Source: Flavobacteriales bacterium (GTDB taxonomy: Bacteria; Bacteroidota; Bacteroidia; Flavobacteriales_G; JALEGO01). Taken from it: a stretch of DNA of 40,118 bases. A model generated the notes under the pieces. That model searched no databases. It saw only the letters and a program-made list of their open reading frames with translations, and was not told where the DNA came from. Made by a program: the position numbers and the translations under genes. Each line of letters starts with the position of its first letter. Within the stretch, counting starts at the first letter, position 1. Location: the NCBI GenBank assembly GCA_020629755.1, contig JAHDCS010000017.1, forward strand, positions 1-40,118. The letters run 5' to 3'. Below are positions 1-40,118 of the stretch, piece after piece.

Positions 1-2
1 AA

Positions 3-737
3 AATCTATTTAATAATTTTTTAAAACGGTATTTCAAATCTTTAAACCATGTATTAATTCCAAAGATTATAGATATGAACAGCAAAATAGTGTTGTATAC
101 CACCTGCATTCTTATTGTTTTTGGGGGGATGATTTTTTTAGGCTTTGAATGGGATAAAAGTTTATCTGGGCTGACGCTTTCTGAAAAGATTTCTCATGCT
201 GTTTTTTATGCGATTACACCAAGAACAGCTGGGTTTTCTATTACTGATATTTCTTCATTTAGTTTCCCAAGCATTATGCTTATTTTTCTTTTAATGTGGA
301 TCGGTGCTTCGCCTATCTCAACGGGCGGAGGTATTAAAACCACTACCTTTGCGGTGGCTACATTAAATATTTTTTCTGTAGCAGCAGCAAAAGAAAAAAT
401 TGAATTGTTTCAAAGAGAGATCACCAGTACATCTATAAGGCGGGCTTTCGCGACCATTTCTTTATCCCTCATTATGATTGGATTGGGCGTATTTTTTATT
501 GTAAGCTTTGATCCATCCCAAAATTTAAAAACCATTGCCTTTGAATGCTTTTCAGCTTATAGCACAGTCGGTTTAAGTTTAGGCATTACTTCTGAATTAT
601 CAGCATCAAGCAAAATGGTGTTAGTTGGTTTAATGTTTGTTGGTAGAGTGGGTGCACTTACCTTAACAGATGCTTTGATAAAAGATAAAAAGAAAGTAAA
701 TTACAGATATCCGAAAGAGGATATCATTATAAACTAA
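3..737 (+). CDS. trkH: TrkH/KtrB-family K+ uptake membrane subunit, 5' end cut by window
   Basis: This is the C-terminal part of the ion-conducting subunit of a Trk/Ktr potassium uptake system in the inner membrane. The frame is open from base 3, so the Met at position 75 is internal and the N-terminal half lies outside the window. Two of the four selectivity-filter loops are visible: TPRTAGFS, and AYSTVGLS near the C terminus, each with the Thr-x-Gly pattern of TrkH/KtrB pores. Hydrophobic helices separate them. The stop codon is followed after one base by the start of the RCK partner gene, the usual trkH-trkA or ktrB-ktrA pairing. Whether it is Trk (H+ coupled) or Ktr (Na+ coupled) cannot be decided from this fragment. 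Confidence 0.9.
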   Translation, partial: NLFNNFLKRYFKSLNHVLIPKIIDMNSKIVLYTTCILIVFGGMIFLGFEWDKSLSGLTLSEKISHAVFYAITPRTAGFSITDISSFSFPSIMLIFLLMWIGASPISTGGGIKTTTFAVATLNIFSVAAAKEKIELFQREITSTSIRRAFATISLSLIMIGLGVFFIVSFDPSQNLKTIAFECFSAYSTVGLSLGITSELSASSKMVLVGLMFVGRVGALTLTDALIKDKKKVNYRYPKEDIIIN

Positions 738-738
738 A

Positions 739-1428
739 ATGAAGTATATAATTGTCGGTTTAGGGAATTTTGGTAGCGCTTTATCTGTCAACCTCACGCA
801 AATGGGGCACGAGGTTATGGGCGTTGACAACCACATGTCAAAAGTAGAACACCATAAAGATTTGCTTGCCTATGTCGTATGCATTGACTCTACAGATATC
901 AATGCCATAAATACGCTGCCCTTATCAAGTACAGACGTTGTTATTATATGTATTGGTGAAGATCAAGGCGCAAACATTATGAGTACGGCCATTATGAAAC
1001 AACTTAAGGTAAAAAAATTAGTGAGTCGAGCTATTAATCCGCTCCATCAAACTGTTTTAGAAGCCATGGGCGTAGATGAGCTTATACACCCTGAAGAAGA
1101 TTCTGCTAATAGATATGCAAAAAAATTAAACTTTAAAGGAGTAGTAGATTCATTTGAATTGAGCCCTGGATTCAACATCATTGAAGCCAGAGTGAGTGAA
1201 AAATACGCAGGAAAAACCCTAGAAGAAGTAAAGTTTAGAAAAACCTACAATGTGGTGGTCTTAACCACCATCAAAGAAAAAGAGGAGAAAAACCTTTTGG
1301 GCACAAGTAAAAAGGTTACCAAAGTACAAGGGGTTGCTTCACCTCAAACCCTATTAGAAAAAGATGATATCTTGGTGCTTTATGGGGCCATGCCAGACAT
1401 TGAAAAACTCTTAAAAGAAGCAGAGTGA
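739..1428 (+). CDS. trkA: TrkA/KtrA-type RCK potassium uptake regulator
   Basis: This is the cytoplasmic gating subunit for the upstream TrkH/KtrB pore. The N terminus has a Rossmann nucleotide-binding motif, GLGNFGSAL (G-x-G-x-x-G), with an acidic residue ending the second strand (VMGVD), as in RCK_N domains that bind NAD(H) or ATP/ADP. The C-terminal third fits an RCK_C ligand-binding domain. The length, 229 residues with one RCK unit, matches KtrA rather than the double-RCK E. coli TrkA (about 458). It starts one base after trkH and its stop overlaps the next gene's GTG by four bases, so the three genes are probably co-transcribed and translationally coupled. Confidence 0.9.
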   Translation: MKYIIVGLGNFGSALSVNLTQMGHEVMGVDNHMSKVEHHKDLLAYVVCIDSTDINAINTLPLSSTDVVIICIGEDQGANIMSTAIMKQLKVKKLVSRAINPLHQTVLEAMGVDELIHPEEDSANRYAKKLNFKGVVDSFELSPGFNIIEARVSEKYAGKTLEEVKFRKTYNVVVLTTIKEKEEKNLLGTSKKVTKVQGVASPQTLLEKDDILVLYGAMPDIEKLLKEAE

Positions 1429-2231
1429 ATTTATCAAAGAAGAACCTTTACCACATCATATTTGGCACTAGCACTAAGGCAGGCAGGCGTTTTGATATTG
1501 GCCTTCTAATTTTTGTGTTAATCAGTGTCATTTTAGTGATGCTCGAAAGTGTACCTGATATTCAAAATAACTATGGTCAACTGTTTTATACTCTAGAAAT
1601 ATGCTTTACCCTACTTTTTACTTTTGAATATCTTCTGCGAATTTTCATTAGCCCAAAACCAAAAAAATATATTTTTAGTTTTTGGGGCATTATTGATCTT
1701 TTATCCATCTTACCTACCTATATCGGGTTTTTCTATCACGGATACAGATACTTAAGAGCTATACGGATATTTAGACTTTTACGGGCATTTAAAGTCTTGA
1801 ATCTCAATCAATTTACAGGTGAAAGCGATCACTTATCAAGAGCGATTAAGGCCAGTCGAAATAAGATTATTGTGTTTATATCGTTTATCATTACTATTGT
1901 TTGTTGCATGGGCACTATAATGTATGTGGTCGAAGATTCAAAAAATGGATTTACTTCTATTCCACAAAGTATTTATTGGGCTATTGTGACCATAACTACA
2001 GTGGGTTATGGCGATATCGCCCCCACCACGGTTTTAGGTAAATTTATAGCAAGTTTATCTATGCTTGTGGGGTATGCCATCATTGCCATCCCTACTGGAA
2101 TTGTCACATCAGAATTGCATCAAGCGCAAAAGCTAAAATCCCCCAAAAAGATTAAACGCTGTTTTAAATGTAAAAATCAACTATCATTAAAAGATAATTT
2201 TTGTTCTGGCTGTGGTAAAAAAGTAAAGTGA
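1425..2231 (+). CDS. Voltage-gated-type six-TM potassium channel with C-terminal zinc ribbon
   Basis: This is a predicted tetrameric inner-membrane K+ channel. Visible parts: S1-S3 hydrophobic segments from about residue 24; an arginine-rich S4 at 108-125 (Arg every third residue in RYLRAIRIFRLLRAFKVL); a pore loop with the canonical K+ filter TTVGYGD at 191-197; an S6 helix; and a short cytoplasmic tail with four cysteines (C246, C249, C260, C263) spaced as CxxC-x10-CxxC, a zinc-ribbon pattern. The start is GTG at 1425, forming a GTGA overlap with the trkA stop, so it is coupled to the K+ uptake genes. A K+-uptake pair and a K+ channel in one operon suggests coordinated control of K+ flux and membrane potential. 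The role of the zinc ribbon is unknown. Confidence 0.88.
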   Translation: MNLSKKNLYHIIFGTSTKAGRRFDIGLLIFVLISVILVMLESVPDIQNNYGQLFYTLEICFTLLFTFEYLLRIFISPKPKKYIFSFWGIIDLLSILPTYIGFFYHGYRYLRAIRIFRLLRAFKVLNLNQFTGESDHLSRAIKASRNKIIVFISFIITIVCCMGTIMYVVEDSKNGFTSIPQSIYWAIVTITTVGYGDIAPTTVLGKFIASLSMLVGYAIIAIPTGIVTSELHQAQKLKSPKKIKRCFKCKNQLSLKDNFCSGCGKKVK

Positions 2232-2273
2232 GTGAGTAAAGAGGATTAAAAAGAAATTGCTCTTTTATCTTGT

Positions 2274-2951
2274 CTACTGCTCAAAATTAAAATCAAATGC
2301 TCTTTTATCATTATTAAAGACCACTACAAAGGCCTCAGAGTTTAGCTTTTCTCTGATCTTAAGCTTTAGATCGTCGGCTTGTCTTAAATATGAAAAATCT
2401 CCGATTGTAAAACGAACTATCCCGTCATCCATGGTGTAATTTTGAATTTTACCAAATGAATAATAAGGCTTTAAATCAAAGGCAGAGGCATCTTTAAATG
2501 CGCCTATTTGCACTCTAAAAGAAACATCTTCAAAATCATAAAATCCATATTTTTCTAAAATAGTCTGATAGTCCCTTTTATTTTTAACTGCTATTTCACT
2601 CACAGCAATAGAATCAGAAAGTGAATCACCAGAAAGCGTCTGCATAATTGGAGAAAGCGTTCCTAGATGGTTTTTTGGCGCTTGGGGCTGATAATTAAAA
2701 TTGTCGTAATTCGGAACTAAAGGATCTGATGCATTTAATTTTGCATCGTCATATAAAAATTCCCAAATATCTTTTTTAGCATCTTTAAGCTTTAAGCGAT
2801 CTTCTTCTTTATTAGTATAGCTGTCTTTTGATTCTATACTCTCAAATAATTCAGAGGGCTGATCATCTGATTGAGACCATACTTGATCTGTTGGCAATAT
2901 AAAACAAAAAAACACATAGAGTGTGCTATATTTTTTGAGCACATTCATCAA
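2274..2951 (-). CDS. Exported SPOR-like domain protein
   Basis: A 225-residue protein with a short basic N terminus and a hydrophobic signal segment ending near VWSQ (about residues 5-27), so it is exported. A charged low-complexity linker follows, then a C-terminal region from about residue 143 beginning [10 protein letters not shown], the typical first strand of a SPOR (sporulation-related repeat, peptidoglycan-binding) domain. Its start overlaps the end of the ornithine aminotransferase gene by 26 bases, so it is probably co-transcribed with it, although no functional link is obvious. Two adjacent Met codons make the exact start uncertain by one residue. Binding to denuded peptidoglycan is inferred from the domain family only. 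Confidence 0.65.
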
Positions 2952-4185
2952 AAGTATGTTTAATAATAGCTATACGATTTTCTAGTTCTTCTTTAGAAAT
3001 AACCAAAGGAGGCGCTAATCGAATAATGTTGCCGTGTGTAGGTTTAGCCAATAGCCCATTGTTTTTTAAATGCACACAAATATCCCAAGCCGAGAAAGGT
3101 AAATTTTCATCTATGACAATAGCATTTAATAGTCCTTTCCCACGAATAATCTGAACAATATTTTTGGGGAGTTTTTCAAGCTCAGTTCTTAAAAATTTTC
3201 CTAATTCTCTCGCATTTTGCGTTAATTTTTCGTCTCTTATGACCTCTAGTGCCGCTTGAGCTACTGCACAACCAAGCGGATTACCCCCAAATGTAGAACC
3301 GTGCTCGCCAGGCTTTATACACTGCATCACCTCTTTAGATGCCAAAACTGCTGAAACAGGAAAAACACCACCAGAAATAGCTTTTCCTAAAATCAAAACA
3401 TCTGGCTTTACTTCAGGGGTTTGTTCACAAAAGTCAGTACAATTACAATTGCCGCAAGTTGCTAAGAGCTTACCTGTTCTCCCAATCCCTGTTTGAACCT
3501 CATCTGCAATAAACAATACATTATGCTTCTCACAAAGTGTTTTGGCCTTACTTAAGTAATCATGATCAGGTACATTAACACCAGCCTCACCCTGAATTGG
3601 CTCAACTAAAAAGCCTGCCACATACTCACCTTGGCGTTCTAATACTTTTTCTAACGCTGGGAGATCATTGTAAGGTATAGATAAAAGACCAGGTGTAAAT
3701 GGTCCAAATTCGTTGCGTGCATCCGGATCATTAGAGGCTGATACAATCGTAATGGTTCTGCCATGAAAATTGTTTTCACAGACCACAATCACGGCTTTAT
3801 TTTCTGGTATTTTTTTTACTTGATATGCCCACTTTCTACACAACTTAATAGCCGTTTCAACAGCTTCAGCTCCAGTATTCATAGGCAGCAGCATATCAAA
3901 ACCAAAATATGAAGTGGCAAACTGCTCAAAAACACCTAGCTTACTGTTGTAAAACGCCCGAGAAGTAAGCGTTAATTTTTCGGCTTGTGATTTGAGTGCC
4001 TCAATTATTTTTGGGTGGCAATGCCCTTGATTAACCGCTGAATAAGCAGATAAGAAATCAAAATATTTTTTCCCTTCTAAATCCCAAACAAAAACGCCTT
4101 GGCCTCGATCTAATACCACCGGTAAAGGGTGATAGTTATGTGCCCCATAAGTGTCTTCTAAAGATATGGCTGTTTTGCTATTCAA
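2926..4185 (-). CDS. rocD: Ornithine aminotransferase (PLP, class III)
   Basis: Converts L-ornithine and 2-oxoglutarate to glutamate-5-semialdehyde and glutamate, linking arginine and proline metabolism in the cytoplasm. It is full length (419 residues). Visible class III aminotransferase features: [13 protein letters not shown] (PLP phosphate contact), the FHGRT segment, D228 in [12 protein letters not shown] (pairs with the pyridine nitrogen), the Schiff-base lysine K268 in [10 protein letters not shown], and [10 protein letters not shown]. RocD-type features are the N-terminal [12 protein letters not shown] segment and [15 protein letters not shown]. Four cysteines fall within ten residues (C244, C247, C249, C253), just before the catalytic lysine strand; this looks like a small metal- or redox-sensitive insertion. 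The upstream gap contains a MITE, so the promoter may have been altered by it. Confidence 0.93.
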
Positions 4186-4235
4186 TAGTTTGTTAATGCT
4201 TAACTAAAACGAAAATAAGAAAAATAATGCATAGG

Positions 4236-4593
4236 CTTAGAAACTGTTTAAGTTTTAGTCGTAAAAATAATTATAGAGTTCTTTTCAAAACCTCAGATTT
4301 TTGTTCCTATTAAGGCGTTTTTTTGACAAAATACCACAGCATACTAGTGTATGTGAGGATTTTTGGATAAAAAACAACGAAAATAGGGGCAAAAAGAGGA
4401 GATAAGTATTCCTAAAAGCGGAATAAAATTTTGAATTTTAGTTTTAAAAAGAACTCTTTTAGTAAAGACTTTTTCTCTTAGTCGATAAATTTTAGAATGA
4501 TAATAGCAGCGCTACTTGAATGAAAAAATTTGATGACTAACAAAAAGGGATTCATAAGAATTTTTTCTGAATAAAATTTAAACAGTTTCTTAG
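4236..4593. mobile_element. MITE-like inverted-repeat element, copy 1 (long form, nested)
   Basis: This fills most of the 415-base gap between recO and rocD, which has no gene. The ends are 25-base inverted repeats with three mismatches; the core is GAAACTGTTTAA at the left and TTAAACAGTTTC at the right. Both ends carry CTTAG on the same strand (4236-4240 and 4589-4593), as in the second copy, which lies in the opposite orientation. CTTAG is therefore best read as target sequence, with TTA duplicated between flanking C and G. It has no coding capacity, so it must have moved with a transposase supplied elsewhere. The TNA-type target fits IS5-family elements, but that assignment is inference. 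It differs from copy 2 mainly by a 183-base internal insert. Confidence 0.85.
4275..4457. mobile_element. Second inverted-repeat element nested inside MITE copy 1
   Basis: This segment is absent from the otherwise matching MITE at 22286-22457. It is bounded by its own 17-base inverted repeats with a single mismatch: AGAGTTCTTTTCAAAAC at the left and GTTTTAAAAAGAACTCT at the right. It contains no open frame of note and one small hairpin, CATAC-TAGT-GTATG, near 4340. The simplest reading is that a different short element inserted into the first one. The alternative, that the long form is ancestral and copy 2 lost the segment, does not explain the private terminal repeats. Confidence 0.7.
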
Positions 4594-4600
4594 AAAGTAC

Positions 4601-5275
4601 TTAAGAAAAAACGGTCCTAAATATGTCTATACTTTTTAGTGTAGCTCCTGCAATAAAATCATCCTGATATTTTTTAACTAAAAAATCAAACACTTGATTT
4701 AGTGCAGAATAATTAAACTTTGAGTGGGGCACTACTTGATTGTTTTTTTGTTCAATAAAAGTCAACACTGCTTTTCGCTCTGCTTTAAGATCTAATTCTT
4801 GAAATTTTAAATCTTGACCTTGAAACTTAAACATTTGCCATATAAAGGCTATACTCAACAAAACTAGTGGTTCTTGTTTGTGGCTAAGTCTTTTTGTATG
4901 CTGATCTAAAAACAAAAAAATAGCAGCGCTTTCTTTCGGGTCATTTTTAAAGCTTTTAATTAAAACCTCAGACATAAAGGCCCGTGCTGCATGTCTGGTC
5001 ACATTAATCTGCGCTCTTTCTAAAGGATGATCTAATAGTGTAAAGGCAATTAAGCGGTCTAAAGCATTCTCTTGCTTATGGACTATATACTTCACTTCAA
5101 TACAAGCCATAGGATATAGGGCATTATTGAAACTGGACATCTCTTTTTTAGACACACGACAAAAAAAGGAGACCACTCCCCTTTCTTTAGAATAAATGCT
5201 TAAAATATACTTATGGGTTGTATTATAAGTATATCTTAAAACAAAGCCTTGACATATCTGTTCTTTACCCTTCAA
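4601..5275 (-). CDS. recO: DNA repair protein RecO
   Basis: RecO acts with RecR (and RecF) to load RecA on SSB-coated single-stranded DNA during gap repair. The 224-residue product has the family layout: an N-terminal OB-fold beginning QGFVLRYTYNTTHKYILSIYS with RGVVSFF, then an all-helical C-terminal half. The zinc-finger cysteines of some RecO proteins are absent, as is common in Bacteroidota. Its start overlaps the end of porZ by 11 bases, and the recO-porZ pairing is a recurrent Bacteroidota arrangement. The stop codon lies eight bases from the MITE boundary, so the element inserted immediately 3' of the gene without visibly altering the protein. Confidence 0.85.
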   Translation of the reverse strand: MKGKEQICQGFVLRYTYNTTHKYILSIYSKERGVVSFFCRVSKKEMSSFNNALYPMACIEVKYIVHKQENALDRLIAFTLLDHPLERAQINVTRHAARAFMSEVLIKSFKNDPKESAAIFLFLDQHTKRLSHKQEPLVLLSIAFIWQMFKFQGQDLKFQELDLKAERKAVLTFIEQKNNQVVPHSKFNYSALNQVFDFLVKKYQDDFIAGATLKSIDIFRTVFS

Positions 5276-7580
5276 TTAATATTTTAGTCATTCCCCTTAA
5301 ACGCGCATTCGCACCGTATGCGTAAACCAAGTACACCCCAGGCATAGCCTTTTGACCATTCTCAAAATATCCGTTCCATTGCGCCATCCCTCCATTAGAA
5401 GTTGTTCTATATACTGTATTCCCCGCTATATCAACAATCTTTATTTCAGCCTGTTGTGTCAGGCCTTGAATTGAAATAACTCCTCCATAGTTTGGCTCAA
5501 CCGGATTAGGAAACGTAAAGAGCGATTCTAAATTATCTTGAGGCTCAGTTGCGGTATTGCGATACGAACAGATGCCTACATCTGTAGAAATAAGTACCTC
5601 GCCTGTATTCTCAACTACTTGAATCGATATAATCTGGTCTGATAAAATAGGGCTATTTTGTGTATTAAATAACAGAATTTCTTCGGAGGCATCTTCGTTT
5701 AATAAAAACACACCACTGCCTTGTGTCCCTAACCATTTCCTGTTGGCTCCATCAACAGCTATACAACTCACAAATTGGCCTTCAAGAACATCATTTAAAA
5801 ACCCATTTTTTTGAATAACCGGAATCTGAGCATCAAAAGAAGACGCAATAACATCTTGGGCATTGTAAAAAACCGCTACCCCTTCTGAAGTGCCCACCCA
5901 CACATTACCTTCTTTATCTTCGGTGGTGGCATACACTCGAGATGCTGGCAAATTACCTTGTCCAACACTTGAAGTAAGCAATCGCCACTGATCATCAGAG
6001 GTGTTATCAATGGTGTTATTGTGATCAAACACCAATAATCCTAAAAAAGATCCGCCATGAATTTGCATCCATATCAATCCAGAGCGACTAATCATCAAAT
6101 CTCTAATCGTGGCATTTGACAAGGCAGGATGTGAAAACTCATACCACTCATTATTTGGCGTTAATACTTTAAGCCCTTTCACTGCATTATTGTTGGTCAT
6201 CCAAATATTTCCATCTCGGTCTTGGTCTAATGAAGAAACAAAGGTTTGAAAGGCTCCTTCTAAGGGCGAGTTAAACCGATCGTAGACCATCTCTAGCTTT
6301 TTATCTGTTATTTTCATAAGCCCATGCCCCGCCGATGCTGCCCATGCTGTATTGGCATTAAATTGATCTGGTAGAACTTTTAAAACATCAGAAATTGTAT
6401 CAAAACCAGATGGATGATTTTTTCGGTAAGATTGCCATTCAAAATTTTGATAGGTATAAACATCTGCCGCTATAAAAAAACGAGAAGAAATAGAATAGTT
6501 TACCCCTCCGGGAGCAACATAAATTTCATTGCCTTTTTTGGTTAAACGAAAAGACTTGTTCTCTGATGGCGAAGAAGGCAAAAAATACTGCAAATCAGAA
6601 TTGCCTAAACCCCATTTTTGATCGGCAATCCAGACTGTACCATCTGAGTCAAACACCGCCTGGTTACAGTGTAAAAAAGCACCGCCTGGCGTATCGTCAT
6701 AGGTGTAAACACTCAAAAAAGTTTCATTTTGTGTGTTGTGTAGGCTCGCATTATAGGGATGTGCGATTAACATTATTTGATCTTTAACATTAAAGGATCT
6801 ATTTTCATCAAACAACTCTAAGTTTTGAGGTATTACCCAATCTGTTTGGTCAAATACATAAATGGTATCTTTTTGATTTTCTACATATCTATTTACCCAG
6901 AGTGTATTGTTAAAAACCTCTAGCAAATTACAATTGCTTGAAGAGAGCATCGGTACTTTATCCCAGATCTTTTGGTTATTGTTTTCGACTTCTGTTTTAT
7001 CTATGAAATAAAGACCTTTATTGGTAGCCGCATATAACTTATTTTGAAACAATAGTAGATCTTGACATGTCAAATTTTCATTCACATCAATGGGGTAAAG
7101 CCCTTTGAATTCTTCTTTTAGTAGATCAAACACAATCACCCCAATGCCTGTCAACAAATAAGCCTTGTCTTGAATTACTCTTATTTTCTCAACAGACTTA
7201 GATCCTCCACTTAGAGCATTTCGTTTAATATCATCAAAATTAACGAGTTGATTTTCTCTATATAAATCAAAGTTTCCATTGGCATAGCCAATCAACAACT
7301 GATCTCTTTTTTGATCAGAGGCAATCGTTGAAATTTGAATGTCAGATAATGCGTTGGTTTTATTTATAAACTCAATGTTTTTTGACGCTTTATCTAACAT
7401 GAAAATAGAGAATTCCGTGGCAGCGTATATGCGGTTGTCTATACTGGTGACGTGCTCAACATTTGAATAGGCGGTATGGTATTGCCATCCCCCCACAGCA
7501 CTATACTGTTGGGCAAACAGTCTAAACGTAAATAACAAGAAATATAGAACAACAAAGAGGTTTTGAAACTTGCACATCAC
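5265..7580 (-). CDS. porZ: PorZ-like T9SS beta-propeller protein
   Basis: PorZ is a surface component of the type IX secretion attachment complex; in Porphyromonas it delivers A-LPS to the PorU sortase. This 771-residue protein has a signal peptide ending near LFAQQ (about residue 24), then two-component-regulator-type propeller repeats with blades such as IWMTNNNAVKGL, NVWVGTSEGVAVF and KWLGTQGSGVFLL. The C-terminal domain has FPNPVEPNYGG, a strand KIVDIAGNTV and a terminal MTKILIEG, as in T9SS signal domains. The position directly upstream of recO supports the assignment. The start ATG overlaps the TGA of the preceding gene, suggesting translational coupling. A GGGGGGAT octamer lies near the 5' end (7487-7494, minus-strand sense). 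Confidence 0.85.
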   Translation of the reverse strand: MMCKFQNLFVVLYFLLFTFRLFAQQYSAVGGWQYHTAYSNVEHVTSIDNRIYAATEFSIFMLDKASKNIEFINKTNALSDIQISTIASDQKRDQLLIGYANGNFDLYRENQLVNFDDIKRNALSGGSKSVEKIRVIQDKAYLLTGIGVIVFDLLKEEFKGLYPIDVNENLTCQDLLLFQNKLYAATNKGLYFIDKTEVENNNQKIWDKVPMLSSSNCNLLEVFNNTLWVNRYVENQKDTIYVFDQTDWVIPQNLELFDENRSFNVKDQIMLIAHPYNASLHNTQNETFLSVYTYDDTPGGAFLHCNQAVFDSDGTVWIADQKWGLGNSDLQYFLPSSPSENKSFRLTKKGNEIYVAPGGVNYSISSRFFIAADVYTYQNFEWQSYRKNHPSGFDTISDVLKVLPDQFNANTAWAASAGHGLMKITDKKLEMVYDRFNSPLEGAFQTFVSSLDQDRDGNIWMTNNNAVKGLKVLTPNNEWYEFSHPALSNATIRDLMISRSGLIWMQIHGGSFLGLLVFDHNNTIDNTSDDQWRLLTSSVGQGNLPASRVYATTEDKEGNVWVGTSEGVAVFYNAQDVIASSFDAQIPVIQKNGFLNDVLEGQFVSCIAVDGANRKWLGTQGSGVFLLNEDASEEILLFNTQNSPILSDQIISIQVVENTGEVLISTDVGICSYRNTATEPQDNLESLFTFPNPVEPNYGGVISIQGLTQQAEIKIVDIAGNTVYRTTSNGGMAQWNGYFENGQKAMPGVYLVYAYGANARLRGMTKILIEG

Positions 7581-9775
7581 TCTTTAACGACTTTTTTAAT
7601 CCATTTAGTATCTGTGCTTTCAAAAACAAATGTATAGGTCCCTGATTTATACCGACTGAAATCTAATTCAGTTTTGTGATTAATCAAAGTATGACTTGCT
7701 ATTTTTCTTGACCGCAAGTCATAAATTGTCAATACCCAAGAAGACTTAATGTCATTGAATTGCACCACTACTTTTTCTTTTGCTGGATTAGGAAAAATCT
7801 GTATGCCATGTGCCTCTTTTTCTTGGCCTTTGATCATTGCGCTGGTTAGCAAGGTGTCTGTTGACTTATAGATTTGTATCCCCCCTAATCCGTCTCCAAT
7901 AGCTAGAACATCATTCGGCAATCCAAACAAGGATGACCCACTAATACCAGTCGATGAAGTAGATGGCATGCTGTCTAATTTTGTAAAAGGTGTGTAGGGA
8001 TCTACTATATCTGTATAAATATAAATATACCCTTGATCAGAAGCGACAAAAAGAACCTTCTCTCCAATAGAATCGCGAGTCATAAACACAGCGCTATTAC
8101 CCAAACAACACACCCCCGGTTTTACATCTATCCCTCCTAACATATCTGTAATGGCTGTATCAGAAAAAATAGCTTGCTGCGCCGTTCCTGAATTTTCAAA
8201 ATAAAACACCCCGCCATCTCTTTCTCCGATCAGCAGATCTAATGCGCCATCATCATTAAAATCAAACAACTGAGGTTTTGCATAGTCGCCTACATCAATA
8301 CTGGCATAATTTTGAGAGACAAGCTGAAAATTAGCTGCGTTTTGCCCTGAAGAAATATCTTCAAAATAATGAATTCTGCCTGTCTTATCTCCCACCATCA
8401 TGTCCTGATCACCATCGCCATCTAAATCACCAAAAGTCGGATATACTCCATCAATATTTAAAACTGAAAGATTGGCAAAATCATTGGACACTATTTTAAA
8501 CGCTGGACTGTGCAGCTGGCCTATGTTTTCTAACAATAACAGTTTTGAGGTCCAACCAGAAGAGACGTCAAAATATCCGTCGGTTCCAATAACTATATCG
8601 TCTAAACCATCTTTATTAAAATCATAAAACACGGGATAGGCTCCTTCTCCGGCATCAATCATATGTGCTTGTAAAAAGTTTTCTTGGATAAATGTGAGGT
8701 CTAATGAATCAGTCTGTTGTGTGTTTTTATAAAACCACGCCGAGTGTGTATTGTCATAATTATCAAAAGAATGAGAGGCAAAAATTAAATCTTTTTTGTT
8801 GTCGTTATCCGCATCTACATAAAACCCAGCCGGAAAAAAAATATGAACCGCAGGCGTGTCCATAAAGCCGTCTTGAGGAAAATTAACATAAAACGTGTCC
8901 ATCACAGCATTATTACTATCGCCTCCGTTCCTAAGAAAAACGGCATTGTAAAAAGACACATCTCCTAAAATAAGGTCTTTATCGTAATCTAGATCGTAAT
9001 CTAGAGTTAAAATAGAAGATCCTGCATGTGCTGCTGACGATTTTAAGGAATCTAAGCCATTGTTGAGAGCATCGCAGGGCTCATTAAGCGTAATATCATT
9101 ATTGTTTAATGCTTCTAGAAACTCCCCCCAACACCTTGTAGATACAACATATTCTAATGAATCACAGTGTCCATAACGTTCCATAGAGGCGTTTTTATGA
9201 TAGGTCAGCTGATTATACCCAATATCATAAGCTAAAATATCTAAATCGCCATCAAAATCAATATCGTCGATGGCAGGCAAATCTACATTTGAATTATATA
9301 GATTTGTTTGAATGTTGCCATAATCACTTAAAAGAAGGCCTTTCTCTAAAGTAAAGTGATGTGTCCCGTCATTTTTATACACCTTTATCCCCCCTATGGT
9401 TCTAGTAAAAATATCAGGATACCCATCGCAATTGAAATCTCGAAGTAAAGCAAAAGATTCTAACCCTTCTGGAAACCATGCTTCATAAGCTTTTTGATAG
9501 GTGTAAGGCGTTAAGCTGCCCGTTGGATTGACAATAAAACATTTAATTTCATAGGTATGTCTATCAAAGATAAAAATGTCTTGTATGCCATCTTGGTTTA
9601 AATCAATATTAGAAAATTCAGGACTATTTAATCCGCCCGCATAAGCTAAAAACAAAGAATCATTCGAAGAACTATATACCGGAATTTCATCATAAAAATT
9701 ATAGGATGACACTTGAGAAAACCCAAACCTAAAAAAAGAGAAGACGAAAAAAAGAAGGAAGTTTAAGCGCATCAT
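7577..9775 (-). CDS. VCBS/FG-GAP repeat protein with T9SS type A sorting domain
   Basis: A 732-residue secreted protein. A signal peptide (ending near FGFSQV) is followed by at least seven FG-GAP/VCBS blades with calcium-loop signatures such as DLNQDGIQDIF, DFNCDGYPDIF, DIDFDGDLDIL, DFNKDGLDDIV, DLDGDGDQDMM and DFNDDGALDLL. These form a beta-propeller expected to bind Ca2+. The last 80 or so residues carry a T9SS type A sorting domain: IFPNPAKEKVVV, LTIYDLRSRKI, YKSGTYTFVF and a basic tail. It is therefore probably a cell-surface or secreted cargo of the T9SS. It overlaps porZ by four bases and lies 25 bases from the HU-CCDC81 gene on the same strand. The substrate or adhesion role is unknown. 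Two GGGGGGAT octamers lie in it. Confidence 0.85.
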   Translation of the reverse strand: MMRLNFLLFFVFSFFRFGFSQVSSYNFYDEIPVYSSSNDSLFLAYAGGLNSPEFSNIDLNQDGIQDIFIFDRHTYEIKCFIVNPTGSLTPYTYQKAYEAWFPEGLESFALLRDFNCDGYPDIFTRTIGGIKVYKNDGTHHFTLEKGLLLSDYGNIQTNLYNSNVDLPAIDDIDFDGDLDILAYDIGYNQLTYHKNASMERYGHCDSLEYVVSTRCWGEFLEALNNNDITLNEPCDALNNGLDSLKSSAAHAGSSILTLDYDLDYDKDLILGDVSFYNAVFLRNGGDSNNAVMDTFYVNFPQDGFMDTPAVHIFFPAGFYVDADNDNKKDLIFASHSFDNYDNTHSAWFYKNTQQTDSLDLTFIQENFLQAHMIDAGEGAYPVFYDFNKDGLDDIVIGTDGYFDVSSGWTSKLLLLENIGQLHSPAFKIVSNDFANLSVLNIDGVYPTFGDLDGDGDQDMMVGDKTGRIHYFEDISSGQNAANFQLVSQNYASIDVGDYAKPQLFDFNDDGALDLLIGERDGGVFYFENSGTAQQAIFSDTAITDMLGGIDVKPGVCCLGNSAVFMTRDSIGEKVLFVASDQGYIYIYTDIVDPYTPFTKLDSMPSTSSTGISGSSLFGLPNDVLAIGDGLGGIQIYKSTDTLLTSAMIKGQEKEAHGIQIFPNPAKEKVVVQFNDIKSSWVLTIYDLRSRKIASHTLINHKTELDFSRYKSGTYTFVFESTDTKWIKKVVKE

Positions 9776-9800
9776 TTAATTTTAGATGCCAAAATACAAA

Positions 9801-10799
9801 TTAATTACCTAAAACCCAGATTTGAGTATTGAGATTCTCTTGAAAATGCCGAAGTTGATTGACCAGAAGGTCTCTTTTCCCTTTCTCACAGTACACCTTA
9901 AAGAGTCCTTTATGTTTGAAAAAACCAGCTTTATACCCCTTTACAAGAAGTTGTTGCATTCTTTTTTGTGCATTATGCTGATGTTTAAAACAGCCTTCAA
10001 TTAAATACGATTGCTTGGCATCGTATAACTCAACCGTATTTGTCTTTATCGAATTAAGATTTGGCTCAGTAACTGAGAGCGCATCAATAAATAACGTAAG
10101 CTCTTTTTTTGAGATCGGCGTATCAAGAGCCGTAGTATTTTGCAAAAAAGAATCCATCGGCTTATACTGATACGTAGAGGCTTGTGGCGATTCTATAGAA
10201 AAAGTATTGAGTAAGGAGGCCTTAATTTCTGGAGCATTATATTGAAATAACAAAGAGAGCAATAGAAGATTAAAAATCAGCAAAAACAAGACTGCCGCTT
10301 TAGATAAAAAAGCGAACGGCACCTTAGCTTTACTTCTATTGGTCTGTGTTAAAGGGCTTGGTAATTTTAAAACAGGTAGGCCGTATGTATGATCTAAAAG
10401 ATTCTTGTTAGCGCCATGAAAGCTACTTGAAAAAGTAAGTGAATCCCCTTCTTTTTTTAAAGCGCCAAGCTCTTTAAAATGAAATCCTCCCACATCTGAA
10501 AGATTAGATTTAATGTCTTTTCCCCACCTATAAATACTTTTTTGAGCTTCTAAAGCATCTTGCTTTGTGAGCTGCTTGTAGGTTAAAACAAGATTTGGAT
10601 CTAAAGAAGCATCGCTTGACGAAAAGCGTATTTTCTGAGTAGGCGGAGTAAAACGCTTGTCTTGCCTATGCATGTGTGCTGAAGATTTATATAGCATAAA
10701 CCCTCCGACGTGAGGCACACTCACATATCCATGTGTATTCAACACCTTTTTAAAGGCCAATACATGCTGCCAATCTTCTGTATTTAATTGTAAAGACAA
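9801..10799 (-). CDS. HU-CCDC81 and SPOR domain membrane protein
   Basis: A 332-residue protein of a type typical of Bacteroidota. The N-terminal half resembles the paired prokaryotic HU/CCDC81 DNA-binding-like domains: VPHVGGFMLYKSSAH with DKRFTPPTQKIRFSSS, then a second unit with VGGFHFKELGALKKEG. A single hydrophobic segment at about 171-190 is the only transmembrane helix. The C-terminal 70 residues begin SYLIEGCFKHQHNA, a SPOR peptidoglycan-binding domain. The topology is thus a cytoplasmic HU-like part, one TM helix and a periplasmic SPOR part, suggesting a link between nucleoid and cell wall or division site; that role is inference. It is divergent from mscL across a 101-base gap. Confidence 0.8.
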   Translation of the reverse strand: MSLQLNTEDWQHVLAFKKVLNTHGYVSVPHVGGFMLYKSSAHMHRQDKRFTPPTQKIRFSSSDASLDPNLVLTYKQLTKQDALEAQKSIYRWGKDIKSNLSDVGGFHFKELGALKKEGDSLTFSSSFHGANKNLLDHTYGLPVLKLPSPLTQTNRSKAKVPFAFLSKAAVLFLLIFNLLLLSLLFQYNAPEIKASLLNTFSIESPQASTYQYKPMDSFLQNTTALDTPISKKELTLFIDALSVTEPNLNSIKTNTVELYDAKQSYLIEGCFKHQHNAQKRMQQLLVKGYKAGFFKHKGLFKVYCEKGKRDLLVNQLRHFQENLNTQIWVLGN

Positions 10800-10807
10800 C
10801 TCTTGCT

Positions 10808-10836
10808 TTGTTAATTAATCGCTAAGTTATTAACAA
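10808..10836. promoter_or_regulatory. Candidate operator palindrome between divergent genes
   Basis: TTGTTAAT (10808-10815) and ATTAACAA (10829-10836) form an eight-base perfect inverted repeat with a 13-base spacer, in the gap between the HU-CCDC81/SPOR gene and mscL. It could be a regulator site for either gene. In AT-rich DNA such a palindrome can arise by chance. Confidence 0.25.
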
Positions 10837-10900
10837 TCAATCTAAATTTCAATTAAAATTTTTATAGTTGTGCTTATTAAATTATAAAAACATAAAAAAA

Positions 10901-11299
10901 ATGGGATTAATTTCAGAGTTCAAAGAATTTGCAATGGGCGGCAGTTTAGTCGACATGGCAACCGGTATTGTGATAGGAGGTGCATTCGGAGGAGTGATCA
11001 CCTCATTTGTAAACGATGTACTAATGCCACCTATAGGGATGCTATTAGGCGGTCAAGATTTTTCAGACCTCAAATACAAGGTCGGTGAAAAAGTTTTAGC
11101 CGATGGCACCATTGAGGCGGTCACTATGAATTATGGCGCATTCATTAATCATGTGATTAGCTTTATTATTGTTGCTTTTGCTATTTTCATGGTCATTAAA
11201 GGCATCAACAAAGCGCGCAAGCAAAAAGAAGAAGAACCAGCTGCACCACCAGCAAACGAAGTGCTCTTAGCTGAAATACGAGATTTACTCAAAAAATAA
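10901..11299 (+). CDS. mscL: Large-conductance mechanosensitive channel MscL
   Basis: A homopentameric inner-membrane channel that opens under membrane tension and releases solutes on hypo-osmotic shock. The 132-residue product begins MGLISEFKEFAMGGSLVDMA, matching the MscL N-terminal helix and the start of TM1. The glycine-rich TM1 (GIVIGGAFGGVITSFVND) and the VLMPPIG segment follow, then a periplasmic loop, TM2 (FIIVAFAIFMVIKGIN) and the C-terminal helix ending LLAEIRDLLKK. I chose ATG 10901. An in-frame TTG at 10868 would add eleven non-conserved residues. The gene is followed by a strong hairpin terminator. Confidence 0.95.
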   Translation: MGLISEFKEFAMGGSLVDMATGIVIGGAFGGVITSFVNDVLMPPIGMLLGGQDFSDLKYKVGEKVLADGTIEAVTMNYGAFINHVISFIIVAFAIFMVIKGINKARKQKEEEPAAPPANEVLLAEIRDLLKK

Positions 11300-11310
11300 A
11301 AAACCACACC

Positions 11311-11337
11311 AAAGCCCTTCTGAAAGAAGGGCTTTTT
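11311..11337 (+). terminator. Rho-independent terminator after mscL
   Basis: An eleven-base-pair stem (AAAGCCCTTCT / AGAAGGGCTTT) with a three-base loop and a run of T ends four bases before the thyA ATG. It separates mscL from thyA and may act as an attenuator, since little room is left for a separate thyA promoter. Confidence 0.85.
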
Positions 11338-11341
11338 AGTT

Positions 11342-12136
11342 ATGGAGCAATACCATCAATTATTACAACATATTTTAGATAAGGGTCAACAAAAAGAAGA
11401 CAGAACCGGTACGGGTACGCTCAGTGTTTTTGGCTATCAAAATAGGTATAATCTTCAGGATGGATTTCCGTTGGTAACCACAAAAAAAATTCACACGCGT
11501 TCTGTTATTCATGAATTACTTTGGTTTTTAAAAGGTGAAACCAATATTAAATACCTTAAAGAAAATAAAGTACGTATTTGGGATGAATGGGCGGATGAAA
11601 ATGGAGAATTAGGCCCTGTTTATGGACACCAATGGAGAAGCTGGCCAAGACCTTCTGGTGAACCGATTGATCAAATTACTCAGCTTATTGAGCGATTAAA
11701 AAACAATCCTGACTCTAGACGACATATCGTATCTGCTTGGAATGTCGCAGATATTCAAACCATGGCTCTGCCACCGTGCCATTGTCTCTTTCAATTCTAT
11801 GTAAGCCATAACACGCTTTCTTGTCAGCTTTACCAAAGAAGTGCAGATGTTTTTTTGGGCGTTCCTTTTAATATTGCCTCGTACGCCTTACTCACGCACA
11901 TGATTGCGGATGTTTGTGGCTATAAAGTCGGTGAATTTGTTCACACCTTTGGGGATGTGCATCTCTATATGAATCATATAGAACAAGCTAAACTTCAGCT
12001 TACCAGAACGCCTAAAGAGTTGCCCACTTTAGAATTAAAAAAAGGAATTCATTCGATTTTTGATTATACTTATGATGATATCAAAATACTGAACTACGAT
12101 CCTGACCCTCATATAAAAGCAGCTGTAGCTGTATAA
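11342..12136 (+). CDS. thyA: Thymidylate synthase
   Basis: Converts dUMP and 5,10-methylene-THF to dTMP and dihydrofolate. The 264 residues equal the length of E. coli ThyA. Visible motifs: [13 protein letters not shown] (phosphate-binding Arg loop), [21 protein letters not shown], the catalytic cysteine C146 in [12 protein letters not shown], and [19 protein letters not shown]. The gene begins four bases after the mscL terminator and is followed after 12 bases by folA, the enzyme that recycles its dihydrofolate product, a common pairing. Confidence 0.97.
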
Positions 12137-12148
12137 AAAATAAAACTT

Positions 12149-12664
12149 ATGTACTCACTCATTGTCGCCATTGATAGGTGTTTTGGCATAGGTAAAAACC
12201 AAAATTTATTATGCCATTTACCTAAAGACATGGCGTATTTTAAAGAGAAAACACTAGGCAACATTATCATTTCTGGGCGTAAAAATTATTTCACAATACC
12301 TAAAAAATTTAGGCCTTTAAGCCACAGAACTAATATCGTTTTATCCAGAACCACTACCATCAATGAACCAGGTGTACTCACCTTTGATTCTATTGAACGT
12401 TGTCATGAACACCTTTGTTTGACAAAAGCCCATATGGCGAAAGAAATTTTTGTAATTGGTGGGGGGGATATCTATAAACAGTATTTAGAAAAAGAATACA
12501 TCTCTAAGATGTATGTCACACACATTGATCATCGCTTTGAGGCAGATACCTTTTTTCCTGAAATTGACTTTTCTAACTGGAAGCTTTTGAGTGCACACAC
12601 ACAAGAGGTATCAGATGAAAATGCTTATCCCCTTAAATTTTCAGTGTATACAAAATCAAAATAA
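12149..12664 (+). CDS. folA: Dihydrofolate reductase, with Cys at the usual Trp22 position
   Basis: Reduces dihydrofolate to tetrahydrofolate with NADPH and is paired with thyA. The 171-residue product keeps the N-terminal strand SLIVAIDRCFGIGKN, the catalytic acid D27 (LPKDM), GRKNYFTIPKKFRPL, and the IGGGDIY segment of the cofactor site. Numbering matches E. coli DHFR, and residue 22, Trp in almost all DHFRs (WxLPxD), is Cys here (codon TGC in place of TGG). Trp22 contacts an active-site water and helps shape the folate pocket, so altered kinetics or antifolate sensitivity is possible. A seven-G run at 12461-12467 encodes part of the GGG motif. The 3' end overlaps the convergent clpX by nine bases. 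Confidence 0.93.
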   Translation: MYSLIVAIDRCFGIGKNQNLLCHLPKDMAYFKEKTLGNIIISGRKNYFTIPKKFRPLSHRTNIVLSRTTTINEPGVLTFDSIERCHEHLCLTKAHMAKEIFVIGGGDIYKQYLEKEYISKMYVTHIDHRFEADTFFPEIDFSNWKLLSAHTQEVSDENAYPLKFSVYTKSK

Positions 12665-13882
12665 CCGTTGTTTGACATAAGCCTCAGTGACGGTATATTT
12701 TTTTGTTTTTTTATCAGAAGGCAACTCAAACATCAAGTCAGACAAAACCATCTCGCATATGGAACGAAGCCCCCTTGCACCTAGCTTGGTTTGTATGGCT
12801 TTTTGAACGATTAAATCAAGGGCTTTCTTTTCAAAATTTAGAGCAATACCATCCATGTCAAACAGCTTGGTATATTGTTTGATGAGTGCATTTTTAGGTT
12901 CCACTAAAATACGTTGCAACGCTTTTTCATCTAAGGTATCTAAAAAGGTATGAATAGGCACTCGACCAATTAACTCTGGAATTAATCCAAAAGATTTTAA
13001 GTCTTGAGCCGTTAAAAATTCTAAGGGGTTGCTCTCTGCCTTTTCTTCTTCATTAAGACTTGAAAAACCTAAACTTCCTGCACGTATTCGCCTAGAAATA
13101 ATTTTATTTATCCCTACAAAAGCCCCTCCACAAATGAATAAAATATGCTGAGTATTCACCTGAATCATTTTCTGATCAGGATGCTTTCTACCTCCTTGAG
13201 GCGGAACAGACACTACCGCCCCTTCAATGAGCTTTAAAAGACCTTGTTGAACGCCTTCTCCAGAGACATCTCTGGTAATTGAAGGATTATCACTTTTTCT
13301 GGCTACTTTATCAATTTCATCAATAAATACTATTCCTCTTTCAGCGGCTTGCACATCATAATTAGCGGCCTGAAGTAGTCGTGTTAACACACTTTCTACA
13401 TCTTCACCAACATAACCAGATTCTGTAAACACAGTAGCATCTGCAATACAAAAAGGAACGTTTAGTTTTTTGGCAATTGTTTTGGCCAGTAATGTTTTAC
13501 CAGTTCCGGTATCTCCAACCAGTAAAATATTAGACTTCTCAATCTCTACCTCTTGGTCTTTTTCTGCTTGAGAAAACTGACCAAGGCGTTTATAATGATT
13601 ATAAACCGCTGTACTCAATATTTTTTTAGCACGAAGCTGCCCAATCACATAAGCATCTAAAAACTGCTTTATATCAGATGGTTTATTTTTTTGAATAAAA
13701 TCCTCTGTATCTACTTTATTCTCTTTTGACTTTTCGTGAGTTAGACTTTGATTAAAAATATCAGCTGCCGCCTGATTGCAATCTAAACATATATGCCCAG
13801 AAACTCCAGAAATCAAAAGGCCAGAAGAATGCTCTGAACGGCCACAAAACGAGCAAGATATAGACTGTTTTTTTTTAGCCAA
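12656..13882 (-). CDS. clpX: ClpX, ATPase subunit of the ClpXP protease
   Basis: A hexameric AAA+ unfoldase that recognises and threads substrates into ClpP. Seen in the 408 residues: an N-terminal zinc-binding domain with C10, C13, C32 and C35; Walker A GDTGTGKT (123-130); the pore-1 loop GYVG (156-159); Walker B IVFIDEID (184-191); and a sensor/arginine region with IPELIGRVP. All catalytic elements are present and the length is normal. It directly follows clpP with no gap, completing the conserved tig-clpP-clpX order. Its 3' end overlaps that of the convergent folA. Confidence 0.97.
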   Translation of the reverse strand: MAKKKQSISCSFCGRSEHSSGLLISGVSGHICLDCNQAAADIFNQSLTHEKSKENKVDTEDFIQKNKPSDIKQFLDAYVIGQLRAKKILSTAVYNHYKRLGQFSQAEKDQEVEIEKSNILLVGDTGTGKTLLAKTIAKKLNVPFCIADATVFTESGYVGEDVESVLTRLLQAANYDVQAAERGIVFIDEIDKVARKSDNPSITRDVSGEGVQQGLLKLIEGAVVSVPPQGGRKHPDQKMIQVNTQHILFICGGAFVGINKIISRRIRAGSLGFSSLNEEEKAESNPLEFLTAQDLKSFGLIPELIGRVPIHTFLDTLDEKALQRILVEPKNALIKQYTKLFDMDGIALNFEKKALDLIVQKAIQTKLGARGLRSICEMVLSDLMFELPSDKKTKKYTVTEAYVKQRLF

Positions 13883-14563
13883 TTATTTTTTTTGATTGCG
13901 CACTAACACTTCGTCAATCATGCCATATGCTTTGGCCTCACTTGAAGTCATCCAATAATCTCTATCAGAATCTTCCCAAACTTTATCATAAGATTTACCA
14001 GAATGATTGGCAATAATCTCATAGAGTTCTTTCTTGAGTTTTTGTATCTCTCTGGCTGTAATTTCAATGTCTGAAGCCTGCCCTTGAGCACCACCTAAAG
14101 GTTGATGTATCATCACACGTGAGTGCTTTAAACCCGTTCTTTTACCTGCTGATCCCGCACATAAAAGCACAGCTCCCATTGAAGCAGCCATCCCAGTACA
14201 TATAGTAGCGACATCTGGTTTGATATACTGCATAGTATCATAAATACCTAAGCCTGCGTAAACACTGCCACCCGGACTGTTAATATAGATTTGAATGTCT
14301 TTTGTAGCATCTGCAGACTCTAAAAACAAGAGTTGCCCTTGTATTATATTAGATACATAATCGTTAATGCCTGTTCCTAAAAATATGATACGATCCATCA
14401 TCAACCTAGAAAAAATATCCATAGAGGCCACATTCATTTGTCTCTCTTCGATAATGGTTGGTGATATATAGTCATTATACACAGACATATATTTTTCTAG
14501 ATGCATACTGGATATACCCATATGCTTGGTCGCGTACTTTTTGAATTCGTCTTTTGGAAACAT
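13883..14563 (-). CDS. clpP: ClpP, proteolytic subunit of ClpXP
   Basis: A serine peptidase forming a double-heptamer barrel. The 226-residue product has the catalytic triad in its usual contexts: S128 in CTGMAASMGAV, H153 in RVMIHQPLGG, and D202 in DSDRDYW. The oxyanion-region INSPGGSVYAGLGIYD is also intact. The N-terminal 45 residues form an unusually long leader before the IFSRLMMDRIIFLG core, probably a propeptide as in other Clp proteases. It lies seven bases downstream of tig and abuts clpX. Confidence 0.97.
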   Translation of the reverse strand: MFPKDEFKKYATKHMGISSMHLEKYMSVYNDYISPTIIEERQMNVASMDIFSRLMMDRIIFLGTGINDYVSNIIQGQLLFLESADATKDIQIYINSPGGSVYAGLGIYDTMQYIKPDVATICTGMAASMGAVLLCAGSAGKRTGLKHSRVMIHQPLGGAQGQASDIEITAREIQKLKKELYEIIANHSGKSYDKVWEDSDRDYWMTSSEAKAYGMIDEVLVRNQKK

Positions 14564-14569
14564 TATATT

Positions 14570-15940
14570 TTAGAATTTAAATTTCTTAAATATATTAAAT
14601 CTTGAAGTTTTTTCTTGTAAAATATCTTCAAATTCTGAATAAGATACGTTCTTCTCTTTTAAAGTGAGTTTTTCATTAAAAAGATTCAATAGTTTTTTAT
14701 CTATGAGCTCGCCTCTCAATTTATTCTGCTCTTCTTGATTAGATAAAATCTGTTGGACGTATGCTTCTAGTTGTTCTTTTTCAGGAACTGGCAACCCGTA
14801 ATTTGCGAAATAATTCGAGACTTGATCTGAGGCCTTGTTTTTTAACTCTTCTGGAGTGATCTCTAAATTATTTTCTTTAACTATTTTATTTTCTACCAGC
14901 ATCCATCGCATGTCTTTAGAAAATTTATCATAATCTTCTGAAATTTGAGACGCACTTAAATTCGTGTTTGTTTTTTGGAGCCATTTTTTTAAAAAATCAT
15001 CTGGCAATGGGAGTTTTAACTTTTTTAGGTAAAAATCCATTACATCTTTCTTGAGTTTTCTATTAGAAAAACTATGCATCAAATTTTCTAATTCTTGATT
15101 GGTTTTTTCATTGAACTCTTGTTTAGAGTTAATTTTTCCGGGTCCAAAAATCTTATCGTAAAAGGCTTGATTTTCTTCAGCGGGAATAATTGTTTTGATT
15201 TCTAAAATTTCAGTAGTGTACACTTGCTCTACAGAAGAAACTTTTTCTTTTAAAACACCAACCATTGAGGCAAAATCCTGATCGTTTTTTGCCATTTTTT
15301 TAAGGTTCAGCTCAAGGGTATCGCCTACCTTTTTACCCAAAATTTTATTGAGCTCTTTTTTGCTTTCAACATATTCCGTAAAAATACTGGTGGTCTTTGC
15401 CGATTGCTCCTCTTTACCAAGAGGAATAATTTTAATAGACACCATGTCTTTTTCACCCACTGTGTCAGAAACTTTTAAATCGCCAAAACGCTTTTTTAAG
15501 TCGTCTAAGTTTTTGTCTTTCAGCTTCTGATCTACAGACACAATATACTTTGTGAATTTTTGCTTTGATGAAATATCTACAGAAAATTCTGGTGAAATAC
15601 CTAATTCAAAATCAAAATCAAAATCTATATCATTTTTAAATGATACTTCTTTCTCTGATTCTTTTGGGATAGGATTACCTAATATTTCAATCTTATTCTC
15701 AGAAATATATTTGTGGAGCGCATCATTTAAGAGTTTATTAATTTCATCTGCTCTTACAGATTCGCCATACATTTTATTGAGCATACCCATAGGCACCATT
15801 CCTGCTCTAAAGCCAGGGATGTGCACCTTTTTTTTGTATGTTTTAAGAATGTCTTTGACTTTGTCTTTATAGTCTTGTTGCTTTACTTTAAGCGTTAAAA
15901 CGGCGTTTAAAGAATCTACTTGCTCTTTAACAATCTCCAT
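14570..15940 (-). CDS. tig: Trigger factor, ribosome-associated chaperone
   Basis: Binds nascent chains at the ribosome exit tunnel. The 456-residue protein has the N-terminal ribosome-binding domain with the signature region HIPGFRAGMVP (GFRxGxxP) at about 37-47, then a poorly conserved PPIase-type middle domain, then a long helical chaperone domain. It heads the tig-clpP-clpX cluster, so chaperone and protease are probably co-expressed. The Bacteroidota form diverges from E. coli outside the N-terminal domain, as seen here. Confidence 0.93.
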   Translation of the reverse strand: MEIVKEQVDSLNAVLTLKVKQQDYKDKVKDILKTYKKKVHIPGFRAGMVPMGMLNKMYGESVRADEINKLLNDALHKYISENKIEILGNPIPKESEKEVSFKNDIDFDFDFELGISPEFSVDISSKQKFTKYIVSVDQKLKDKNLDDLKKRFGDLKVSDTVGEKDMVSIKIIPLGKEEQSAKTTSIFTEYVESKKELNKILGKKVGDTLELNLKKMAKNDQDFASMVGVLKEKVSSVEQVYTTEILEIKTIIPAEENQAFYDKIFGPGKINSKQEFNEKTNQELENLMHSFSNRKLKKDVMDFYLKKLKLPLPDDFLKKWLQKTNTNLSASQISEDYDKFSKDMRWMLVENKIVKENNLEITPEELKNKASDQVSNYFANYGLPVPEKEQLEAYVQQILSNQEEQNKLRGELIDKKLLNLFNEKLTLKEKNVSYSEFEDILQEKTSRFNIFKKFKF

Positions 15941-15953
15941 ATTTAATTTTTCG

Positions 15954-15961
15954 CAAAATTA
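15954..15961 (-). promoter_or_regulatory. tig: Candidate -7 box for tig-clpP-clpX
   Basis: On the minus strand this reads TAATTTTG, matching the Bacteroidota -7 consensus TAnnTTTG, 13 bases upstream of the tig start. No clear TTG -33 box is seen at the expected spacing. Confidence 0.4.
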
Positions 15962-15994
15962 AATATAAAATTACTCTTGATAAAACAGATACAA

Positions 15995-16026
15995 AAAAAC
16001 CTCTATCCTTTAGGATAGAGGTTTTT
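15995..16026 (-). terminator. Terminator downstream of the ABCG-like operon
   Basis: A 14-base-pair perfect stem (AAAAACCTCTATCC / GGATAGAGGTTTTT) with a four-base loop and a T run when read on the minus strand. It ends the minus-strand transcript carrying the genes at 16052-21051 and insulates the tig promoter. Confidence 0.85.
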
Positions 16027-16051
16027 CTATTTATTCTATTTAACTCTTTCT

Positions 16052-16570
16052 TTAAAGAGTAGATTCTAAGCTGAGAATATCTCCAATTTGAAAATCAGAT
16101 TTACAACTTGTAATTTTAAGTCTTAAATCTACATTCTCTCTTAAGGTAAGTAAATGTTCTGTCGGATTAACGACGCCTGATAGTGTCTCTCTTCTTTGAG
16201 TTAATGTAAATTCAGCATGTTCTGCTGAAATTAACTGTTTTGATACTACTTGTAAAATCCCTGCCGTACCGTTCTTAGTCAAGACCAAAGAACTATTCAC
16301 TGGAAACTCAGAGCGTAAGCCCATAATTTCTAATTTTACTTCAGAATTTTGATCTTTCATTGAAAATAAAGAAGCGGTTGAAACAAGAGGTGTTTCTCTA
16401 TGAACAAAAAATTTCATGTAGTGTAGAGGCGCTTCGCAATTCCCCTGAAATTCAAGTTCTTCTATTTGGCTTTCAGATAGCTCTTGCTTTGAGCACGTAC
16501 CAAAGCTTAAACAGGCTAAAATAGTCCCTAAACCTAATACCCCTTTTAATTGTCTATTTATCATTTTCAT
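16052..16570 (-). CDS. Exported protein of unknown function, possible lipoprotein
   Basis: A predicted protein of about 172 residues from ATG 16570 (MKMINRQL). An upstream in-frame Met at 16606 would place twelve residues before the signal peptide and is less likely. A hydrophobic stretch ends in LSFGTC followed by Ser, resembling a lipobox, but Thr at -1 is unusual, so lipidation is uncertain. The mature part looks beta-rich (LEIMGLRSEFPVNSSLVLT, FTLTQRRETLSG), and I recognise no family. It is the last gene before a strong terminator in a minus-strand series headed by the ABCG-like transporter. Confidence 0.6.
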   Translation of the reverse strand: MKMINRQLKGVLGLGTILACLSFGTCSKQELSESQIEELEFQGNCEAPLHYMKFFVHRETPLVSTASLFSMKDQNSEVKLEIMGLRSEFPVNSSLVLTKNGTAGILQVVSKQLISAEHAEFTLTQRRETLSGVVNPTEHLLTLRENVDLRLKITSCKSDFQIGDILSLESTL

Positions 16571-16632
16571 GGCTTTAATTTCTAACTTGAACGCAACAAA
16601 TGGCAATTAGGTTACACCAGAGTGTCTAAAAA

Positions 16633-17136
16633 TTATTTAGCCGTTGGCTTCTTTTTAGGGGGGATGATTTTAAATCCAAGCACAGAATGCCCACAATGCG
16701 GCTTATGATCTTTAAACCCGTACCTCAAGTAATAAGTGCCTGAAGATTTGCATGGAAAAAAGATTTTACTGTAATATTTATTTTTTTGTTTTAAAAAGCT
16801 GGAGGCTACTAATCTATGATTATAATCATAGATTTCGACAAACATTCTTTTTTCATCTTGGTGCTGATCACTTAAAACAAAACTGTATGTAGTGCCTCTA
16901 AAAAAACTTTTTTTATACTCTATATACTCTCCCCCATATAAAAATTTAGATGGAGAAATAGTGTAGGAGTCTGAAAAATCAAAATCCCCCATTCTTTCAA
17001 AACATTCTGATTCTAGCTGTTTTTTAACCTGGTCTGTACACTTTTGAGCATGTAAAGAACATGACAAAACGCTCAAGAGAATCACTATCTTTAAAGAATT
17101 AGACATCATACCCATTGTATTTAAACACTTTATCAC
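16633..17136 (-). CDS. Secreted protein of unknown function
   Basis: A small exported protein with a signal peptide ending near SCSLHAQ. The remaining roughly 130 residues contain CTDQVKKQLESECFERMGDFDFSD, a Tyr/Phe-rich middle with a beta-sandwich look (YSFVLSDQHQDEKRMFVEIYDYN), CGHSVLGFKI and a Lys/Pro-rich tail. The longest start is GTG 17136, which forms a GTGA overlap with the preceding stop; ATG 17115 is an alternative that gives a more compact signal peptide. I recognise no family. Its place between a lipoprotein gene and another exported protein in the ABCG-like operon suggests a shared envelope role. A GGGGGGAT octamer lies at 16658-16665, in the template sense. Confidence 0.6.
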   Translation of the reverse strand: MIKCLNTMGMMSNSLKIVILLSVLSCSLHAQKCTDQVKKQLESECFERMGDFDFSDSYTISPSKFLYGGEYIEYKKSFFRGTTYSFVLSDQHQDEKRMFVEIYDYNHRLVASSFLKQKNKYYSKIFFPCKSSGTYYLRYGFKDHKPHCGHSVLGFKIIPPKKKPTAK

Positions 17137-18041
17137 TTTATAATGAATGAACGTATTTTATTAATTTGATTAAGTATCTCATCTAAGTCTTGCTCATCAC
17201 AACTTACCTCACTGGATGAAGAATCATCTATTACCAAAACACCGTCTTGTTCATGATAAGAGGTTTCTCCTTGATTTTTATTGAGTTGCACTTTTTGATA
17301 TTTCGTTTCTAGCTCTGCAATCATTTGATACAATTCATTAAAACTATCGTCTGTTTTAAAAGGTTCTAGAACAAGTAAAATATCTGTAATTACCATTTTT
17401 TGTTCTAGAATTTTAGTTCTCAACTCTTGGTTTTTTTCTTTCAAATATACATTTCGAGCTATATTAAGAGATTCTATAAATCCTCCACTAATCATTAAAA
17501 CAGCCGTATTTGATTTATTGTGTTCGTTCAAATAATTCACCATAAAATCAAAGTCTTTTGCCAGCACAAATACTAAAGAATCATTATCGTGCATATTTTC
17601 AGCATAATATTTCAGCTTTTTTAAATCAAAAAGTGTAGAGATATTTAAATCTGATGTCAATTTTCTTACTACATTAAAATAAGAGAATGCATCTCTGTAT
17701 TTTTTATGCAGATTTATATATGCCATATCCGCGGAGTATACCCCTAAATTCAAAGACTTTTTATACGTCGTTATGTAATCATCTGCATGGTCGACATCTG
17801 ACAAATAATCTTTGTGGTACTTAGCTTCAGCATGAAGAATATAGGTATTGATTTCAACAGGCGAAGGAATCGACTTTAAAATATTTTTAGTCACTCGGCC
17901 ATCTAAAATGGTATCTAAGTCAACCTTAATATCTGAGATGTTTTCTTCTAGAGTAGTGTTAGGGCTATTCTCAGAGCAAGAAACCCATAAAAGACTACCT
18001 AAAAGAACTAGGCAAAGAGAGGAGTTTTTTAAACCATTCAT
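17133..18041 (-). CDS. Lipoprotein of unknown function, mainly helical
   Basis: About 302 residues from ATG 18041 (MNGLKNSSL); an ATG five codons upstream (18056) is possible. The signal sequence ends LLWVSC followed by Ser, consistent with a lipoprotein retained in or sorted across the envelope. The mature part is predicted helical, with segments such as YADMAYINLHKKYRD-like text and SLNIARNVYLKEKNQELRT. It contains LNLGVYSADMAYIN and a Ser/Asp/Glu-rich acidic patch near the C terminus. The start lies inside the end of the upstream ABCG-like gene (47-base overlap), implying co-transcription. I do not recognise a characterised homologue. Confidence 0.7.
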   Translation of the reverse strand: MNGLKNSSLCLVLLGSLLWVSCSENSPNTTLEENISDIKVDLDTILDGRVTKNILKSIPSPVEINTYILHAEAKYHKDYLSDVDHADDYITTYKKSLNLGVYSADMAYINLHKKYRDAFSYFNVVRKLTSDLNISTLFDLKKLKYYAENMHDNDSLVFVLAKDFDFMVNYLNEHNKSNTAVLMISGGFIESLNIARNVYLKEKNQELRTKILEQKMVITDILLVLEPFKTDDSFNELYQMIAELETKYQKVQLNKNQGETSYHEQDGVLVIDDSSSSEVSCDEQDLDEILNQINKIRSFIIK

Positions 18042-21000
18042 AATACAAACAAACATAAAGAATTAGTATATAAAACCAAATTACAATAACATTAAACCAA
18101 AAGGTAGATAATTTTTTACCCAAAAGATATTTTTGAGGAGAAAATAATGGATAAGAAAACATCGAAAACTTTTGTTTAACATCCGGAAGGCTATAAATAG
18201 GGTCAATAATTTTTTTAAGCTGATTGCCTTTGTCTAAGAACACAAACTTTGCAGAAGACTTTTTTACTAAATCTTGAACACTTTCATTAAAGTTTTGATC
18301 TCTTAAACTTGTAAATGCCTCTTTGTCTTGACTTAACTTGTTCTGAATATAGGTTTCTTTTTGACGCGTAGATGTTTTGTAAATGCCTTGGTAGGATGCT
18401 GAAAGAAGGGCCAATTGAACACGCAATTTAGAGACTAAGTCAGCACTTAACTCTTTGTTTTGCAAGGTCTGAATAGCATCCAGCTCAATATTTGAATTAT
18501 TTCTAGCTTCGCAATGAAGTTCATTAAGAAGCTTTTCAAGTTTTTGCTGATTCATTTTTTGAACACTATCTATCTGTGAATTTATATTTCGTTTACAAAA
18601 AGAAAGATCTTCTTCTAGTTGATTTAGCCAATAATTACTCTTGTAATCAGAGGCGCTGATTTTTTGGTCGATGTCATAAAACGTTTTACCCCACGCATTA
18701 TTGGTAAATTGTTCTACCATCATGGCCTCATATGCCCAACGAGACGGTATGACTTCTGCAATTTTTGGCACATCGTAGCCTCCTCCTATCCATTTATTTA
18801 AATGCTCATACGGAAACATAGCACCCCCTAAAATCATTTGAGGAATAATTAGAATAGGGATAATAATATAAATAGTCACCGCTGAATTAAAGGCAGAAGA
18901 AATATTTAAGCCAAGCATATTCGAAAAACAAAATACACTAAACAATACCATCCAAAAGCTAAAAAACATGCCTTTAATTTCTAGAATAGAATTGCCTATC
19001 CATACAAAACAAGCCGCTTGTATCGCAGATAAAATAAAAAGCAAGAATACTTTAGAGAGCAGGTAACTATTTCTTGATAGGTTAAGAAATTTTTCTCTTT
19101 TTAAAATTTTCCTATCCCTAAATATCTCTTCAGCACTCACTGTTAATCCAATGAACATCGAGACCACGATCCCCACAAAAATATACGAAGGTATGTTGCT
19201 GTTTTCTCTAAATAAATAAGCGGGCTGATCAGGATCAGGTAAATAGCGAATAATAAAAGCTAAAAAAAAGGCCAAAAGCGGGGCTTCTATCAAATTAATC
19301 AATATATACTGCAGATTACTGATCTTAGATAAAAAATCTCGTTTGGTAAATATTTTGGCTTGCTTCCATTTTTTTGGCAAAAACAAAAGTTGCGGAAATT
19401 TATCATTTGTATCTTCTGGCTTATCAATTAAGATGTGCTGATCAAAATAAGATTTCCATTGCCGCGGGCTTACTTTTCTAGTATCCGTAAGGTTCCCATA
19501 CTCATCCACCACCTTGGATTCGATAATGTTAAATATAATTTCAGGATTTACATTTCCACACGTAGGGCATTCTGAAACATGGCTATCGATCTGATGGTCA
19601 ATTGTTTTAAAATAGCTAACGGCTTCGGTTGGGTTGCCATAATAGATTTGATATCCCCCCACATCTAAAATGCAAATCTTATCAAACATTTTATAAATAT
19701 CAGAAGAGGGCTGATGAATCACCACAAATATCAACTTTCCTTTCAATGACAGCTCACGTAAGAGGTCTATCACATTCTCTGAATCCCTTGAAGAAAGCCC
19801 AGAGGTAGGTTCATCCAAAAATAAAAGCGCGGGTTCTCTGATAAGTTCAAGCGCAATATTCAATCTTTTGCGTTGTCCGCCGCTAATTGTTTTGTTTAAA
19901 GGCGATCCTACTTTAAGATGAGCTATTTCTGCTAAACCCAAAGCATGAAGGGTCTGCTGCACTTTTTCTTCGATCGCTTGCTCGTTTAAATTATCAAAAC
20001 AAAGTTGAGCTGCATAAAATAAGTTTTGAAATACTGTTAAATCTTCAATTAATAAATCGTCTTGAGGCACGTATCCAATAACCCCTTGCAGTTCTTCGGA
20101 GGCATGATTGATGTCTTTTTGATTAATTTTTATAGAGCCTTCTGCCAAAGGCAAACTCCCCATTAATGCGTTTAGCAAGGTTGTTTTTCCTGCCCCACTT
20201 GCGCCCATTATCCCAACTAGAGTGGCTTCATCTTCATATACATTAACGCCACGCAAACCATATCCCCCCGACTTAAACTTATACACAATATTTTGAGCTT
20301 CAAATAAAACTCTTGTTTTAGATTTCTGCTTAATCAATGATGAGACAATATCACTGTAATAAATCGGTTTTTCTTTTTTGAATTTCAGACTGCTGCCAGA
20401 AGCAAAAACATATACTGTTTTAGCTTGCAAAGGCAATCCATTTAAAAGAATATCACTGTGAAGACCCTCATAACGCACAAAAAACAAATCATCTGCAGCC
20501 TTAAAAAGACAAATCTGCCCTTGTACATCCTGATTCTCAAAACACACTGAAGCGGGGTGTTTTTTCTTAATCGCTTCTATCTCCTCTGAGATAAACACAA
20601 AACTTGAACTATCAGAATCTGAAGGAATATTTTGTGTGATATAGCCTTTAATCTGCGCGTTTAAAAGATCCGAAATTTTAAATGCATCCGCTACGGTATC
20701 AATAAGTTCTTGCTTCTGCTCATCTATGTGCGCGGTTGAACAAATCATCTCGTAAAGGCGCACTAACACAATTACTTTTTGCTTGTTCACAAGCGTTTTA
20801 TTGATCTTTTTACAAACCTTAAGGGTTTTTACAGAGTCTAACATAGAGACCCTCTTTTTCTTTGTGATTTCTGCTTTTTTAGGCGCACAAAAAGAATCAA
20901 AAAGCGCTAAATATTCGTCTATTTTTTCTTTCGGAAGTTGTTTAAGTAAAAAGGTATGAACAAAGTTTCTCTCTTCGCTAGAAAGCGTATCTGCCTGTTT

Positions 21001-21051
21001 TGCAACTAAGGCAAATAACTCCATTAAGGCTCTTAGAATTTCTTCACTCAT
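17995..21051 (-). CDS. ABCG-like ABC half transporter with TerB-like and FHA-like N-terminal domains
   Basis: A 1018-residue fusion of cytoplasmic and membrane parts. Residues 1-140 are helical and resemble a TerB-type fold. Residues 150-235 resemble an FHA-like beta domain (LNGLP near 203). The ATPase follows: Walker A GASGAGKTT (283-291), signature ISGGQRKRL (389-397), Walker B LLFLDEPTSGL (409-419). A CPTCGN motif lies in the linker. An ABC-2 membrane domain follows with about six helices and a long, Gln/Lys-rich extracytoplasmic loop before the last helix. The NBD-then-TMD order is that of ABCG/White-type exporters. The cargo is unknown; the three exported proteins downstream are possible partners or substrates. 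Confidence 0.85.
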   Translation of the reverse strand: MSEEILRALMELFALVAKQADTLSSEERNFVHTFLLKQLPKEKIDEYLALFDSFCAPKKAEITKKKRVSMLDSVKTLKVCKKINKTLVNKQKVIVLVRLYEMICSTAHIDEQKQELIDTVADAFKISDLLNAQIKGYITQNIPSDSDSSSFVFISEEIEAIKKKHPASVCFENQDVQGQICLFKAADDLFFVRYEGLHSDILLNGLPLQAKTVYVFASGSSLKFKKEKPIYYSDIVSSLIKQKSKTRVLFEAQNIVYKFKSGGYGLRGVNVYEDEATLVGIMGASGAGKTTLLNALMGSLPLAEGSIKINQKDINHASEELQGVIGYVPQDDLLIEDLTVFQNLFYAAQLCFDNLNEQAIEEKVQQTLHALGLAEIAHLKVGSPLNKTISGGQRKRLNIALELIREPALLFLDEPTSGLSSRDSENVIDLLRELSLKGKLIFVVIHQPSSDIYKMFDKICILDVGGYQIYYGNPTEAVSYFKTIDHQIDSHVSECPTCGNVNPEIIFNIIESKVVDEYGNLTDTRKVSPRQWKSYFDQHILIDKPEDTNDKFPQLLFLPKKWKQAKIFTKRDFLSKISNLQYILINLIEAPLLAFFLAFIIRYLPDPDQPAYLFRENSNIPSYIFVGIVVSMFIGLTVSAEEIFRDRKILKREKFLNLSRNSYLLSKVFLLFILSAIQAACFVWIGNSILEIKGMFFSFWMVLFSVFCFSNMLGLNISSAFNSAVTIYIIIPILIIPQMILGGAMFPYEHLNKWIGGGYDVPKIAEVIPSRWAYEAMMVEQFTNNAWGKTFYDIDQKISASDYKSNYWLNQLEEDLSFCKRNINSQIDSVQKMNQQKLEKLLNELHCEARNNSNIELDAIQTLQNKELSADLVSKLRVQLALLSASYQGIYKTSTRQKETYIQNKLSQDKEAFTSLRDQNFNESVQDLVKKSSAKFVFLDKGNQLKKIIDPIYSLPDVKQKFSMFSYPLFSPQKYLLGKKLSTFWFNVIVIWFYILILYVCLYYEWFKKLLSLPSSFR

Positions 21052-21079
21052 AAAATAGCTGTAACTTTATCGCCTCTCA

Positions 21080-21087
21080 CAAAAGTA
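21080..21087 (-). promoter_or_regulatory. Candidate -7 box for the ABCG-like operon
   Basis: On the minus strand this reads TACTTTTG, matching TAnnTTTG, 28 bases upstream of the transporter ATG. It sits in the 43-base gap shared with the divergent aminotransferase gene. Confidence 0.45.
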
Positions 21088-21094
21088 TAATTTT

Positions 21095-22282
21095 ATGCGA
21101 ACCAGAAGAGCTTTTTTTTTAAATCATTTAGCACAGACAAGCCCCAGCCCTCCGATGCTTGATTTCTCAAGCGCAAAGGGGTCTTTCATATTTGACCATA
21201 AAGGAAAGAAGTTCCTTGATTTTATATCTGGCATTTCTGTCTCGAACCTAGGGCATGGCCATAAAAAAATCATTCAGGCCATTGAAACACAAGCCAAAAA
21301 ACATCTGCACTTAATGGTGTATGGCGAACATATTATTTCGCCACAAGTCTCTCTGGCTAAAAAACTAACTGCACTGCTTCCTAAAAGCTTAAATTCTGTT
21401 TACTTTTTAAACTCTGGATCTGAAGCGATAGAAGGAGCCTTAAAACTGGCAAAAAGATATACCGGAAAACATAAAATTATTGCTTTTAACAAGGCCTATC
21501 ATGGGAGCTCTCATGGGGCATTAAGTCTAATGAGCGAGTCGTATTACAATGAAAAATATGGGCCATTACTACCAGAAGTATACTTTGCTGAGCCAAATAA
21601 AACAAAGGACTTAAACCTAATAGATGAAAAGACCGCCTGTGTTATTTTAGAGCCCGTACAAGCAGAAGCTGGTGTAAGGCTTTTTAAATCGTCTTTTTTA
21701 AAAGCGCTCAAAGCGCAATGCAAACGCGTTGGTGCTTTGTTGATTTTTGATGAGATTCAAACCGGTATAGGAAGAACTGGTTCTATGTTCTGTTTCGAGA
21801 AATTAAATACCACTCCTGATGTACTTTGTTTGGGTAAGGCTTTAGGGGGAGGGATGCCTTTATCTGCCTTTATTTCTTCTAAAAAAATCATCTCATCATT
21901 AAGCGACAATCCTATACTAGGCCACATCACCACCTTTGGAGGACACCCTGTAAGTTGTGCTGCTGCAGAAGCATCATTAAATATTTTATCCACACAAAAA
22001 AACATCATTACACAAGTACATAAGAAAGAACAATACATTAAGAAGTTCTTTAAAAATGTAAAAGGCGTTAAAAAAATAAGATCTAGTGGTCTTTTGATGG
22101 CTCTTGAGCTTAAGAATGAAAAAGCTGTTTTTAAAGTTGTGGACCGGTGCTTAGAAAACGGACTACTGGTCGATTGGTTTTTATATAATCAAAACTGTAT
22201 TCGCATTGCGCCTCCACTGACTATTAAGACAAAAGAACTTACTTGGGGCTGTGAAACACTTAAAAAAGCAATCAGTAAATAA
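21095..22282 (+). CDS. PLP-dependent class III aminotransferase
   Basis: A cytoplasmic aminotransferase of 395 residues in the acetylornithine/ornithine/4-aminobutyrate group. Visible: the dimer/substrate region FISGISVSNLGHGHKKI, PLP phosphate motif NSGSEAIEGALKLAKRYTG, AYHGSSHGAL, D219 in [13 protein letters not shown], the Schiff-base lysine in CLGKALGGGMPLSA, and TTFGGHPVSC. It is a different paralogue from RocD: shorter, and without the RocD N-terminal motif. The exact amino donor cannot be read from sequence; acetylornithine or another omega-amino acid is plausible. It is transcribed divergently from the ABCG-like operon and ends four bases before MITE copy 2. Confidence 0.85.
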   Translation: MRTRRAFFLNHLAQTSPSPPMLDFSSAKGSFIFDHKGKKFLDFISGISVSNLGHGHKKIIQAIETQAKKHLHLMVYGEHIISPQVSLAKKLTALLPKSLNSVYFLNSGSEAIEGALKLAKRYTGKHKIIAFNKAYHGSSHGALSLMSESYYNEKYGPLLPEVYFAEPNKTKDLNLIDEKTACVILEPVQAEAGVRLFKSSFLKALKAQCKRVGALLIFDEIQTGIGRTGSMFCFEKLNTTPDVLCLGKALGGGMPLSAFISSKKIISSLSDNPILGHITTFGGHPVSCAAAEASLNILSTQKNIITQVHKKEQYIKKFFKNVKGVKKIRSSGLLMALELKNEKAVFKVVDRCLENGLLVDWFLYNQNCIRIAPPLTIKTKELTWGCETLKKAISK

Positions 22283-22285
22283 TTA

Positions 22286-22457
22286 CTTAGAAACTGTTTA
22301 AATTTTATTCTGAAAAAATCCTTATGAATCCTTTTTTGTTATTCATCAAATTTTTTCATTCAAGTAGCGCTGCTATTATCATTCTAAAATTTATCGACTA
22401 ACAGAAAAAGTCTTTAGTATAACTATTTTTACGACTAAAACTTAAATAGTTTCTTAG
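22286..22457. mobile_element. MITE-like inverted-repeat element, copy 2 (short form)
   Basis: This is the reverse-complement counterpart of the element at 4236-4593 without its nested 183-base insert. The ends are GAAACTGTTTAA and an imperfect TTAAATAGTTTC, with CTTAG on the same strand at both outer edges (22286-22290 and 22453-22457). The shared internal block includes TAGCAGCGCTACTTG in copy 1 and its complement here, and is nearly identical over about 100 bases, so the two insertions are fairly recent. It has no coding capacity. Its right end overlaps the last codons and stop of the GH113-like gene. Confidence 0.85.
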
Positions 22458-23481
22458 AAAACAGAGAAAAATATCTGGTAATTACTTTTTCTGAGGGTTT
22501 ATTCTGAGGTGTATAGGCGTAATCTTGAGCTCCGCCCGTGTGTTGATGGTCGTACTTCCATTCCCATATGAATCCGCCTTTGAACCATGATTTATAAAAA
22601 AAAGAGTCAAAAATAGCTTTAAAAGCAATCGCTTGGCCTTTAAGGTTGACTTTTTTTGAATAGGTATCGCTCCATGTGTTAACTGTCACAAAGTCTCTAG
22701 AACAATAGCCAAACTCTGTAAACAAAATTTGTTTTGAATAACGCTTCGAAATATTTTCAATGGCAAATACATGCTTACGCCATTTGTTGAGCAAGTTGTC
22801 TTCTGTGGGTGTCTTTTCTTTGGAAAGTGGAAAATAGGCATCTATACCAATGAAATCTAACTCTGACCAAAATGGAACCATATAGTAATCGTCCCAGTTA
22901 GAGGCGTAAGTGAGTTTACCTGAATACACCTTTCGTATTTGCGCAATCAGATGGTTAAAAAAAGGAGCTCTTTTCTTTATAGACTCTCTTAATTCAGTTG
23001 CAAAACAAAATACATCTACATTTTCTTGCTCAGCTATCTGAGCCATTTCAAGTACATATTTTGAAAAATTCTCTTGCCACTCTTGCCAATCTCTTTCGTG
23101 TTTAAGAGCGAAGTGTCCCACGTAATAGCTTTCAGGGATCCAAAGCTGGGGTTTGAGCATGACTTTAAATCCGTTTTTTTTAGCTTCTCTAATTTGTCGA
23201 GCAACGCCTTTATGGGTTTCTCCCCACCATTGCCCTGGTAAATCATATGTAATACTAGAACCGTTTTTCTCTGCCAATGCATAAGGGACAATACTTACAA
23301 AATTTGCGTTTACATTTTTTACACCTTGAAAATCTAAATATGCAGAATCTCTAGGCGCTTCAAGGTGTAATCCACAAATTTTTTGCGCTTGAATTGTGAG
23401 ATAAAAACATCCCCCCACAAATAACACGACACTCAAAAGCAAATACGCTATGACCCCTTTGCAAGACATATGATGATTCAA
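22435..23481 (-). CDS. GH113-like glycoside hydrolase, membrane-anchored or exported
   Basis: A TIM-barrel enzyme resembling GH113 (beta-1,4-mannanase-type). The 348-residue product begins with a hydrophobic segment at 9-31 (signal peptide or anchor). The barrel includes KVMLKPQLWIP, the probable acid/base Glu E163 in FCFATELRES, FIGIDAYFPLS, the probable nucleophile E256 in ILFTEFGY, and GGFIWEWKYDH near the end. Catalytic roles are assigned by analogy. Start: ATG 23481, with ATG 23469 as an alternative. The last seven codons (SKKLFKF) and the stop fall inside the end of MITE copy 2, so the insertion replaced the original C terminus, after the catalytic core. An octamer GGGGGGAT lies in the signal region. 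Confidence 0.8.
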   Translation of the reverse strand: MNHHMSCKGVIAYLLLSVVLFVGGCFYLTIQAQKICGLHLEAPRDSAYLDFQGVKNVNANFVSIVPYALAEKNGSSITYDLPGQWWGETHKGVARQIREAKKNGFKVMLKPQLWIPESYYVGHFALKHERDWQEWQENFSKYVLEMAQIAEQENVDVFCFATELRESIKKRAPFFNHLIAQIRKVYSGKLTYASNWDDYYMVPFWSELDFIGIDAYFPLSKEKTPTEDNLLNKWRKHVFAIENISKRYSKQILFTEFGYCSRDFVTVNTWSDTYSKKVNLKGQAIAFKAIFDSFFYKSWFKGGFIWEWKYDHQHTGGAQDYAYTPQNKPSEKVITRYFSLFSKKLFKF

Positions 23482-23528
23482 ATTAAAGAATTAATTCAAA
23501 GAGTTCTTTTCCTTTTAAAGAAAATATA

Positions 23529-23536
23529 TACATTTG
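23529..23536 (+). promoter_or_regulatory. ffs: Candidate -7 box for the SRP RNA
   Basis: TACATTTG matches the Bacteroidota -7 consensus TAnnTTTG and ends four bases before the predicted 5' end of the SRP RNA, as expected for a start site just downstream. Confidence 0.55.
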
Positions 23537-23540
23537 GTCC

Positions 23541-23640
23541 TGGGCAAGTCCTGTACGACCAGCTCCTGCTGAACTCCCCCAGGACGGGAACGTAGCAAGG
23601 GTAGGTGGTTGTAGCGGTGCGATGCAGATCGCTTGCCCAT
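23541..23640 (+). ncRNA. ffs: Signal recognition particle RNA (4.5S, small bacterial type)
   Basis: This is an RNA of about 100 bases that binds Ffh and FtsY for co-translational membrane targeting. The ends pair as TGGGCAAG (23541-23548) with CTTGCCCA (23632-23639), giving the long hairpin. The apical Ffh-binding region is recognisable: CCAGGACGGGAAC followed by GTAGCA, equivalent to the AGG-x-GGAA-x-AGCA core of E. coli 4.5S RNA, with symmetric and asymmetric loops in the right places. A T run follows at 23640. The G+C content is clearly higher than the flanks, as expected for a structured RNA. It sits between the divergent GH113-like gene and a lipoprotein gene on the same strand. Confidence 0.93.
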
Positions 23641-23668
23641 TTTTATTTATTTAACAAAACACAACACA

Positions 23669-24553
23669 ATGAAAAAAATAGTTTACTCTTTAACATTTAT
23701 CGCTCTTTGCTTCTCTTGTACAAATGATACTGTCGATGCAGAAAAACAAAAATTAATGGACGACATGAAATCGCTTAGAGCTGAAATGGCGGATAAAGAT
23801 TCTTCGTTCACTCAAGTTTTAAGTTATTTCTCTGACATTCAAAACAATTTAAATGAAATCAAAAAAAGAGAAGGCATAGTCACTGAAGCTTCTGCCGGAG
23901 GAGACGGATTAACTGAGAATAAAAAAAATATGATCGTGGATGATCTTCAGGCTATAAATGCCTTAATGGCTGAAAACAAAAACAAAATAAGTGAACTGCG
24001 TAAGATTTTAAATTCAAAAAACAGCCTTTTAAAATCTAAGGATTCTAAAATCAGCGATTTAGAATCAACTTTAAACAGCACACTTGAAACATTAAATCAG
24101 ACGGTATTGCAAAAAGACTCTCAAATTGCTGGTCTTAGAGAAGATTTAACCAAGCTTAGAATTTCACATGATTTACTTGTCATGGAAAACACAGAAAATC
24201 TTGAAACAATTGAAACCAAGAAAGATGAATTAAACACTGTTTATTATTGCTATGGCACCTATAAAGAACTAAAAGAAAAAGGTGTGTTAACTAAAGAAGG
24301 TGGGCTCATTGGAATTGGCAGAACAACCAAATTAAAAGAGAATGCAAATCTAGAGTACTTCACTCAAGTTGATGCGAGAACATTTAATGAGGTAGAATTA
24401 AACACAAAAAATGCCGAACTTGTTTCTTCTCACCCAGCTGGGTCTTATAAATTTGCGAAATCAGCAGACGGTAAAAAAATTGAATTTTTGATCATTGAAG
24501 ATGCGCAAAAATTCTGGTCAGTTTCTAAATACTTAGTTATAAAAGTATCATAA
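23669..24553 (+). CDS. Coiled-coil lipoprotein of unknown function
   Basis: A 294-residue protein from ATG 23669. The longer frame to 23633 would run into the SRP RNA. The signal sequence MKKIVYSLTFIALCFSC carries a lipobox-like end (CFSC), so the protein is a probable lipoprotein. Residues of about 25-205 are a long, charged helical region with heptad-like repeats (LRKILNSKNSLLKSKDSKISDLESTL-type pattern), a predicted coiled coil. A compact C-terminal domain follows (YYCYGTYKELKEKGVLTKEGGLIGIGR; SHPAGSYKF; FLIIEDAQKFW). The overall design, lipid anchor, stalk and globular head, suits an envelope spacer or attachment role, which is inference. It ends before a strong terminator. Confidence 0.75.
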   Translation: MKKIVYSLTFIALCFSCTNDTVDAEKQKLMDDMKSLRAEMADKDSSFTQVLSYFSDIQNNLNEIKKREGIVTEASAGGDGLTENKKNMIVDDLQAINALMAENKNKISELRKILNSKNSLLKSKDSKISDLESTLNSTLETLNQTVLQKDSQIAGLREDLTKLRISHDLLVMENTENLETIETKKDELNTVYYCYGTYKELKEKGVLTKEGGLIGIGRTTKLKENANLEYFTQVDARTFNEVELNTKNAELVSSHPAGSYKFAKSADGKKIEFLIIEDAQKFWSVSKYLVIKVS

Positions 24554-24574
24554 ACTAAAAATATCCTTTCAATT

Positions 24575-24608
24575 AAAGCAGGTTGATGAATAATCAACCT
24601 GCTTTTTT
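24575..24608 (+). terminator. Rho-independent terminator after the coiled-coil lipoprotein
   Basis: A twelve-base-pair stem (AAAGCAGGTTGA / TCAACCTGCTTT) with a seven-base loop, then six T. It ends the SRP RNA and lipoprotein region on the plus strand. Confidence 0.85.
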
Positions 24609-24692
24609 ATTTATATATTAGGCTGTATATTTTCCCACGAAATAATTGATTTAAGTTGTATTATTTTAGATCTTTATGCAAAACTTTATTCT

Positions 24693-26219
24693 ATGAGAAG
24701 TATTTTCTTTTTCACGTTACTTTTACCAATATTTAATTCTATTAATGCTCAATTCTCAAAAGTGATGGACATTAATCCACATCCAGGACAAAATTCTGAA
24801 GTTAAGTTTATAACTACATTTTTAAATACGCTCTATTTTTCTGCTCGAGATACTGCTAACAATGAAGAAATTTGGGTATCAGATGGTTCTCTACAAGGAA
24901 CAAGTATCTTAAATGATTTCAATCCTAATGGCCCCTCTTATCCAAGAAATCTTACTGTTGTAGATTCACTGCTTTATGTTGTAATTAATAATAACTCAAT
25001 ATATTTTTCTAATGGTGATTCTTTATTCACAGAAGTGAAAAACTCACAAGGCTTTCCTTTTGGTTTAATAGAACATAAGGGGTTAATTTATTTTGCAAAT
25101 TCCTCTTCTTTAAATTCATTGGGTTATGAATTGTATAAAATTGAATATGATTCTGCAATTTTAGTTAGTGACATTAATCCAAATGGTGATAGTTCTGGAG
25201 AATTAGAGTCATTAAGCGGCAAAGTAAGGGCAATAAGTAAAGGGAATTATTTATACTTTGTGGCAGATGACGGTATTGACGGCTTTCAAATTTGGGCAAC
25301 AGATGGTACTCAGCTTAGCACTCAAAAAATAACAACTATACCTAATCAAACACAACCTTATATTGGTGAGGACCTAACCATTCTTGATAGTTTTATCCTA
25401 TTCACAGCCGATAGTGAACATCTTTGGGCTTTAAATACTATTAATAATTCAGTACAAATGATATCTAGTGCTTCTTCAAGGATATTATGTGAGTTTAACA
25501 ATAAAATTTATTTCACTAAAAATAATTCAGAATTATGGTCAACTAACGGTTCTATACTTGGTACAAATTTTGAATCTAATATTGCGCCGAATGAGTGTAT
25601 TGAGTTTAATAATAGTTTGTTCTGCTCTCATTTATTCTCTGATTTAATATCAATCGATACTAGTAGCAATATTCAAACAGTTGCAACTATTAACCCCGCA
25701 GTTTTCACATCTGCCAATATCAGAGAATTCACTACTTTAAATAATAAGTTATATTTTTTTGCAGATGATGGAATCACTGATGAGTTATGGTTTACAGATG
25801 GCATAACAACTCAAAAAATTGAAAATCAGATTTCTTCTAATACTCACCCACTTGATTTTGATATTTCTAAATTAATCACGTTTAATAATGAACTTTATTT
25901 CTATGCTGAATTTACTGAAAATGATGGCGAATTATGGAGGTATAATCCTTATCTGGATTCTACATCTACTTCTATTACATTCGAAACTAGTTACGATAAG
26001 TTAAGTATATATCCTAATCCATCTTCTGATATAATTACTATTTCAAATAAAAACAACAGGTATGATTTTTTTGATATTTCTAGTTTAAATGGGAAGATAA
26101 TACTCAAAGGTGAATTAGATTCTAATATTCACATTAATACTTTAAATCAAGGATTTTATGTTGTTACTTTATATGAAAACAAAAGTCCTTCAAAGAGTTT
26201 TAAGATATTAAAAAAATAA
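24693..26219 (+). CDS. ELWxSDGT-repeat T9SS cargo protein
   Basis: A 508-residue secreted protein: a signal peptide ending at INAQF, then repeated units of the type EIWVSDGS, QIWATDGT, ELWSTNGS and ELWFTDGI, each preceded by a strand such as LYFFADDG. This is the ELWxTDGT-type beta-propeller repeat common in Bacteroidota surface proteins. The last 75 residues are a T9SS type A sorting domain (LSIYPNPSSDIITIS; ILKGELDSN; LNQGFYVVTLYE; a basic terminal tail). It is monocistronic between a terminator and a convergent gene. By eye it is richer in A and T, and in Asn codons AAT, than its neighbours, which may mean a younger or transferred gene. Ligand unknown. Confidence 0.8.
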   Translation: MRSIFFFTLLLPIFNSINAQFSKVMDINPHPGQNSEVKFITTFLNTLYFSARDTANNEEIWVSDGSLQGTSILNDFNPNGPSYPRNLTVVDSLLYVVINNNSIYFSNGDSLFTEVKNSQGFPFGLIEHKGLIYFANSSSLNSLGYELYKIEYDSAILVSDINPNGDSSGELESLSGKVRAISKGNYLYFVADDGIDGFQIWATDGTQLSTQKITTIPNQTQPYIGEDLTILDSFILFTADSEHLWALNTINNSVQMISSASSRILCEFNNKIYFTKNNSELWSTNGSILGTNFESNIAPNECIEFNNSLFCSHLFSDLISIDTSSNIQTVATINPAVFTSANIREFTTLNNKLYFFADDGITDELWFTDGITTQKIENQISSNTHPLDFDISKLITFNNELYFYAEFTENDGELWRYNPYLDSTSTSITFETSYDKLSIYPNPSSDIITISNKNNRYDFFDISSLNGKIILKGELDSNIHINTLNQGFYVVTLYENKSPSKSFKILKK

Positions 26220-26303
26220 GACAGCACCCAACTTTTACTAACAGATATCAAGCCAACTCTTTCCTTTTCTTGACATCTCTGAAGCCTATAAAACTTATTA
26301 TTT

Positions 26304-27731
26304 TTAATCCATCTTGAAAAATACGGCATTAGGTTTAGATAAACGAATCCGTACAAAATCTTGAAATTTCTGGATTTGCTTAGGCGTAATTTTTTTTGAA
26401 TTTTCAAATTTATAACTAATGACCTCTTTTTTAGACAATACGCTATCTTGAGCCAAGATCAATGAAGAAAGGCCAATTGAAGAGACCCAAGGATATTCGA
26501 TTGCTAATTCTTTTTTTATCTGTTTTAATAAGAGCGTGTCTGTATTTAGAGACTGTTTTTCTAAATCTGCTATTCGTTTTTTCTGGCTCTCAATAATATG
26601 GACATTTTCTTCGTATGAATTTTTTAAAAACTTGGTTTCTAATTCAGAAATCATACCTGTGAGCTTTTCAGTATCGTTTTGATTCTGATGTACAACAAGT
26701 TCTGTGTTTTCTACTAAAAATGTACCTTTTAACCCATAATCTACAAGGGCCGCTTGCAGTTCTGTTATTTTATCTGAAGGGATAGGTTCTCCTAAAACAA
26801 ATACTTCAATAATATTTGTAGAATCAGAATAAGAAGCTTGTGTTTTTAATATTTGCGTATCTAGGGTTTGGATTTTTTCAGCAATATAGTTTTTTGCCTT
26901 GCCTTTAAAATACGATTCTTTGAGTACGCCAAGAAATACCCACGCACTGGGTACCACCACCAAAATAACAAAAATTGTAATCCATTGCTTCACTTTTTTC
27001 TCTCTAGAGGCATCTACAAATTGTTTGATTGGAAATCTGAAATACCGAATAAACAAATAAGTTGTAAGACATATAAACACAGAGTTTAGCGTAAATAAAT
27101 AAAAGGCGCCAAATAAATATTGAAAGTTAAAGGTCGCCAAGCCAAAACCAGCCGTACACAAAGGAGGCATAAGCGCAGTAGCAATTGCCACGCCTGGAAT
27201 AACATTTGTTTTTTCTTTTCGAGACCCTGCAATAATACCGGCGCTACCTCCAAAAATAGCGACTAAGACATCTAGAATTGTAGGACGGGTTCGCGCCAAT
27301 ATTTCTGACTGCACCTCATAAGAAGGAAAGATTAAGAAATATAAGGCCGACGTAATTAAACTCACCACAATCATTACCGCAAAGTTTTTCAACGACTTTA
27401 CCAATAATCTAAAATCATTGGTTCCAATAGCCAGACCTATTCCTAAAATAGGCCCCATTAAAGGAGAGATAAGCATTGCTCCAATAATAACGGCAGTAGA
27501 ATTCGTATTTAAACCAAGAGAGGCAATAAAAATAGAACAAATTAAAATCCAGACGTTATACCCATTAAATTCAACATCTTTTTTAATACCTTCAACAGTT
27601 CCTTTCACATCCATCCCTTCACGAAGGTTCATCACCTGAGAACCTAGATCTTTAAGCGACTTTAAAAAGTACTTTCCAGAAGATTCAACACGCTCTTTAG
27701 ATTGTTCTAGTTTTTGATCGGTTTTTTCCAT
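26304..27731 (-). CDS. DUF389 family membrane protein
   Basis: A 475-residue inner-membrane protein of the DUF389 (TIGR00341) family, whose function is unknown. The family hallmark is visible from about residue 55: NVWILICSIFIASLGLNTNSTAVIIGAMLISPLMGP-type text, here with GAMLISPLMGPILGIGLAIG, followed by several more hydrophobic helices, including an IIAGSRKEK loop and ATALMPPLCTAGFGLA. The C-terminal 200 residues form a soluble, partly coiled-coil domain. It is divergent from the M61 peptidase gene across a 64-base gap. Confidence 0.88.
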   Translation of the reverse strand: MEKTDQKLEQSKERVESSGKYFLKSLKDLGSQVMNLREGMDVKGTVEGIKKDVEFNGYNVWILICSIFIASLGLNTNSTAVIIGAMLISPLMGPILGIGLAIGTNDFRLLVKSLKNFAVMIVVSLITSALYFLIFPSYEVQSEILARTRPTILDVLVAIFGGSAGIIAGSRKEKTNVIPGVAIATALMPPLCTAGFGLATFNFQYLFGAFYLFTLNSVFICLTTYLFIRYFRFPIKQFVDASREKKVKQWITIFVILVVVPSAWVFLGVLKESYFKGKAKNYIAEKIQTLDTQILKTQASYSDSTNIIEVFVLGEPIPSDKITELQAALVDYGLKGTFLVENTELVVHQNQNDTEKLTGMISELETKFLKNSYEENVHIIESQKKRIADLEKQSLNTDTLLLKQIKKELAIEYPWVSSIGLSSLILAQDSVLSKKEVISYKFENSKKITPKQIQKFQDFVRIRLSKPNAVFFKMD

Positions 27732-27752
27732 TTCTGTTTATTTTACCATGGG

Positions 27753-27760
27753 CAAACTTA
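27753..27760 (-). promoter_or_regulatory. Candidate -7 box for the DUF389 gene
   Basis: On the minus strand this reads TAAGTTTG, matching TAnnTTTG, 21 bases upstream of the ATG. No convincing -33 TTG is visible. Confidence 0.4.
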
Positions 27761-27795
27761 AAATAAAAAAGTAACTTACTTGAAAAGGTATTGCT

Positions 27796-29496
27796 ATGCA
27801 TTATAAACTCTCTGTTAAAAGTAGATCACAAAAAAAATTACACGTTCAGCTCATTTTTGATGTTAAAAAAAATGAAGATAAAATCATTCTTTGTCTCCCC
27901 AGATGGAGACCCGGCAGATACGAGCTTGGCAATTTCATCAAAAATCTCTTGTCCCTAAACATAAAAGATGCCCACTCTAAAAAAACAATCCCTTATCAAA
28001 AGGCAGAGAAAGATATCTGGCATATCCATCCCCCCAAAAAAACAACACGAATATGTGTGGATTATGTGTATTACTGTAAAGATCTTAACGCTGGATCTTC
28101 ATATATAGACGCAGATCAAGTCTATATAAACCCGGTAAATTGCCTAATGTATATCAAAGACCGCATAGAAGACAAACACACACTTGAACTTTTAAAATTA
28201 GGTGCTATACCTATTGCCTGTGCTCAAAAATTCATCAAAAAAAAAGCTACATTTGATTCCTTTCATCAACTAGCAGACACTCCGTTTGTCATTTCAAAAT
28301 TGCTTAAAAAGCACGTTTTTGAATATAAAAAGATACGATTTTACTTATGGTTTATGGGCGAATGCAAACCCGATTTAAAAAAAATTGAGCGTGATTTTAA
28401 AGGGTTTATAGTACAACAGTTAAACGTCATGAAATCCTTTGTAGCCCCTACTTATCATTTTTTATTTCAAATAACGCCTTATCCTTTTTACCATGGGGTC
28501 GAACATTTAAACAGTACAGTCATAGCTTTAGGCCCAGGGTATGACCTAATGAATAAAAAAATATACGATGAATTTTTAGGGGTGAGTTCACACGAACTCT
28601 TTCATGCTTGGAACATTAAAAATATAAGGCCCAAAAACCTATTGCCTTACAAGTATAACACTGAGAATTATTTCCGATTAGGCTATGTTGCAGAAGGCGT
28701 AACCACCTACTATGGCGACTTGTTTTTAAAACGAAGTGGTTATTTTTCTAATGAAGAATTCTTAAAAGTATTAAGCACCTCTTACCAAAGATATCAACAC
28801 AACGGTGCTAGATTCACTATGTCAATTGCTCAAGCTTCTTTTGATACTTGGGTGGATGGATATGTAAAAGGAAGCCCGCATAGAAAAATATCAATCTATA
28901 ACGAAGGCATGCTGTTTTCTTTGATTTTAGATTTTAAAATAAGAAAAGCGACTAAAAATAAAAAGAGCTTAGATGATGTTTTAAGGACGCTCTACATCTC
29001 TTTTGGCAAGAAAAATAAAGGCTACGAGCAAAAAGACATGACTCAAATTTGTGAAAAAATATCTGGATTAAAACTCAGAGGCTTTTTTCAAAAGTATATT
29101 TACAATAGCTCAGAGCTCAGCCCACTCCTTAAGAAAGCATTCGCCTATTATGGGCTAAAACTCATTAAAAAAACAGCCTTAAACCCCTATGAAACTTTTC
29201 TAGGAATTAAGATTTCTGAATCGAGAACCATCACTGACATACATTACAAGGCAGAAGAGTTTAGCGGTTTAGAAATTGGCGATCAGATAATGTCTATTAA
29301 TCATTTTCAGGTCACATCACTCTTACAAATCAAGGCATGGATGCACTATTTTAATTATGATGTACCATTAGGTATACTAAGAAATGGCAAACACTTTGCA
29401 ATAAAGTGTAAAAAGAGTACCTCCGGATTCTATTTTAATTATCAATTCGTACAACATGCATCAAATAAAAACTACAAGTCATGGGTTAAAGAATAG
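27796..29496 (+). CDS. M61 family metallopeptidase with C-terminal PDZ-like domain
   Basis: A 566-residue peptidase of the M61 (glycyl aminopeptidase) family. The N-terminal beta domain carries the family segment LPRWRPGRYELGNF (about 34-47). The zinc site is H266-E-L-F-H270 in SSHELFHAWNIKNIRP, with a downstream Glu in YVAEGVTTYYGDL as the expected third ligand. The C-terminal 100 residues form a PDZ-like domain (FLGIKIS; LEIGDQIMSINHFQV). There is no signal peptide, so it is probably cytoplasmic. The stop lies two bases before a 14-base inverted repeat that could serve as its terminator. A GGGGGGAT octamer in the opposite sense lies at 28028-28035. Confidence 0.9.
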   Translation: MHYKLSVKSRSQKKLHVQLIFDVKKNEDKIILCLPRWRPGRYELGNFIKNLLSLNIKDAHSKKTIPYQKAEKDIWHIHPPKKTTRICVDYVYYCKDLNAGSSYIDADQVYINPVNCLMYIKDRIEDKHTLELLKLGAIPIACAQKFIKKKATFDSFHQLADTPFVISKLLKKHVFEYKKIRFYLWFMGECKPDLKKIERDFKGFIVQQLNVMKSFVAPTYHFLFQITPYPFYHGVEHLNSTVIALGPGYDLMNKKIYDEFLGVSSHELFHAWNIKNIRPKNLLPYKYNTENYFRLGYVAEGVTTYYGDLFLKRSGYFSNEEFLKVLSTSYQRYQHNGARFTMSIAQASFDTWVDGYVKGSPHRKISIYNEGMLFSLILDFKIRKATKNKKSLDDVLRTLYISFGKKNKGYEQKDMTQICEKISGLKLRGFFQKYIYNSSELSPLLKKAFAYYGLKLIKKTALNPYETFLGIKISESRTITDIHYKAEEFSGLEIGDQIMSINHFQVTSLLQIKAWMHYFNYDVPLGILRNGKHFAIKCKKSTSGFYFNYQFVQHASNKNYKSWVKE

Positions 29497-29498
29497 CT

Positions 29499-29530
29499 TT
29501 GTTTAATTTTTTCACAAAAAAATTAAACAA
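29499..29530 (+). promoter_or_regulatory. Distal GTTTAA-N16-TTAAAC palindrome upstream of the sigma factor
   Basis: Arms TTGTTTAATTTTTT (29499-29512) and AAAAAATTAAACAA (29517-29530) are perfect 14-base complements. The half sites GTTTAA and TTAAAC are separated by 16 bases, the same geometry as the palindrome 51 bases downstream. It may be an operator for a dimeric regulator, a terminator for the M61 gene, or both. Confidence 0.5.
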
Positions 29531-29550
29531 TTTGTTGCCAAGAATTATTT

Positions 29551-29580
29551 TGTTTAATAATTTTATAAAAAAGTTAAACA
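29551..29580 (+). promoter_or_regulatory. Proximal GTTTAA-N16-TTAAAC palindrome abutting the sigma factor start codon
   Basis: TGTTTAA (29551-29557) and TTAAACA (29574-29580) form a palindrome whose last base is the A of the sigma factor ATG. The spacer of 16 bases equals that of the distal site, and the spacer sequence is AT-rich (TTTTATAAAAAA). A regulator bound here would block initiation. The wide spacing suits MerR-type regulators, which bind across the promoter spacer, but that is inference. Confidence 0.5.
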
Positions 29581-30092
29581 TGACACAAATAGAATTTTCT
29601 AATAAAATTACCACTCTTTACAGTGCAATGGAATTTTTTGCTTTAAGCTTAACTAAGAATTTAGAATCTGCTGGCGATTTAACACAAGAAACGTGTCTAA
29701 AGGCTTTAAAGAACAAGAATAAGTATAGAGCAAATACAAATTTTAAAGCCTGGGTATTTACAATTATGAAAAATACTTTTATAAATAATTACAATAAAAT
29801 AAAAAGAAAACAAGCACTCATTCAAAGTACGGAAAAGCACAATCAGTTATTAGAAAGAAAAATTGACCCCAGTACTCATCCTGAAAAACACTATATTTTA
29901 AAGGAGATTACAGCAGAAATAAAAAAGATGCGCCTCGATCATCGGCAGCCTTTCACCATGCACTTAGAAGGCTACAAATACCAAGAAATATCAGAAGCAT
30001 TAGACATTCCTATTGGCACTGTTAAAAGTAGAATTTATCTAGCAAAACAAGCTTTAATTAAAAAATTCAAAGGCTATGAGTATCGCTCGTAA
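29580..30092 (+). CDS. ECF RNA polymerase sigma factor
   Basis: A 170-residue sigma-70 factor of the ECF type from ATG 29580; a TTG 27 codons upstream lies inside the palindrome array and would add a non-conserved leader. Region 2 is recognisable as DLTQETCLKAL with YRANTNFKAWVFTIMKNTFINNYNK, and region 4 as YQEISEALDIPIGTVKSRIYLAKQAL, the helix-turn-helix that reads the -35 element. No anti-sigma gene is adjacent. The next gene, two bases after its stop, is a DNA photolyase, so a light- or UV-response operon is likely. Control is probably through the twin palindromes just upstream. Confidence 0.9.
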   Translation: MTQIEFSNKITTLYSAMEFFALSLTKNLESAGDLTQETCLKALKNKNKYRANTNFKAWVFTIMKNTFINNYNKIKRKQALIQSTEKHNQLLERKIDPSTHPEKHYILKEITAEIKKMRLDHRQPFTMHLEGYKYQEISEALDIPIGTVKSRIYLAKQALIKKFKGYEYRS

Positions 30093-30094
30093 TC

Positions 30095-31414
30095 ATGAGC
30101 GATAATAATATAAATACCTTTTTTTGGCATAGACGAGATTTACGAATACAAGATAATGCCGGATTATATCATGCTCTTAAATACAATAAAGGTGTACAAG
30201 CTATTTTTATTTTTGATAGGTCTATTTTAGATGAATTGCCTAAAAAAGATAAACGCGTCATTTTTATATACAAACAAATTGAACACTTAAAACAAAAATA
30301 CCAGGCGCTAGGTTCTGATCTGTTGGTATACTATGGCAATCCTTTAGAGGTTTTTAAAAAATTAAATGCTACGCATCCGTTACAAAATGTTTATACTAAC
30401 CATGATTATGAACCTTCATGTATAGAACGAGATGCGCAAATTGCTTCATTTTTAAATAAGAATGATTGCCAGTTTAAGACGTTTAAGGACCAGGTTATTT
30501 TTGAAAAAAATGAGATCACCAAGTCTGATAAAGCTCCCTACACGGTATTTACACCCTATAGCAAGCAGTGGAAAAAAAAGCTTAACTCATTTTACACAAA
30601 ACCGTATCCGACTGAAAAGTACTTATCAAATCTCAAACAAAGCTCTGGCTCATCTGATTTAATTACGCTTGAAAAAATGGGATTTTCTATTATTGAGAAC
30701 CTCGGTTTTTCAAAATTAGAATTCAATGCTGATATTATAAAAGACTATCATCAACAAAGAGACTTTCCGGCTGTTAATGGAACTTCTAGATTAAGTATAC
30801 ATCTGCGGTTTGGCACCACCTCAATTCGAGAAGCTACTGGATTTGCATTAAAACACAACACAAGCTGGCTGAATGAACTCATATGGAGAGATTTTTACAT
30901 GGGCAACATCTTGGCTCATTTTCCTATGGTTGTTTCTAGCTGTTTCAAGAAAAAATATGAACGCATTGAGTGGCGCAATAACCCAGATGAATTTGAGGCC
31001 TGGAAAAATGGAAAAACAGGCTATCCTATTGTAGATGCTGGCATGAGAGAACTGAATCAAACTGGATTTATGCACAATAGAGTGAGAATGATTACGGCTA
31101 GTTTTTTAACCAAACATTTATTGATTGACTGGCGATGGGGTGAGGCGTATTTTGCAGAAAAATTACTTGATTACGACCTCTCAGCAAATAATGGAGGTTG
31201 GCAATGGGCGGCTTCTTGCGGATGTGACGCCGCTCCGTATTTCAGAATCTTTAATCCTTATTTGCAAACAAAAAAATTTGACCCTCAGCTCGCCTATATA
31301 AGAAAATGGTGCCCTGAATTTGAAGATGTTTTTTCTTATCCAAAGCCTATTGTAGAGCATAAATTTGCTAGACAACGAGCGCTTGAGGTATATAAAAAAG
31401 CCCTTCGAACATAA
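30095..31414 (+). CDS. phrB: Deoxyribodipyrimidine photolyase (class I CPD type)
   Basis: A flavoenzyme that uses blue light to reverse cyclobutane pyrimidine dimers. The 439-residue protein has the N-terminal antenna domain (FFWHRRDLRIQDN) and the C-terminal FAD domain: TSRLSIHLRFGTTSIRE, LIWRDFYM, GKTGYPIVDAGMRELNQTG, MHNRVRM, and NNGGWQWAASCGCDAAPYFR followed by IFNP. The electron-transfer tryptophans are in place (WRD and NNGGWQW contexts). E. coli has ASTGTD where this enzyme has ASCGCD, a minor substitution. A cryptochrome-like role cannot be fully excluded. It follows the ECF sigma factor by two bases and is probably in the same transcript. Confidence 0.93.
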   Translation: MSDNNINTFFWHRRDLRIQDNAGLYHALKYNKGVQAIFIFDRSILDELPKKDKRVIFIYKQIEHLKQKYQALGSDLLVYYGNPLEVFKKLNATHPLQNVYTNHDYEPSCIERDAQIASFLNKNDCQFKTFKDQVIFEKNEITKSDKAPYTVFTPYSKQWKKKLNSFYTKPYPTEKYLSNLKQSSGSSDLITLEKMGFSIIENLGFSKLEFNADIIKDYHQQRDFPAVNGTSRLSIHLRFGTTSIREATGFALKHNTSWLNELIWRDFYMGNILAHFPMVVSSCFKKKYERIEWRNNPDEFEAWKNGKTGYPIVDAGMRELNQTGFMHNRVRMITASFLTKHLLIDWRWGEAYFAEKLLDYDLSANNGGWQWAASCGCDAAPYFRIFNPYLQTKKFDPQLAYIRKWCPEFEDVFSYPKPIVEHKFARQRALEVYKKALRT

Positions 31415-31423
31415 GATTTGAAT

Positions 31424-31966
31424 TCACCCAATAGTTTTAATGCCTGCAATTTTCTTTAACAATCTTTGGGCGCAATTTCTAACATACTGCTTTTCTTCCA
31501 TTTCAAGACTTTGCTGAGCCAATTCTTTAAACTCTTCTTTAAGCTCTGGGGCCGTGTCTAAAGCGTAAGCCAAAAGCTCCAAGGCATATCCTTTATTGTA
31601 GCCAATCTTACTTGGTTTAAGTATATGCATAATCGCAATATCAATAAGATGTGCATTGGCACTTAAATCTGTTTTAATATAGCGATGAATACGAAATAAA
31701 ATACCTACTAGCGGATCAATCTGTTTTCTTTGTTCGGTAATCTCAACCAAACTATTTTCAAATGGTTTTATGTATTTTGGTGCTGACTTTGCAATTACTT
31801 TAATGACGTTAACAACACGCCAAACCAAAGGCATCTCCCCTATTTTTAAATACGATACTAAATCACTCAAGAGCGCTTGATTTTTTTTTGCTTCCCTAGC
31901 AAAGAGTTTAATACAGCCCTTTTTTAAATGGCTTAAACGCTCTTCAATATATGAATGGTATTGCAT
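31424..31966 (-). CDS. Helical-repeat protein of unknown function
   Basis: A 180-residue, soluble, almost entirely helical protein, with no signal peptide or transmembrane segment. It shows HEAT/armadillo-like spacing of hydrophobic and charged residues (LLSDLVSYLKIGEMPLVWR; VVNVIKVIAKSAP; HLIDIAIMHILKPS; ALELLAYALDTAPELKEEF). Such folds usually mediate protein contacts. The start lies just after the terminator of rpmE on the same strand, so it has its own expression or depends on read-through. The 3' end is ten bases from the convergent photolyase gene. No specific function is recognised. Confidence 0.6.
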   Translation of the reverse strand: MQYHSYIEERLSHLKKGCIKLFAREAKKNQALLSDLVSYLKIGEMPLVWRVVNVIKVIAKSAPKYIKPFENSLVEITEQRKQIDPLVGILFRIHRYIKTDLSANAHLIDIAIMHILKPSKIGYNKGYALELLAYALDTAPELKEEFKELAQQSLEMEEKQYVRNCAQRLLKKIAGIKTIG

Positions 31967-31968
31967 AA

Positions 31969-31992
31969 AAAAAGGGGCTTGAATTGCCCCTT
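31969..31992 (-). terminator. Terminator after rpmE
   Basis: On the minus strand, a seven-base-pair stem (AAGGGGC / GCCCCTT) with a seven-base loop is followed by a run of seven T. It lies 24 bases after the L31 stop codon. Confidence 0.75.
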
Positions 31993-32015
31993 AATACATG
32001 TAGATGTTTTTATAA

Positions 32016-32357
32016 TTACTCAGCAGTTGGAGCTTGAGGAGCTTCTGGTGCTTCTGACTCAGCTGGTTTTTCTTCTTTTTTAGGTGCTTCAGCAGCCTTA
32101 GGCTTGCTTTTAAATTTCGCGTACTTATTCTTAAACTTATCAATTCTACCCGCGGTATCTACCAATTTCATTTTGCCCGTATAAAACGGATGCGATTTAT
32201 GAGAAATCTCTAATTTAATAAGCGGATACTCATTGCCATCTTCCCATTTAATGGTTTCTTTGGTAGGCGCAGTTGAACGCGATAAAAACGTATAATCGTT
32301 AGACATGTCTTTAAAGACCACTAATCTATAATCTTCTGGATGTATCCCTTTTTTCAT
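32016..32357 (-). CDS. rpmE2: 50S ribosomal protein L31, type B, with acidic/Pro tail
   Basis: A ribosomal protein bridging the subunits. The 113-residue product has the L31 core: [19 protein letters not shown], then [32 protein letters not shown], and [12 protein letters not shown] at about 72-83. The zinc-binding CxxC of type A is absent, so it is the type B (zinc-independent) form. A low-complexity Ala/Pro/Glu/Lys tail of about 29 residues follows the core, an extension often seen in Bacteroidota. It has its own promoter-like box upstream and a terminator downstream. Confidence 0.95.
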
Positions 32358-32378
32358 CTCTTCTCACTATTTAGCATG

Positions 32379-32386
32379 CAAATATA
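32379..32386 (-). promoter_or_regulatory. rpmE2: Candidate -7 box for rpmE
   Basis: On the minus strand this reads TATATTTG, matching TAnnTTTG, 21 bases upstream of the ATG. Confidence 0.5.
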
Positions 32387-32462
32387 GTAAAGTAATCGAT
32401 CAATAAAAACACTAATGCAATATTATTACATGAACATCGTTACGCTTCTGAAAGACATTTTT

Positions 32463-32470
32463 TACCTTTG
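32463..32470 (+). promoter_or_regulatory. Candidate -7 box for the beta-helix lipoprotein
   Basis: TACCTTTG matches TAnnTTTG and lies six bases before the chosen ATG (32477), implying a very short leader. Confidence 0.45.
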
Positions 32471-32476
32471 ATCTTT

Positions 32477-33961
32477 ATGAGTAAACATCTTGTTTTCTTT
32501 CTTTTGGGGGGATTTCTTTTTACGGTAGGATGTAAAAAAGATCCTTTAGGTTTATCTGATCAGCCACTTTCATTTTCATCTGACTCTCTTATTTTTGATA
32601 CGGTGTTTTCAACCCTTGGCTCTATTACCAAACGTTTAACGGTATACAACACTAAAACTCAAGACATCACTATTGATAAAATTTATATTCCAGGGATGCA
32701 AAACTCTAACTACAGCATTAATGTAGATGGTGAAACAGGGCCATTAGTTGAAAATATTTTGTTACGCAAAAAAGACTCTTTGTTTGTTTTTGTTAAAACC
32801 ACAATTGACCCTCAAAATAGCAATACCCCCATGGTGGTTGAAGACTCTATTGTTTTTGTGACGCAAACAGAACAAAAAGTGACCTTATACAGTTGGGGAC
32901 AAGATGCATATTACCACACACCAAACAGTCGTTTTGTATTTCTAGATCAAAACGGAGACTCCTTATTTTTCAATTACCACAGCATAGATTGCAACACACA
33001 ATGGGACAATCTCAAACCACATGTTATTTTTGGCTATGCTATTGTAGAACCCGGATGCGCGCTTAACATACAAGCTGGCACCTTTGTTCACTCCTATGCC
33101 AATTCAGGTATTATTGTGGGCCATCCCTTTGAAATTACATCAAATTCTTCTTCTATTCATATACAAGGCGATCTGGGCAATCCTGTCACATTTACCCATA
33201 CGCGTTTAGATGAATTTTATAAAGAAGACCCTGGGCTGTGGGACCGCATTTGGCTTACTGCGAATAGTCAAGACAACAGCATCGAACACGCCATTATTAA
33301 AAATGGCAATATTGGGCTGCAGATAGATTCAAATATTAACAGCAATCCAACAGCTGTAATTAAGCACACGCATATTGACAACCATGCGGGTATTGGAATT
33401 CTAGCTCAAGGCAGCCGAATAGAGGCTGAAAATTGCATCATAACAGACTGCGGCCAGCACCTGTTAGCCTTAGCCTACGGCGGAGATTATCAGTTCACAC
33501 ACTGCACCATGTACAATGCATGGGGATTTGGCTCTCGCACCACTCCTTCTGTATTGATTAACAATTATTACGAAAGTTCTGAGGGACAAATCATTTCTAG
33601 GGATCTTCAGCAAGCTACTTTTATAAACTGTATTATAGACGGACACTCATCAGAAGAATTACTTCTTGACAATGAAGCTTCTGCACAATTTAATTATTTG
33701 ATCTCGCACTGTGCCTTACGCACAGAAGAGTACTCTACTACCACCGATTTTTTTGAAAATAATTTATACAACCTCTCTTCACTTAGCGTAGACGGCGAAT
33801 TCTCAGACCCCTATTTCATGGACTTAGAAAACAAGGACTACCATCTAAACGAAAATAGCACAGTCATCAATAAAGGCACCATAAGCACTACCACCACCGA
33901 CTTTGATCTTCAGCTTAGAGATGGTAGTCCTGATATTGGGGCATTTGAATTTATGCCTTAA
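32477..33961 (+). CDS. Right-handed beta-helix lipoprotein
   Basis: A 494-residue predicted lipoprotein from ATG 32477; an in-frame TTG nine bases upstream is less likely and overlaps the -7 box. The signal peptide ends GGFLFTVGC followed by KKD, a good lipobox. Residues of about 180-480 show the short strand-turn repeats of a parallel beta-helix (IIKNGNIGLQID; HTHIDNHAGIGILAQGS; IEAENCIITDCGQHLL; TFINCIIDGHSSEEL), ending with LRDGSPDIGAFEF, a common close of such domains. Beta-helices often bind polysaccharides, but no catalytic residues are assigned. It is divergent from rpmE. A GGGGGGAT octamer lies in the signal-peptide codons. Confidence 0.8.
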   Translation: MSKHLVFFLLGGFLFTVGCKKDPLGLSDQPLSFSSDSLIFDTVFSTLGSITKRLTVYNTKTQDITIDKIYIPGMQNSNYSINVDGETGPLVENILLRKKDSLFVFVKTTIDPQNSNTPMVVEDSIVFVTQTEQKVTLYSWGQDAYYHTPNSRFVFLDQNGDSLFFNYHSIDCNTQWDNLKPHVIFGYAIVEPGCALNIQAGTFVHSYANSGIIVGHPFEITSNSSSIHIQGDLGNPVTFTHTRLDEFYKEDPGLWDRIWLTANSQDNSIEHAIIKNGNIGLQIDSNINSNPTAVIKHTHIDNHAGIGILAQGSRIEAENCIITDCGQHLLALAYGGDYQFTHCTMYNAWGFGSRTTPSVLINNYYESSEGQIISRDLQQATFINCIIDGHSSEELLLDNEASAQFNYLISHCALRTEEYSTTTDFFENNLYNLSSLSVDGEFSDPYFMDLENKDYHLNENSTVINKGTISTTTTDFDLQLRDGSPDIGAFEFMP

Positions 33962-34033
33962 AATACTTGTTTGTTGACCTTTCAAAAAAATACACTCAAT
34001 ATTCTTTGAGGATGACTTAAAGCTAAATTCAAG

Positions 34034-35056
34034 TTAAATATCCCCTTTCTCAGAAAGTAAAATGGCAATTTTTTTGGTAGGCTCAAAATGAGAAAGGGTA
34101 ATAATCACAATCACTGCTATGGGTACACAAAGCACCATACCTTCAACGCCCCATAACAATCCCCCCAAAGCTAAAGAAAGAAGTACGACGAGTGGGCTAA
34201 TATTTAATGAATTGCCCATGATTTTAGGTTCAATAAAATTACCTACAACAACTTGAATTAAGCCTATGAAAAACAAGACCATTAAGAACGGTTTTAGGGC
34301 AGAAAATTGTACAAGGGCCATTAAAGCTGGAAAAATTGTAGCAATCAATGAGCCAATAGTCGGGATGTAGTTTAATGCAAAAATAATCACTGCCCAAAGG
34401 GCTGCAAAATCTATACCCATGACCATTAACACTGAATAACTCAATACTCCAGTGATTAGACTTACAATGGTTTTTAAGGTAATGTACCGGCTGATAGAGC
34501 GGTTCACTTTTGATAAAATACTATTGACACGATCTCTATCTTCTTTTTGAGTAAACATTTTTTGAATCTTTTGACGTGTTACGCCATTTTCTGCTAATAT
34601 AAAAAGTACATAGAGCAGCACTAAAAATATATTGCCCAACAAACTGCTCATAAAGCCTACAACCCCTTGAAGTACATTGGTGATTTTGAAGGTATGTAAA
34701 AAGTCATTCCAACTTGCTACAATATCAATATTAAGTACACTACTCAAGCGCCCACCAAGTTTTTTAATGCTGTATTCGTAAAAAGGCCATTTTTCACTTA
34801 AACGATCTAAATCATTAGAGACAAACCACACTAAAAAACTAATAAAGCCTAAAATCACTAAAAAAGCCAAGGTATTTTGCAGCCAAAACGGAAATCCTTC
34901 TCTTAAAATCTTAAATTTTGAAAGATAAAAACGCACTTCATTGACAATGAAGTAAATCATCACTGCAAATACAAACGGAACCAAAACCCCTTTTAAGTAA
35001 ATGAGAATCAGACAAAACAACACAATACTTAAAAGCGTATATGAAAGCGACTTCAT
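34034..35056 (-). CDS. AI-2E family (PerM-like) membrane transporter
   Basis: A 340-residue inner-membrane protein with about eight hydrophobic segments, in the AI-2E/UPF0118 family. Features are the N-terminal helix pair, a soluble middle part (WPFYEYSIKKLGGRL; KMFTQKEDRDRV) and the C-terminal block with IIFALNYIPTIGSLIATIFPALMAL-type text, here NYIPTIGSLIATIFPAL, plus NFIEPKIMGNSLNISPLVV, the family's best conserved motif. Substrates vary in the family (signals, Na+/H+, unknown), so no substrate is given. It is the last gene of the tight dnaX-ABC importer series (ten bases after the ATPase stop). Confidence 0.88.
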   Translation of the reverse strand: MKSLSYTLLSIVLFCLILIYLKGVLVPFVFAVMIYFIVNEVRFYLSKFKILREGFPFWLQNTLAFLVILGFISFLVWFVSNDLDRLSEKWPFYEYSIKKLGGRLSSVLNIDIVASWNDFLHTFKITNVLQGVVGFMSSLLGNIFLVLLYVLFILAENGVTRQKIQKMFTQKEDRDRVNSILSKVNRSISRYITLKTIVSLITGVLSYSVLMVMGIDFAALWAVIIFALNYIPTIGSLIATIFPALMALVQFSALKPFLMVLFFIGLIQVVVGNFIEPKIMGNSLNISPLVVLLSLALGGLLWGVEGMVLCVPIAVIVIITLSHFEPTKKIAILLSEKGDI

Positions 35057-35065
35057 ATTATGAAT

Positions 35066-35665
35066 TTACAATAATTCTTTCATATCTATCTGATGCGGAA
35101 TATATCTCTCTAAAATATATTGATCATGTAAAGAGAGTACCACACAACATTTTTGAGTTTTGATCTGCTCATTAAGTACATCCATGAGCTTATTTTTATT
35201 AGTGATATCTAAAAATACTAGAGGTTCATCGAAAAACACAAAAGGTTTTTCCTGGAGCAAAACACCTATAATATAAGCCAATTGTTTTTGGCCATCACTC
35301 AAAATATAAAAAGGCTTATTCGCGTGTTCTTGCAAATCAAAAACACCCAACAGATTGTTTTGTTTGTCTTTATCTTTTGAAAAAAGCGACAAGAAAAACG
35401 CTAGAGTTTGATAGCCAAAATACTGCTTTTGTGCCGGCAAAAAAGATATATAGGATTGCGCCACTGGTCGAGTAAGCCGTTGATTATCCAAATAAATGTG
35501 CCCTGATTTAACAGGCAATAGACCAGCTAAAGCTTGAAGCAGTGTAGATTTTCCAGAGCCGTTTTTACCTACAATTCCGTAAAGGTTCTGGCGCTTAAAG
35601 GTGTACGAAAACCCATCTACAAGTAACCGATCATAGCCCAGTTGTATTTGCTCACAAACTAGCAT
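35066..35665 (-). CDS. FecE/BtuD-type ABC importer ATPase
   Basis: The cytoplasmic ATPase for the upstream permease. From ATG 35665 the product is 199 residues, beginning MLVCEQIQLGYDRLLVDG; a Met fifteen codons upstream (35710) lies deeper inside the permease gene. Walker A is GIVGKNGSGKST, the signature is LSDGQKQLAY (Asp for Gly at the third position, an accepted variant), and Walker B is VFFDEPLVFLD, followed by the switch His in LSLHD. The protein is shorter than usual FecE (about 255) because the helical and C-terminal regions are compact. It overlaps the permease stop by 14 bases. Confidence 0.85.
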   Translation of the reverse strand: MLVCEQIQLGYDRLLVDGFSYTFKRQNLYGIVGKNGSGKSTLLQALAGLLPVKSGHIYLDNQRLTRPVAQSYISFLPAQKQYFGYQTLAFFLSLFSKDKDKQNNLLGVFDLQEHANKPFYILSDGQKQLAYIIGVLLQEKPFVFFDEPLVFLDITNKNKLMDVLNEQIKTQKCCVVLSLHDQYILERYIPHQIDMKELL

Positions 35666-36644
35666 ATGTTTTTTTTTGAAGAAGCACATACAATACAAGC
35701 GGAACGCCAAATAATGAGGTAATTGTATTTAAAGGCAAGATTTGATTTTCGAAAATTATTTTCTGAAACACCCCTGCGTATAAGCCCATTAATCCTCCAG
35801 CAAGTACTGTATAAAAACTCAACTTTAAAAATCCAGCTTGCCTGACTACCATTCTTATGATCACCGGCACCACTAAACCAATAAAAGCCACAGGCCCACA
35901 GTAAGCCGTTGACAAGGCTACCAAAACACCTGCCATAAGGACCGACAAAACACTAAGCATTCTTATATTCACACCTATAGACTTTGCCATTAGATCACCT
36001 AAAGCGTAGCGATCTAATTGAGGCGCCAACACACATCCCCCCAAAAGACAAACCAGTAAAGCAAAACCAAGAACAAGCAATTGGCTAAATGTCGCTCTTT
36101 CAAAACTAGAAAATCCCCAAAATGAAATTTTTTGAAGCGTTTGCGCCGATGTACTAAACGCTATAAAATCTACGCAAGCAGAGGCAATAAAACTAAACAA
36201 AACACCTACGATCAATAATTCCGTATTCTTTACAAAGGGAGCTAAAAAAAGAAGCAATGAGAGTACCATAAGTGCACCTAAAATACCGGCTATAGATACT
36301 GCTAAAACAGATCCGCCAATAAAAGTTGAATAACTAAGGGCGACAAAAAGCAAAGCCCCTGAACTCACCCCCAAAACAGAAGGGCCCGCCAAGATATTTC
36401 TAAAAATATGCTGCAAATAAAGCCCAGAGAGAGAGAGAGAAGCGCCACATAAAAAGGCCGTACACATAAGTGGTAAGCGATGCTGATAAAACACAAAAGC
36501 ACTTTTACTATCAAGTTCAGAGCAAATGGCCTGATACATAGTAATCTCTATTATTCCATAAAATAAATGAAAATAAACAGCTGTAAACAACAAAACAGCA
36601 GCTAAAATGAACGCCAGACTTTTATGCCTAAAAATACGACTCAC
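35652..36644 (-). CDS. FecCD-type ABC importer permease
   Basis: The membrane subunit of an iron-siderophore, haem or cobalamin uptake system (FecCD/BtuC family), 330 residues. Family motifs are visible: RLPLMCTAFLCGASLSLSG, the conserved QHIFRNILAGPSVLGVSSGA region that includes the N-P/G-L pattern, and GPVAFIGLVVPVIIRMV near the C terminus, with about ten hydrophobic helices. It overlaps the substrate-binding protein by four bases (ATGA) and the ATPase by 14. A GGGGGGAT octamer in coding sense lies at 36035-36042. The substrate cannot be told from the permease alone. Confidence 0.9.
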   Translation of the reverse strand: MSRIFRHKSLAFILAAVLLFTAVYFHLFYGIIEITMYQAICSELDSKSAFVFYQHRLPLMCTAFLCGASLSLSGLYLQHIFRNILAGPSVLGVSSGALLFVALSYSTFIGGSVLAVSIAGILGALMVLSLLLFLAPFVKNTELLIVGVLFSFIASACVDFIAFSTSAQTLQKISFWGFSSFERATFSQLLVLGFALLVCLLGGCVLAPQLDRYALGDLMAKSIGVNIRMLSVLSVLMAGVLVALSTAYCGPVAFIGLVVPVIIRMVVRQAGFLKLSFYTVLAGGLMGLYAGVFQKIIFENQILPLNTITSLFGVPLVLYVLLQKKTYASL

Positions 36645-37585
36645 TTTGCCAGTAATTTATAATACTTTTCTTCAGAATGATTAGACTTATGCGTTAATGC
36701 ATATACGTCTTTCAAACACTCTTCAGGATAGAGTAAGGCTTCACAGAACAAATCTGATTCAGCCGTATTGGCATATATGACTTGTCTATCTTTAAAAAAA
36801 TCAAAACGTTCGATATTAGGTAAATTTTTTAGCATCACCTCACTTGCAGAATATAGAGTGTCAAAAAAGACATACCGAAAATAGTTGGCCTGTTGCGCTT
36901 TAGTAAAAAACTGTTCTTTATTTAGCTTAACAGTGGGGGCATTTGACCATTCAATTAGCGCTGAACAGGCTGCATCCTTTAAAAGATTGCCAACGGTGCT
37001 TTGGGGCGTTGCACATACCCAATAACCAGAATAGTAATCTGCGCTTAACACAAGGGGGCGGAGGGTGTCATTTTGAAAAAGAGTCTTTAAAGAATCATAA
37101 GCATTTATGGTCTTTTGTTTTTTTAAACTTGTATTTTTTTTCAGATTAAAAATAACTGAAAGCGTATCTTCAATAGACAAATAATCTAAAGGATGTGTCA
37201 TCTGATTATGGTTGATCAGAATACATTTTATGTTGTTTTGTTTCAACTTATCAATCAAGTGTTTAGATGTAAATGGGGTATAAAAAAAGTGTGTGGGCGC
37301 TAATTGTAAAATATGCTCAAAATGAGCGTCAATTTCATTGCCCAAATCAGATACATTGAAGGCTTTTAAATTGTTTTGATAACGCTTATTTTTAACATAA
37401 GACTGATAAGCCAACCCCACAAAGTGTTTCCATAAATCTAAGCGGTCAATAAAGGGCAAAACATCTGTAGACACACTAGCCACACGAACAGATTCGTTTG
37501 ATGTAGCCTGTTTTGTTTTTGTATTGACGCTACAGGAGAGCATTGCCAAGAAAAAAAAGAAAACAATATTAGATTTCCAATTCAA
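36641..37585 (-). CDS. Substrate-binding lipoprotein of the FecCD-type importer
   Basis: A 314-residue lipoprotein (signal peptide with lipobox AMLSC at about 14-18) of the helical-backbone periplasmic binding class used with BtuC/FecCD permeases. Seen: SVRVASVSTDVLPFIDRLDLW near the N terminus, IDAHFEHILQLAPTHFFYTP where such proteins have the EAILALKPDLV segment, and VFFDTLYSASEVMLKNLPNIERF near the C terminus. It diverges from FhuD and BtuF, so the ligand (ferric siderophore, haem or cobalamin) is open. No TonB-dependent receptor gene is in the window. Its start overlaps the dnaX stop by 17 bases. Confidence 0.8.
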   Translation of the reverse strand: MNWKSNIVFFFFLAMLSCSVNTKTKQATSNESVRVASVSTDVLPFIDRLDLWKHFVGLAYQSYVKNKRYQNNLKAFNVSDLGNEIDAHFEHILQLAPTHFFYTPFTSKHLIDKLKQNNIKCILINHNQMTHPLDYLSIEDTLSVIFNLKKNTSLKKQKTINAYDSLKTLFQNDTLRPLVLSADYYSGYWVCATPQSTVGNLLKDAACSALIEWSNAPTVKLNKEQFFTKAQQANYFRYVFFDTLYSASEVMLKNLPNIERFDFFKDRQVIYANTAESDLFCEALLYPEECLKDVYALTHKSNHSEEKYYKLLAK

Positions 37586-39377
37586 GATTCAAGGTTTCTT
37601 TGAACGTTTTAAGTTGTGGGTATTTTTCAACCAACATCTCATAACGGTCTTTTGAAGTGTACAACATCGCTGTATTTTCTTTTGCTTTAACGACATCTAC
37701 AAGCGTAATTAAATCATTTTTCAAACGCTCTCTTAAATAAAAGAGAAGTTCAGCCTTTTCTGTTTCTAACTCTTGTTTTAAAGCTGAATTACTCAGCGTA
37801 ATATAAATCGTATTCTCTTTTAGTTCAGGTTTTTGAGAAAGAATACTCCAAAGATTTTTTTTGGCTTTTTGCTTTAGCTCTTCTAAATAAGCAGCCCAGG
37901 CCGCATAAAACTCATCTTCTGAGAAGGCTTTGCTTCGCTTAACTTTATCTGAAGGCATCTCTTCTGTCTTCTCTTTTTTTATAGGCTTTAACACCTCTTG
38001 CAAAGAGAGCGTTTTTACTCCATAAGTACTTTGTTTTGAAACAATGTTTTCTTGCTCTAAAGCATCTATTTGCACATGCTCTTCGCTTTCTATTTTCGCT
38101 GAAGAGGTCTGAGAAGTAACCGAAGAAGAGATCTCCTTTTTATGCGGTGTGTTCGGCGTAGATTCTGGCTCTTGTAAGATCTGCTTCTTCTCTATATCTA
38201 CAGATTGAATCTGTTCTAGTGCAGCCTTATAGTATTGCGGGCTTAAAATCTTTAGCTTAGGGGTGGATTTTTTTTTTTCGTCCTGACTAAGGATAGAAGA
38301 AAGCTTCATTAATAAAATCTCGATGGTCAAGCGTTGTGATGAGGATGTCTTTAATTCAAAATAACTTTGATTTACCAGCTCTAGCATACTAAAAATTTGA
38401 GCAGGTGTTAGTTGTTGTGCCTGATCACTAAATGCTTTTTTATAACTTTCAGAGATTTGAAGAAGTGTGACCGTACTTGGATCGCTTGCCACCATTAAAT
38501 TTCTAAAATGCGTAGCTAATCCTTCTAAGAAAAAGGGCAGGTTAAATCCTTTTTCAATGATTTGATTTAAAAGCATTAGTGCCTCAGGAATTTGACACTG
38601 AATAAAGGCATTGGTAAGATTTACAAAATAATCATGATCTAAAATATTCAGATGCTCAACTACTGCTTTATAACTAATGTTTTGCTCGGTAAACATCGCC
38701 AATTGATCAAACAGTGAAAGGGCATCACGAAGAGCACCATCAGCTTTTTGAGCAATCAGTTTAAGGGCTTCTTTATCAGCTTGGATGGATTCTTTGACTG
38801 CAATTTCCTGCAAGTGATTGGCCATATCTTCTGGCGTAATGCGTTTAAAATCATAAATCTGGCAACGCGACAAAATAGTGGGCAATATCTTGTGTTTTTC
38901 AGTAGTCGCTAAAATAAAAATAGCATAAGAGGGTGGCTCTTCTAAGGTCTTTAAAAATGCATTGAATGCAGCCGTAGAAAGCATGTGTACCTCATCTATA
39001 ATGTATACTTTGTATTTTCCTTGTTGGGGGGGATATTGTACTTGATCTATAAGGCTTCGGATGTCATCTACTGAATTATTAGAAGCCGCATCTAATTCAA
39101 AGATATTTAGCAGTGTACCTTCTTTAAATGCCTTGCAGGACACACATGAATCACAGGCCTCTGTTTGATCAGAAATCTGCTCACAATTAATGGTTTTAGC
39201 TAAGATTCGAGAACAGGTTGTCTTACCCACACCTCTTGGGCCGCAAAATAAAAAAGCCTGAGCTAACTTATCGGATGCGATGGCATTTTTAAGTGTTGAA
39301 GTAACACTACTTTGCCCAACTACAGAGTCAAAACTCTGCGGTCTGTATTTACGTGCTGAAACCTGATAGCCTTCCAC
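37569..39377 (-). CDS. dnaX: DNA polymerase III subunit gamma/tau
   Basis: The clamp-loader motor of the replisome. I start it at GTG 39377 (MEGYQVSARKYRPQSFDSVVGQ-type N terminus, 602 residues) because the family begins here; a GTG 12 codons upstream gives unconserved sequence. Seen: Walker A CGPRGVGKTTCSR, the zinc-binding cysteines of AAA+ domain I (CEQ...CDSCVSC), the DEVHMLS Walker B region, and LRDALSLFDQ (sensor 2). A long low-complexity linker and a C-terminal tau-like domain follow. No slippery poly-A tract with the usual layout was noticed. The 3' end overlaps an importer lipoprotein gene by 17 bases. Confidence 0.93.
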   Translation of the reverse strand: MEGYQVSARKYRPQSFDSVVGQSSVTSTLKNAIASDKLAQAFLFCGPRGVGKTTCSRILAKTINCEQISDQTEACDSCVSCKAFKEGTLLNIFELDAASNNSVDDIRSLIDQVQYPPQQGKYKVYIIDEVHMLSTAAFNAFLKTLEEPPSYAIFILATTEKHKILPTILSRCQIYDFKRITPEDMANHLQEIAVKESIQADKEALKLIAQKADGALRDALSLFDQLAMFTEQNISYKAVVEHLNILDHDYFVNLTNAFIQCQIPEALMLLNQIIEKGFNLPFFLEGLATHFRNLMVASDPSTVTLLQISESYKKAFSDQAQQLTPAQIFSMLELVNQSYFELKTSSSQRLTIEILLMKLSSILSQDEKKKSTPKLKILSPQYYKAALEQIQSVDIEKKQILQEPESTPNTPHKKEISSSVTSQTSSAKIESEEHVQIDALEQENIVSKQSTYGVKTLSLQEVLKPIKKEKTEEMPSDKVKRSKAFSEDEFYAAWAAYLEELKQKAKKNLWSILSQKPELKENTIYITLSNSALKQELETEKAELLFYLRERLKNDLITLVDVVKAKENTAMLYTSKDRYEMLVEKYPQLKTFKETLNLELEI

Positions 39378-39382
39378 AAAGA

Positions 39383-39390
39383 CAAACCTA
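39383..39390 (-). promoter_or_regulatory. dnaX: Candidate -7 box for dnaX
   Basis: On the minus strand this reads TAGGTTTG, matching TAnnTTTG, five bases upstream of GTG 39377. If used, the mRNA would be nearly leaderless, which supports the shorter dnaX start. Confidence 0.4.
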
Positions 39391-39454
39391 CTAAAAATAG
39401 GATAAAGCAGCACTTATTTTGCAACTAAAATCAAAGAATCACGTATAGAAAAAT

Positions 39455-40118
39455 GTGCATAAATATTCTATTCTTATATTTCTATTTCTTTATTCTTTCT
39501 GTTCTATTTCTCAGACTTTATTTGTATCGGGAGATATTAAAGAAGGCAGAAAAAGATTGTCTGATGTGACGGTTAAAGTCTACAAAAATGGCAGTCTTGT
39601 TGATCGCATCTCTGCTGGATCAGGAAAATACGAGTCTTCTTTAGAATTGAATGCCAATTATGAATTAGAATTTGTAAAAGAGGGATATGTCTCTAAAAAA
39701 TTAGCCGTAAGTACCAAAGGATTAAGCTCAGAAGACATGCAATATGAATATGATTTTCCGGCTGTGATCAGCTTATTTAAACATATAGATGGTGTCGATT
39801 TTTCAATTTTAAATAACCCTATAGGGCGCATTCATTTTGACAGAGAAGACCCTGACAACGGATTTGTACATGACGCCAGTTACACCTCCGAGATACAGCA
39901 CAAATTAGAAGCCCTAATGAGCGCCTATCAAAAACGCCTAGAAGATGCTAAAAATGAAGAGGCTAATAAAAAAGAAGCCGATAGATTAGCACAACAAGAA
40001 GCGGAGCGAAAGGCCAAAGAAGAAGCCGATAGATTAGCACAACAAGAAGCGGAGCGAAAGGCCAAAGAAGAAGCCGATAAACTCGCTCAACAAGAAGCGG
40101 AGCGAAAGGCTAAAGAAG
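39455..40118 (+). CDS. Exported repeat protein with carboxypeptidase-regulatory-like domain, 3' end cut by window
   Basis: A partial gene of at least 221 codons. No ATG fits; the first in-frame start after the stop at 39446 is GTG 39455, giving a signal peptide MHKYSILIFLFLYSFCSISQ. Residues of about 22-95 look like a carboxypeptidase-regulatory or CNA-B-type beta-sandwich (VSGDIKEGRKRLSDVTVKVYKNG; GKYESSLELNANYELEFVKEGYVSKKL). A linker with two Asp-rich segments follows, then a helical, highly charged region with exact 16-residue repeats (EADRLAQQEAERKAKE) that runs off the window, resembling TolA-like stalks. It is divergent from dnaX with a 77-base gap. Function unknown; an envelope-spanning role is inferred. 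Confidence 0.75.
   Translation, partial: MHKYSILIFLFLYSFCSISQTLFVSGDIKEGRKRLSDVTVKVYKNGSLVDRISAGSGKYESSLELNANYELEFVKEGYVSKKLAVSTKGLSSEDMQYEYDFPAVISLFKHIDGVDFSILNNPIGRIHFDREDPDNGFVHDASYTSEIQHKLEALMSAYQKRLEDAKNEEANKKEADRLAQQEAERKAKEEADRLAQQEAERKAKEEADKLAQQEAERKAKE
39974..40117 (+). repeat. 48-base in-frame tandem repeat, three units in the window
   Basis: Units at 39974-40021, 40022-40069 and 40070-40117 each encode EADRLAQQEAERKAKE or the variant EADKLAQQ. Units 1 and 2 are identical; unit 3 differs by a few bases, including AAACTCGCT for AGATTAGCA. The array continues past the right edge. Its copy number is likely to vary by slippage or recombination. Confidence 0.95.

Follow-up and report, generated by a model that had tools for sequence, protein, structure and literature searches.

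The window analysed here is a stretch of 40,118 nucleotides, contig C34 of the Flavobacteriales draft genome G000 (the host genome; 2.36 Mb, 92 contigs, estimated completeness 98%). It contains two related segments in opposite orientation, at 4236-4593 and 22286-22457, the first of which is longer by an internal portion. This raises the question of whether the longer segment arose by insertion of one mobile element into another, or whether the shorter one lost a portion by deletion. A preliminary description of the window had regarded the shared parts as reverse complements, and this was confirmed: once the inner element had been removed together with one of the two 5-bp target site duplications (TSDs) that flank it, 156 of 164 positions (95%) were identical between the two outer copies. 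The features of both loci are as follows.

4237-4239, no strand: left TSD of outer copy 1, TTA.
4240-4589, plus strand: outer MITE copy 1, 350 bp, ends GAAACTGTTTA..., split by the inner element.
4240-4257, plus strand: left terminal repeat of outer copy 1, GAAACTGTTTAAGTTTTA.
4271-4275, no strand: left TSD of the inner element, TTATA.
4276-4456, plus strand: inner MITE, 181 bp, ends GAGTTCTTTTCAAAAC.
4457-4461, no strand: right TSD of the inner element, TTTTA, one substitution compared with TTATA.
4572-4589, minus strand: right terminal repeat of outer copy 1, GAAACTGTTTAAATTTTA in minus-strand reading.
4590-4592, no strand: right TSD of outer copy 1, TTA.
22287-22289, no strand: left TSD of outer copy 2, TTA.
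22290-22453, minus strand: outer MITE copy 2, 164 bp, unsplit, inverted relative to copy 1.
22454-22456, no strand: right TSD of outer copy 2, TTA.

Outer copy 1 is located between rocD and recO. A glycosidase-like ORF on the minus strand (22435-23481) takes its final codons and its stop from the right end of outer copy 2 (22435-22457), and a Bacteroidales small SRP RNA gene (RF04183, 109.9 bits) is found nearby on the plus strand at 23535-23642.

The outer and the inner element belong to two unrelated non-autonomous MITE families. When the host genome was searched with the sequence 4236-4593, query positions 1-39 and 195-358, from the outer element, matched other places than positions 40-222, from the inner one, and both families were dispersed and multi-copy. 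The outer end pattern yielded 42 genome matches, compared with 5 for its reversed control, and the inner end pattern yielded 54, compared with 2; therefore, neither pattern can be attributed to chance. Perfect terminal inverted repeats of 12-18 bp were present in five of the eight host copies of the outer family, and the same 18 bp formed imperfect repeats in the remaining copies. The preliminary description had assigned 183 extra bases with private 17-base inverted repeats to the long copy; the extra segment and its inverted repeats are real, but the true size is 186 bases (181 + 5) and the repeats comprise 16 bp with one mismatch. The 3-bp flanks, read directly, were equal in all ten two-ended outer copies (TTA or TAA in nine, ATA in one). 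Most inner copies carried 5-bp duplications, with the identical flanks TTCCC, AGAAA, TCTAA, TTAAA, AGTTA and TAGAA, and a shortened inner copy was flanked by TAAAA repeats. Both elements folded far more stably than shuffled sequences (z of -4.9 for the outer and -8.3 for the inner element), and neither the 164-bp nor the 181-bp element contained an ORF of at least 80 amino acids. An inner subfamily with a different middle (GGGCAAGCGCAAGCTTGAGCCAGCATGTGGGAAGATG) was observed at C12:4665, C52:29160, C21:2617 and C23:9596 of the host genome.

The long copy had been interpreted as the result of one non-autonomous element jumping into another, with inner copies outside the outer element and empty outer copies as the proof, whereas an inner segment confined to the outer element would have favoured a deletion in copy 2. 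Both kinds of copies were found in the same genome: solitary inner elements with 5-bp duplications of their own lie at many sites, and unsplit outer copies read TTATA where copy 1 holds the inner element. Furthermore, the lengths of the outer element, the inner element and the inner TSD add up exactly (164 + 181 + 5 = 350 bp). The TSD of the inner element in the window is imperfect (TTATA versus TTTTA, one substitution). If, alternatively, the long copy were ancestral, copy 2 would have lost 183 bases by deletion and the inner part would not be an independent element, a scenario with which the otherwise high identity of the two copies would agree. However, the inner segment is absent from all other full-length outer copies, and the long copy has the extra 5 bp predicted by insertion. 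Because the split copy carries this additional duplication and independent copies of the inner element exist, a deletion in copy 2 was rejected as exceedingly improbable.

Nesting was also found in the reverse order. An outer copy lies within a remnant of an inner element at C2:15836-16065, and an inner copy at C79 has an outer end inside. As outer elements also sit inside inner copies, the activities of the two families overlapped. The genome thus provides a clean example of two MITE families that inserted into each other. Another dispersed repeat, of a third kind and about 300 bp long, was noticed inside an inner copy at C87:11394-11697 of the host genome, and also near the ends of C49 and C2; the C87 repeat has ends near GAAGTTACCCCG and CGGGGTAACTCC, and the inner sequence ATTAAGGCGTTTT is repeated on both sides of it.

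Both outer copies of the window are bordered by CTTAG on either side, and the whole word had been taken for the target, with TTA being duplicated. The duplication of TTA was verified, but the G and C that adjoin it are the first and the last base of the outer element. The left CTTAG is thus composed of a target C, the TTA duplication and the G of the element, and the right one of the C of the element, TTA and a target G. In the copies at C33, C2 and C90 the outer C or G is broken, while the 3-bp flanks are still equal and the inner G and C are kept. Because the outer C and G vary and the 3-bp flanks and the inner G and C are constant, we conclude that the duplication consists of TTA only, within a loose target of the form Y-TWA-R. 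A 5-bp duplication of CTTAG was rejected on the same grounds.

A search for insertion sequences (ISs) with matching ends, which the preliminary description had recommended for naming the transposase donor, was successful for the outer family, which it linked to the IS5 family, but not for the inner family. In G045, a genome of the same class, the outer end recurs at contig edges with 24-25 identical bases, flanked by TAA. This outer-type end lies directly behind a reading frame ending in ...RTFSWFENQRRLSKDFEYLLETSEAMIHFAAIKILLNKI that matches PF13586, the C-terminus of a transposase, and a family search of G045 again located PF13586 matches next to these ends. At the opposite end of the IS in G045 lies the start of the gene, MYETSLTDAQWKI. 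Numerous proteins with the annotation IS5 family transposase match the G045 transposase peptide, and the best of these matches is encoded on the Bacteroides fragilis plasmid CP103159.1. There, the IS copy reads GAAACTGTTTTGA...TCAAAACAGCTTC between two TTA flanks, and its gene is annotated as IS5 family transposase. Like the outer family, this IS has ends GAAACTGTTT... and TTA on both sides; unlike the outer MITE, it is autonomous, has a size of about 0.9 kb, and its ends depart from those of the MITE beyond base 10. A 3-bp TNA duplication is typical of the IS1031 group. Because its ends are common to ISs with an IS5-type transposase and TTA or TAA is duplicated, the outer element is, judged by sequence, classified as an IS5-family MITE. 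G045 also harbours MITEs of its own, 160-215 bp long with the ends GAGACTGTTTAAATTTCA and GAAACTGTTTAAAATTTA, beside related IS5 insertion sequences.

In the host assembly itself, a search with PF13586 gave no match, a result read from a draft of 92 contigs, from which multi-copy ISs can drop out. A search of the same assembly with PF01609 retrieved only a C-terminal fragment of an IS4-like transposase at a contig edge (C24:9-152). This fragment was rejected as a donor, as it is a PF01609 C-terminus and the DNA that follows it has neither set of ends. Viral contigs searched with the outer end gave no match. For the inner family, no transposase with matching ends was detected in the host assembly, nor did a donor emerge from the genome collection or from 394 further genomes of the class. 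The exact 17-base inner end occurred once in these 394 genomes, and a 24-base inner-end pattern matched only Actinomarina and Proteiniphilum records in the genome collection, the Proteiniphilum match looking like chance. A 5-kb segment on C3 with both types of ends around it was considered as a composite; unequal flanks at 58750 and 63848 led to the rejection of this reading.

In addition to complete copies, the host genome contains very short remnants of both families. A 17-bp sequence from the outer family, GAAACTGTTTAAGTTTC, stands alone at four sites, between equal 3-bp flanks at C54, C10 and C12 and between unequal flanks at C36. For the inner family, a 19-bp sequence, GAGGTTTTGAAAAGAACTC, stands alone between equal 5-bp flanks at C6 (TTATA), C67 (TAATA) and C84 (TTTTA), and a 23-bp version lies between TTAAA repeats at C46. 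The chance of equal 5-bp flanks is about 0.0015 per site, under an assumed G+C content of 35%. The recurrence of the same short sequences at different sites, with intact duplications around each, could mean that the 17-bp and 19-bp sequences are tiny elements that transpose themselves. We regard this as improbable: each scar is shorter than two full ends, both are as expected if deletion had taken place between the repeats that lie at the base of the hairpin, AGTTT in the outer family and CTC in the inner one, and longer deletion derivatives exist at C68, at C32 and, with 39 bp, at C68 of the sister species G001. Most likely, judging from these sequences, the scars are products of deletion between the short repeats near the hairpin base. 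Nearly precise excision of inverted-repeat transposons of the Tn10 type is a feature of large transposons of enteric bacteria. Like the process proposed here, it would leave short remnants between intact TSDs via repeats at the base; in the present case, it is deduced from sequence, for two MITE families.

The eight host copies of the outer family and three copies from G001 fold into one long hairpin. In an alignment of these 11 sequences, 97.5% of the cells paired, and 15 of 55 pairs had changed on both sides. This number was reached in none of 500 shuffles, and slid controls had 1-5 such pairs, although the comparison with slid versions is biased in favour of the consensus structure, which was derived from the same 11 sequences. 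Moreover, the G001 copy at C33:136709-136868 carries a 29-bp inverted repeat without a mismatch, in a sequence (GAAATAGCTTAGGGTTTTTTG...) that departs from the canonical end. The flanks of this copy are unequal (TAA and TTA).

Pairing that is conserved between two species in spite of these two-sided changes, together with the perfect repeat of changed sequence in one G001 copy, would also be expected if the outer family were kept as a functional hairpin of RNA or DNA, e.g. a terminator or a small RNA, with mobility being secondary. Several observations speak against this. Outer copies lie between genes in every orientation, divergent pairs included, and the lack of a bias to convergent genes argues against a dedicated terminator role. 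The Rfam search found nothing at the elements. G-U (G-T) pairs were not significantly commoner than A-C mismatches (11 versus 7 columns, p = 0.48), and selection at the RNA level is thus unsupported. Lastly, empty sites and scars indicate that the copies are dispensable. A functional hairpin as the primary role of the family therefore appears rather unlikely. A slightly better, but still low, probability is given to the view that the family is held by selection for the hairpin and not for transposase-binding ends, the arms in G001 having been rewritten together with pairing kept, as might be the case for a structured RNA of domesticated MITE origin, or if one arm were systematically repaired with the other as template. 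Either a match of both ends to a transposase or arm-from-arm repair would suffice to explain the paired changes. In G007, from another family of the order, a 162-bp hairpin at C344:7311-7472 matches the outer covariance model with 42.6 bits; its apical TAATAGCAT.GCTA is common to the outer family, its ends differ, and its homology is uncertain.

Taken together, we consider it very probable that an IS5-type outer MITE inserted into this genome, that an inner MITE later entered copy 1, and that hairpins were frequently lost. The outer element is a non-autonomous derivative of an IS5-family IS with GAAACTGTTTA ends that duplicates TTA or TAA, as its ends and the related ISs show, and was presumably mobilised by an IS5 transposase. 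It inserted between rocD and recO and, in a separate event, at 22289. The unrelated, 5-bp-duplicating element with GAGTTCTTTTCAAAAC ends then entered the TTATA of copy 1, as the TSDs and the unsplit copies show. Many copies most likely lost their hairpin via deletion between short repeats at its base, which would have generated the 17-bp and 19-bp scars. In G001, rocD and recO are a few tens of bases apart and no element lies between them, so that site 1 is either empty or has been emptied in this species. G001 has its own outer copies, which are about 73% identical to those of the host, and the inner element was not found in its genome. At site 2, the neighbouring glycosidase-like gene is also missing at the corresponding place in G001; therefore, this site is uninformative as an empty site.

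For both families, empty sites, filled sites and apparent scars are all readable, so that insertion and loss can be traced family by family. What goes beyond the routine is limited to the scars and to the paired changes in the arms. If the latter represent a real constraint, they would offer a test of whether hairpins of bacterial MITEs are selected or whether their palindromy is kept by template-switch repair.

Neither family is described in the retrieved papers on bacterial MITEs. The two are a new pair of families; both nested bacterial MITEs and IS5-family MITEs of Bacteroidota were already known. In Porphyromonas gingivalis, IS5-family MITEs include MITE464/MITEPgRS, with ends GAGACTGTTGCA as in ISPg4, and BrickBuilt (PMC4596501). 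Like the outer family, these are short, gene-less and multi-copy elements of a Bacteroidota genome with ends that match the IS5 family (PMC4596501). In contrast, the outer family has its own end (GAAACTGTTTAA) and internal sequence, forms a long hairpin, lacks a minisatellite, and has no parent IS detected in the host assembly. In Streptococcus pneumoniae, nested clusters of BOX, RUP and SPRITE elements likewise consist of small, mutually unrelated non-autonomous elements, one within another (review PMC10969869). The families differ from those described here, in which each of the two inserts into the other and the TSDs can be read.
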